This document shows positions 1-40,625 of a stretch of DNA of 40,625 nt, in pieces. The position numbers were made by a program, and so were the translations under genes. The stretch lies in the NCBI GenBank assembly GCA_903844055.1, contig CAIMSF010000119.1:1-40625 (forward strand), in the 5' to 3' direction. Each line of letters starts with the position of its first letter. The first letter of the stretch is position 1. The DNA comes from an uncultured bacterium (GTDB taxonomy: Bacteria; Bacillota_I; Bacilli_A; Izemoplasmatales; Hujiaoplasmataceae). The notes under the pieces were generated by a model. That model was not told the DNA's origin, searched no databases, and was given only the letters and a program-made list of their open reading frames with translations.

Positions 1-281
1 AGCGCGACGAACGCGAAGGCGGCGACGATCGTGCCGAAGAAGATGTACGGCGTGCGGCGGCCGGCCTTCGTCTTCGTCTTGTCCGACAGTCCGCCGAACA
101 GCGGCAGGAGGAACAGGGCGAGGACGTTGTCGAGGGCCATGATGACGCCGGACCATGTCTGGGACAGTCCGAACTTGTCGATGAGGATCTTGGTGATGAC
201 GGAGTCGTAGGTCTGCCAGAACATCGAAATGAGGAAGAACGCGACGCCGACGAAGAATACTTTCTTGTAGTTGAGCTTCAT
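1..281 (-). CDS. MFS-type transporter, N-terminal part (gene runs off the left edge)
   Basis: Reading minus from the ATG at 281 gives 93 residues with no stop: MKLNYKKVFFVGVAFFLISM, then two strongly hydrophobic helices. Between helices 2 and 3 is the loop GGLSDKTKTKAGRRTPYI, a good match to the major facilitator motif G-x-x-x-D-(R/K)-x-G-R-R. The wording of this loop (SDKTKTKAGRRTPYI) is most like the sugar/cation (GPH-type) branch, but the substrate cannot be told from the N-terminus alone. The protein would be a 12-helix inner membrane permease; only helices 1 to about 3 are present. It has its own leader, with an extended -10 at 339-347 and an 8-bp hairpin at 307-327. The family call is solid and the substrate is unknown. 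Confidence 0.8.
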   Translation of the reverse strand, partial: MKLNYKKVFFVGVAFFLISMFWQTYDSVITKILIDKFGLSQTWSGVIMALDNVLALFLLPLFGGLSDKTKTKAGRRTPYIFFGTIVAAFAFVA

Positions 282-306
282 ATCAAGTCTCCCGAGTCTT
301 CATTTT

Positions 307-327
307 GCCGGAAACGGATTTTCCGGC
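307..327 (-). other. Hairpin at the 5' end of the MFS gene leader
   Basis: GCCGGAAA (307-314) and TTTCCGGC (320-327) form an 8-bp stem with a 5-nt loop. It lies just downstream of the predicted start of transcription (about 332, minus strand) and is not followed by a T-run on minus. It is therefore more likely a transcript-stabilising 5' stem than a terminator. Confidence 0.4.
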
Positions 328-338
328 GTGTTAATCCT

Positions 339-347
339 ATTATATCA
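339..347 (-). promoter_or_regulatory. Extended -10 promoter for the MFS gene
   Basis: On the minus strand TGATATAAT is a perfect extended -10 (TGnTATAAT). No good -35 hexamer is seen at the usual distance, which fits extended -10 promoters. Transcription would start near 332, giving a leader of about 50 nt. Confidence 0.6.
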
Positions 348-425
348 CGATTGGGAATGCGCTTCCATACTATTTGGGACCGGCCGAAAAACATCAAAGC
401 GCGACGCGTTCGGGCGTCGTGCGGG

Positions 426-1208
426 TCATTCGCCCCAAACGATATCGCATGTGCGGAACATGGCATAGCCGTAGGGTTGGTAGCGGAAAATGGCGTGCGT
501 CGACGTCTGCCCGCTGACGCGTGAGAAGATGGACCGATGAACCTCCCCGCCCGTGAGCGTCTCTTCGATGACGGCATACGCGGCATCCGCGGCGGCATCG
601 ATCACCCAAGGTCCGATGGTGGTCAACATGATGGTGGTCGTTTCGATCAGTTCGTGAATCGCGTTGAACTGCATGACGGTCGCGGTCTCGATCGAAGGGA
701 TGGCGATGAATCGGAATTCGATCTCGATCGCCCACGCTTCGATGATCTGCACGACGGATATCGTCGTCTCGGTCGCTCCGGCGGTGAAGTAATAGCCGTG
801 CTGTTCCCCCGCATACAAGAGGTTCGCGTCATTCCGATAGATATACGCGAAGCCGAACGTCGTCCCTTCCGCCTGGATGCCGAGCGATCCCCTCAGCGCG
901 TAGCCGGATATCGGGTCTACACCTCCGCCGTCGAATGTCCTTTCCGACAGTGATACATCGAAGAAAGGCATATCGTCGGCGGATGTCAAAACGGCGTCCG
1001 TGAGACCGCCTTCGAGATAGAACTTGAGCGCCCATGGATCGTTGAAGTTGGTGAAATAGGGTGGAATCGACGCGCCGACCGGAATGATCCAGACGCCGAC
1101 GATGGGGTCGGTTTCCGACGTCGTGGCGGTCGTGGTCGCATCGGCCGCGCATCCGACCGCCGTAAGCGCCCAGAAACACATCAGAATCAATCCCATCGTT
1201 TTTTTCAT
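426..1208 (-). CDS. Predicted secreted lipoprotein of unknown function
   Basis: This is a 260-residue protein. It begins MKKTMGLILMCFWALTAVGC: a short basic n-region, a hydrophobic core and a lipobox-like AVGC, so it is predicted to be lipid-anchored outside the membrane after cleavage before Cys20. A Thr-rich linker (ATTTATTSETD) follows, as is usual after lipidated Cys. The rest is a globular domain rich in aromatic and beta-prone residues that I do not recognise. The ATG at 1208 follows GAAGG at a good distance and is served by a promoter at 1244-1271. Downstream is only the divergent leader of the MFS gene, so the gene is probably monocistronic. Function unknown. Confidence 0.7.
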   Translation of the reverse strand: MKKTMGLILMCFWALTAVGCAADATTTATTSETDPIVGVWIIPVGASIPPYFTNFNDPWALKFYLEGGLTDAVLTSADDMPFFDVSLSERTFDGGGVDPISGYALRGSLGIQAEGTTFGFAYIYRNDANLLYAGEQHGYYFTAGATETTISVVQIIEAWAIEIEFRFIAIPSIETATVMQFNAIHELIETTTIMLTTIGPWVIDAAADAAYAVIEETLTGGEVHRSIFSRVSGQTSTHAIFRYQPYGYAMFRTCDIVWGE

Positions 1209-1243
1209 CCTCGCGCCTTCTTTCGCTTGCGTTCGCTAGTTTG

Positions 1244-1271
1244 ATTATAACAGAATGACCCCGGGTGTAAA
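1244..1271 (-). promoter_or_regulatory. Promoter of the lipoprotein gene
   Basis: Minus strand -35 TTTACA (1266-1271), 16-bp spacer, -10 TATAAT (1244-1249). It lies between the terminator at 1294-1322 and the gene start at 1208. Confidence 0.6.
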
Positions 1272-1293
1272 CGTCAACGGCGAGATTGCAAAC

Positions 1294-1322
1294 AAAAACT
1301 CCGCGAAATGCCTTCGCGGAGT
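1294..1322 (-). terminator. Intrinsic terminator of the PH-like membrane protein gene
   Basis: A perfect 10-bp stem, ACTCCGCGAA (1298-1307) with TTCGCGGAGT (1313-1322), has a 5-nt loop. Read on minus it is followed by TTTTTGTTT. It lies just past the stop at 1334. Confidence 0.8.
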
Positions 1323-1333
1323 CATGGGTTCGT

Positions 1334-1879
1334 TCAGTCGATGTGGATCTTGCCGGCGATGAAGCGGAGCGCTTCCTCATTCTGTTTCTCCGGGGTGAAG
1401 CGGAGCGACAGTTTGTCGTCGAGCCCGGATTTGACCTTCAACACCAGATACTTCTTGTTCCCGAACATCATCGTCAAGCCGATGATTACCAGGAAGGCCG
1501 CCGCGCCGAAGGCATAATACCAATACGGCAGGGTTCCGACGATCGGCAGATACGTTGCGAGCGCCTGGGTGTAGTTGAGATAGCCGGCGCCGGCGCCCGC
1601 GATGAAGAAAATCAGGCCGAGGATGCGGACAAAGGCGTTGACGCGGTGATAGTCGAGGTAATACTCGAAGCGGTGGATCGAGCGCAGTTCGATCTCGTCC
1701 ATCTTGCGACGGCGGATCCGCTTGCCGCGCTCCATGTCGGGGCCGAACGTGTAGACGATCAGACGTTTCGTCGTCAGCATCATGGCACAGTACGTCCCGA
1801 TCGCCTTCAGGTTCTTGAAATCCTTCTGGACGGTCTCGCCTTTTTGCAACACGACGTTGCGTACGATGTTGTTTCTCAT
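1334..1879 (-). CDS. Membrane protein with PH-like (bPH) domain
   Basis: The protein has 181 residues. The N-terminal part (about 1-75) has the pattern of bacterial pleckstrin-homology-like domains: a 'GE' strand, then LTTKRLIVYT, where bPH families show 'lT(n/d)qRii', then a charged strand and the IELRSIHRFEYY segment. Two transmembrane helices follow (about 82-105 and 117-140), and a short cytosolic tail KKYLVLKVKSGLDDKLSLRF looks like the last strands of the PH fold. Bacterial PH-domain membrane proteins are mostly uncharacterised and some are linked to membrane stress. A strong AGGGGGGAG ribosome site precedes the ATG at 1879. It is followed by its own terminator, so it is probably transcribed alone. 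Confidence 0.55.
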   Translation of the reverse strand: MRNNIVRNVVLQKGETVQKDFKNLKAIGTYCAMMLTTKRLIVYTFGPDMERGKRIRRRKMDEIELRSIHRFEYYLDYHRVNAFVRILGLIFFIAGAGAGYLNYTQALATYLPIVGTLPYWYYAFGAAAFLVIIGLTMMFGNKKYLVLKVKSGLDDKLSLRFTPEKQNEEALRFIAGKIHID

Positions 1880-2064
1880 CCCGGCTCCCCCCTTTTTCGA
1901 ACGACTTTAATTCATTCTACTCTATATGCGCGCATTTTACAAGATACCGACACATATTTGCGTGCTTGCGGAGGCGTGTCAAAGGCGATGGCGGGCCATC
2001 ACCCGTTGATGAGAGGTCTTCATGAAAAGCGGTTGGGACGATCGAAACGGTCCGATTCCGCGGT

Positions 2065-2856
2065 TCAATCCGTTTCGTTCCGGCGGCGGGTTGTCGCGAC
2101 GGCGCCCTGCGATCCGCGGTCGGACCGAAGGTGGACGCCGATTTCGATCAGCGCCGCCATCAGGACCAATAGTGCGGTCCATGCGAACACGGCGCCGAAA
2201 TCGAGTTCGACCTTCGCAAGGTACAGGGCGTTCCCGACCGAATGCGGCGTCTGGGCAAGGTACTCCGCCATCACGAGCACCTTGACGCCGAGTCCCGCCG
2301 CCTGCAACAGCGCGGTACGGATGTCGGCGGAAAGGAGCGGCAGATAACAGTGCCGGAGTCCGCCCCAAAGCGTACCGTCCTCGAGTTTGAACACCTCGAC
2401 GAGTTCGGGATCGATGCGGCGGATACCGTCGGCGGACGCCTGGAACAGGATCGGGAACACCATCAGGAAAGTGATCACGTAGGGTGTCGAAGAAAACCCG
2501 AAGACGATCAGCACGATCACGACGATCGATATCACCGGGACGGTCCTGAGCACCGTCACGACCGGACGCAGGAAACGATAGACGTTGGGAACGAGGCCGG
2601 CCGCGATCCCGGCGGAGAGTCCGAGGATCGTCGCGGCCCCCATCGCCATGACGAGGCGCAGCGTCGTCGCACCGATCGCATAGAGCGAGGAATGTCCTGT
2701 GATGATGCCATAGAACGCCTCCGCCGTCTTCCACGGCGTGGGGAGTAGCATCGGATTGGCGACGATTGCGGAGGCGGCGATCCAGACGAGGAAGACCGCG
2801 AATACGCCGGAAAGCGAAACCAGCCGGTTTTTCGGCGTTGCAGGATCAGGGAGCAT
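2065..2856 (-). CDS. ABC transporter permease, SsuC/TauC/ThiX-like
   Basis: The protein has 263 residues and about six membrane helices. It contains the binding-protein-dependent transport permease domain, with the cytoplasmic coupling loop around residues 140-175 (EVFKLEDGTLWGGLRHCYLP, which corresponds to the 'EAA' loop that docks on the ATPase). Layout and sequence are those of the nitrate/sulfonate/taurine/thiamin-precursor group. The start overlaps the stop of the binding-protein gene by 11 bp, so the two are translationally coupled. No ATPase gene follows: the next gene downstream is the unrelated PH-like protein. The permease must borrow an ATPase encoded elsewhere, or the operon has lost one. 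The substrate is not predictable. Expression is expected to follow the Crp/Fnr-controlled promoter at 3808-3850. Confidence 0.85.
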   Translation of the reverse strand: MLPDPATPKNRLVSLSGVFAVFLVWIAASAIVANPMLLPTPWKTAEAFYGIITGHSSLYAIGATTLRLVMAMGAATILGLSAGIAAGLVPNVYRFLRPVVTVLRTVPVISIVVIVLIVFGFSSTPYVITFLMVFPILFQASADGIRRIDPELVEVFKLEDGTLWGGLRHCYLPLLSADIRTALLQAAGLGVKVLVMAEYLAQTPHSVGNALYLAKVELDFGAVFAWTALLVLMAALIEIGVHLRSDRGSQGAVATTRRRNETD

Positions 2857-3760
2857 AATAGAACCCCTCCTCCGGTAGCGCGCCGCCGATGAGCGCCGGA
2901 TTCATCGCGAGGATGATCGTGAAATAGGCCTCGAGCGACGCTCTGGACGCGGCCGCAGAGACGAACTGCAGATGGCTGCCCGGAATCGCCGCGGTCATCA
3001 CGGCTTCGCTGAACCCAAACTCGAGGGTGAGTGCTTCCGATGCCGCCGCGGCGGGATCGTCGTTCACCGCCTCGACGGAGGCGGACAGGTCGGACAGAAA
3101 GCGCTCGACGCGGGATTCCGCCAGCCCGAACTTGATGAAGATTCCCGCCTGCGGGTAGGATGCCGAACCGTGCAGAGCGGCATATGCCGTCTGTAAATCG
3201 ATGGTCTGAACCCCCGCGACGGACGCCCGGATCGCCGAGAGCGACGGTTCCGCGGTGAGAACGATCAGCGTCGGATCGGCCGCGAACATCGCCGCGGCGG
3301 TGGCGACGGCGTCGACATAGGTGATCGTCGCGGTGATCCCGTTGCTTTCCAAGATATGGCGGAGGACGATGTCGGACGTCTGGTTTTGACCGAACGCGAC
3401 GATCCCCGCGCCATCGAGGGAGGCGATGTCGAACGCCGCCTTGCCGGTCGAGACGAGATAATAGTTTCCCCAGACCACCGCGCCGGCATATAGATAGCCG
3501 CATCCCGACGCGATCAGCTTGGCGCCGAGGTTGGTCGGCGCGAAGATGACGTCGTGGCTGCCGGAGCCGAACGCCGCGATGAGCGGATCGGCGCCGTTGA
3601 CGATGTCGACGTCATGGTATCCTTCCGCCTGGAGATAGATTTGCGCGAGGGCGGGTGAGCCGGAGGGGACCATGAAGGAGAGCCCCTCGGGTTCGACGCA
3701 TGCGGTCGCGACGAAGGCGAGCATTCCCGCCAAGATGGAAGTCAAGAATCTTTTCATCAT
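2846..3760 (-). CDS. ABC transporter substrate-binding lipoprotein (NMT1/ThiY-like)
   Basis: The protein has 304 residues. A signal peptide ends in a lipobox-like VATAC at Cys 21, so it is predicted to be a lipid-anchored extracytoplasmic binding protein. The mature part reads like the two-lobed NMT1/SsuA/ThiY family: MVPSGSPALAQIYLQAEG, then HDVIFAPTNLGAKLIASG, then a hinge near residues 110-120 and a second lobe with the SDIVLRHILESNGI segment. This family binds thiamin precursors, sulfonates, nitrate or similar small molecules; nothing here fixes which. Two adjacent ATG codons (3760 and 3757) are possible; GGAAAG about 8 nt upstream fits either. It is first in a two-gene unit with the permease and lies downstream of a -10 box with an operator centred at -41.5. 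Confidence 0.8.
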   Translation of the reverse strand: MMKRFLTSILAGMLAFVATACVEPEGLSFMVPSGSPALAQIYLQAEGYHDVDIVNGADPLIAAFGSGSHDVIFAPTNLGAKLIASGCGYLYAGAVVWGNYYLVSTGKAAFDIASLDGAGIVAFGQNQTSDIVLRHILESNGITATITYVDAVATAAAMFAADPTLIVLTAEPSLSAIRASVAGVQTIDLQTAYAALHGSASYPQAGIFIKFGLAESRVERFLSDLSASVEAVNDDPAAAASEALTLEFGFSEAVMTAAIPGSHLQFVSAAASRASLEAYFTIILAMNPALIGGALPEEGFYYAP

Positions 3761-3798
3761 GTCACGCTTTCCGCGGCACGCGCCGCCTGCGGTTCTTC

Positions 3799-3827
3799 TT
3801 TACATTCATTATAGACGGAGTTACAAT
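3799..3827 (+). promoter_or_regulatory. Promoter of the Crp/Fnr regulator gene
   Basis: Plus strand -35 TTTACA (3799-3804), a 17-bp spacer and -10 TACAAT (3822-3827). The start of transcription would be near 3834, directly at the edge of the palindrome at 3835-3850, so a protein bound there should block this promoter. The -10 elements of the two opposing promoters are only 8 bp apart. Confidence 0.65.
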
Positions 3828-3850
3828 GAAAGTATGTAACATATGTTACA
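3808..3850 (-). promoter_or_regulatory. Activator-dependent promoter of the ABC genes (site at -41.5)
   Basis: On minus, a perfect TATAAT lies at 3808-3813 with no recognisable -35. With +1 taken 7 nt past the -10 (about 3801), the centre of the palindrome at 3835-3850 falls at -41.5, the position used by CRP/FNR proteins at class II activated promoters. Spacing and the absent -35 are seen directly; activation is inferred. Confidence 0.65.
3835..3850. promoter_or_regulatory. Perfect 16-bp palindromic operator, probable Crp/Fnr site
   Basis: TGTAACATATGTTACA is a perfect inverted repeat with the half-site spacing of Crp/Fnr operators. A further half-site, GTTAC, lies at 3820-3824 and forms a wider inverted pair with GTAAC at 3836-3840. 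It is between the divergent ABC genes and the Crp/Fnr gene. Confidence 0.75.
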
Positions 3851-3864
3851 ATCAAGGGGCATAT

Positions 3865-4467
3865 ATGGAAGAAACAAGAATCGACGTCGAACTTTTCACC
3901 GCGTTCGGCGGAAGGACCGTGTGCGTCCGCAAGGGATCGATCCTGTTCTTGCAAGGCGAGGCGTGCGACGAAATCGGATTTGTCTCCGAAGGTTCCATCG
4001 ACATCCGTTCCGTGACTCCCGACGGTCGGTCGTGGCAGATCCAGACGGTAGGACCGGAGATGTTCTTCGGCGACGTTTTGACGTTTGCCGGCGAACGGCG
4101 TTATCTCGGCAACGTCGTCGCCGCCACCGACGCGGTCGTCTCCTGGATCGGCAGGGACGATTTTCTCCGACTGCTATGCAACAACCCGGAACTCCTCAAA
4201 ACCTATCTTACGGCGTTGGCAAGGAAGACCTTCGACGTCAAGCAGCAGGTCAAGCTGCTGTCGTTGTCGGACCTTCGTTCGCGGATCCTCTTTTGGATCC
4301 GGCTGGGACTGGGAGATGCCCGTTTTGGTTCGGTTCCGATCCCCGGAACGAAGGAACGTCTGGCGGAGATCCTCGGAGTCGAGCGGCCGTCGCTTTCGCG
4401 CGAACTGGCGCGGATGAAGCAAGACGGGTTGATCGATTACTCAAGAACCGAAATCACCTTGTTGTAG
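3865..4467 (+). CDS. Crp/Fnr family transcriptional regulator
   Basis: The protein has 200 residues, a usual length for the family. The N-terminal cyclic-nucleotide-binding-like beta-barrel spans about 1-115 (KGSILFLQGEACDEIGFVSE, then GPEMFFGDVLTFAG), followed by the long dimer helix and a C-terminal winged helix. In the latter, KERLAEILGVERPSLSRELA is the helix-turn-helix, with E, S and R in the recognition helix. There is no N-terminal cysteine cluster like FNR, so the effector is not an FNR-type iron-sulfur centre; a small molecule, haem or redox signal is open. The ATG at 3865 is preferred. The in-frame ATG at 3826 overlaps the -10 box and lies upstream of the predicted transcript start, while AAGGGG sits just before 3865. 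Divergent from an ABC binding-protein/permease pair it probably controls. Confidence 0.9.
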   Translation: MEETRIDVELFTAFGGRTVCVRKGSILFLQGEACDEIGFVSEGSIDIRSVTPDGRSWQIQTVGPEMFFGDVLTFAGERRYLGNVVAATDAVVSWIGRDDFLRLLCNNPELLKTYLTALARKTFDVKQQVKLLSLSDLRSRILFWIRLGLGDARFGSVPIPGTKERLAEILGVERPSLSRELARMKQDGLIDYSRTEITLL

Positions 4468-4483
4468 TGGTTGATTAACGCAA

Positions 4484-4511
4484 AAAAGAGCACTTCTCGG
4501 AGTGCTCTTTT
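4484..4511. terminator. Bidirectional terminator between the Crp/Fnr gene and the histidine kinase gene
   Basis: An 11-bp stem, AAAAGAGCACT (4484-4494) with AGTGCTCTTTT (4501-4511), has a 6-nt loop. A-runs on one side and T-runs on the other let it work for both convergent genes. Confidence 0.85.
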
Positions 4512-4522
4512 GCTTGGTTGGC

Positions 4523-5767
4523 TCATCTGTGCCGATCGAACCAGACGGTGACTTTCGTGCCGGTCCCCGGGGTGCTCGCGATCTCGATGTCCGCTCCGAT
4601 CCGGGCGGTGATTTCGAAGACGATCTGGAAGCCGACGCCGCTGCCCTTCTGATTGTAGGCCGTGGCGTTTTCGCCTCGATAGGCGCCGGCGCGGATGCGG
4701 GAGATCGTTTCTTCGCTCATCCCGATCCCGGTATCTTCGACGATCAGCCGCTTGAGGACGGCGTCGAGCGTGACGGTGATCGTCCCCCCTGGAGCGCTGT
4801 AGTAGAACGAATTGAAGACGAGATGTTCGAGGATGCGGATCATGTCGACGGAGGCGACCGTGAGTTCCAGATCCTCGACGCGGAGGTCGACGCGGATCTT
4901 CTTGGTCAGGAAGACCTCGCTCAGTCTGGCAAGATGCGCGTTGATCAGCGGCGCGACGTTTTGACGGATCGCCACCTGGCGCAGGTCCTGTTCGATGAAC
5001 TGCGGGATCATCCCCTCGATCTCGGCGACCTGCGCGAGCAGCTCGTCGTTGATCTCGGCGTCGAAGGGGAGCCTTCCCGTCTTGACGCCCTCCAGATAGA
5101 CCTTGATGACGGTCAAGGGGGTCTTGACGTCGTGCGCGAGGATTCTGACGTAATGCGCCTGGATCGTCTTGAGTTCGGCTTCCGCCTTGAGGGCGGCGGT
5201 ATATCGTTCGTTGATCGCCGCCATGTCCGCGAAACGGAAGGTGGCATCGGTTTGACCGATGCGTTCCAGATCTTCATACAAAAGCCCGTACTGGCGGTTG
5301 AGGATGCGTCTCAGGATCAGCATCGCGATGATGAAGAGAAGCGCCGAGACCCCGTTCACGAAAGCGAGTCCGTAGATCAGATCGGAGCCATAGTACGACT
5401 GACGATATCCGATCGACACGGTGCCGAGCGGTTCGCCGTCGAGCGATTCGAGTTCGATCGGTTCGGCGCCATCCGGCGCGGATGCGGTTTGAAACCGGAC
5501 GATGCCGTCGGCATCCGCATAGGAAAGGTCGACGTTGTGGGTGTGTCCGTAGTGTTCCAGAAAAGCGGTGATGGTCGCATCGTCCTCCCACACGATCATG
5601 TGTTCGAGCATGACGACGAAGGAGGCTTCCTGCCGCTCGGTCTGCCGGGCGTACTGGACGCTCGAGGCGAGATAGACCGTCAGGTTCGCCAACAGCAGCA
5701 TGACGGCGAACAGGACGGTGAAGGTGCGTGCCATCCTGGCGCGGAAGAAGGTCTTGAAGCTAATCAT
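4523..5767 (-). CDS. Sensor histidine kinase of a metal-linked two-component system
   Basis: The protein has 414 residues from the ATG at 5767, which has GGGTGA upstream; a GTG at 5776 would add three. Membrane helix 1 is about 14-36, an extracytoplasmic sensor of about 95 residues follows, and helix 2 is about 133-152. The dimerisation and phosphoacceptor segment is ILAHDVKTPLT, with His near 212. The catalytic ATPase has the N box (EHLVFN, Asn about 319), the G1 box VEDTGIGM and the G2 box GSGVGFQI. All catalytic motifs are intact. The start overlaps the response-regulator gene by 8 bp. Position in an operon with CueP and an HMA protein suggests the sensor reads copper or a related envelope signal, but no metal-binding motif stands out in the sensor loop beyond a few His residues (EHYGHTHNVD). 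It autophosphorylates and passes phosphate to the adjacent regulator. Confidence 0.9.
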   Translation of the reverse strand: MISFKTFFRARMARTFTVLFAVMLLLANLTVYLASSVQYARQTERQEASFVVMLEHMIVWEDDATITAFLEHYGHTHNVDLSYADADGIVRFQTASAPDGAEPIELESLDGEPLGTVSIGYRQSYYGSDLIYGLAFVNGVSALLFIIAMLILRRILNRQYGLLYEDLERIGQTDATFRFADMAAINERYTAALKAEAELKTIQAHYVRILAHDVKTPLTVIKVYLEGVKTGRLPFDAEINDELLAQVAEIEGMIPQFIEQDLRQVAIRQNVAPLINAHLARLSEVFLTKKIRVDLRVEDLELTVASVDMIRILEHLVFNSFYYSAPGGTITVTLDAVLKRLIVEDTGIGMSEETISRIRAGAYRGENATAYNQKGSGVGFQIVFEITARIGADIEIASTPGTGTKVTVWFDRHR

Positions 5768-6443
5768 CGGAATCACCCGCGAACTGGTAGCCGACCCCGT
5801 AATGGGTCCGGATGAAACGCGGTTCGTTGGCCGAATCGTTCAACTTCTTTCGGATGTTTTTCACGTGGGCGTCGACCACGCGGTCGAACGCCTCGCTTTC
5901 GCCCGAACACGCCGCCAGGATTTCGTCGCGCGTGAAGATGCGTTTCGGATGCCTGGCGAGTTGCCAGAGCACGTCGTATTCATAGGCGGTCAAATCGACG
6001 ATTTCGCCGTCAAGCCGGACTTCCCGGCGGAACGGGATGATCTTCAACGCACCGCCGACGAACGACCGGATCACCGGCTCGCGCGTGACGATGCGTTTTT
6101 CGAGGTTCTTCAGCTTGACCATCACCTCGTCGATGCTGAAGGGCTTGGTCAGGTAATCGTCCGCCCCGAGGGACAGCACGTCGATGCGATCCCGGACATC
6201 GATCTTCGCCGAGATGACCATGATGTAGACGTCGCTTCCCGCGCGAATCTTCGCGATCAGCGCTTCCCCCTGCAGGTCGGGAAGCATCAGGTCGGTGATG
6301 ATCGCGTCGACGGGGTTGACGGCCAGAAGCGCGAGTCCTTCCTCGGCCGAAAAAGCCTGCAGGACCTCATGTCCGTCCTGACGGGCGAACCGCGCGAGCA
6401 GATCGTTGATCTTGCGATGGTCTTCGATGACGATGAGCCGCAT
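5760..6443 (-). CDS. OmpR/PhoB-type response regulator
   Basis: The protein has 227 residues. The receiver domain (about 1-120) shows the acidic pair ED at 7-8, phosphoacceptor Asp51 in IITDLMLPD and the conserved Lys in LTKPFS near 100. The C-terminal winged helix (about 130-225) has the OmpR-class wording LTAYEYDVLWQLARHPKRIFTRDEI and VDAHVKNIRKKL. The ATG at 6443 is preferred over GTG 6452 because GGGAGG lies 8 nt before it and touches the GTG. It is followed by its cognate kinase. Only 33 bp separates it from the upstream HMA gene. A TATAAT at 6467-6472 (minus) could add a promoter here, but no -35 accompanies it. It probably regulates its own metal-handling operon. Confidence 0.9.
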   Translation of the reverse strand: MRLIVIEDHRKINDLLARFARQDGHEVLQAFSAEEGLALLAVNPVDAIITDLMLPDLQGEALIAKIRAGSDVYIMVISAKIDVRDRIDVLSLGADDYLTKPFSIDEVMVKLKNLEKRIVTREPVIRSFVGGALKIIPFRREVRLDGEIVDLTAYEYDVLWQLARHPKRIFTRDEILAACSGESEAFDRVVDAHVKNIRKKLNDSANEPRFIRTHYGVGYQFAGDSDD

Positions 6444-6476
6444 CGGCCTCACCTCCCTATACTTACATTATACGCT

Positions 6477-6782
6477 TCATTCCGCATTATGGCCGCAGGA
6501 AGACCCGTCGGCGGGTTTCGTCCATTCCGTCCCGTCCGATCCCGGACTTTGCGAAACGACGCCGAGGAAGGTTGCGCGGTATCCCGCGGCGCGGACGGCG
6601 GCGCCATAGGAATCCGCGTCGGAAGTCAAACCGCGATAGGTGATTTCGGCGATATGCGAGGCAAGATCGATTCGGACGGATTCGGCGCCGTGACGACGCA
6701 GGGCGGATTCGATCGTGTTCAGACACCCTGCGCAGCGGATGTCGTGCAGTCGGAGGATCGCCCGGATCGGTTCGCCTTTCAT
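6477..6782 (-). CDS. Heavy-metal-associated (HMA) domain protein
   Basis: The protein has 101 residues. The first 70 form one HMA fold: a beta strand, then DIRCAGCLNTIESALRRHG carrying the metal-binding Cys-x-x-Cys (17 and 20), then strands IDLASHIAEITY and the loop before AGY. Domains of this kind carry Cu(I) as small chaperones or as the soluble part of P-type ATPases. Here it stands alone with a polar tail ending SSCGHNAE that has an extra Cys and His. The start was set at 6782 because it gives an ATGA overlap (4 bp) with the end of the cueP-like gene; a longer upstream reading has no recognisable protein. It probably delivers or buffers copper for the same pathway. Confidence 0.8.
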   Translation of the reverse strand: MKGEPIRAILRLHDIRCAGCLNTIESALRRHGAESVRIDLASHIAEITYRGLTSDADSYGAAVRAAGYRATFLGVVSQSPGSDGTEWTKPADGSSCGHNAE

Positions 6783-7324
6783 GACAGGAAAAGCGTCGTC
6801 ATGCAGGTCGCCGCGGCGGGCCGGGTCGAAAACGCCCCCGTCGCGATGCGGTCCTGGTATCCGACCGTGACGGTTCCTTCGATGCCGGCCGGCAGCCAAA
6901 GCCCGACGAATCCGTTCGCCCCGGACAGGTAATCGCCTTCCAGCACGACGGCCCCATCGGCGTCGCGGACGGTGATGGAGAATCTTTCGTTCGCCAGTTC
7001 GCCGCGGCAGGAGACGAGATTGTGCGTGAAGCACTCATGGGTCGTGGTCAGATACGGCGCGATCGACAGGTAGAACAGACCTTCCGGAAGCGCGAGCGTT
7101 TCCGTCTTGCCGTCGGCGGTCAGCCTGAGCGCGGTGTCATCGATGCTTGCATTGAAGCGCTTCTTGTCTTCCGTTCCCGCTTCCAAGGCGGCGATGATCG
7201 ACGGGACATTCGGATCCGTGATGCCGAATGCGTCAAGGACGTCGGAGTGATCCGCAAACAGGAAAATCGCCGCGGCGCCCGCAAGCAGGGCGACGGCGGC
7301 GACGACGATCCACGCCTTCTTCAT
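6779..7324 (-). CDS. cueP: CueP-family copper-binding protein
   Basis: The protein has 181 residues with an N-terminal membrane anchor or uncleaved signal (about 4-23). The CueP hallmarks are visible. HECFTHNLVSCRGEL (about 96-110) gives Cys98 and Cys106, GFVGLWLPAGIEGTVTV (138-154) is the family block, and the C-terminal TCMTTLFL supplies Cys174. CueP in Salmonella is a periplasmic copper-binding protein that supplies or buffers copper; homologues in Gram-positive bacteria are membrane-anchored. It acts outside the membrane. It overlaps the genes on both sides by 4 bp, so it is tightly coupled with the HMA protein and the small exported protein. The family call rests on motif recognition, without alignment. 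Confidence 0.8.
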   Translation of the reverse strand: MKKAWIVVAAVALLAGAAAIFLFADHSDVLDAFGITDPNVPSIIAALEAGTEDKKRFNASIDDTALRLTADGKTETLALPEGLFYLSIAPYLTTTHECFTHNLVSCRGELANERFSITVRDADGAVVLEGDYLSGANGFVGLWLPAGIEGTVTVGYQDRIATGAFSTRPAAATCMTTLFLS

Positions 7325-7722
7325 GGGTTCACTCCGGTGACGAACGCCGCGTCGACGATGTAGTCGGCAAGCGCCGCACGGATCTCGTCGAGTGCCGCCA
7401 GGCGGGCTTCGGCGTCCATGACGGTGAAGTCGTAGGTCGCGAGCAAGTCGGCGTGATAGGCGTCGACGAGCGTCTTCTCATCGGCGTCGAGATGGAGATA
7501 CAGCCATTCGTACGTCGGTGCGGTCGTGGAGATCGCGTACCCGCCGCAGCCGCCGCGGAACCTAGAGCCGCCCCGGCCCATCATCGGGCCGTACGGGTAC
7601 GTCGCGGTGGTCGCGGTGGTCGTGGTGACGGTGGCCTCTTCGGCCGAGACGGTCTTGTAGATCCATCCGCCGGCCGCGGTCAGAACGATTGCGATGGCGA
7701 ATATCATGACGATTTTCTTCAT
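7321..7722 (-). CDS. Small exported protein of a metal-response operon, unknown function
   Basis: The protein has 133 residues. An N-terminal membrane segment (about 4-22) is followed by a Thr-rich linker (EEATVTTTTATTATYP) and a Gly/Met/Arg-rich patch, MMGRGGSRFRGGCGG, with one Cys. An alpha-helical tail (WLYLHLDADEKTLVDAYHAD) follows. I do not recognise a family. The short Met/Gly/Cys patch next to CueP suggests a metal-facing surface protein, but that is inference from position. It is coupled to cueP (4-bp overlap) and starts one base before the stop of the SHOCT gene. Confidence 0.65.
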   Translation of the reverse strand: MKKIVMIFAIAIVLTAAGGWIYKTVSAEEATVTTTTATTATYPYGPMMGRGGSRFRGGCGGYAISTTAPTYEWLYLHLDADEKTLVDAYHADLLATYDFTVMDAEARLAALDEIRAALADYIVDAAFVTGVNP

Positions 7723-7723
7723 T

Positions 7724-8062
7724 TCAGTGATCCTCCTCGAGTTTCTTGCGAAGCGTTTCGTACTCTTCGATCGTGATGTCCCCGTTCGCCAGCCGTTCCT
7801 TCAGGCGGTTCGAAGCCGCGTCGTGATGCGTCCCGCAACCCCTGACCGAGAACGCCCGAAACACGAGAAAGACGACGAAGATCCAGAACGCGCCCATCCC
7901 GAGCATGCCGAGGGGCATCGCCCACGCGCCCCCCATCGGCATGTATCCCTGCCAGGACCCGCCGGGGATGTCGTCGGACAGAAAGTAAAATGCGACCCGG
8001 ACCGCGGCCGCGAGGATGCCGAGACCGACCAGAAGCCAAATCCAATTCGTTTGCTTTTTCAT
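7724..8062 (-). CDS. SHOCT-domain membrane protein
   Basis: The protein has 112 residues. Helix 1 is about 8-28. A Met/Gly-rich segment (YMPMGGAWAMPLGMLGMG) leads into helix 2 at about 56-70. A short linker with one Cys and two His (GCGTHHDAA) follows, and then a C-terminal SHOCT motif, RLKERLANGDITIEEYETLRKKLEE. SHOCT domains are short helical pairs found at the ends of many membrane proteins and are of unclear role. Met-rich stretches are common in copper-handling proteins, which would fit the operon. It is the first gene of the six-gene unit and has a GAGGTGA ribosome site. Confidence 0.75.
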   Translation of the reverse strand: MKKQTNWIWLLVGLGILAAAVRVAFYFLSDDIPGGSWQGYMPMGGAWAMPLGMLGMGAFWIFVVFLVFRAFSVRGCGTHHDAASNRLKERLANGDITIEEYETLRKKLEEDH

Positions 8063-8082
8063 TTGTCATTCACCTCACCGCC

Positions 8083-8088
8083 ATCATA
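8083..8088 (-). promoter_or_regulatory. Possible -10 of the SHOCT/CueP/two-component operon
   Basis: TATGAT on minus, 21 nt before the start codon at 8062. The -35 region is poor, so the promoter may need an activator, which the operon's own response regulator could supply. No direct-repeat operator was recognised. Confidence 0.35.
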
Positions 8089-8117
8089 CCAAACGATTAT
8101 GAACGGATGATGAACCT

Positions 8118-8157
8118 AAAAAAGAAAACGGCGACTCCCCGTCGGGAATCGCCGTTT
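8118..8157 (-). terminator. Terminator of the hydrogenase operon
   Basis: AAACGGCGACTCCC (8126-8139) pairs with GGGAATCGCCGTTT (8144-8157) with a single T/G wobble and a 4-nt loop. Read on minus the stem is followed by TCTTTTTTAGG. It lies 10 nt past the hydA stop. Confidence 0.85.
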
Positions 8158-8167
8158 GACATGCGGA

Positions 8168-9922
8168 CTATTTGGAATAGGCGTCGCGTTTCTTGTAATG
8201 CGTGTGGAGCAGTTCGTGGGAGAGGTGCGAGGCGGGTTCGCCCAGGAAGTCGGCATAGACTTTCTTGACCGCTTCGTTCTCGTGCGACTTGCGGAAGGCC
8301 GATCCCTGGTCGATCGCATAGAGGACCTTCGTACGGCGTTCGCGGATGTCGAACTTGCCCTGGTTCGGGGCGGTGATGATCGGCTGGCCGCCGCCGTTGA
8401 TGCAGCCGCCGGTGCAGCCCATGAATTCGACGAAATGGTATTGCTTGCCGGAAGTCTTCATCATTTCGAGGAACTGCCCGATCGCCTTGCCGCCGTGCAC
8501 GACGGCGACGTTGACGTCGATGCCGGCGACCTTGTAGGTCGCTTCCTTGATGTCCCGGAGGCCGCGGACGTCGGTGAATTCGACCGGCGTGGAATGGCCT
8601 TCGAGGATTTCCGTGACGGTGCGGAGGGCGGCTTCCATGACGCCGCCGGTGGCGCCGAAGATCGAGGCGGCGCCGGTGTATTTGGCGAGGTCCCCATACG
8701 GCTTGATCGGATCGAGTTCCTGGAACTTGATGCCTCTGTGGCGGATCAGGCGGGCGATCTCGCGCGTCGTGAGGACGATGTCGACGTCGCGGTAGCCGTC
8801 GCGGCCCATGTCGGGACGCTTCGCTTCGGCCTTCTTGGCGACGCAGGGCATGATCGAGACCGAGACGATGTTCTTCGGGTCGAGGCCGAGCTTGTCGGCG
8901 TAATACGTCTTGATCAGGGCGCCGGCCATCTGCTGGGGCGATTTGCAGCTCGAGAGGTTCGGGATGTACTCCGGATAGTATTGTTCGAGGTAGTTGATCC
9001 AGCCCGGCGAGCAGGAGGTGAAGAGCGGGAGGACGCCGCCGTTCTTGACGCGGTTGATGAACTCCGTGCCTTCTTCCATGATCGTCAGGTCGGCCGAGAA
9101 GTTGGTGTCGATGACTTCCTTGATGCCGAGGGCGCGGAGGGCGGCGAACAGCTGTCCTTCGACGTTCGTTCCGGGCTTGTACCCGAACTCTTCGCCGAGC
9201 GCGGCGCGCACGGCGGGAGCGACCTGGGCGACGACCGTCTTGGACGGGTCGCGGAGGGCGCGCTCAAGCGCCTTGATGTCGTCCTTCTCGCGGATCGCGC
9301 CGGTCGGACAGGCCTGGATGCACTTGCCGCAATAGATGCAGCCGGCATCTTCGAGGTTGGTGAAGAGGGCGGGACCGACGTAGGTCTTCGAACCGCGGCG
9401 GTTGAAGTTGAGGATGCCGAGGCCGGTGTACTTCTCGCAGGCGGAGACGCAGCGGCCGCAGAGGACGCACTTGGAGGAGTCGATGACCATCGCGCCGGAC
9501 GATTCGTTCAGCTTGCGGTCCTTGTGCTTGAAGACTTCCTCGTTGGAATAGTTGTTGTCGACGGAGAACCGGCGGAGCAGGTCGAGGAATTCGCAGCTCG
9601 TTTCGCGCGAGCACTTCCAGCATTCGAACTTGTGGTTGCCGGCGAGCAGTTCGAGGTTGCTTGAGACGGCGTCGTAGACTTCCTTGGTATTGGTCTTGAC
9701 GGACATGCCTTCGGATACGGTCGTGCGGCAAGCCGGCTTGAGGCCCTTCTGGCCTTCGATCTTGACGACGCAGACGCGGCAGTTGCCCTCTTCGTGGATG
9801 CCCTCGAGGAAGCACAGGCGGGGAACCGCGACGCCGGCCGCCTCGGCGGCCTTGAGGACGGAATAGGATTCGGGGACGGCGATCTGGATCTTGTCGATCG
9901 TGACGTTGACGAGTTTATCCAC
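8168..9922 (-). CDS. hydA: [FeFe]-hydrogenase catalytic subunit HydA/HndD
   Basis: The protein has 584 residues and reduces protons to H2 (or the reverse) at the H-cluster. In order: a [2Fe-2S] domain (Cys about 37, 48, 51, 65), a His-Cys3 [4Fe-4S] site (HKFECWKCSRETSC), two ferredoxin [4Fe-4S] sites (CVLCGRC...C and CIYCGKCIQACP) and the H-cluster domain. The last has L1 TSCSPGW, L2 MPCVAKKAE and L3 EFMGCTGGCINGGGQP. All H-cluster cysteines are present. Ser after the L1 Cys (TSCSPGW rather than TSCCPAW) is typical of the trimeric/tetrameric NAD-linked, often electron-bifurcating enzymes. GTG 9922 is preferred because GGAGG lies 10 nt before it; TTG 9928 is an alternative. It overlaps hydB and is last in the operon. 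The maturases HydE, HydF and HydG are not in this window. Confidence 0.96.
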   Translation of the reverse strand: MDKLVNVTIDKIQIAVPESYSVLKAAEAAGVAVPRLCFLEGIHEEGNCRVCVVKIEGQKGLKPACRTTVSEGMSVKTNTKEVYDAVSSNLELLAGNHKFECWKCSRETSCEFLDLLRRFSVDNNYSNEEVFKHKDRKLNESSGAMVIDSSKCVLCGRCVSACEKYTGLGILNFNRRGSKTYVGPALFTNLEDAGCIYCGKCIQACPTGAIREKDDIKALERALRDPSKTVVAQVAPAVRAALGEEFGYKPGTNVEGQLFAALRALGIKEVIDTNFSADLTIMEEGTEFINRVKNGGVLPLFTSCSPGWINYLEQYYPEYIPNLSSCKSPQQMAGALIKTYYADKLGLDPKNIVSVSIMPCVAKKAEAKRPDMGRDGYRDVDIVLTTREIARLIRHRGIKFQELDPIKPYGDLAKYTGAASIFGATGGVMEAALRTVTEILEGHSTPVEFTDVRGLRDIKEATYKVAGIDVNVAVVHGGKAIGQFLEMMKTSGKQYHFVEFMGCTGGCINGGGQPIITAPNQGKFDIRERRTKVLYAIDQGSAFRKSHENEAVKKVYADFLGEPASHLSHELLHTHYKKRDAYSK

Positions 9923-11732
9923 GGACAATCGCCCTCCAGTCTTCCGGTTTGCTCGAGATGGCGTTGACCGGGCATGCCTTCTTGCAGGCGCCGCAGCGGA
10001 TGCACTTGTCGAGATCGATCTTGTGTTTCTGCTTGACCGTGCCGGAGATCGCGCCGACCGGGCAGTTCTTCATGCATTTGGTGCAGCCGATGCACTTGTC
10101 GGTGATGACGAAGTTGGTGAGGTTCGGGCACACGCCGGCGGGACAGATCTTGTCCACGACATGGGCGACGTATTCCTCGCGGAAGTGCTTGAGCGTGGAC
10201 AAGACCGGGTTCGGGGCGGTTTGTCCGAGTCCGCAGAGGGAGGTGTCCTTGACCATGTTGCCAAGCGACTCGAGCGTGTCGAGATCCTCGAGCGTGCCGT
10301 CGCCGCGGCAGATCTTGTTCAGGATGTCGAGCATGCGGCGCGTGCCTTCGCGGCACGGCGTGCATTTCCCGCACGACTCGTCGACGGTGAAGTCGAGATA
10401 GAAGCGGGCGACGTCGACCATGCAGTTGTCCTCGTCCATGACGATCATGCCGCCGGAGCCCATCATCGAGCCGAGCGCGATCAGGTTGTCGAAGTCGATC
10501 GGGGTGTCAAGCGACTTCTCGGTGATGCATCCGCCCGAGGGACCCCCGGTCTGGACCGCTTTGAACTTACGCTTGTTGGGGATGCCGCCGCCGATGTCGA
10601 AGATGACCTCGCGGAGCGTCGTTCCCATCGGGACTTCCAAGAGGCCGGTGTTGGCGATCTTGCCGCCGAGCGCGAAGACCTTCGTGCCGGAGGATTTGGC
10701 GGTGCCGATCGCCTTGAACCAGTCCGGACCCTTGAGGTAGACGACCGGGACGTTGGCGAACGTTTCGACGTTGTTGACGTTGGTGGGATGGCCCCAGAGA
10801 CCCTTGACGGCCGGGAACGGCGGTTTGAGGCGGGGCATGCCGCGGAAGCCTTCGATCGACGCCATGAGCGCGGTCTCCTCGCCGCAGACGAACGCGCCGG
10901 CGCCGAGACGGACCTCGATGTCGAAATCGAAGCCGGAATTGAAGATGTTCTTGCCGAGCAGGCTGTATTCGCGCGCCTGTCCGATCGCGTGGTTGAGGCG
11001 TTCGACCGCGACCGGATATTCGGCGCGGCAGTAGATGTAGCCCTGGTGGGCTCCGATCGCGTAGCCGCAGATCGCCATCGCCTCGAGGACCGAGTGCGGG
11101 TCGCCTTCGAGCACGGCGCGGTCCATGAAGGCGCCCGGGTCGCCTTCGTCGGCGTTGCAGATGACGTACTTGACCGGGTCGTTGGACTTGGAGGCGAATT
11201 CCCATTTCTGACCGGTCGGGAAACCGCCGCCGCCGCGGCCGCGGAGGCCGGAGCGTTTCATCCAGTCGATGACTTCGAGCGGTTTCAGCTCGGTCAGGCA
11301 CTTGCCGAGGGCGAGGTAGCCGTCCTTGGCGATGTATTCGTTGATGTCGAGCGGGTTGATGTTGCCGCAGTTGCGGAGCGCGATGCGCTTCTGCTTGGCG
11401 TAGAACTTCAGTTCGCCGAAGTTCTTGACCTTCTGCTTGTCGACCGGGTCCTTGACGATCAGGCGTTCGACGGGGCGTCCCTTGAGGACGTGCTCCTCGC
11501 AGATCTCATGAATGTCGGCGACGGTCACGTGGGAATAGAACGTCTCGTCCGGATAGACGATGACGACCGGTCCCTTCTCGCAGAGTCCGAAGCAGCCGGT
11601 CATGACGAGCTGGACTTCGTCGCGAAGTCCCATCTCCGACAGGGCCTTGTCGAACTCGGTGCGGATTTCCTTGGAATGGGAGCTGAGGCAGCCGGTGCCC
11701 CCGCACATCAGGATCTGCATTCTTTCGAGCAT
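9915..11732 (-). CDS. hydB: NADH-binding hydrogenase subunit HydB/HndC (NuoF-like)
   Basis: The protein has 605 residues. An N-terminal thioredoxin-like [2Fe-2S] domain carries Cys about 10, 15, 47 and 51. The NuoF core (about 110-500) has the FMN/NADH glycine-rich segment RGRGGGGFPTGQKW and CNADEGDPGAFMDR, and the [4Fe-4S] motif SCGKCTPCREGT. Two ferredoxin [4Fe-4S] sites close the protein (CIGCTKCMKNCP and CIRCGACKKACP). This is the standard architecture of the flavin subunit in NAD-linked [FeFe]-hydrogenases, where NADH oxidation is coupled to ferredoxin and HydA. It overlaps hydA by 8 bp and follows the HndB-like gene by 9 bp. Cytosolic. Whether it truly bifurcates cannot be read from sequence alone. 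Confidence 0.96.
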   Translation of the reverse strand: MLERMQILMCGGTGCLSSHSKEIRTEFDKALSEMGLRDEVQLVMTGCFGLCEKGPVVIVYPDETFYSHVTVADIHEICEEHVLKGRPVERLIVKDPVDKQKVKNFGELKFYAKQKRIALRNCGNINPLDINEYIAKDGYLALGKCLTELKPLEVIDWMKRSGLRGRGGGGFPTGQKWEFASKSNDPVKYVICNADEGDPGAFMDRAVLEGDPHSVLEAMAICGYAIGAHQGYIYCRAEYPVAVERLNHAIGQAREYSLLGKNIFNSGFDFDIEVRLGAGAFVCGEETALMASIEGFRGMPRLKPPFPAVKGLWGHPTNVNNVETFANVPVVYLKGPDWFKAIGTAKSSGTKVFALGGKIANTGLLEVPMGTTLREVIFDIGGGIPNKRKFKAVQTGGPSGGCITEKSLDTPIDFDNLIALGSMMGSGGMIVMDEDNCMVDVARFYLDFTVDESCGKCTPCREGTRRMLDILNKICRGDGTLEDLDTLESLGNMVKDTSLCGLGQTAPNPVLSTLKHFREEYVAHVVDKICPAGVCPNLTNFVITDKCIGCTKCMKNCPVGAISGTVKQKHKIDLDKCIRCGACKKACPVNAISSKPEDWRAIVRG

Positions 11733-11741
11733 GGCAGGTCC

Positions 11742-12110
11742 CTACCGTTTCACGCTCGACAACAGGTAGCGGTCGAGCCGCTTGTGGTTGACGAGGTGTT
11801 CTTCGACGATTTCATTCACCATGCGTTCGGTGACCTTGCAATAGATCGACGACGTGCCGTCCTGATCGACGATCTCGACGATCGGTTCGAACGCGCATTC
11901 GCCCATGCAGCCGACCTGCGTGATGACGATGTTCTTCAGTTCATGCTCGTTGATTTCCTCGACGAACTTGTTGAGGACCGGACGCGCGCCCGCGGCGATG
12001 CCGCAGGTGCCCATCCCGACCTGGATGCGCGTGCCGCCGACTTGGTAGCGCATCTGCATGTTCTTGAGGGATTGATCGCGGAGCTTTTTCAGATCTTCCA
12101 ACGATTTCAT
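11742..12110 (-). CDS. hndB: HndB-like thioredoxin-fold [2Fe-2S] ferredoxin subunit
   Basis: The protein has 122 residues. It has a thioredoxin-like ferredoxin domain with Cys in GTCGIAAGA, then a VGCMGECAFEPIVEI block with two Cys, and a fourth candidate Cys in SSIYCKVT. In Desulfovibrio Hnd and many clostridial operons a protein of this type is the fourth subunit and relays electrons between the NuoE-like and NuoF-like parts. ATG 12110 is preferred: GAGGAGA lies 8 nt before it, while ATG 12116 sits on top of that ribosome site and overlaps the upstream stop. It lies between the HATPase gene and hydB. Confidence 0.88.
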   Translation of the reverse strand: MKSLEDLKKLRDQSLKNMQMRYQVGGTRIQVGMGTCGIAAGARPVLNKFVEEINEHELKNIVITQVGCMGECAFEPIVEIVDQDGTSSIYCKVTERMVNEIVEEHLVNHKRLDRYLLSSVKR

Positions 12111-12112
12111 AA

Positions 12113-12658
12113 TCATTCTCCTCGCGTAGTTGTAATATGTTGCGTGATATATGATTTCAAATAGGCGCCGATCTGGGGAGCGGTGAGCGGGACCCCGTCC
12201 ATGATGGTTCTGATTTCTCCGAGCGAAAAGCGGAAGTGCCGGCCGTCGCAGAGGTGCGCATATCGGAATTCCTTGATGTCTTGATGCAGGCAGATCGTGT
12301 AGATCGATTCCGCCATGTCCCCGAGGGGGGGCGTGTTGACGTGACTTCGATGAAAGCTGGCTTCGACGACGGTGCCGATCCCCGGCTCCGACGTGATCCG
12401 GAAGGATCCGTCCGCAAGTTCGGCCGCCATCTTGAGGAACGGCAAGCCCAGTCCGACCTTGCGGGTCGTCTTGGTGGTGAAGAACGGATCGACGGCGTTT
12501 CGGAGGGTCGTTTCATCCATGCCCTTGCCGTCGTCGATGACGCTGAGGACTAGCGTGTCGGTCGCGGAATCCTCGCGGATCACGACGCCGATGTCGGCCG
12601 CCTGCGCGGCGATCGAGTTTTGGACGATGTCGAGCACGAAGAGCGACAGGTCATCCAT
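12113..12658 (-). CDS. Stand-alone histidine-kinase-type ATPase (HATPase_c) in the hydrogenase operon
   Basis: The protein has 181 residues. Residues 1-110 are a GHKL/HATPase_c domain with an N box (LDIVQNSIAA), a G1 box DDGKGM and a G2 box GLGLPFLKMAAE. There is a usual 'FFTTK' lid (DPFFTTKTTRKVGLGLP), and the last part ends with FRITSEPGIGTVVEASF. There is no dimerisation/phosphohistidine domain or sensor. The C-terminal 70 residues (after MAESIYTIC) are not recognised. Such lone ATPases are conserved in clostridial HydABC operons without a known partner. It may phosphorylate or remodel a neighbour such as the DRTGG proteins; that is inference. It overlaps the PHP gene by 8 bp. Confidence 0.85.
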   Translation of the reverse strand: MDDLSLFVLDIVQNSIAAQAADIGVVIREDSATDTLVLSVIDDGKGMDETTLRNAVDPFFTTKTTRKVGLGLPFLKMAAELADGSFRITSEPGIGTVVEASFHRSHVNTPPLGDMAESIYTICLHQDIKEFRYAHLCDGRHFRFSLGEIRTIMDGVPLTAPQIGAYLKSYITQHITTTRGE

Positions 12659-13352
12659 GGCGAAGCCTCCGGAAGAGGGCGTCGATGGTCAATTCAGGCA
12701 GGTCGATGACGTTGTCGTCTCGATGTTCGGCGATGGCCGCCAGGTCGTGCGCGTCCGAGTTTCGGAGCGCCATGACTCCCGCCAACCCGTGTTCTTTCAA
12801 AAATCCGGGATGGGCGTGAATAGAGAGTTCGATGCCGTCCATCGGCATCGTCCCGATCAACCCGATGCCGGAGTTGGCCGGGCGGTCGACATGCGCGAAG
12901 AAACGCAGATGATCATACCGGTCGAGCAGCCCGCACAGCTCGGGAAGGCCGATCGGCAGATTCTGATGGAGCTTGTACGGAAGCACCGCGACGGTCTGGT
13001 CCTCATCGTCCGTCAAGACCGGTTCGCCGTTTCGAACCGGGCCTTCGGGGGTTTTGTCGATGAGCGCTTCGAGTTCCCGATCGAAAGCCATCGCTTCGTC
13101 GGAATGCCGAAAATAACAGAGGATGTGGCTGCCGTCTTGGATCGTCACTTCGACGCCGGGGACGAACAGGAGCGCGTAGCTTTGGGCGATGCGTTCGAGC
13201 ACGGGCAGCTGTTTCAAACTGTTGTGGTCGGTGACCGACAGGATGTCGAGCCGCTTGAGGGTCGCCATGTTGAACAGGTTGTTCGGGGTCATGAGGACGT
13301 CCGCGCAGGGCGAGAGCACCGAGTGGACGTGCAGGTCGTAATGGTAGTTCAT
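12651..13352 (-). CDS. PHP-domain metal-dependent hydrolase in the hydrogenase operon
   Basis: The protein has 233 residues. It carries the polymerase-and-histidinol-phosphatase (PHP) metal motifs: HVHS near residue 8, a VTDHN motif near 41, a glutamate in PGVEVT, HVDRP near 156 and NSDAHDL near 202. These residues normally bind two or three metal ions and hydrolyse phosphoester bonds. Its substrate is unknown; as a phosphatase it could reverse the action of the neighbouring kinase-like ATPases. It lies between a DRTGG gene (4-bp overlap upstream) and the HATPase gene (8-bp overlap downstream), an order also familiar from clostridial hydrogenase operons. Confidence 0.88.
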   Translation of the reverse strand: MNYHYDLHVHSVLSPCADVLMTPNNLFNMATLKRLDILSVTDHNSLKQLPVLERIAQSYALLFVPGVEVTIQDGSHILCYFRHSDEAMAFDRELEALIDKTPEGPVRNGEPVLTDDEDQTVAVLPYKLHQNLPIGLPELCGLLDRYDHLRFFAHVDRPANSGIGLIGTMPMDGIELSIHAHPGFLKEHGLAGVMALRNSDAHDLAAIAEHRDDNVIDLPELTIDALFRRLRHG

Positions 13353-13681
13353 AAGAGTCCGCGTCGCGTGAAATCGACGATGACGTCGACCGCCTTGTAC
13401 GACGTTTCAAGCAAGGCGATGCCTTCCCGGTCCGCCCGCGAGACCATCTCGGGGGTGGCGCGGCAGCCCTCGCAGAAGATGATCGCGGAAAGGTCGATGA
13501 GGCTGGCGACGGCCACGGCGTTCATGTTGGCCATGACGGTGACGAGGACGTTTTGGGGCTGGGCGCTCTTCATCACGACGCTCAGCAGGTCGCCCGCATA
13601 GACGCCGAGATAGTCGGCTTGCTCGCTTCCGGCGTGCGTGACGAGCCGGTAATCGCCTTGCAGGATGCTAGCGATTTTCAT
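13349..13681 (-). CDS. DRTGG-domain-like protein, copy 2 of the hydrogenase operon
   Basis: The protein has 110 residues, soluble, alpha/beta. The pattern YLGVYAGDLLSVVMKSAQPQNVLVTVMANMNAVAVASLIDLSAIIFCEGCRATPEMVSRADREGIALLET fits the DRTGG fold: a nucleotide-associated sensory domain seen beside CBS domains and in phosphotransacetylase. The literal DRTGG signature is not present. Repeated strand/helix units ending 'GI-LLET' support the assignment. It overlaps the RsbW-like gene by 14 bp and the PHP gene by 4 bp. A single Cys pair (FCEGC) could be redox active, but this is only a suggestion. Its role is presumably sensory. Confidence 0.7.
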   Translation of the reverse strand: MKIASILQGDYRLVTHAGSEQADYLGVYAGDLLSVVMKSAQPQNVLVTVMANMNAVAVASLIDLSAIIFCEGCRATPEMVSRADREGIALLETSYKAVDVIVDFTRRGLL

Positions 13682-14111
13682 CCCGGTCCGCCTCCGTGAT
13701 GTTGAATTTCAGTTTCAAGACGGTACCGTTCGGATCGGACAGGATATCCATCTTGTCGACCGACTTGAGGATGTTGGAAAATCCCATTCCGGCGCCGAAT
13801 CCGTTCAGCCGCGATTCTTCGGAAGCCGTCGAGTAGCCCGGCGTCAGCGCGAGCTGGATGTCGGGGATGCCGGGACCGATGTCGACGAATTCGAGGTAGA
13901 GCGCGTCCTCGCAAATCTTGAACGCGGCCTTCCCGCCGCGCGAATGGATCACGATGTTGATTTCCGCCTCATAGGCTGCGACGGAGACCCGCTTGATGAA
14001 CTCGCGGGAGAAATGCATGCTTTTCAAAGTCCTTTTGATGTCGGAAGAGGCCCGGCCGGCGAAATTGAAGTCGTTCGGGATGATGTCGTACCGCTTATCG
14101 ACGGCGATCAT
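13668..14111 (-). CDS. RsbW-like anti-sigma-factor type ATPase in the hydrogenase operon
   Basis: The protein has 147 residues. It is a GHKL ATPase of the RsbW/SpoIIAB class: an N-box region RVSVAAYEAEINIVIHS (the N box of RsbW reads 'a..EA..N...H'), then FVDIGPGIPDIQLA as the G1 box and GFGAGMGFSNILKSVDK as the G2 box. RsbW proteins are serine kinases that phosphorylate small STAS proteins and hold sigma factors. No STAS or sigma gene is in the operon, so the target here is probably different, perhaps one of the adjacent DRTGG proteins. It overlaps the first DRTGG gene by 4 bp and the second by 14 bp. Confidence 0.88.
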   Translation of the reverse strand: MIAVDKRYDIIPNDFNFAGRASSDIKRTLKSMHFSREFIKRVSVAAYEAEINIVIHSRGGKAAFKICEDALYLEFVDIGPGIPDIQLALTPGYSTASEESRLNGFGAGMGFSNILKSVDKMDILSDPNGTVLKLKFNITEADRDENR

Positions 14112-14488
14112 TTCTTCGAGGCGATGCCGACGATGCCTTCCTGATACAACCTGCCGCTCAGGTTGAACATCGTGAGTTCCGTGCCGATCAGGGTGATTCC
14201 GGATTCATCGGCGAGATCGATCACCTGCTGCGCGGGGATTTTCCCGCGGACCAGGCAGACGATCTGGACGTCGAGCATTTCGGCGGTGCGGATCGATTGG
14301 TTCGTGGCGAGCCCGGTGATCAGGACGGAATCCTCGAGGATGCCGGATTCGCGGACCGTGCTCATGATCATGAGCGCGTCGCTCATGAGGTCGGAACAGA
14401 ACGCATACCGGATCTCCTTCCCCGTATTGAAGGGGGTCCGGGAATAGACGTTGCATTTGTACTTTTCGATGATTTGTCCCAGGGTCAT
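14108..14488 (-). CDS. DRTGG-domain protein, copy 1 of the hydrogenase operon
   Basis: The protein has 126 residues. The sequence DSVLITGLATNQSIRTAEMLDVQIVCLVRGKIPAQQVIDLADESGITLIGT matches the DRTGG domain layout: a Gly-containing loop after a strand, then helix, strand, 'G..P...V...A...GI..I'. Such domains occur as regulatory modules and are thought to bind a nucleotide-like ligand. It is the second gene of the operon, 4 bp after the NuoE-like gene. It shares only general fold features with the other DRTGG-like gene at 13349, so the two may have distinct roles, for example sensor and partner. Confidence 0.8.
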   Translation of the reverse strand: MTLGQIIEKYKCNVYSRTPFNTGKEIRYAFCSDLMSDALMIMSTVRESGILEDSVLITGLATNQSIRTAEMLDVQIVCLVRGKIPAQQVIDLADESGITLIGTELTMFNLSGRLYQEGIVGIASKK

Positions 14489-14492
14489 AGGG

Positions 14493-14972
14493 TTACCTGA
14501 TCCCGGCCAGAACTTCTCTGGCTTTCTGAACCGTCGTGTTGCCGTAGACCGTCTCGTTGACCGTGAAGGTCGGTGCGAGGCCGCAGGCGCCGATGCAGCG
14601 GGTTGCCTGCAGGGTGAACTTGCCGTCCGCCGACGTCTCGCCGGCTTTCAGCTTCAGATCGTCCGCGAAGGCGTCGAGGACGCCTTGCGAACCGCGCACG
14701 TAGCATGCCGTCCCAAGGCAGACGCTGATGATGTTTTCGCCTTTGGGTTCGATGGAGAACATGCTGTAGAACGTGACGACGCCGTTGATCTTGGCGACGC
14801 TTTCGTGCAATTCCTTGCCGATGATCTTTTGAATCTCGATCGGGACGCAGCCGAAAATCGACTGCGCTTCCTGAAGGGTAGGCATCAATGGACCCGGTTT
14901 GAGTTTGTTTCTTTCCATCGCTGCATACAATTTGGCAAGTCGTTCCTTGGTGATGAGGACTTTCGTGCCCAT
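14493..14972 (-). CDS. hydC: NuoE-like hydrogenase subunit HydC/HndA
   Basis: The protein has 159 residues with the thioredoxin-like [2Fe-2S] fold of the 24-kDa complex I subunit. An N-terminal helical bundle (LMPTLQEAQSIFGCVP) is followed by the GVVTFYSMFS block and cysteines 85 and 90 (CLGTACYVRG) and 126 and 130 (CIGACG). All four ligands are present. It passes electrons within the NAD-linked hydrogenase. It is the first gene of the nine-gene operon, with AAAGGAG upstream of the ATG at 14972 and an extended -10 promoter at 15015-15023. Confidence 0.95.
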   Translation of the reverse strand: MGTKVLITKERLAKLYAAMERNKLKPGPLMPTLQEAQSIFGCVPIEIQKIIGKELHESVAKINGVVTFYSMFSIEPKGENIISVCLGTACYVRGSQGVLDAFADDLKLKAGETSADGKFTLQATRCIGACGLAPTFTVNETVYGNTTVQKAREVLAGIR

Positions 14973-15014
14973 GTTTCATACGCTCCTTTCCTGGTATTCT
15001 TGTTGGCACACAGA

Positions 15015-15023
15015 TTATAGCAT
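15015..15023 (-). promoter_or_regulatory. Extended -10 promoter of the hydrogenase operon
   Basis: TGCTATAAT on minus, a perfect extended -10. The -35 zone is occupied by the T-run of the upstream terminator and has no TTGACA-like hexamer. Start of transcription near 15008, leader about 36 nt. No Rex-like or other palindrome was recognised. Confidence 0.65.
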
Positions 15024-15034
15024 ATTTCGCCATA

Positions 15035-15059
15035 AAAAAAAGCGTCCTAAAACGCTTTC
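15035..15059 (-). terminator. Terminator of the Ig-repeat surface protein gene
   Basis: AAAGCGT (15040-15046) pairs with ACGCTTT (15053-15059) around a 6-nt loop. On minus it is followed by a long T-run, starting only 11 bases upstream of the hydrogenase -10. Confidence 0.75.
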
Positions 15060-15075
15060 TTTCACGATAAAACGC

Positions 15076-16731
15076 TTACCTTCTTTTCACTTTGAACCAC
15101 CAAATAATGTTCGTCGCAGCAAGCAGTACGGCGCACAATCCGCCGGTGATCCAGGTCACCACATCGCTGATCCCGATGCGGTTCTCCGCCGGGTTTTCAC
15201 CCGGTCCGGGGACGATGATGGAGCGGTCTTCCGACACGACCACCTGGAACGTTTTCAGGACGACCGCTCCATCGGGTCGCTCGATCTCAAGCGCGAGATG
15301 GTAGACGCCGGGCTCGGCGGCGTGGGCGGTGTACGAATCGAACCGGACCGTGACCCGGAATTCCGGCGCGGCGGACATTTCGCCGGCGCGGACCAGCAGG
15401 GTGGTGAAATCCTCAAGCGATAATATGTCGCCGCTATAGACACGCACGATCGAGGCGTCGATGTAGACGATGGGCCCGATTCCGTCGACGATATGGACGA
15501 TGACATTGTACTGGGTTGCGTTCCCGCTCGAGTCGACGGCCTCGAATACGACCTCATATGTTCCGATTTGTTTGAGATGGGCGGAGTATCCGTCGGTCTT
15601 CAAGGTGATCGCCGCGGTCAGGTCGAGATCATAGTCGTCCATCGCGGAGAGCGCCCCTTGGATGTCGGAAACGGAGAGGTTCACGTCGTAGCCGATCGTG
15701 TAGCTGGCCGGTCCCGAGAAAATCGGGTCGGCTTCGTCGACGACCTGGACGGTCACGGTCCGGTCGGTCGCGTTCCCGCTTGCGTCGGTCACGGTGAAGA
15801 CGAGAGCGTACGCGCCGATCGTGCCGGCGTTCGCCGTGTATCCGTCGGTCTTGAGGGTGATGTCCCCGGTCAGATCGCCGTCATAGTTGTCGCTCGCGGT
15901 CAGTTGCGATTGGATCGTCGCGACCGGCAGGATTACCGGGTACGGGGCGACGAATGACGTTTCTCCCCCGAACATCGGCGCGGTGACGTCGACGACCTTC
16001 ACCGTGATGTCGAAGGCGGTGGCGTTTCCGACGGTATCGGCGACGGTGTACGAGATGACGTATTCCCCGAGCGTGTCCTCGTGTCCGGCGTATCCGTTCG
16101 CGAGTTCGACGATGTCGGCCGAGACGTCGCCGTCGATGGCGTCGACGGCGACGAGTCCGGCGCGGATCTCCGCCGATGCGATCGGATCGTCGACGTTGGA
16201 AATGACGACGCCGTTGCCTTCGAAATACGGTCCGTTGACGTCGGCCAGGTTGCCCGGGACGAAATCCTCGTATCCGGTGAAGGCCGATCCCTCTTCGAGT
16301 TGGAACAAGTCGGCCGTATGCAGGTCGAACGAACTCGCGGGATCGAAGATGTACACGTCGAGATAGTTCGTGGCCGCCGACGTCGTGAACAGCACGAACA
16401 TCCAGTTTTGGCCGGACACGCCGGCGAACTCGACAGCCTCGATGGTATCCGTTCCGGTTTGCGCCTCGTTCGCGAAATAGTCGAGGATGACGTGATAACC
16501 CGCCTGGGCGTCCGTATAAGTCCGCGCGAGGGACAGGCAATACGTGGTGTTCGGCTTGACGAGGAAATTGTAGATCGAATTGTAGTAGCCCGAGTCGGCC
16601 TCGAAGTTGTCGGGGTCGAGATAGTTCTTCCCTCCGGGCAGGTAGTGTTCGGAATCCTCGAGCGCCAGCACGGACGGCGCGGACAGGACAAGGGCGGCGG
16701 CCAAACAGGCCGCAAGAAACCATTTCTTCAT
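15076..16731 (-). CDS. Secreted surface protein with repeated Ig-like (DUF5011-type) domains and C-terminal membrane anchor
   Basis: The protein has 551 residues. A cleavable signal peptide (about 1-23, cut after SVLA) comes first. An N-terminal domain of unknown type (about 25-170) follows, and then tandem beta-sandwich repeats at about 178-250, 251-334 and 335-418. Each repeat has the recurring phrase 'G-x-Y-x-(L/I/V)-x-(F/Y)-T-V-x-D-x-x-G-N-A-T' and ends 'VVD...(A)P-x-F'. A fourth divergent repeat runs about 419-505. A proline-rich linker leads to one transmembrane helix (about 524-545) and the basic tail KVKRR. There is no LPxTG motif, so it is held by the membrane helix alone. The ATG at 16731 follows AAAGGAG; the longer upstream reading is not needed. 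Likely adhesion or structural surface role. Confidence 0.85.
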   Translation of the reverse strand: MKKWFLAACLAAALVLSAPSVLALEDSEHYLPGGKNYLDPDNFEADSGYYNSIYNFLVKPNTTYCLSLARTYTDAQAGYHVILDYFANEAQTGTDTIEAVEFAGVSGQNWMFVLFTTSAATNYLDVYIFDPASSFDLHTADLFQLEEGSAFTGYEDFVPGNLADVNGPYFEGNGVVISNVDDPIASAEIRAGLVAVDAIDGDVSADIVELANGYAGHEDTLGEYVISYTVADTVGNATAFDITVKVVDVTAPMFGGETSFVAPYPVILPVATIQSQLTASDNYDGDLTGDITLKTDGYTANAGTIGAYALVFTVTDASGNATDRTVTVQVVDEADPIFSGPASYTIGYDVNLSVSDIQGALSAMDDYDLDLTAAITLKTDGYSAHLKQIGTYEVVFEAVDSSGNATQYNVIVHIVDGIGPIVYIDASIVRVYSGDILSLEDFTTLLVRAGEMSAAPEFRVTVRFDSYTAHAAEPGVYHLALEIERPDGAVVLKTFQVVVSEDRSIIVPGPGENPAENRIGISDVVTWITGGLCAVLLAATNIIWWFKVKRR

Positions 16732-16898
16732 TTTTTTCAGCTCCTTTGCACGAAGATAGTACGCCGACGGGGAACGGATTGCTCGAAGCGCATCCGAAGC
16801 TTTGCGATCGCACTTGCGGTCGGAGGGATCGACATGATCAAAATCGAGGAGTTCGTGCAATGTGCATCGGGAAATGCCAAAAATTCACATAAAAGCCC

Positions 16899-16927
16899 TT
16901 GCGGTCCAACATGTGAGTTTATATAAT
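16899..16927 (+). promoter_or_regulatory. Promoter of the small membrane protein gene
   Basis: Plus strand -35 TTGCGG (16899-16904), 17-bp spacer, -10 TATAAT (16922-16927). Short inverted half-sites TCACAT (16885-16890) and ATGTGA (16911-16916) flank the -35 and might bind a regulator; the wide spacing makes this uncertain. Confidence 0.55.
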
Positions 16928-16966
16928 GAAGTAGTAGCCAAAAATATCTCAATCGGGGGGTTCACA

Positions 16967-17266
16967 ATGAAAAAGTTTTGGAACGTTTTGGGTCAGATTC
17001 TCGGTTTCTTGACGATCATCCTGTATGCTTTCCTCTACACCGACGCGCAGTTCCATTTCGGCCTTCCGGCCGATGTCATGACCTATCTGGTCCTCGCCCG
17101 TCAGTTCGCCGCCCTTGCCGTCGCCGCCATCGTCGGGATGGAATTCGTCTCCGGCAAGAAATTGTTCGTCTTCATCTACATCCTCGTCCTCGCCATCGTC
17201 GTCATCTTCATGTTCTTCCCGGATCTCGGCAATCAGCTCGTCGCCCTGCTCAACTCGGTCATCTGA
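16967..17266 (+). CDS. Small three-helix membrane protein, unknown function
   Basis: The protein has 99 residues, almost entirely hydrophobic. Helices are at about 6-24, 34-59 and 63-82, with few charges between them. The ATG at 16967 follows a G-run ribosome site at 16955-16960. It resembles no family I can name. It has its own promoter and a very strong terminator, so it is monocistronic and probably well expressed. Neighbours on both sides point the other way and offer no clue. Confidence 0.7.
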   Translation: MKKFWNVLGQILGFLTIILYAFLYTDAQFHFGLPADVMTYLVLARQFAALAVAAIVGMEFVSGKKLFVFIYILVLAIVVIFMFFPDLGNQLVALLNSVI

Positions 17267-17280
17267 ACAAGCGAACCATC

Positions 17281-17312
17281 CGTCCCGCGGTGAACCGCGG
17301 GACGTTTTTTTA
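17281..17312 (+). terminator. Strong terminator of the small membrane protein gene
   Basis: CGTCCCGCGG (17281-17290), tetraloop TGAA, CCGCGGGACG (17295-17304), then eight T. It is a perfect 10-bp GC-rich stem. Confidence 0.92.
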
Positions 17313-17332
17313 TACTCCGAACAGCACATACA

Positions 17333-17359
17333 AAAAAAGGCACGACCATTCGTGCCTTG
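17333..17359 (-). terminator. Terminator reading on minus, downstream of the MFS gene
   Basis: AAGGCACGA (17338-17346), loop CCAT, TCGTGCCTT (17351-17359), with a T-run on minus. It lies about 120 bp past the MFS stop. The stem is identical to that of the tRNA terminator at 18870-18891. Confidence 0.75.
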
Positions 17360-17480
17360 GTGAGATTCGCGGGCGGAATCGTAGTGTACGGAATCATGAC
17401 CCGATTCGGTCGATCGCGGGTGGCGGTCCGGCCGCATGACCGATCCGCACCGCCGCTTTCGCAGATTTCGATGGGCCCGT

Positions 17481-18716
17481 TCAGTTCGCGTACAGTTTCG
17501 GGAAGGTGATCCGATCGAGCCGGTACAGGATCATGAGCATCACGGCCACGATGAGTCCGACGACGATGTAGAGCGCCCAGATGACGGGATAGTCGAACCG
17601 TTCGAGCAGATAGCCGATCGTCAACTGGCTGATGATCGCGATCGCCGTGCCGGTGATGGCGGAGACCGCGAAGATCCGGCCGCGGTGCGAGGCGGGGATC
17701 CGGCGGGTGATGTAGGGGCTGCCGCCGAGGGCGTTGACGACTTCTCCCACGGTGTAGACCCCCATGCCGGCGAAGGTCAGGACAAGCCCAGTCGTGAAGC
17801 CGAAAATCGCGAGTCCGGCGACGAACAGGGTGACCCCGATCAGCATCTTCGGCAGCTCCTTGAGCCGTCGCGAGACGATCATCATCACGGGCGTGGCGAC
17901 GATCACGGTGAACCCGTTGAAACTGCACAGCGTGCCGTAGATGACCGCCCCCTGATTCGCATAGAGCGATTCGAGGTTGAGCGGCAACAGGAATCCGACA
18001 AGGCTGTAGACGGCGCCCGAAAGCGCCCCGGCGAACATCACGCCGAGGATGATCTTGCGGTTTTTGATGATCGTCCAGGTCGATGTTTTCTCCTCGGCCA
18101 ACTCATAGTCGCTGCCGGGGACGGGCTCCGGCACATTCTTGACCGAGTTTTTTTCGAAGACGAAGAACGCGATCAAAAGCGTGGAGACAAGGGTGCTGAG
18201 GGCGTTGATGATGAAGGAGAGGCCGATGTGGTTGGCGAACAGCAGGCCGCCGAGGGTCGGACCGATCATGAAGCCGAGGTTGAATCCGAGATAGCTGAGC
18301 GAGAACGCCTTCTCGCGGTCCTGCGGGGCCGAGAAATCGGCGACGAGCGCCTGGTAGGCGGGACCTTCCATCTGTTGGAACAGCCCGCCGACGAAGATGA
18401 TGACGAGCGTGACGAACGAGAAGGGCAACAGACCGGCGAGGATGAACAGCGCTTCGGTCACCAAGTCGAAGATGACGATGATCTTCTTGCGGCCGATCTT
18501 GTCGGTCAGTTTCCCGCCGACGATGCTCGCGGGCAGCGATAGCAGCGTGCTGACCGCGAGGAAGATGGCGATCTGGCTGGGCGTGAAGCTCAGCTTGACC
18601 TTCAGCATCAGCGTCAGCATCGGATAGACGAACGCCCCCATGGCGGTGACGATCCGGCCGAAGAAGAGTATGTAGATTTCTTTCTTGAGCCCTTGATACT
18701 GCGAGAACAGTTTCAT
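17481..18716 (-). CDS. Major facilitator superfamily transporter
   Basis: The protein has 411 residues and 12 predicted helices. The MFS signature between helices 2 and 3 is visible (GGKLTDKIGRKKIIV). Another MFS-type loop (RREKAF-like DREKAFSLSYLGFNLG with a GP motif, IGPTLGGLLF) follows in helix 5, which is common in drug/H+ antiporters. A central cytosolic loop of about 40 charged residues divides the two halves. It is probably a drug or metabolite exporter; the substrate is not predictable. ATG at 18716. It is not close to any functionally linked gene, with tRNA genes upstream and the opposing small membrane protein downstream. Confidence 0.88.
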   Translation of the reverse strand: MKLFSQYQGLKKEIYILFFGRIVTAMGAFVYPMLTLMLKVKLSFTPSQIAIFLAVSTLLSLPASIVGGKLTDKIGRKKIIVIFDLVTEALFILAGLLPFSFVTLVIIFVGGLFQQMEGPAYQALVADFSAPQDREKAFSLSYLGFNLGFMIGPTLGGLLFANHIGLSFIINALSTLVSTLLIAFFVFEKNSVKNVPEPVPGSDYELAEEKTSTWTIIKNRKIILGVMFAGALSGAVYSLVGFLLPLNLESLYANQGAVIYGTLCSFNGFTVIVATPVMMIVSRRLKELPKMLIGVTLFVAGLAIFGFTTGLVLTFAGMGVYTVGEVVNALGGSPYITRRIPASHRGRIFAVSAITGTAIAIISQLTIGYLLERFDYPVIWALYIVVGLIVAVMLMILYRLDRITFPKLYAN

Positions 18717-18865
18717 GCAATCACCCGATTCACATCGGCTTTATTATACAAGAAATAACCTGCTTCGCGGCCGAGAAAAGTAGTGAAAAAGCATAAAACG
18801 GACCAATGCGGTCGAGTGCCGATCCACGCATGTCGTCAGATCGCCCGGATGATACCCGGCGAAAC

Positions 18866-18891
18866 AAAAAAGGCACGATTCCTCGTGCCTT
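18866..18891 (-). terminator. Terminator of the fMet-Phe-Asp tRNA unit
   Basis: AAGGCACGA (18870-18878), loop TTCC, TCGTGCCTT (18883-18891). On minus it is followed by TTTTTGTTTC. It begins 13 nt after the tRNA-Asp CCA end. Confidence 0.88.
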
Positions 18892-18904
18892 CCGAATTTC
18901 CTCA

Positions 18905-18981
18905 TGGCGGTCCCGACGGGATTTGAACCCGCGATCTCCTGCGTGACAGGCAGGCATGTTAGACCACTACACCACAGGACC
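18905..18981 (-). tRNA. tRNA-Asp(GTC)
   Basis: 77 nt with encoded CCA. The acceptor GGTCCTG pairs with CGGGACC, discriminator G, anticodon loop CTGTCAC. Closely similar to Bacillus tRNA-Asp. Last gene of the second tRNA unit. Confidence 0.96.
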
Positions 18982-18986
18982 GCTTA

Positions 18987-19062
18987 TGGTGGTTCAGGCC
19001 AGAATTGAACTGGCGACACATGGATTTTCAGTCCATTGCTCTACCAACTGAGCTACCGAACC
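18987..19062 (-). tRNA. tRNA-Phe(GAA)
   Basis: 76 nt with encoded CCA. Acceptor GGTTCGG pairs with CTGAACC, anticodon GAA, discriminator A. Confidence 0.96.
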
Positions 19063-19064
19063 AT

Positions 19065-19141
<77 letters not shown>

Positions 19142-19163
19142 ATTTGGTATTTAGCGCTATTTA

Positions 19164-19192
19164 ATAATACAATACGGCGTCCCGAATGTCAA
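19164..19192 (-). promoter_or_regulatory. Promoter of the fMet-Phe-Asp tRNA unit
   Basis: Minus strand -35 TTGACA (19187-19192), exact 17-bp spacer, -10 TATTAT (19164-19169). Start near 19157, so the leader before tRNA-fMet is about 16 nt. Confidence 0.85.
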
Positions 19193-19248
19193 GACGAACC
19201 GCACGCCGCGCAGCGCCGCAGCGTCAATCCTTGCTATGGTGGCTCTTT

Positions 19249-19282
19249 AAAAAAAACCCCGAATGACGGTTCGGCGTTTTTT
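19249..19282 (-). terminator. Terminator of the first (ten-gene) tRNA unit
   Basis: On minus AACGCCGAA pairs with TTCGGGGTT with one internal G-G mismatch and a 6-nt loop, followed by a T-run (A-run on plus at 19249-19256). It separates the tRNA-Val end from the next tRNA promoter. Confidence 0.8.
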
Positions 19283-19290
19283 CTTTGCCG

Positions 19291-19366
19291 TGGTGGAGAT
19301 TGACGGGATCGAACCGCCGACCCTCTGCTTGTAAAGCAGATGCTCTCCCGGCTGAGCTAAACCTCC
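19291..19366 (-). tRNA. tRNA-Val(TAC)
   Basis: 76 nt with encoded CCA. Acceptor GGAGGTT with AATCTCC, anticodon loop TTTACAA. Last gene of the ten-gene unit. Confidence 0.95.
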
Positions 19367-19369
19367 GAT

Positions 19370-19445
19370 TGGTGGAGTATAGGGGGATTGAACCCCTGAC
19401 CTCCTGCATGCGATACAGGCGCTCTCCCAGCTGAGCTAATACCCC
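19370..19445 (-). tRNA. tRNA-Ala(CGC)
   Basis: 76 nt with encoded CCA. The acceptor GGGGTAT has the alanine identity pair G3-T70, and the anticodon loop is ATCGCAT, giving CGC. A dedicated GCG reader fits the GC-rich genome. Confidence 0.93.
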
Positions 19446-19449
19446 ATTG

Positions 19450-19536
19450 TGGTACCCAAGGCCGGACTTGAACCGGCACGACATTGCTGTCATTGGATTT
19501 TAAGTCCAACGCGTCTACCTATTCCGCCACTCAGGC
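19450..19536 (-). tRNA. tRNA-Leu(TAA)
   Basis: 87 nt with long variable arm (class II) and encoded CCA. Anticodon loop CTTAAAA. The acceptor stem GCCTGAG with CTTGGGT has three G-T wobbles, more than usual. Confidence 0.92.
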
Positions 19537-19549
19537 TTTGTAATCCGGA

Positions 19550-19625
19550 TGGTGACCCGCAGGCGATTTGAACGCCTGACCCTTTGATTAAAAGTCAAAT
19601 GCTCTACCTACTGAGCTAGCGGGTC
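19550..19625 (-). tRNA. tRNA-Lys(TTT)
   Basis: 76 nt with encoded CCA. Acceptor GACCCGC fully paired, anticodon loop CTTTTAA. Confidence 0.95.
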
Positions 19626-19663
19626 TTATATGCAAGCCCGATCGCCCGAGCTTTGGAAAACGA

Positions 19664-19740
19664 TGGTGCCGACTATAGGAATTGAACCTACAACCTACTG
19701 ATTACGATTCAGTTGCTCTGCCGGGTTGAGCTAAGTCGGC
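19664..19740 (-). tRNA. tRNA-Thr(CGT)
   Basis: 77 nt with encoded CCA. Acceptor GCCGACT with AGTCGGC, anticodon loop ATCGTAA. Confidence 0.94.
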
Positions 19741-19745
19741 GTTAC

Positions 19746-19836
19746 TGGCGGAGAAAGAGGGATTCGAACCCCCGCGGCGTTCGCACGCCCTATCGGTTTT
19801 CAAGACCGACCCCTTCAACCGCTTGGGTATTTCTCC
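19746..19836 (-). tRNA. tRNA-Ser(TGA)
   Basis: 91 nt, class II with long variable arm, discriminator G and encoded CCA. Acceptor GGAGAAA with TTTCTCC, anticodon loop CTTGAAA. Confidence 0.95.
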
Positions 19837-19849
19837 GGGAATCCTATCG

Positions 19850-19926
19850 TGGTGGACCCGGCAGGACTCGAACCTGCGGCCAATCGGTTATGAGCCGATA
19901 GCTCTAACCAACTGAGCTACGGGTCC
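19850..19926 (-). tRNA. tRNA with CAT anticodon, probable tRNA-Ile2 (lysidine-modified)
   Basis: 77 nt with encoded CCA. Anticodon loop CTCATAA. The acceptor GGACCCG and body resemble B. subtilis tRNA-Ile2 (GGACC... CTCATAA), while the next gene upstream resembles elongator tRNA-Met and the initiator is at 19065. It would read ATA codons after lysidine addition by TilS (gene at 36277). The Met/Ile2 split is by resemblance only. Confidence 0.8.
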
Positions 19927-19953
19927 GATGCGCGTGATCTCTTCAAATTATGA

Positions 19954-20030
19954 TGGTAGCGGCGGTGAGACTTGAACTCACAACCTCACGGGTATGAACC
20001 GTACGCTCTAGCCAGTTGAGCTACACCGCC
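19954..20030 (-). tRNA. Elongator tRNA-Met(CAT)
   Basis: 77 nt with encoded CCA. GGCGGTGTAGCTCA start and the GGTTCATACCC anticodon arm are close to B. subtilis elongator tRNA-Met. G1-T72 acceptor end. Confidence 0.9.
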
Positions 20031-20047
20031 ACGCGAACAAAAAAGTC

Positions 20048-20123
20048 TGGTGGAGTATAGCAGAATCGAACTGCCGACCTCCTGCTTGCAAAGCAGACGC
20101 TCTCCCAACTGAGCTAATACCCC
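20048..20123 (-). tRNA. tRNA-Ala(TGC)
   Basis: 76 nt with encoded CCA. G3-T70 alanine identity pair, anticodon loop TTTGCAA. It shares the acceptor stem and most of the body with tRNA-Ala(CGC) at 19370. Confidence 0.96.
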
Positions 20124-20133
20124 GATAAAAAAG

Positions 20134-20211
20134 TGGTGGGCCTAAATGGACTTGAACCATCGACCTCGCGCTTATCAGGCGCGCGCTCTAAACCACCTGA
20201 GCTATAGGCCC
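20134..20211 (-). tRNA. tRNA-Ile(GAT)
   Basis: 78 nt with encoded CCA. Acceptor GGGCCTA fully paired, anticodon loop CTGATAA. First gene of the array. The Ile-Ala order is the pair usually found inside rRNA operons, but no rRNA is here. Confidence 0.95.
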
Positions 20212-20237
20212 AACCAGCACTTTTCAGTGCGAGTTAT

Positions 20238-20266
20238 ATTTTACTATTTATGCCCATGTTTGTCAA
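20238..20266 (-). promoter_or_regulatory. Promoter of the ten-gene tRNA unit
   Basis: Minus strand -35 TTGACA (20261-20266), exact 17-bp spacer, -10 TAAAAT (20238-20243). A small hairpin, GCACT with AGTGC (20217-20230), lies in the short leader before tRNA-Ile. Confidence 0.85.
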
Positions 20267-20348
20267 ATGATATTTATCATAATGACTGCGCATGCGGACG
20301 CGATGCGAAGCATGTCGCAAGATTGCGCGATTTATCGCGATCGTCGGG

Positions 20349-20630
20349 TCATCGGAGCGGGTATTTGACCTTGTTCTTGGCGATTTTCGCAAGGCAGATC
20401 GCCATCGGGTCGAGCCCCAGGTCGGAAGCCATCGCGAGCGCGTACATGATCACGTCGGCGAGTTCGTCGGCGACGTTTTCGAGGTTCGGTTTCGTGTCCG
20501 GCCACTGGTAGTTTTCGAGCAGTTCGGCGGCTTCGATGACGATCGATTTGGCGAGCGCGTCGGGCGTGTCATGCTCGCGCCAGCCGCGCTCGTCGCGGAA
20601 TTCAATGATTTTCTTGATCAGTTCCTGCAC
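20349..20630 (-). CDS. MazG-like nucleotide pyrophosphohydrolase
   Basis: The protein has 93 residues, all-alpha. The opening FRDERGWREHDTPDALAKSI followed by VIEAAELLENYQW and ENVADELADVIMYAL carries the ExxE...ExxD magnesium motif of MazG-type NTP pyrophosphatases. The wording is closest to the RS21-C6/DCTPP1 type, which hydrolyses dCTP and modified nucleotides. Role: pool sanitation. It starts at GTG 20630 with GGAGG about 10 nt upstream and overlaps the DUF951 gene by 29 bp in another frame, so expression is coupled to the parAB operon. It is the last gene before the tRNA promoter; no clear terminator was seen between 20267 and 20348. Confidence 0.87.
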   Translation of the reverse strand: MQELIKKIIEFRDERGWREHDTPDALAKSIVIEAAELLENYQWPDTKPNLENVADELADVIMYALAMASDLGLDPMAICLAKIAKNKVKYPLR

Positions 20631-20832
20631 TTGCGGGCACCTCCAGGATTTTCTTCACGGCCTTCTTGAGCTCGAGGCGGTCGATCAGGACGATCCTGCC
20701 GCAGCCGAGGCACTTGATCTTGCAATCGACGCCGAAGCGGACGATCTCCCACTTGTTCTCCCCGCAGGGATGGCCCTTCTTGAGGACGACGATGCTGCCG
20801 AGCTTGATCTCGGCGCCGGGTCCGGGGATCAT
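20602..20832 (-). CDS. DUF951 family protein
   Basis: The protein has 76 residues. LGSIVVLKKGHPCGENKWEIVRFGVDCKIKCLGCGRIVLIDR is the characteristic DUF951 block: a small beta fold with 'KKxHPCG' and a CxxCG(R) element that may bind a metal. The last 15 residues extend past the usual family end and coincide with the overlap with the mazG-like gene. In Bacillota the gene commonly follows spo0J (parB), as here, where the start and the parB stop share one base. Function unknown; a nucleic-acid-linked role is suspected for the family. Confidence 0.88.
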   Translation of the reverse strand: MIPGPGAEIKLGSIVVLKKGHPCGENKWEIVRFGVDCKIKCLGCGRIVLIDRLELKKAVKKILEVPASAGTDQENH

Positions 20833-21692
20833 CAGGCGTCTTTCCCGCCGTCGACGAAGGCGGCGAAGCGGGCCGCTTCGGCGTCGTTCTCGAAGGCGAT
20901 GACGAGCTTGTTGCCGGAAACGCGGACCGGTTTGGTAAACGCGAACCGGAGCTTGAGCGAGGTCTTGAGGTGGGCGAGGCCGGCGGCGAGCGTCGGCGGG
21001 ATCTCGCGGCGCTTGATTTCCTTCTTCTTCTTCTCGGACTTGACGAGCGCCTCGATGTCGCGGACCGTGAGGCGGTTCTCCACGATCATCCGGGCGATCG
21101 TGCGGATCCGCTCCGCGTCCTTCAGTTTGGAGAGGGCGCGGGCGTGGCCCATCGAGATGTTGCCCAGGTTGATCTCGGCGACGATCGACTCGGGAAGCGA
21201 GAGGATGCCGAGCGTGTTGGAGACGTAGGAGCGGCTCTTGCCGATCTTCTGGGCGAGTTCGAGGTGGGTGAGCTGGAGCGAATCGATCGCGTTCTTGTAC
21301 GCCTCGGCCTCTTCGATGATCGTGAGGTCCTCGCGCTGGATGTTCTCAAGCAGCGCGAGTTCGGCGAGATACTGGTTGTTGTAGTCGCGCACGATCGCCG
21401 GGACGGTCGAAAAACCCGCCATCCTGGCGGCGCGGCAGCGGCGCTCGCCGGTGACGAGCATGTAGCCCTGGGCGATCTTCTTGACGATCACGGGCTGGAG
21501 GATGCCGTTGATGCGGATCGATTCGGCGAGTTCGCCGAGGGCGGTCTCGTCGAAATGCTTCCGCGGCTGGTACGGGTTGGGCTGGACGTGGTCGAGCGGG
21601 ATCTCGATCACCTCCTCCTTCTCGAGGTCGGCGATGGTGTTTTCCTGAAGCAGGTCCGACAGGCCCCGCTTAACGTAATTGGGCTTCGTCAT
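20832..21692 (-). CDS. parB: Chromosome partitioning protein ParB/Spo0J
   Basis: The protein has 286 residues, normal length. The N-terminal CTPase fold has the 'NPYQPR' box and GERRCRAA, the CTP-binding GERRxR motif. The central DNA-binding part contains the helix-turn-helix LTHLELAQKIGKSRSYVSN and HARAL. The C-terminal dimerisation domain is a short beta/alpha unit (SGNKLVIAFENDAEAARF). ParB loads at parS sites near oriC, spreads as a CTP-driven clamp and recruits SMC. Partner ParA lies immediately upstream, overlapping by 23 bp. No perfect parS was found in the window. Confidence 0.96.
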   Translation of the reverse strand: MTKPNYVKRGLSDLLQENTIADLEKEEVIEIPLDHVQPNPYQPRKHFDETALGELAESIRINGILQPVIVKKIAQGYMLVTGERRCRAARMAGFSTVPAIVRDYNNQYLAELALLENIQREDLTIIEEAEAYKNAIDSLQLTHLELAQKIGKSRSYVSNTLGILSLPESIVAEINLGNISMGHARALSKLKDAERIRTIARMIVENRLTVRDIEALVKSEKKKKEIKRREIPPTLAAGLAHLKTSLKLRFAFTKPVRVSGNKLVIAFENDAEAARFAAFVDGGKDA

Positions 21693-22458
21693 GGCGCGTG
21701 ATCACCTCTTTCGCAAGCAGACGGTATCCGAGCGACGATTTGCTCTTGGGCGAGAATTCGGTGACGGGGACGCCGTAGAACGTCGCGTTCGAACAGCTGA
21801 CGTTGCGCGGGATGATGGTCTGGAAGACCTTCTCGCCGAAATAGGTCTTGACTTCGTTCACGACCTGGAACCCGGAGTTGGAGCGCGTGTCGAGCATCGT
21901 CAACAGCACGCCGAAGATCGTCAGGGTCTCCATGTTCACCTTCTTCTTCGACTGCACGACGCGGATCGTGTTGAGCAGCTGGGTGAGCCCGTCCATCGCG
22001 AGGAACTCGCACTGGACCGGGATGATGATGCCGTCGGAGGCGACCATCGCGTTGATCGTCACGAACCCGAGCGACGGCGGGCAGTCGATCAGGACGTAAT
22101 CGTAGTTCTGGCGGATCGCCTGCAGCTGCGTATGCAGGATGAAATCGCGGTTCGTGTTCAGGATGATCTTCTCCTCGATGCCCTCGACGACGGTGCGCGC
22201 CGGGAGGACGTCGATGTTGGGGGAGTCGGTGTGGAGGATCGCCTCGGGAAGCGCGGCTTCCTCGGTGAGGCAGTCGAACACGCTCGCCTTGAAGCTGCCG
22301 CGGTGGATGCCCATGCAGGTGGTGGCGTTCGCCTGGTAGTCGAGGTCGATCAACAGCACCTTCTTGCCGAGGTAGGAGAGCGAACTGGCCAGATTGATGG
22401 CGGTGGTGGTCTTGCCGACGCCGCCCTTCTGGTTGGCGATCGAGAGAACGAGGCTCAT
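21670..22458 (-). CDS. parA: Chromosome partitioning ATPase ParA/Soj
   Basis: The protein has 262 residues. It has the deviant Walker A KGGVGKTTTAINLAS, the switch DLDYQANATTCMG, and Walker B VLIDCPPSLG. Most relatives have DxDPQ(G/A)N at the second site, so Tyr for Pro is unusual. The protein binds DNA non-specifically as an ATP dimer and is stimulated by ParB. ATG 22458 is preferred, with AGGAAAGG 9 nt upstream; the alternative ATG at 22467 touches that site, and longer readings have no homologous sequence. The start lies 6 bp after the stop of the membrane protein gene upstream. Confidence 0.96.
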   Translation of the reverse strand: MSLVLSIANQKGGVGKTTTAINLASSLSYLGKKVLLIDLDYQANATTCMGIHRGSFKASVFDCLTEEAALPEAILHTDSPNIDVLPARTVVEGIEEKIILNTNRDFILHTQLQAIRQNYDYVLIDCPPSLGFVTINAMVASDGIIIPVQCEFLAMDGLTQLLNTIRVVQSKKKVNMETLTIFGVLLTMLDTRSNSGFQVVNEVKTYFGEKVFQTIIPRNVSCSNATFYGVPVTEFSPKSKSSLGYRLLAKEVITRHDEAQLR

Positions 22459-22463
22459 CGCGT

Positions 22464-23651
22464 TCATCCTTTCCTGCCGAGGTGGTCGCGGAACAGGTCG
22501 GCGTTCTCCTTGAAGAAAGCGACCTGTCCGTCGGAGAGGAACTCTTCCATCTCCGGAGCGGCGAAGAGCTGGCAAATCTCCTCGTGGCTCATGATCTTGT
22601 CGGGTTGTCCGTACCGGTCGAAGGCGGTCGGTTCGTTGGCGAGGTAGCGGTAGACGAAGGCGAGTGCGACGACCTGCTCGGCAGTCGCGGGAGCGAGCCG
22701 GCCGAGGTGGTATTCATAGCGGTTGGGACGGTAGTCGTCGGTCGTCCGGAAGCGCGTGAAGAAGTTCATCAGGATCGAGACCATGTCGGTGCGGCGGTTG
22801 AGGAGGTATTTGTCGAGTCGGTTCGCGATCTTCTTGGTCGCGACCGAGAGCTCCTCGTTCTCGATGATCTTCGCCAGCCCGCGCTCATGGATGTAGATGT
22901 AGAGGTCGAGCACGTTCGTGATTTCCTTGCCCTTGTCCTTCAGCTGCTCGCAGACGAACACCGACAGCTCGTCGACGGCCTTGCGGAAGGCGCGGTCCTC
23001 ATAGAACGGAACGCCCTTGTTCTTCTTGCGGATCTCCTCGAGATGGAAGAGCGTGAAGTCCTGATAGGATCCGATCACCTGGTTCAGCTTGACCCATTCG
23101 AGGTTGAGGTCGGTGTACAATTTCTCGTTGTGCAGGCTTTGAAGCAGGAAGATCAGATAGAACAGCACGAGCAGGACGATGTAGGCGTAGACCGACCCGG
23201 GGATGTCGGCCGGGGCGACGAGGTTCGCCCGGTGGATCCAGATGTAGAAGACGCCGTATCCGACGACGATCGTTCCGTAGGACAGGAAGATGTAGAGTTC
23301 CTGGTAGAACACGATGACGGTGAGCGAGATGTAGAAGAACAGATAGGCGTAGAAGCTGTCGGTCCCCTGCGTGTAGAACATCGTCAGGGCGATCGTATAC
23401 ACGATCGTGACGTGGATCGCCGCCATGATGCGGTTGAACCGGATCAACAGGTAGATGAGGCCGGCGCCGAACAGGAAGACCGCCATCACGACGATCTTGA
23501 CGGCGTTCGTGTAGTCGAAGAAGAACGCGAAGCCGATCGTGGCGGCCGTGACGATCAGGAGGAAGGCCATCACGATGACGACCTTGATCTTGCGGACCTC
23601 GTTCATCGGGAGAAAATCGGTGTTGACGACGCGACGGAGGAAGTTCATCAT
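22464..23651 (-). CDS. Polytopic membrane protein of unknown function in the par operon (paralogue B)
   Basis: The protein has 395 residues. Six predicted helices (about 24-175) form a compact membrane domain. A cytosolic part of about 220 residues follows, rich in charged helices (VDELSVFVCEQLKDKGKEI, KKIANRLDKYLLNRRTD). The end, EQVVALAFVYRYLANEPTAFDRYG...SHEEICQLFA...FFKENADLF, recalls the last helices of HD-GYP domains (ARI-x-VAD-x-YDAL...RPY...FDP), but the catalytic HD and GYP residues are absent. It overlaps the related gene upstream by 4 bp (ATGA) and precedes parA by 6 bp. Topology and ending match the 23648 protein. Function unknown; if the resemblance is real it is a non-enzymatic sensor or scaffold. 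Confidence 0.75.
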   Translation of the reverse strand: MMNFLRRVVNTDFLPMNEVRKIKVVIVMAFLLIVTAATIGFAFFFDYTNAVKIVVMAVFLFGAGLIYLLIRFNRIMAAIHVTIVYTIALTMFYTQGTDSFYAYLFFYISLTVIVFYQELYIFLSYGTIVVGYGVFYIWIHRANLVAPADIPGSVYAYIVLLVLFYLIFLLQSLHNEKLYTDLNLEWVKLNQVIGSYQDFTLFHLEEIRKKNKGVPFYEDRAFRKAVDELSVFVCEQLKDKGKEITNVLDLYIYIHERGLAKIIENEELSVATKKIANRLDKYLLNRRTDMVSILMNFFTRFRTTDDYRPNRYEYHLGRLAPATAEQVVALAFVYRYLANEPTAFDRYGQPDKIMSHEEICQLFAAPEMEEFLSDGQVAFFKENADLFRDHLGRKG

Positions 23652-24847
23652 TTTCCGGCCTCCGGCGCGAAGGCGTCCTTGACGATCGCGTCGAACACGG
23701 CGCTGTTCTCGCGGTAGATGCGCATGACGGCGGGATCGTTGTAGAAATAATAGTCGGTATGGACGATCGCCTCATAGATTTCCGTTTCCGACAGCGGACG
23801 CATCCCCGCCGATCCGCGCTTGAGCGCGGCGTAGAAGACGGCGAAGGCGATGATCTTGATCTCAAGCGTGTCCGAGGGATGGTTGAAGGTCTTGAACTGG
23901 GTTTCCGAGAAGATCTCGCGCTTGTGCACGTCGACGCCGCGGACCCGGCTCATCTTGATGGCGACCTTGCGCAGTTTGTGCCGTCCGGTGAAGAGCAGTT
24001 CGCCCATCCGGTCGAGGTCGGCTTCCGCGTAGTCCGGATGCTTCGCGAGGATGGCTTCGTGCTTCGTTCCCGCCTCGAGGTCCTTCAGGACCGCAAGCTT
24101 GCCCGCGAAGGCGTCGTCGACGCCGATCTTCGCGGACAGCGCCTTCGCGAACGATTCCGCCGCGGCGAAATATCCCTTCGTGTCGATCTTCGCGCCGGTC
24201 GACTTCTCGCACGCGTCGATCATGAAGTCGATGTTGCGGAATTCGGTTTCGCGGGAGATGGCGATCTGGTTGTAGAAGAAGCCCTTCTGCTTGATCATGA
24301 TGTACTGCGAGATCGTCAACAGCGAGATGAAGATGATGACGAAGAAATACAATCCGAAATCGTTCTCGGCGGAGGGGTTCTCGACCGTGAAGAACGCGCG
24401 GAAATTGGTCATCAGGGCCAAAAAGGTGAACACCAGCGACACGTTGGAGATGAGCATCACCTTGCGGTCCTGGTAGAAGGCGGAAAGCGCGTAGGCGATG
24501 AAGAGGAGCGAGAGCATCGACGGCGACTGGAAGATGAAGAGCATCGCGACGGCGACGGCGAAGACGCCGAACGTCGTCACATATTTGTTCAGCTGGTTGA
24601 AGCGGATGTTCTCGCGGCCGTAGGCGAGACAGCTCAGATTCAACAGGATGAGCGCGAGGAAGGCGATGGCGAGCGACGCGATATAGCCGATCGCGTAATC
24701 GGAAAGCGCCATGTATAGGATCGTCAGGGCCGCGCCGACCGCAAGCAAAAGGATGACGAAGTGGTTCTTCGCCCGCAGGTGTTTGATTTCGAGCATCTCG
24801 CGGTATTCCTCGATCTCGGGGAAGACGCGGGCGGGTTCTCGCTTCAC
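23648..24847 (-). CDS. Polytopic membrane protein of unknown function in the par operon (paralogue A)
   Basis: The protein has 399 residues from a GTG at 24847 with AAAGGGGG 7 nt upstream. Six or seven helices (about 28-195) are followed by a cytosolic part. The segment IIAFAVFYAALKRGSAGMRPLSETEIYEAI...DPAVMRIYREN resembles the closing helices of HD-GYP phosphodiesterases, while the HD pair and the GYP triad are missing. It has the same layout and length as the next gene, so the pair probably arose by duplication, though direct identity is low. Its place between rsmG and parA is normally empty or held by noc in relatives. Function unknown; the degenerate-HD reading is a hypothesis. Confidence 0.75.
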   Translation of the reverse strand: MKREPARVFPEIEEYREMLEIKHLRAKNHFVILLLAVGAALTILYMALSDYAIGYIASLAIAFLALILLNLSCLAYGRENIRFNQLNKYVTTFGVFAVAVAMLFIFQSPSMLSLLFIAYALSAFYQDRKVMLISNVSLVFTFLALMTNFRAFFTVENPSAENDFGLYFFVIIFISLLTISQYIMIKQKGFFYNQIAISRETEFRNIDFMIDACEKSTGAKIDTKGYFAAAESFAKALSAKIGVDDAFAGKLAVLKDLEAGTKHEAILAKHPDYAEADLDRMGELLFTGRHKLRKVAIKMSRVRGVDVHKREIFSETQFKTFNHPSDTLEIKIIAFAVFYAALKRGSAGMRPLSETEIYEAIVHTDYYFYNDPAVMRIYRENSAVFDAIVKDAFAPEAGK

Positions 24848-24864
24848 GGCGGCACCCCCTTTCG

Positions 24865-25566
24865 TCAGAGCGGTTTGGACTTGATCCGAGCGAACGCCCG
24901 GGGATACATGGTTTGCGTGAACGCCGTCTTGCGGACGACCACGAGCGCGTGGTCGCGGTCCGGCCCGACGTCATAGTGGATGACCCGATCGAGCGTTCCG
25001 CCGAGCGTCCTGATCGCGTTAGCGGCTTCCTTGACTTCGGCGTCGCAGTCGCCCGCCTTCATCGCGATGAAGCGGCCGCCGACCTTCGCGAACGGCATGC
25101 ACAGTTCGGCGAGGATGTTCAGCCGGGCGACGGCGCGCGCCGTCACGAGGTCATAGGAACACTTGCGGTCGAAGTCCTCGGCGCGGACGTGGATCGCCTC
25201 GACGCCCTCGAGTCCGAGCTTCGCGATGAGCGTCTCGAGGAAACGGATCCGCTTCTGGGTCGCATCGACGATCGTGACCCGCAGTTCGGGGAAGGCGATC
25301 TTGAGCGGCAGCGACGGGAACCCCGCGCCGGCGCCGACGTCGAGGAGCGTGAGTCCCGATACGGGCCCGGCCTTGACGAGGCAGAGCGAATCGTAGAAAT
25401 GGCGGAGGTAGACTTCCTCCTCGCCGTTGATCGCGGTCAGGTTCATGACTTCGTTCTGCTCGGTCAGATAGTCGAAATACGTCCGGAAGCGAGCGAGCAT
25501 CCGGGCGTCGGGAACGATGCCGAGGGGAGCGATCAGCTCCATGAACCGTTTTTCCACGAAAATCAC
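24865..25566 (-). CDS. rsmG: 16S rRNA (guanine-N7) methyltransferase RsmG (GidB)
   Basis: The protein has 233 residues. The Rossmann methyltransferase core has the SAM-binding LLDVGAGAGFPSLPLKI, then VTIVDATQKRIRFLETL and the conserved VTARAVARL. It also shows the N-terminal YFDYLTEQNEVMNLTAI block of RsmG. It methylates G527 (E. coli numbering) of 16S rRNA. The first possible start is GTG 25566; GTG 25557 with TTAGGTG upstream is an equally good choice. It is the first gene of a run that continues through two membrane proteins to parA, parB, DUF951 and mazG. In most relatives mnmG lies directly upstream; here an opposing gene intervenes. Confidence 0.95.
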   Translation of the reverse strand: MIFVEKRFMELIAPLGIVPDARMLARFRTYFDYLTEQNEVMNLTAINGEEEVYLRHFYDSLCLVKAGPVSGLTLLDVGAGAGFPSLPLKIAFPELRVTIVDATQKRIRFLETLIAKLGLEGVEAIHVRAEDFDRKCSYDLVTARAVARLNILAELCMPFAKVGGRFIAMKAGDCDAEVKEAANAIRTLGGTLDRVIHYDVGPDRDHALVVVRKTAFTQTMYPRAFARIKSKPL

Positions 25567-25676
25567 CTAACAGTATTTTAACATAACGGCCCCGATAATT
25601 GTATTTGTTTCGAAGAACCTGGCCGCCACGGATGAAAACCGGCATGCGGTTTTTCAACAATCGCCGAAAAATGTCC

Positions 25677-25705
25677 TTGGGACCGACGGATGGACGTGAT
25701 ATAAT
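25677..25705 (+). promoter_or_regulatory. Promoter of the opposing membrane protein gene
   Basis: Plus strand -35 TTGGGA (25677-25682), 17-bp spacer, extended -10 TGATATAAT (25697-25705). It lies 24 nt upstream of the ATG at 25729. Confidence 0.7.
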
Positions 25706-25728
25706 GAATTCCAGGAGCGTGATATCAC

Positions 25729-26619
25729 ATGATGCATACCCATTTGGCGAAACTCTATCATCTCGCCACCGAACCCCGGGGCGCGTATGGCGAAATCCAC
25801 GGCTACGACGCCGGCGTTTTCACCGAACAGCGTCTCAACAGTTACGCCGCGATCGTCAGTTTCCTGTTCAAAACGCCGCTTTCGACGGAACAGCTGAGCA
25901 CCCTCAGAACCGCCCTCGCGCCGTTCAAGGTCACACCGGAGATCCGTCAGGAAGGCGCCGTGGTGCTGATTCCGTTTTTCGCACCGTTCTTCACCGCCAA
26001 GGTGCAGGAGCGGACCGACCAGGTCCTGCGCGCCGCGACCGATGCGTTCGTGCGCGTCGGCGCCGTCCAGCATGAGGGTTGCGCGCTGTGCGGGCAGGAA
26101 GGTTTCGACCGCTTGCGGCTGATCCGCGGACTTGCGATGAAGACCCACGACGCATGTCATCAAAAGTTGATGGCCGAAGTCCAGGAGGCCTACCGCAAGA
26201 TCGACACGAGCACCACGAACCTCGTCAAGGGCTATGTCTGGGCGATTGCCGGAGCCCTCCTCGGCGCCGTCGTCAACCTGCTCGTCCTCGTTTTCGCGGG
26301 CTATCAGTTCGTCCTCCTCTACGCGCTCATCCCGGGCGCCGCGATGTTCATGTACAAGGCCGCGAAGGCCCCGCTGCGCAAGGAAATCCCGATCGTGCTT
26401 TCCGTCCTCTCGGTCCTCGTCAGCGCCGCGATGATGCTCGCGGTGTATCAGCTGATCGCGATCGGCTACGAAACGACCCTGTCGGTCCTGCTCTCCGGCG
26501 GCGTCGCCGATTGGCCCGAAGCCGGCGAGAGCTTCACCTCCGACATCCTCGTCGCCGTCCTGTTTTCCGCGCTCGGCGTCCTGTTCCTCTCGCGTTATAT
26601 CTTCAAGCCGCGGGCATAG
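25729..26619 (+). CDS. Membrane protein with CxxC...CH motif, unknown function
   Basis: The protein has 296 residues. A cytosolic N-terminal half (about 1-165) contains a compact possible zinc site, HEGCALCGQEG followed 20 residues later by HDACH. A membrane domain of four helices follows (about 170-195, 197-212, 220-245, 275-292). I do not recognise a family. AGGAG lies 12 nt before the ATG at 25729; a second ATG follows directly. Its own promoter and the shared terminator at 26706-26734 make it a separate transcription unit running against its neighbours, so it looks like an insertion into the ancestral mnmG-rsmG pair. Base composition is not obviously different. Confidence 0.7.
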   Translation: MMHTHLAKLYHLATEPRGAYGEIHGYDAGVFTEQRLNSYAAIVSFLFKTPLSTEQLSTLRTALAPFKVTPEIRQEGAVVLIPFFAPFFTAKVQERTDQVLRAATDAFVRVGAVQHEGCALCGQEGFDRLRLIRGLAMKTHDACHQKLMAEVQEAYRKIDTSTTNLVKGYVWAIAGALLGAVVNLLVLVFAGYQFVLLYALIPGAAMFMYKAAKAPLRKEIPIVLSVLSVLVSAAMMLAVYQLIAIGYETTLSVLLSGGVADWPEAGESFTSDILVAVLFSALGVLFLSRYIFKPRA

Positions 26620-26705
26620 ACCCTTCCTGCCCGGCGTCCCAACGCGTTTCGGCGTCGACCGACGCCGATCCCGCCCTCGGCCCGAACCGTTCCGCCGTTA
26701 TACCA

Positions 26706-26734
26706 AAGAAGCCGCCCGAACCGGGCGGCTTCTT
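26706..26734. terminator. Bidirectional terminator between the opposing membrane gene and mnmG
   Basis: AAGAAGCCGCCC (26706-26717), loop GAACC, GGGCGGCTTCTT (26723-26734): a perfect 12-bp stem. It sits 6 bp past the mnmG stop on minus and about 86 bp past the stop at 26619. Confidence 0.85.
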
Positions 26735-26739
26735 ACGTT

Positions 26740-28593
26740 TCAACGGGTGCCTTTCAGACGAATCGCGAGCGCCTGGATGTCGGCGGGATTGACGCCGCTG
26801 ATGCGGGCGGCCTGACCGAGCGTGAGCGGCCTGATCTTCTTCAGCTTGACTCGCGCTTCGAGCGCGAGGTTATGAAGATCGTAATCGAAATCCGCGGGGA
26901 TCGCGATGCTTTCTTCCTTCGCGAGCTTCGCGGCTTCCTTGACCGCCTTCTCGATGTATCCTTCGTAGGTGACTTCGATCTCGATCTGCTCGGCCTCCTC
27001 GCGGTCGACGCGCGGAGCCTTGCCGGCGATCTCCATGACGTCGGCGTACCCGAGTTCGGGGCGCTTGAGGAGGTCGCGTAGCGTCTGTTTCTCCTTCAGT
27101 TCACCGGATCCCTTGGCAGAAAGCAGGCCATTCACGGCCGGGGTCGGAAGGACGGTTTCGCGGGAGAGCAGGTCGGTTTCGGCCTGGATGCGAGCGCACT
27201 TCGCGGTGAAGCGGGCGAATTGGGAATCGTTGATGAGGCCGAGGCGATGGCCGTGGGGCGTGAGCCGCTGGTCGGCGTTGTCGTGGCGGAGCAAAAGGCG
27301 GAACTCGGCCCGCGACGTCAGCATGCGGTACGGGTCCATGACCCCCTTGGTGACGAGGTCGTCGATCAGGACGCCGATGTAGGCCTCGTCGCGGCGGAGG
27401 ATGAACGGTTCCTTCCCGGTAAGCTTCAGGGCGGCGTTGATGCCGGCCATCAGGCCCTGCGCGGCGGCCTCCTCGTATCCCGAGGTGCCGTTCACCTGAC
27501 CGGCGAAATAGAGTCCGGGAATCCGCTTCGACTCAAGGGTCGGCCACAGGTCGGTCGCGTGGATCGCGTCGTATTCGATCGCATAGGCGTACTTGGCGAT
27601 GACCGCGTGTTCCAGACCCGGAAGCGATCGGACCATCAGGTCCTGGACGTCGTGGGGCATCGAGGTCGAGAATCCCTGGAGGTAGACGACGTCGAGCGAG
27701 GCGCTCTCCGGCTCGATGAAGAGCTGGTGGCGCTCCTTGTCGGCGAAGCGCACGTACTTGTCTTCGATCGAAGGGCAGTAGCGCGGTCCGACGCCTTTCA
27801 CCAAACCGCCGTATAGGGCGGATTTCCGGAGATTCAAGGTGATCACCGAACGGGTTTCGTCGGTGGTGTGGATGAGGTAGCAAGGCCATTCCTTTTCAGG
27901 GTGGACGAAGGGGGAGTCGGTGAAGCTGAAGCGGTACCTGAAGTCGTCGCCGGGGGCGAGTTCCATCCTCGAAAAGTCGATCGAGTCGCGCTTGATCCGC
28001 TGCGGGGTGCCGGTCTTGAGGCGGAACGTCTCGATCCCGAGCTCGCGCAGATGGGCGGACAGGCCGACCGACGGACGCTGACCGTCGGGTCCGGAGGGAG
28101 TGGAAGTCGATCCGACCAGGACGGCGCCTTCCATGTAGGTGCCGGCGGTAAGGACGACAGCCTTCGCGCGGCGCTCCTCCCCGTTTTCGAGGATGACGCC
28201 CGCGGCTTTCCCGTCCTCGACGATCAACCGGACCACGTAGGCCTCTTCGACGGTGACGTCGGGTTCGGCGAACAGGACCGCCTGCATGGCGGCCGGGTAG
28301 GCGACCTTGTCGGATTGCGCCCTGAGGGCGCGCACCGCCGGTCCCTTGGACTGGTTCAACATCTTCATCTGCAGGCTCGTGAGGTCGGCGATCTTGCCCA
28401 TCTCGCCGCCGAGGGCGTCGATCTCGCGGACGATCGTGCCCTTGGCGGGGCCGCCGATCGAGGGATTGCACGGCATCGTGGCGATCATCTTGATGTTGCC
28501 GGTGACAAGCAGCGTTTTCTGATGCAGGCGGGCGAGCGCGAGGGTCGCTTCGGACCCCGCGTGGCCGCCGCCGATGACGATGGCGTCATACAT
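26740..28593 (-). CDS. mnmG: tRNA uridine-5-carboxymethylaminomethyl modification enzyme MnmG (GidA)
   Basis: The protein has 617 residues. The N-terminal FAD-binding IGGGHAGSEA is followed by the family block MPCNPSIGGPAKGTIVREIDALGGEMG, and later by FAGQVNGTSGYEEAAAQGL and DQRLTPHGHRLGL. With MnmE it installs the cmnm5 group on U34 of several tRNAs. ATG 28593 is taken as start; GTG 28602 would add three residues. The ribosome site is weak, as expected for the very short leader implied by the promoter at 28617-28645. mnmE is not adjacent, and rsmG is separated by the opposing gene at 25729. Confidence 0.96.
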   Translation of the reverse strand: MYDAIVIGGGHAGSEATLALARLHQKTLLVTGNIKMIATMPCNPSIGGPAKGTIVREIDALGGEMGKIADLTSLQMKMLNQSKGPAVRALRAQSDKVAYPAAMQAVLFAEPDVTVEEAYVVRLIVEDGKAAGVILENGEERRAKAVVLTAGTYMEGAVLVGSTSTPSGPDGQRPSVGLSAHLRELGIETFRLKTGTPQRIKRDSIDFSRMELAPGDDFRYRFSFTDSPFVHPEKEWPCYLIHTTDETRSVITLNLRKSALYGGLVKGVGPRYCPSIEDKYVRFADKERHQLFIEPESASLDVVYLQGFSTSMPHDVQDLMVRSLPGLEHAVIAKYAYAIEYDAIHATDLWPTLESKRIPGLYFAGQVNGTSGYEEAAAQGLMAGINAALKLTGKEPFILRRDEAYIGVLIDDLVTKGVMDPYRMLTSRAEFRLLLRHDNADQRLTPHGHRLGLINDSQFARFTAKCARIQAETDLLSRETVLPTPAVNGLLSAKGSGELKEKQTLRDLLKRPELGYADVMEIAGKAPRVDREEAEQIEIEVTYEGYIEKAVKEAAKLAKEESIAIPADFDYDLHNLALEARVKLKKIRPLTLGQAARISGVNPADIQALAIRLKGTR

Positions 28594-28616
28594 GTCGATC
28601 ACGTTCTTTCGTTTAC

Positions 28617-28645
28617 ATTGTATCGTGAAAAGGCGGGATAGTAAA
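28617..28645 (-). promoter_or_regulatory. Probable promoter of mnmG
   Basis: Minus strand -35 TTTACT (28640-28645), 17-bp spacer, -10 TACAAT (28617-28622). Start near 28610, giving a leader of under 20 nt. Confidence 0.5.
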
Positions 28646-28652
28646 GCCGGCG

Positions 28653-28681
28653 GGAACGAAAACGACCGCGTTGGCGGTCGT
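28653..28681 (-). terminator. Terminator of the HAD phosphatase gene
   Basis: ACGACCGC (28662-28669), loop GTTG, GCGGTCGT (28674-28681), with TTTTCGTT on minus. The stem overlaps the stop codon by one base. Confidence 0.75.
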
Positions 28682-29442
28682 CAGATCAATCCGAAATGTT
28701 TCAGTCCGTTTCTGACCCCGTCGTCGCCGACGGCGGTGGTCACGTGGACCGCGGCAGCCTTCGCTTCCGGGCATCCGTTGCCCATCGCGATGCCGTTCTT
28801 GACGGCCTTGAGCATCGAGACGTCGTTCAGCCCGTCGCCGATCGCGTACACGTGCTCGGCCGGATAGCCGAGGTAGTTGACGAGGCGGTTCACGCCGTCG
28901 GCCTTGAGGTTGCCGGCGAGGTTGACGTCATAGCCGAACCTGTTCGAACGATTGAAGGACAGCTGGGGAAACTCGAACCGCAGAATCTCGGCGTCGCGGT
29001 CGGAAAAGACGATGAAGGCGAGGATTTCGTTGTCAGCCGGATACTCCCGGTCGAGCTTGGGATATTCGATGTCGAAGGCGTCCGAGAAGCGGTCGACGAG
29101 TTCGGTGTCCCGCCGCCAGGCGACGTAGCCGGAAACCCCTTCGAGGACGAGATCCGCCTCTAGTTCGTCGGATCGCTTCAGCATCCGCGCGACGATGTCC
29201 CGCGGGATGTAGCGTTCGTACACGACCTTGCCCTGATAAAGGATGTAATTGCCGTTCGCGGCGATGTAGTCGGGGATGCCGATGGTCTTGTCGACCCCGT
29301 AAAGCAGATGCGGCGTGCGGCCGGTCGCGATGACCGGCGTGTGGCCGTTCTTCTTCAAATCGGCGATCGTCCCGACGATCCCCTTGGCCGGTTTGCCGTT
29401 GTCGAGCATCGTGCCGTCCAAATCAAGAAATACCAATGCCAT
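28681..29442 (-). CDS. HAD-superfamily phosphatase, Cof type
   Basis: The protein has 253 residues. The HAD nucleophile motif is FLDLDGTMLD at the N-terminus, and the second motif is VIATGRTP. A C2-type cap is inserted after it. The last motifs are NLKADGVNRLVNYLG (Lys) and GDGLNDVSMLKAVKNGIAMGN (the GDxxND acidic pair). Cof-type enzymes dephosphorylate sugar phosphates or flavin/pyridoxal phosphates; the substrate here is open. ATG 29442 is preferred, with TTTGGAG about 10 nt upstream. GTG 29451 is possible. The start lies only 17 nt after the apparent 3' end of the SRP RNA, which suggests a shared transcript. Confidence 0.9.
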   Translation of the reverse strand: MALVFLDLDGTMLDNGKPAKGIVGTIADLKKNGHTPVIATGRTPHLLYGVDKTIGIPDYIAANGNYILYQGKVVYERYIPRDIVARMLKRSDELEADLVLEGVSGYVAWRRDTELVDRFSDAFDIEYPKLDREYPADNEILAFIVFSDRDAEILRFEFPQLSFNRSNRFGYDVNLAGNLKADGVNRLVNYLGYPAEHVYAIGDGLNDVSMLKAVKNGIAMGNGCPEAKAAAVHVTTAVGDDGVRNGLKHFGLI

Positions 29443-29459
29443 GATTAACACACTCCAAA

Positions 29460-29580
29460 GAGAAAACTCCCATCAAGCATCTTCACCCACAACGATATCT
29501 TACTTAAGGCTGCTTCCGTCAGGACCTGACCTGATTCGTGGACACCGTTTGAGTGAAGATGCTTCATGGGAGTTTCCCCG
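29460..29580 (-). ncRNA. ffs: Signal recognition particle RNA (small bacterial SRP RNA)
   Basis: On minus the core AGGTCAGGTCCTGACGGAAG, then CAGCC, is the SRP Alu-less domain IV motif (GGTCAGGTCCGGAAGGAAGCAGCC in relatives). The flanks are complementary over a long distance: AAACTCCCATGAAGCATC at the 5' side with GATGCTTGATGGGAGTTT at the 3' side, closing the typical rod. Length is about 115-121 nt. It pairs with Ffh to target membrane proteins. tadA immediately upstream is the usual neighbour in Bacilli; dnaX, the usual next gene, is missing. Ends are approximate. Confidence 0.93.
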
Positions 29581-29586
29581 TATGAA

Positions 29587-29595
29587 ATTATACCA
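29587..29595 (-). promoter_or_regulatory. ffs: Extended -10 promoter of the SRP RNA gene
   Basis: TGGTATAAT on minus, with +1 expected at 29579-29581 just where the RNA rod begins (GGGGAAAC). A weak -35 (TTGTTC, 29609-29614) lies 16 bp upstream, inside the 3' end of the region before tadA's stop. Confidence 0.7.
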
Positions 29596-29614
29596 TAGAA
29601 GTTCCGAAGAACAA

Positions 29615-30073
29615 TCATTTTCGCTTGCGGAGATCTTTGAAAAACCCCTTAAGGAGGGCGGCCGACTCATCGGCGAGGACCCCTTCCTCGATGTCGACCT
29701 GGTGGTTGTACGGATGGTCGAAGAGGTCGATGACGGAGCGGTGGGCTCCCGACTTCGGTTCGCGGGCGCCGTAGACGAGCCGGGTCAGGCGCGCCTGGAC
29801 CATCGTCCCGGCGCACATCACGCACGGTTCCAGCGTGACGTAGAGCGTGCAGCCTTCCAGCCGCCAGGTGCCGAGGGTGCGGCAGGCGGCGTCGATCGCG
29901 GTCATCTCGGCGTGGTTGAAGACGTGTTCGGTCGTCTCGCGGCGGTTGTAGCCGCGGGCGATGATCTCGCCGTCCTTCACGATCACGCAGCCGACCGGAA
30001 CCTCGCCGATCGCGCCCGCCTTTTCGGCTTCCAGAAGCGCTTCGCGCATGAAGCGGACATCGGCATCAGTCAT
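29615..30073 (-). CDS. tadA: tRNA-specific adenosine deaminase TadA
   Basis: The protein has 152 residues, a normal length. The zinc-dependent deaminase motifs are HAEM (His/Glu pair) and LEPCVMCAG (PCxxC), with the TadA-type VPVGCVIVKDGEIIARGYNRRE beginning and a C-terminal helix after the DHPYNHQVDIEEGVL stretch. It converts A34 to inosine in tRNA-Arg(ACG). It overlaps the tdk gene by 8 bp, so the two form an operon. Its downstream neighbour is the SRP RNA gene, as in Bacillus. Confidence 0.95.
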   Translation of the reverse strand: MTDADVRFMREALLEAEKAGAIGEVPVGCVIVKDGEIIARGYNRRETTEHVFNHAEMTAIDAACRTLGTWRLEGCTLYVTLEPCVMCAGTMVQARLTRLVYGAREPKSGAHRSVIDLFDHPYNHQVDIEEGVLADESAALLKGFFKDLRKRK

Positions 30074-30680
30074 GGTTCTTGTTCAAGGCGTCGTAGACGG
30101 CGGGGCGCCCAGGGACTTCGTGGCAATGCCGGCAGCGCGCCTCGTAGGAGTCTTTCGCGCCGACGAGGATGATCGGGTCGGTGTAGTTGGCCGGCTTGCC
30201 GTTGACGATGCGCTGCGTGCGCGTCGCCGGCGTGTGGCAGCAAACGCAGATGGCGGTGAGCTTGGTGACCTCCTCGGCGAGCGAGAGGAGCCGGGGCATG
30301 AACGAGAACGGTTCGCCGCGGAAGTCGCGGTCGAGGCCGGAGACGATGACGCGGACGCCGTGGTCGGCGAGATACTCGCAGATCGCGACCGCCTCCTCGT
30401 CGAGGAACTGGACTTCGTCGATGGCGACGACGTCGGTGTCCTTCTCGACATAGGTCATGATCTCCGCCGCCTTCGTGATGTTGATCGAGCGGGTGCGGGT
30501 GTTGTTGTGGCTCACGACCTCGTTGGCGGCGTAGCGGTTGTCAATCGTCGGTTTGAACACGATGACGTTCTGTTCCGCATATTCCAGCCGTTTGACGCGG
30601 CGGATCAGTTCTTCGGTTTTGCCGGCGTACATCGGTCCGGTGATGACTTCGATCCAACCTTCGCGTTGTTTCAGGTACAT
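30066..30680 (-). CDS. tdk: Thymidine kinase
   Basis: The protein has 204 residues. It is a type II thymidine kinase: P-loop GPMYAGKTEELIRR near residue 15, Walker B VVAIDEVQFLDEE, the lasso/FRGEPF loop (GLDRDFRGEPF), and a structural zinc site from CVCCH... and CRHCHEV. It phosphorylates thymidine to dTMP in salvage. ATG 30680 with GGAGGG eight nt upstream. It overlaps tadA by 8 bp. A TATAAT at 30720-30725 may be its -10, though no -35 is clear; it follows the rpmE terminator. Confidence 0.96.
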   Translation of the reverse strand: MYLKQREGWIEVITGPMYAGKTEELIRRVKRLEYAEQNVIVFKPTIDNRYAANEVVSHNNTRTRSINITKAAEIMTYVEKDTDVVAIDEVQFLDEEAVAICEYLADHGVRVIVSGLDRDFRGEPFSFMPRLLSLAEEVTKLTAICVCCHTPATRTQRIVNGKPANYTDPIILVGAKDSYEARCRHCHEVPGRPAVYDALNKNHD

Positions 30681-30737
30681 GGGGATGCCCTCCTGCAGCG
30701 GTGCGGCTTGTCGATACTAATTATAGCGAGTAGATAC

Positions 30738-30762
30738 AAAAAAAACCATATCAAATGGTTTT
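30738..30762 (-). terminator. Terminator of rpmE
   Basis: AAACCAT (30743-30749) with ATGGTTT (30755-30761), 5-nt loop, and a T-run on minus. It is 10 bp past the rpmE stop. Confidence 0.7.
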
Positions 30763-30771
30763 CTTCGTCGA

Positions 30772-30981
30772 TTATTTCTGCTCGATGCTGTAACGTTTGT
30801 TGAACTTGTCGATCCGACCGTCGGCAGCCGTGAACTTCTGTTTGCCGGTGAAGAACGGATGGCAGTTGCTGCAAGTATCGACGCGCAGTTCCTTGGAGGT
30901 GGAACCGGTCACGAAGGTGTTCCCGCAGGTGCTGCAGGTCACCGTCACTTGGAAGTACTTGGGATGAATGCCAGTTTTCAT
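30772..30981 (-). CDS. rpmE: 50S ribosomal protein L31 (zinc-binding type)
   Basis: The protein has 69 residues. MKTGIHPKY opens, CSTCG is the first metal pair and [13 protein letters not shown] the second, then IDKFNKRY. All four cysteines are present, so this is the C+ (zinc) form. The ATG at 30981 follows AGAAGGAGAG; the longer reading upstream crosses the promoter. It is a single gene with its own promoter and terminator. Confidence 0.96.
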
Positions 30982-31043
30982 GTTTTCTCTCCTTCTGCCA
31001 TGATTTTTCACATCATAGTAAGTTTTCTGAAGCAAGCAAAAGT

Positions 31044-31072
31044 ATTATATCAAAGATGTAGACAAAAAGCAA
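31044..31072 (-). promoter_or_regulatory. Promoter of rpmE
   Basis: Minus strand -35 TTGCTT (31067-31072), 17-bp spacer, extended -10 TGATATAAT (31044-31052). Confidence 0.75.
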
Positions 31073-31149
31073 GCACATAATCGCGCTGTCGATCGTCGCC
31101 GGCCAAGGCCATATCGAACGTCGAAAGGGGGCGATTTTTCGTGTGCATC

Positions 31150-31178
31150 TTGCATATCGCGCGCGTTTGGGTTACGAT
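31150..31178 (+). promoter_or_regulatory. Possible promoter of the PAS/GGDEF/HD-GYP gene
   Basis: Plus strand -35 TTGCAT (31150-31155), 17-bp spacer, -10 TACGAT (31173-31178). Both boxes are imperfect; leader would be about 70 nt. Confidence 0.4.
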
Positions 31179-31256
31179 GATTACAATGAATCCCGATTCA
31201 CCGTACCGTCGCCCGTATGCGGCGCCAACCCCCATCCGTCCCCCTTCGAGGTGCTT

Positions 31257-34136
31257 ATGCTGAAACGTCTCTGGAAACCATTCCTGGTGTTCGCGGTCCT
31301 CGCGGTGTTCACCGTCGTGCTGTTCAACGAGGACGTCTTCGACGCCTATCATACCGTCGTCTTGCAGCTCTTCACCTTCGCGATCGTCCTCCTCGGCGTC
31401 TGGCTGCGGAAGTGGCTGTTCCCGGCGGTCATCTATTTCGTCGCGCTCCATCTCATCCTCGACCGTGTCGAACTCGGCGCCTTCCCGGCTTCGGCGTTCA
31501 ACGAATCGTTGATCCACATCGGTTTTGCGACGGCGATCCATGTCATCCTCGGCCAGCGCGACCATAGCCGCGCCCGCCTGAAGAACTACATCGACGCCTC
31601 GCGCATCGCCACCTGGGAGTGGAACCTCAAAAACAACGTCATGACCTACAACGAACGCTGGGCGCAGATGCTCGGATACACGCTCGCCGAACTCAAGCCG
31701 ATCACGGTCGACACCTGGAAGCGTCTGGCGCACCCCGACGACGTCGCGGCCTCGCAGGAACAAGTCGATCGGGTGCTGGCGGGCACGCTCGACATCTACG
31801 AATACAAAGCCCGCCTCCGCCACAAGGACGGCCGTTGGATCTGGATCCAGGACCGCGGGAAGGTCGTCTCCTGGTCCCGCAAGGGCAAGCCGCTCGTGAT
31901 GAGCGGCACGCATACCGACATCACGCTCGAACAGACGCTCGCCGAACGAATCCGAATCCAGAACGAACGCTTCATGCGACTCGTCGATTCGCTGCCGGAA
32001 ATCATCTATGAACTCGATTTGGCGCAGCGGCACACCGCCATCTACGGGAAATGGCTCAAGGACCTTCAGACGGATCCGGCGGCTTTCCTTGGAAAAACCG
32101 CCCGCGACATCTTCGGCGCCGAGGCCGAGGAGCACGAGAAAGCGTTCGTGCGGGTCATGAAGGGCGAGACCGTCGTATACGACTGGACCACAACGATCGC
32201 CGGTCGAAAAGTCTATTATCAGACGTCGCTCTCGCCGATCCTCGCACCGGACGGAACCGTCCTGGCCGCCGCCGGGATCGGCCGCGACGTCACCGCCCTG
32301 CATGAGGCCGAAGAGCGTCTCCTGCACTCGCACAAGCTCATGCAGTACATCATCGAGCACTCCAACAGCGCGATCGCCGTCCACGACCGCAACCTCCGCT
32401 ACCTCTACGTGAGCGACAACTATCTGAACCAATACAAGATCGCCGACCGCAACATCATCGGCCGGCACCACTACGACGTCTTCCCCGACCTGCCGCAAAA
32501 ATGGCGCGACGTCCATCAGCGCACCCTCAAGGGCGAAATCATCCAAGGCGACCGGGACCCCTATCCGCGCGAAGACGGATCGGTCGATTACACGCGCTGG
32601 GAATCGCGCCCCTGGTACGAGGACGACGGATCCATCGGCGGGCTCATCATCTATACCGAGGTCATCACCGAGCGCGTCCGCATGGAACAGGATATCCAGC
32701 GGAAAGCCGATCAGCTCTACATCCAGAAACAGCAGGCCGACGCGACGCTCCTGTCGATCGGCGACGGCGTCGTCTCCACCGACCCTTCGGGCAATATCGT
32801 CGCCTTCAACCAGGTGGCCGAGCAGCTGACGGGGTGGAATGCCGGAATGGCGATCGGCAAGGCGTTCGACGATGTCTTCCGGCTCGTCAACGAAGCCACC
32901 CGCGCAACCGTCCCCAATCCGATTCGCCGCGCCCTCGACGCCGGTCACAAGATCGAGCTGGAAAACCATACCATCCTGCTCTCCCGCGACGGTCGCGAAT
33001 ACCACATCGAAGACAGCGCGGCCCCGATCATCACCGCCGACGGGCGCCTGACCGGCGTCGTCCTGGTCTTCCGCGACGTCACCGAGAAGAAAGTCAAGCA
33101 GCGCGAAATCGAATACCTGAGCAACCACGACTTCATGACGGGACTCTACAACCGTCGTCATTTCGTGGAACGCCTGGCGCAGATGGACCGTCCCGGCCAC
33201 TATCCGCTCGGCGTCGTGATGGGCGACTTCAACGGTCTGAAAATCCTGAACGACGCCTTCGGCCACGACCTCGGCGACGAAGCGCTGCGACGCATCGCGA
33301 TCGTCCTGACGTCGACCTACCGCAAGACGGACGTGATCGCCCGCATCGGCGGCGACGAATTCGCCGTGATCCTCCCCAACACCGACGAGTCCGAGATCGA
33401 AGCGCTCGCAGAAACCGTCCACACGGCCGTCTGGGGCGTCACCCTCAACAACGTCCATCTCTCGATGGCGATCGGATATGCGGTCAAGAAGGATGCCTTG
33501 GAATCGATCGACGACATCCTGAAACAGGCCGAGAACAGCATGTACGCCCGCAAGATCTCCGAGGGCTCGAGTGTCCGCAACCGCACGATCCAGGCGATCC
33601 TCGGCACCCTCACCGACAAGTACGAAAAGGAAAAGGTCCATTCCGTGCGCGTCAGCCGCATCTGCGGCGCGATCGGCCGCGCGCTGGGACTGCGCGCCGA
33701 CGACCAGAAGGAACTCGAGATGGCCGGCCTGTATCACGATATCGGCAAGATCGCGATCCCCGACGTGATCTTGAACAAGACCGGCAAACTGACGCCGGAG
33801 GAGTTCGAGATCATGAAGAAGCACACGGAGGTCGGCTACCAGATCCTCCGCGCCGCCGACGAATACTCCGGTCTCGCCGAATACGCGCTCTCGCATCAGG
33901 AGCGGTGGGACGGCAAGGGATATCCGCGCGGTCTCTCCGGGATCGGCATTCCCCTGATCTCGCGCATCATCAGCGTCGCCGACGCCTGGGAGGCGATGAC
34001 CTCGGATCGTCCCTACCGGGCCGCGATGACGCGCGACCTCGCCGCCGAACAGATGCGGCTCCACCGCGGCACCCAGTTCGATCCCGACCTCGTGGACGTC
34101 TTCCTGAACGATGTGTTCGGGAAGGAATCGCTCTAG
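31257..34136 (+). CDS. Membrane PAS(x4)-GGDEF-HD-GYP cyclic-di-GMP protein
   Basis: The protein has 959 residues from ATG 31257, which has CGAGGTG upstream; longer readings include the likely promoter. Three hydrophobic helices (about 8-24, 34-50, 53-69) come first. Four PAS domains follow, about 110-225, 235-350, 358-475 and 490-615. The GGDEF domain (about 618-770) has an intact GGDEF at 698-702, the inhibitory RKTD five residues before it, and a metal region reading GDFNGLKILND, so the second Asp of the usual DxD is Asn. The HD-GYP domain (about 785-950) has YHDIGKIAIPD and QERWDGKGYPRGL, both complete. The protein may make and degrade c-di-GMP in response to signals sensed by the PAS units. 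Monocistronic, with a strong terminator. Confidence 0.93.
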   Translation: MLKRLWKPFLVFAVLAVFTVVLFNEDVFDAYHTVVLQLFTFAIVLLGVWLRKWLFPAVIYFVALHLILDRVELGAFPASAFNESLIHIGFATAIHVILGQRDHSRARLKNYIDASRIATWEWNLKNNVMTYNERWAQMLGYTLAELKPITVDTWKRLAHPDDVAASQEQVDRVLAGTLDIYEYKARLRHKDGRWIWIQDRGKVVSWSRKGKPLVMSGTHTDITLEQTLAERIRIQNERFMRLVDSLPEIIYELDLAQRHTAIYGKWLKDLQTDPAAFLGKTARDIFGAEAEEHEKAFVRVMKGETVVYDWTTTIAGRKVYYQTSLSPILAPDGTVLAAAGIGRDVTALHEAEERLLHSHKLMQYIIEHSNSAIAVHDRNLRYLYVSDNYLNQYKIADRNIIGRHHYDVFPDLPQKWRDVHQRTLKGEIIQGDRDPYPREDGSVDYTRWESRPWYEDDGSIGGLIIYTEVITERVRMEQDIQRKADQLYIQKQQADATLLSIGDGVVSTDPSGNIVAFNQVAEQLTGWNAGMAIGKAFDDVFRLVNEATRATVPNPIRRALDAGHKIELENHTILLSRDGREYHIEDSAAPIITADGRLTGVVLVFRDVTEKKVKQREIEYLSNHDFMTGLYNRRHFVERLAQMDRPGHYPLGVVMGDFNGLKILNDAFGHDLGDEALRRIAIVLTSTYRKTDVIARIGGDEFAVILPNTDESEIEALAETVHTAVWGVTLNNVHLSMAIGYAVKKDALESIDDILKQAENSMYARKISEGSSVRNRTIQAILGTLTDKYEKEKVHSVRVSRICGAIGRALGLRADDQKELEMAGLYHDIGKIAIPDVILNKTGKLTPEEFEIMKKHTEVGYQILRAADEYSGLAEYALSHQERWDGKGYPRGLSGIGIPLISRIISVADAWEAMTSDRPYRAAMTRDLAAEQMRLHRGTQFDPDLVDVFLNDVFGKESL

Positions 34137-34147
34137 CCATAAACGTC

Positions 34148-34177
34148 AAACCCCCTTCGCGGCGAAGGGGGTTTTTG
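34148..34177. terminator. Terminator between the GGDEF/HD-GYP gene and rsgA
   Basis: AAACCCCCTTCG (34148-34159), 3-nt loop, CGAAGGGGGTTT (34163-34174), then TTGG. The symmetrical A/T ends can serve both convergent genes, though the plus-strand T-run is the better one. Confidence 0.88.
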
Positions 34178-34193
34178 GTTGGTTGAGGTCGAT

Positions 34194-35204
34194 TCAATGG
34201 GCGCGGCGCCAGCGCGCAGCGGCGATTTCGGCGGTCCGCGCCTTGCGCTCGAGATGCTCGGTTTCCTTCTGCATCTTGCGGTAGTTCTCCATCCGTTCGG
34301 CCGGCAAGCGGCCTTCGGCGATGGCGGCGCGCACCGCGCACTGCGGTTCGCTTTCATGCCTGCAATCGTTGAATTTGCAGAGGGCGGCGAGCGTTTCGAT
34401 GTCCGCGAACGCGGAATCGAAATCGACGGCATCGAGCTGCAGTTCGCGCATCCCGGGGGTATCGATCACGAACGCCCCGGAGGGGGTTGCGAAGAGTTGC
34501 CGGGTGGTGGTGGTGTGGTGCCCCTTGTCGTTCTTTCCGAGACCGGATGTCGCCATCACTGCTCGTTGCATCAAATGGTTCACGATCGTCGACTTCCCGA
34601 CGCCGGACGATCCGACGAAGGCGTATGTGCGACCCGGAATCATCTTCCGTTCGACGGCCGCGTAGCCGTCCTCGCTCTTGTCGGTGACGACCTCGACATC
34701 CGCTCCCGGGGCGACGGCTCCGACTTCGTCCGCATAACCGGCCGGATCGTCGCACAGGTCGCTTTTGGTGAGCAGGACGCATGGTTCGGCACCGCTCGCC
34801 CAGACGATGGACAGGTAGCGCTCGAGCCGGCGCAGGCTGTAGTTCTCGTTCATCGACATGCAGATGAAGACGACGTCGACGTTACAGGCGATGATCTGGC
34901 CGGCCGACGTGACGCCGGCGCTCTTGCGTTCGAGAATGCTTTTGCGCGGCAAGACCGCGTGGATGACGGCGAAATCGCCCGAGGTATCCGCGGCGACCCA
35001 GTCGCCGACGGCGGGAAAGTCGAGCGGTCCCGTCGATTGGTGCAATAGTTTGCCGGCGACTCTGGCCGGCATCGTTCCTTGGTCCGAGACGATCGCGTAA
35101 AGGTCTCGTTCCTGCCCGGAGACGCGTGCGACGCGCAGTCCGTCGCGTTCGACGGCGGCGCGTACGGCCGCGTTCGGTCCGGGGATCGAAGCGTGTTGAT
35201 TCAT
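34194..35204 (-). CDS. rsgA: Ribosome small-subunit-dependent GTPase RsgA
   Basis: The protein has 336 residues. An OB-fold N-terminus is followed by a circularly permuted GTPase in which the motif order is LLTKSDLCDD (G4), then GSSGVGKSTIVN (G1) and DTPGMRE (G3). A C-terminal zinc finger follows: CKFNDCRHESEPQC. It checks late assembly of the 30S subunit. ATG 35204 is preferred: GGAGG lies 6 nt upstream, while the earlier ATG 35216 sits directly before that site. A leader of about 150 nt containing a possible short peptide precedes it. Confidence 0.95.
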   Translation of the reverse strand: MNQHASIPGPNAAVRAAVERDGLRVARVSGQERDLYAIVSDQGTMPARVAGKLLHQSTGPLDFPAVGDWVAADTSGDFAVIHAVLPRKSILERKSAGVTSAGQIIACNVDVVFICMSMNENYSLRRLERYLSIVWASGAEPCVLLTKSDLCDDPAGYADEVGAVAPGADVEVVTDKSEDGYAAVERKMIPGRTYAFVGSSGVGKSTIVNHLMQRAVMATSGLGKNDKGHHTTTTRQLFATPSGAFVIDTPGMRELQLDAVDFDSAFADIETLAALCKFNDCRHESEPQCAVRAAIAEGRLPAERMENYRKMQKETEHLERKARTAEIAAARWRRAH

Positions 35205-35246
35205 TGTGTCCTCCATATGTTTACGTGAGTGATGGAGGGTTGAGCG

Positions 35247-35309
35247 TCAGTTGTGCGTTCCCTCCGTGGTCAGGTCGTCAAGAAAAAAACCAATGTCCGT
35301 ATGTCTCAT
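35247..35309 (-). CDS. Possible 20-residue leader peptide upstream of rsgA
   Basis: Reading minus from ATG 35309 gives MRHTDIGFFLDDLTTEGTHN and a TGA, 42 nt before the rsgA start. AAAGGA and GAGGAG lie before the ATG, the latter very close. It sits in the leader implied by a TATAAT at 35364-35369 (minus). It could couple translation to rsgA or be chance; there is no attenuator-like hairpin between it and rsgA. Low confidence. Confidence 0.3.
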   Translation of the reverse strand: MRHTDIGFFLDDLTTEGTHN

Positions 35310-35363
35310 GCTCCTCATTCCTTTCTTTGGGGGATTGCCGGCGTGTATCCTCCGGCCGCATTC

Positions 35364-35369
35364 ATTATA
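35364..35369 (-). promoter_or_regulatory. -10 element of the rsgA leader
   Basis: TATAAT on minus, 160 nt upstream of the rsgA ATG. No good -35 is seen. Confidence 0.4.
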
Positions 35370-35413
35370 CACCCGATCGCTCCGCGTTGTCTTCCTTTAT
35401 TTCGCCGATCCTG

Positions 35414-35449
35414 CAAAAAAAACGAAAACCGACCGGGTTGCCGGTCGGT
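35414..35449 (-). terminator. Terminator of maf
   Basis: ACCGACCGG (35428-35436), loop GTTG, CCGGTCGGT (35441-35449). On minus it is followed by TTTTCGTTTTTTTT. Confidence 0.88.
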
Positions 35450-35489
35450 CGGATGTTCCGCTTGCGTGTCTATAATGGCGGTCGGGGAG

Positions 35490-36062
35490 TTACCGGACCG
35501 ACCACAACCCAAGCGCGTTCAGTTCGTGGTAGAGGCGCGCCACGGGCATCCCCATGACGGTGTAGAAATCGCCGTCGATGCCTTTGACGAATTTCGCGCC
35601 GAGCCCTTGGACGGCATAGGCTCCCGCCTTGTCGAACGGCTCGCCGGAGGCGACATATCCGGCGATCTCCGCATCGGTCATCGGATAGAACGTGACTTCG
35701 GCGCGCTCGCAAAACGACTTCGAGACCTTTCGGGTGATGATCGATACGCCGGTGACGACCGTATGGGTGCGTCCGGACAACCGTTTTAGCATGCGGACGG
35801 CATCCTCCGGCGACAGCGGTTTTGCAAGCGGTTCGCCGTCGATGTAGACCATCGTGTCGAATCCGAGGACGACGCGGTCCTTGTGGGTGCGGAAGACGTC
35901 GGCGGCCTTCTGCATCGCCAGGTCCATGACGAGTTCATCCGGCGCGAGCGCGGGGTCGATCGGTTCTTCGACGCCGCTCTGGATGACCTCGAAATCGAGG
36001 CCGAGCATTTCAAGCAGCTGCCGCCGGCGCGGCGAGTTGCTGGCGAGTATGATTTTATCCAT
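35490..36062 (-). CDS. maf: Maf-family nucleoside triphosphate pyrophosphatase
   Basis: The protein has 190 residues. ILASNSPRRRQLLEMLG is the Maf signature at the N-terminus. EEPIDP and VLGFDTMVYIDGEPLAKP follow in the middle, with the TGVSIIT strand and the C-terminal EPFDKAGAYAVQGLGAKFV block. Maf proteins hydrolyse dTTP/UTP and modified nucleotides to monophosphates. ATG 36062 is preferred, GGGAGGG lying 8 nt upstream. It follows its own extended -10 promoter at 36094-36102 and ends before a strong terminator, so it is transcribed alone. Confidence 0.95.
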   Translation of the reverse strand: MDKIILASNSPRRRQLLEMLGLDFEVIQSGVEEPIDPALAPDELVMDLAMQKAADVFRTHKDRVVLGFDTMVYIDGEPLAKPLSPEDAVRMLKRLSGRTHTVVTGVSIITRKVSKSFCERAEVTFYPMTDAEIAGYVASGEPFDKAGAYAVQGLGAKFVKGIDGDFYTVMGMPVARLYHELNALGLWSVR

Positions 36063-36093
36063 GACAATCCCTCCCAGGGTGTGATCAAATAAC

Positions 36094-36102
36094 ATTATAT
36101 CA
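36094..36102 (-). promoter_or_regulatory. Extended -10 promoter of maf
   Basis: TGATATAAT on minus, no -35 recognised. Start near 36087, leader about 25 nt. Confidence 0.65.
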
Positions 36103-36211
36103 TAACCGCGCCGCGGAGCCCCGCATTTCCGAAATCACACTCCTCCGCCATCAATCCATCACGCGGACATGATAGAATTGACATCGTTCGATCCGGGGAT
36201 CAGGCTGTTTG

Positions 36212-36241
36212 TTTACCATCGAATCGGAAAAATGGTACAAT
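36212..36241 (+). promoter_or_regulatory. Promoter of the tilS-hpt-ftsH operon
   Basis: Plus strand -35 TTTACC (36212-36217), 18-bp spacer, extended -10 TGGTACAAT (36233-36241). Leader about 30 nt to the tilS start at 36277, which is preceded by GGAGGTG. Confidence 0.65.
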
Positions 36242-36276
36242 GAAAGAGTGATTCTACGCCATCCGGAGGTGAAAGC

Positions 36277-37605
36277 ATGCCCATCGTCCTCGATCGCAAC
36301 CTCGTCGCCGACCGCGACCATATCGTCGTCGCCGTTTCCGGCGGAATCGACTCGATGGTCCTGCTCGACCTGCTCGCCTCGCTTCGCGTCCGACGGAAAC
36401 TGGAGCTCGTCGTCGCCCATGTCGACCACCAGCGGCGCCGATCGTCGGCGGAAGACGCCCGTTTCGTCGAAAGCCGATGCAAGGACTACGGGATTCCCTT
36501 CGAGATGATGCGTCTCGAACCGGCCGGCTCCGGAAACTTCCACGACCGCGCCCGGAAAGCCCGCTATTCCTTCTTCTTGGATGTGGCGCGCCGTCATGGC
36601 GCGAACAAGGTCGCGCTCGCGCATCAGGCCGACGATCAGGCCGAGACGATCCTGATGCGGATCGTCCGCGGTGCCGGCCTGTCGGGATATGCGGGGATGC
36701 CGCGAAGGAGCGAAGCCGACGGAATCGAACTGGTCCGGCCGCTGCTCGATGTTTCCCGCGCCGAAATCGCCGCCTACCAGGCGGAACGGGGACTTCCCTA
36801 TCGCGACGACGAATCCAACGCGGAAGACCACTATACCCGCAATCGCTTCCGGCACCATGCGATGCCGGCGATCGCCAAGGAAAATCCGCGCTACCTCCAG
36901 AAGTTCGCGCAATTCGCAACCTACATCGACGAGGCCTGCGCCGTCGTCGGGAGGCTTGCGGACGAATTCGCGGCCGTCTCGGTCGCATCCGAGGCGGGAC
37001 GGGTGTCCTTTTCCGCGTCGGCCTTCCTGCGGCTCGAGCCGGCGGTCCGGAAGGAAGTCGTCAAACGCGGTTTCGACCGGCTGACGGAGAACGCGGTCGA
37101 GTTGTCGCACGCCCAGATGCTTTCCGCGATCGGGATCATCGCCTCGTCCAAGCCGCGCGGATCCTACGACCTGCCGGCCGGATGCCGGATCGAAAAGAAC
37201 TACGACATCGTCGCCATCACCCGCGGCGATGGTGCCGATCCGGCGTTTTCCATCCCCGTTCCGGGGTTCGGACGCTACCCGCTGCCGAACGGTTCGATCC
37301 TCTTCGTCGGAGTAAAACCGGACGATATTGATGGCATTCATATCGAATTATGTTATAATAATCTAGATTTCGTCTTCCCGATGACGGTGCGCACGCGCAG
37401 GAACGGCGACCGCATCGCCTTCGCCTACGGGACGAAGAAGCTGAAGGACCTGTTCATCGACCGCAAATTGCCGATGGACGACCGGAACCGGATGCCCCTT
37501 CTCGTCGGAAAGGGCGGCGAGATCCTTTGGATCATCGGACTGAACATCAAGGCGGCGACCCCGCCCGGACGCGATAAAATCGACATCACCTACACGCGGA
37601 GGTAA
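36277..37605 (+). CDS. tilS: tRNA(Ile)-lysidine synthetase TilS
   Basis: The protein has 442 residues. The ATP-pyrophosphatase P-loop SGGIDS is at 21-26. The N-terminal domain continues with VAHVDHQRR and the conserved HQADDQAETILMRIVRGAGLSGYAGM and ESNAEDHYTRNRFRH. Central and C-terminal tRNA-binding domains follow; the last part has KKLKDLFIDRKLP and the closing I-x-x-x-x-x(T)R. It adds lysine to C34 of tRNA-Ile2, changing its decoding from ATG to ATA; a candidate substrate gene is at 19850. It starts at ATG with GGAGG upstream and is followed by hpt after 5 bp, the usual Bacillota arrangement. Confidence 0.96.
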   Translation: MPIVLDRNLVADRDHIVVAVSGGIDSMVLLDLLASLRVRRKLELVVAHVDHQRRRSSAEDARFVESRCKDYGIPFEMMRLEPAGSGNFHDRARKARYSFFLDVARRHGANKVALAHQADDQAETILMRIVRGAGLSGYAGMPRRSEADGIELVRPLLDVSRAEIAAYQAERGLPYRDDESNAEDHYTRNRFRHHAMPAIAKENPRYLQKFAQFATYIDEACAVVGRLADEFAAVSVASEAGRVSFSASAFLRLEPAVRKEVVKRGFDRLTENAVELSHAQMLSAIGIIASSKPRGSYDLPAGCRIEKNYDIVAITRGDGADPAFSIPVPGFGRYPLPNGSILFVGVKPDDIDGIHIELCYNNLDFVFPMTVRTRRNGDRIAFAYGTKKLKDLFIDRKLPMDDRNRMPLLVGKGGEILWIIGLNIKAATPPGRDKIDITYTRR

Positions 37606-37610
37606 CTGAC

Positions 37611-38153
37611 ATGCTGGAAAAAGACATCGAACGGGTGCTCGTCTCCGAACAAGAAATCGACGCCATCTGCAAGCGCCTCGGCGCGCAAATCACGAAAGAC
37701 TACGCCGGCCAGAAGCCGCTCATCGTCGGCCTCCTCAAGGGCTGCATGCCCTTCATGGCGGGGTTGATCAAGCACATCGACCTCTACTGCGAGATCGAAC
37801 TGATGGGCGTCTCCTCCTATCACGGGGGGATCTCCTCGTCGGCCGACATCAAGATCACGAAAGACCTCGAGATTTCCGTCAAGGACCGCCACATCCTGAT
37901 CGCCGAGGACATCGTCGACACCGGCAAGACGCTCGACGTCATCGTCAAGCTGCTCTATCACCGCGGCGCCGCATCCGTCGACGTCGTGACGCTTCTCGAC
38001 AAGCCGGCCGGCCGCGTGCTGGAATTCGTGCCGAAATACGTCGGCACGGTCATCCCCAAGGAATTCGTCGTGGGTTTCGGGCTCGATTACGACGAAATGT
38101 ACCGCAACCTGCCGTACGTCGGCGTGTTGAAGCCCGAAGTCTACAGAAAATAA
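37611..38153 (+). CDS. hpt: Hypoxanthine phosphoribosyltransferase
   Basis: The protein has 180 residues. The PRPP-binding loop is EDIVDTGKTLDV (99-110), preceded by strand ILIA. LLKGCMPFMAGLIKHI carries the pyrophosphate-binding loop, and VVGFGLDYDEMYRNLPYVGVL is the C-terminal signature. It converts hypoxanthine or guanine plus PRPP to IMP or GMP. It lies between tilS (5 bp) and ftsH (15 bp), as in Bacillus, where TilS and HprT also form a complex that activates ftsH. ATG with GGAGG upstream. Confidence 0.96.
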   Translation: MLEKDIERVLVSEQEIDAICKRLGAQITKDYAGQKPLIVGLLKGCMPFMAGLIKHIDLYCEIELMGVSSYHGGISSSADIKITKDLEISVKDRHILIAEDIVDTGKTLDVIVKLLYHRGAASVDVVTLLDKPAGRVLEFVPKYVGTVIPKEFVVGFGLDYDEMYRNLPYVGVLKPEVYRK

Positions 38154-38168
38154 ACAGGAGGTCCATCC

Positions 38169-40097
<1,929 letters not shown>

Positions 40098-40108
40098 TCG
40101 CACCACGG

Positions 40109-40136
40109 CAGGGATACTCCAAGGTATCCCTGTTTT
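40109..40136 (+). terminator. Terminator after ftsH
   Basis: CAGGGATAC (40109-40117), 6-nt loop, GTATCCCTG (40124-40132), TTTTCTT. It lies just upstream of the S4 gene's ribosome site, so read-through may feed that gene. Confidence 0.8.
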
Positions 40137-40153
40137 CTTGAAAGGAGCCCCAT

Positions 40154-40435
40154 ATGCGAATCGACAAATATCTCAAGGTTTCCCGCATCTTCAAGCGCCG
40201 CACGGTCGCGAAGGACATCTCCGACCACGAGCGCGTCCTCGTCAACGAGAAGGTCGCCAAGCCGTCGACGGCGGTCAAGGAAGGCGACGTGATCACGATC
40301 GTGTACGGCACGAAGAAACTGACCGTCCGCGTCCTGAAAACCGCCGACTCTGCCAAGAAGGCCGACGCCGACCTGATGTACGAGGTCGTCGCCGAGGAAA
40401 AAATCGCTTCCACGCCCGCGGACGCGTTGCGATAA
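40154..40435 (+). CDS. rqcP: RNA-binding S4-domain protein RqcP (YabO/HslR family)
   Basis: The protein has 93 residues. MRIDKYLKVSRIFKRRTVAKDISDHERVLVNEKVAKPSTAVKEGDVITI is an S4 RNA-binding domain; the short tail after it is charged. Family members bind 50S subunits carrying stalled peptidyl-tRNA and aid alanine tailing in ribosome-associated quality control (B. subtilis RqcP) or rescue stalled chains (HslR). The ATG follows AAAGGAG. In B. subtilis yabO lies near tilS-hprT-ftsH as well. No separate promoter was seen, so it depends on read-through from ftsH. Confidence 0.92.
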   Translation: MRIDKYLKVSRIFKRRTVAKDISDHERVLVNEKVAKPSTAVKEGDVITIVYGTKKLTVRVLKTADSAKKADADLMYEVVAEEKIASTPADALR

Positions 40436-40455
40436 TCACGCCCTTACGGTATAAT
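40427..40455 (+). promoter_or_regulatory. Promoter of the zinc-type ABC binding protein gene
   Basis: Plus strand -35 TTGCGA (40427-40432), exact 17-bp spacer, -10 TATAAT (40450-40455). The -35 overlaps the end of the S4 gene. Confidence 0.7.
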
Positions 40456-40466
40456 AGATGAAGAAT

Positions 40467-40483
40467 CCGGCCGATGCGGCCGG
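40467..40483 (+). other. Leader hairpin before the binding-protein gene
   Basis: CCGGCC (40467-40472), loop GATGC, GGCCGG (40478-40483), starting about 5 nt after the predicted transcript start. No T-run follows. Probably a stabilising 5' stem; no Zur-type palindrome was seen. Confidence 0.35.
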
Positions 40484-40501
40484 AAAGACGGTGGTGACCT
40501 G

Positions 40502-40625
40502 ATGAAAAAACTGATGGCTTTTCTTGCGGTCCTGATCGGCGTGTCGGCCGTGACGGCCTGCACGCCGACCGAGGAAGGCGACGACCTGTACGCGACCGTC
40601 TATCCGCTCGTCTACCTGCTTGGCA
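40502..40625 (+). CDS. Metal ABC transporter substrate-binding lipoprotein (ZnuA/AdcA-like), N-terminal part
   Basis: 41 residues are visible before the window ends. MKKLMAFLAVLIGVSAVTAC is a lipoprotein signal with lipobox VTAC (Cys 20). The mature start EGDDLYATVYPLVYLLG follows, and the 'YATVYPL' strand is the hallmark beginning of cluster A-I metal-binding proteins for Zn or Mn (ZnuA, AdcA, PsaA). Metal choice cannot be decided from this part. The ribosome site (GGTGGTGACCTG) is weak. Confidence 0.75.
   Translation, partial: MKKLMAFLAVLIGVSAVTACTPTEEGDDLYATVYPLVYLLG

Follow-up and report, generated by a model that had tools for sequence, protein, structure and literature searches.

The window is a 40,625-nt stretch of contig CAIMSF010000119.1 (GenBank assembly GCA_903844055.1), from an uncultured bacterium of the Izemoplasmatales. 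Its minus strand carries a nine-gene unit in the order NuoE/HndA - D1 (DRTGG) - AS (SpoIIAB-like ATPase) - D2 (DRTGG) - PHP - HK (HydE-type ATPase) - HndB - HydB - HydA. A first-pass annotation had placed five genes between the NuoE-like and HndB-like subunits, and all five open reading frames were verified there. The features are as follows.

15014..15019, minus strand: possible -10 box TATAAT 5' of the operon, read by eye; a scan found no -35 element for the operon promoter
14493..14972, minus strand: NuoE/HndA/HydC-type [2Fe-2S] subunit, operon gene 1
14108..14488, minus strand: D1, DRTGG-domain protein, 126 aa (AlphaFold and Foldseek)
13668..14111, minus strand: AS, SpoIIAB/RsbW-like GHKL ATPase, 147 aa
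13349..13681, minus strand: D2, second DRTGG-domain protein, 110 aa
12651..13352, minus strand: PHP metallohydrolase, 233 aa
12113..12658, minus strand: HK, lone HATPase_c (HydE-type), 181 aa
11742..12116, minus strand: HndB/HydD-like thioredoxin-fold [2Fe-2S]-type subunit
9915..11732, minus strand: HydB/HndC, NADH/FMN (NuoF-fold) subunit
8168..9928, minus strand: HydA/HndD, [FeFe]-hydrogenase group A6 catalytic subunit, with TSCSPGW, MPC and MGCTGGC motifs
8126..8157, minus strand: terminator-like hairpin 3' of hydA (14 pairs, 4-nt loop, T-rich tail), by consensus match only

From the NuoE-like through the HndB-like gene, the junctions in the window measure +4, -4, -14, -4, -8 and -4 nt, and the median junction is -4 for D1/AS, D2/PHP, PHP/HK and HK/HndB over up to 121 loci. 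These mostly overlapping junctions bear out the translational coupling originally proposed for the window, and such overlaps imply matched synthesis of the products. The cassette contains no DNA-binding protein.

Taken singly, both DRTGG proteins fall under the Pfam cut-off (E = 0.07 and 0.0025). However, homologues exceed it, a comparison of the D1 and D2 profiles gives a match probability of 99.6%, and the AlphaFold model of D1 (pLDDT 93.7) is matched by Foldseek to the solved DRTGG domains 3l2b, 3l31, 2ioj and 1ko7, so that the assignment of two DRTGG genes holds both by the sequences of relatives and by fold. Across 112 sequences the invariant or near-invariant residues of D1 are D33, M35, S36, D37, T58, G59, Q64, R67, T68, D73, R81, K83 and G112, while those invariant in D2 are D31, L32, L33, S34 and T48.

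The two ATPases, annotated as RsbW-type and as a lone HATPase, each retain complete ATP-binding boxes. AS has intact ExxxNxxIH, DxGPGI and GFGAGMG motifs, corresponding to the N, G1 and G2 boxes of RsbW/SpoIIAB-type GHKL ATPases, and is homologous to SpoIIAB (TIGR01925, E = 1.7e-9; PDB matches 1th8 and 1til). HK is a clear HATPase_c protein with intact N14, DxGxGM, GLG and GT boxes and a conserved C-terminal extension of ~75 aa. It consists of HATPase_c with no DHp/H-box domain, and no response regulator occurs among the operon genes, which rules out a two-component phosphorelay.

The homology of AS to SpoIIAB raises classical anti-sigma partner switching on hydrogenase transcription, which we regard as very unlikely given the lack of a DNA-binding protein in the cassette. 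Further, the window genome, which is 98.95% complete, yielded no match to STAS (PF01740) or to SpoIIE-type phosphatases (PF07228), and this absence rules out switching through STAS. Its four sigma70-family proteins comprise one 392-aa open frame (housekeeping) and three of ECF size (182-187 aa), with none of SigB/SigF size. Relative to SpoIIAB/SpoIIAA/SpoIIE and RsbW/RsbV/RsbU, the fold and ATP boxes of AS are alike, but those systems employ a STAS protein and a SpoIIE phosphatase, and in the window the DRTGG proteins occupy the place of the STAS partner. With no STAS or SpoIIE protein in the genome, AS is left with the DRTGG proteins as its most obvious partners within the cassette. The latter had been called natural sensors in the first annotation, and they stand as candidate sensors or partners. 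Distance-matrix partial correlations also link D1 with AS, with a wide interval.

Although the PHP protein scores under the Pfam cut-off, it has a clear fold and clear metal ligands, with H8, H10, D42-H43, E68, H154, D200 and H202 kept at 95-100%. It had been described as phosphatase-type; its model instead most closely resembles the nucleic-acid and nucleotide enzymes EndoQ, RNase AM and the AMP-bound phosphoesterase 2yb1, more so than protein phosphatases, so its substrate may be something other than a protein. This resemblance is also compatible with a nucleotide messenger, in which AS and HK would be ATP-bound adaptors rather than kinases, DRTGG would bind a small nucleotide (an adenine nucleotide, ApnA or similar) and PHP would hydrolyse it. 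The mostly charged or polar invariants of D1 and the occurrence of DRTGG in the adenine-nucleotide-regulated CBS-PPase (3l2b/3l31) would fit this scheme. However, CBS-PPase binds its nucleotide through the CBS domains and not through DRTGG, and we know of no ligand for a stand-alone DRTGG protein, so we consider a nucleotide messenger unlikely.

Elsewhere the cassette reads D1-AS-HydS-D2-PHP(+HK), and HydS belongs to 79 of the 113 related cassettes. The five-gene module of the first-pass annotation is thus incomplete in that its sixth member, a group D sensory hydrogenase, has been lost here. Group D HydS proteins are recognised by 2x[4Fe-4S], an H-domain, a C-terminal Cx2Cx4Cx16C motif and no PAS domain. 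HydS proteins of clostridial cassettes carry all H-cluster cysteines together with this motif, in line with the group D definition of PMC8163306, and HydS of the relatives' cassettes fits the sequence definition of a group D putative H2-sensor hydrogenase. No HydS was found in the window or the whole genome, where the best matches were the HydA copies and a 432-aa protein that lacks the C-terminal motif. The window cassette nevertheless shares two features of HydS cassettes, as it adjoins a bifurcating HydABC-type operon and has homologous partners in the same order. By sequence, then, the window's five genes represent a widespread HydS signalling cassette without its sensor. That the rest is intact suggests that the cassette responds to the balance of electrons in the cell (ferredoxin/NADH) and not to hydrogen as such.

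On the cassette tree, the presence and absence of HydS requires only two changes, and the window falls in a deep HydS-less clade of 32 members. The cassette could be a functionless remnant eroding after the loss of HydS, and erosion is indeed seen in one genus, where the PHP gene of G303 has three stops and G121 retains only one DRTGG gene and HK. However, the partners' active-site residues are conserved across the HydS-less clade, and all 15 relatives preserve the gene order over the extent of their contigs, making decay highly improbable for the window. Cassettes with and without HydS differ at D1 N62T, D2 W46L and PHP N103, too few positions for interface mapping.

A PHP gene of the cassette occurs in 37 of 392 genomes, every one of which also has HydA (145/392 overall; p = 4e-18), and in 36 of the PHP-bearing genomes it lies within about 5 kb of HydA. 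The co-occurrence with the hydrogenase is thus far beyond chance. The first annotation stated that such gene sets recur in clostridial hydrogenase operons; the gene order is shared by 15 relatives and, with variants, extends across Bacilli and Clostridia. HydABC does not need the cassette, since 108 of the 145 HydA-bearing genomes lack it. Nor is the module tied to hydrogenase as first supposed: some relatives carry copies upstream of rnfCDGEAB, and intact cassettes adjoin HydA copies without H-cluster cysteines at loci L032, L034 and L038. These loci rule out a hydrogenase-only role. Where cassettes lie beside neither hyd nor rnf, the flanks show no further recurrent partner.

HK was initially counted as part of an under-described system, but it matches HydE of Acetobacterium woodii and travels with HndB. 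In the five-gene A. woodii operon hydC-hydE-hydD-hydB-hydA1, HydE has the position and kind of the window HK, and HydD those of the HndB-like gene, whereas the D1-AS-D2-PHP part is absent (PMC3315566). HndB is present in 85/85 cassette-linked Hyd operons scored, while 26 HndB-less Hyd operons have neither cassette nor HK, associations that are conditional on PHP as the loci were collected via its gene. In distance-matrix partial correlations the HydB-HydA and NuoE-HydB pairs are recovered, and HK is linked both with HndB and with NuoE. The restriction of HK to Hyd operons that have HndB, the matched synthesis implied by the overlaps and the location of A. woodii HydE outside the active enzyme, with a possible assembly or signalling role (PMC3315566), would suit a cassette that, above all through HK/HydE, builds or repairs the HndB-containing tetramer in the manner of chaperone-like GHKL ATPases, without regulation. 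Yet eight HndB-positive Hyd operons lack HK, a Pfam scan downstream of the rnf-linked cassettes identified only Rnf subunits and no HndB, and the usual cassette member HydS is a putative sensor. A purely assembly-related role therefore seems improbable to us.

Rather, our tentative proposal is that the cassette forms a post-translational switch, driven by ATP, which acts on those NADH/ferredoxin oxidoreductases whose NADH subunit has the NuoF fold (HydABCD, Rnf). We find this reading plausible without yet calling it probable; its chemical steps, the ligand and the direction in which control runs are all inferred. The two GHKL ATPases would bind ATP and either phosphorylate or hold the small DRTGG proteins. 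These, and D1 in particular given its invariant charged residues, may sense a nucleotide or a redox ligand. PHP would take off the phosphoester by which the switch is set. As output, the activity or the assembly of the complex would change on its HndB/HydB side, the NuoF-fold targets being putatively HydB of HydABCD and RnfC of Rnf. HydS, where present, would feed in the state of H2 or ferredoxin; the window lineage would have dropped this input and kept the remainder.

Comparable loci have been reported. In the accessible sections of PMC8163306 and PMC3561251, the group D (M2e) TamHydS loci of Thermoanaerobacter mathranii likewise lie next to a bifurcating HydABC operon, and TamHydS has the same domain set and C-terminal Cx2Cx4Cx16C as the relatives' HydS, with an HK-like ATPase adjoining. 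The window differs in having no HydS, and some of its relatives are rnf-linked rather than hyd-linked; DRTGG/PHP partners are not described in those sections. Halanaerobium hydrogeniformans Halsa_1862-1871 is listed as HydA, HydB, ferredoxin-like, histidine kinase, NuoE, PHP, Fe-S hydrogenase, Fe-S protein, anti-sigma factor and ORF, the same kinds of genes as in the window but with a HydS-like gene, in an annotation list that gives no mechanism (PMC4237134). Group C HydS/hfsABCD is alike in that a sensory hydrogenase-like protein and phospho-signalling partners adjust fermentation balance, but it uses PAS and a serine phosphatase in place of DRTGG and PHP, a pair that the window cassette lacks (PMC5707799, PMC11837493). 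In their accessible sections, PMC8163306 and PMC13104023 leave open how group D sensory hydrogenases relay their signal. In the literature searched, a single paper mentions both DRTGG and hydrogenase, each of them once. Our data name a concrete, conserved partner set for these sensors (D1, AS, D2, PHP and HK), one that persists after loss of the sensor, at some loci even after loss of the hydrogenase active site, and that is also found with Rnf.

The window HydA scores 781.9 bits against a group A6 cut-off of 765 and keeps the active-site positions C299, C355, K358, C499 and C503. Its TSCSPGW motif does not mark a dead hydrogenase, as HydA1 of PDB 7q4v carries the same motif. The window genome gave no match to HydG and only generic GTPase matches for HydF, and a literature phrase search on missing HydEFG found nothing. 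Given the HydG and HydF results and the absence of STAS and SpoIIE, it would be unsafe to presume either H2 output or partner switching of the textbook kind. A joint reading, which we put forward as doubtful, is that the cassette would be a general switch responding to ferredoxin/NAD(H) poise in enzymes that have a NuoF-fold NADH subunit and not a device for H2 signalling, that DRTGG would be the phospho- or ligand-partner of SpoIIAB-type ATPases in a STAS-less partner switch, and that in the window lineage it would control a HydABCD complex that either has ceased to be a hydrogenase or acquires its H-cluster without HydEFG. HydG is missing from most of the HydA-bearing Bacilli genomes surveyed, a point to weigh when such genomes are said to make H2. 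Most HydG-less HydA-bearing genomes also lack the cassette, ruling it out as a substitute maturase. A fusion of PHP with HK occurs in two assemblies and represents one evolutionary event.

The five cassette genes occupy the minus strand of the window, flanked by genes of NuoE/HndA type and HndB type, with HydB and HydA following downstream:

14488-14108, minus strand: D1, DRTGG protein, ORF of 126 aa
14111-13668, minus strand: AS, SpoIIAB-like ATPase, ORF of 147 aa
13681-13349, minus strand: D2, second DRTGG protein, ORF of 110 aa
13352-12651, minus strand: PHP metallohydrolase, ORF of 233 aa
12658-12113, minus strand: HK, HydE-type HATPase_c protein, ORF of 181 aa

The window HydA (8168-9928) scores 781.9 bits, above the NCBIfam group A6 cut-off of 765. 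The translational coupling proposed in the first-pass annotation is supported by the few-base overlaps or gaps at the window junctions and by a median overlap of 4 nt at D1/AS, D2/PHP, PHP/HK and HK/HndB (up to 121 loci). A second HydB-HydA pair of the window genome lies on a short contig (C120, 3317-5023), on which no cassette genes were found.

Among 392 genomes of the phylum (completeness at least 90%), 145 encode HydA and 37 the PHP family, and every PHP genome also carries HydA (Fisher p = 3.9e-18). By our own count from printed coordinates and fetched loci, PHP lies within ~5 kb of a hydA in 36 of the 37, the remaining one being at a contig end. The nine-gene order is identical in the loci of 15 relatives, as far as contigs reach. 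HndB was present in 85/85 cassette-linked operons scored, a tally that is conditional because loci were retrieved via PHP, and 26 operons without HndB had neither cassette nor HK. Eighty named loci, out of a larger number matched in a genome-wide scan, fell into three layouts: in line within the hyd operon as in the window; divergent from NuoE-HK-HndB-HydB-HydA, for instance in Lachnospiraceae; and upstream of rnf genes, for instance in Sedimentibacter and Caloranaerobacter, with RnfC, RnfD, RnfG, RnfE/A and RnfB confirmed at one rnf-linked locus (L126).

A ~400-aa gene (HydS) sits between AS and D2 in the majority of Clostridia and in many Bacilli. Its product carries a pair of [4Fe-4S] motifs at the N-terminus, an H-domain in which all four cysteines of the H-cluster are present and none precedes the first of them, and a C-terminal Cx2Cx4Cx16C, features that match the group D (M2e) sensory hydrogenase as described in PMC8163306. 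Carere et al. (PMC3561251) place such sensors upstream of bifurcating hydrogenases, often with a kinase between, and a Halanaerobium operon annotation list holds the same gene set as the HydS-bearing cassette (PMC4237134). A tree built from AS+D2+PHP (113 rows) requires two changes in HydS presence or absence, one for a fully supported 32-row HydS-less clade that joins the window to Acholeplasma, Izemoplasma and Anaeroplasma types, the other for two Bacilli loci; we read both as losses, on a root that is not independently fixed. A whole-genome search identified no group C/D sensor elsewhere in the window genome. Because the active sites of the cassette partners are still conserved across the 32-row clade, these partners appear, judging from sequence, to function without the sensor.

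Three lines set the cassette apart from H2: rnf-linked copies, H-cluster-less HydA and HydG scarcity. RnfC and HydB share Complex1_51K (NADH/FMN) and SLBB domains. At three Izemoplasma-type loci (L032, L034 and L038) the cassette is complete and the linked HydA lacks some H-cluster cysteines (SSSAAGW/APG, TSKAPGW/MPT and TSCSHSF/VPS, respectively); these genomes (G045, G035 and G037) also carry HydG/HydF and further HydA copies. HydG occurs in 14/392 genomes, every one HydA-bearing, and was not found in 131/145 HydA-bearing, 28/37 cassette-bearing or, by our own tally, 16/19 HydS-bearing genomes. HydF was not found in 23/28 genomes examined, single-contig ones included; neither was found in the window genome (98.95% complete), and HydE, HydF and HydG queries returned no maturase in the 1.16 Mb covered of a cassette-bearing genome. 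HydA-bearing Bacilli with this maturase-poor pattern include the window genome (HydA at 8168-9928), G011, G018, G025, G193, G103 and others. All diiron-contacting residues are retained in HydA of HydG-poor Bacilli, and C299, M353, C355, K358, M497, C499 and C503 are unchanged in 62/62 HydA sequences of the HydG-less set. Either the H-cluster of these enzymes matures by an unknown route, or the site has been retained for a different purpose and HydABCD has another role.

We tentatively propose that the cassette would be an ATP-driven post-translational switch acting on NADH/ferredoxin complexes. The nearest family of AS is the anti-sigma F factor SpoIIAB, and every ATP box is retained. A genome-wide search found no STAS or SpoIIE proteins in the window genome, whose sigma factors comprise one housekeeping and three ECF-size proteins; a classical AS partner switch is therefore unlikely and the DRTGG proteins are natural partner candidates. 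D1 and D2 each fall below the Pfam DRTGG cut-off, relatives of both lie above it, and their profiles match one another (99.6%). The predicted D1 structure (pLDDT 93.7) aligns with the DRTGG domain seen in a pyrophosphatase of Clostridium perfringens, in AF1212 and in HPr kinase. Conserved opposite charges occupy one aligned position (D1 R81, D2 E71, window numbering), a pattern that a possible D1:D2 heterodimer might show. The PHP prediction (pLDDT 95.5) is nearest to Endonuclease Q, RNase AM and an AMP-bound phosphoesterase, with conserved metal-ligand residues; a cassette that acts by hydrolysing nucleotides is a serious rival to the switch, if an improbable one. HK consists of HATPase_c alone plus a conserved C-terminal stretch, and a domain scan found no DHp domain. 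It matches HydE of Acetobacterium woodii in gene position and kind, a protein described as lying outside the active enzyme, with a possible assembly or signalling role (PMC3315566). Action as an assembly factor is likewise a serious competitor that we consider unlikely. PHP and HK are fused in a single 435-aa frame (L139 and L166, at 9959-11263) in two assemblies of near-identical species. Distance-matrix partial correlations recovered the expected pairs HydB-HydA and NuoE-HydB, grouped HK with HndB, NuoE and D2, and paired D1 with AS at a wide interval; these pairings are hints only, as gene adjacency can mimic such signal.

The gene set is already on record in annotation lists, and a tie of group D HydS to regulation has already been proposed. 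In the literature compared here, the sensor-less cassette, its rnf association, cassettes adjoining H-cluster-less HydA and the DRTGG/PHP composition are not described.

Finally, the cassette is eroded in steps within one genus (g48; loci L079, L098 and L185): G139 has a full cassette including HydS, PHP of G303 is interrupted by three in-frame TGA codons, and G121 is reduced to one DRTGG gene and HK. Elsewhere in the window, 13 tRNA genes cluster at 18905-20211 on the minus strand.
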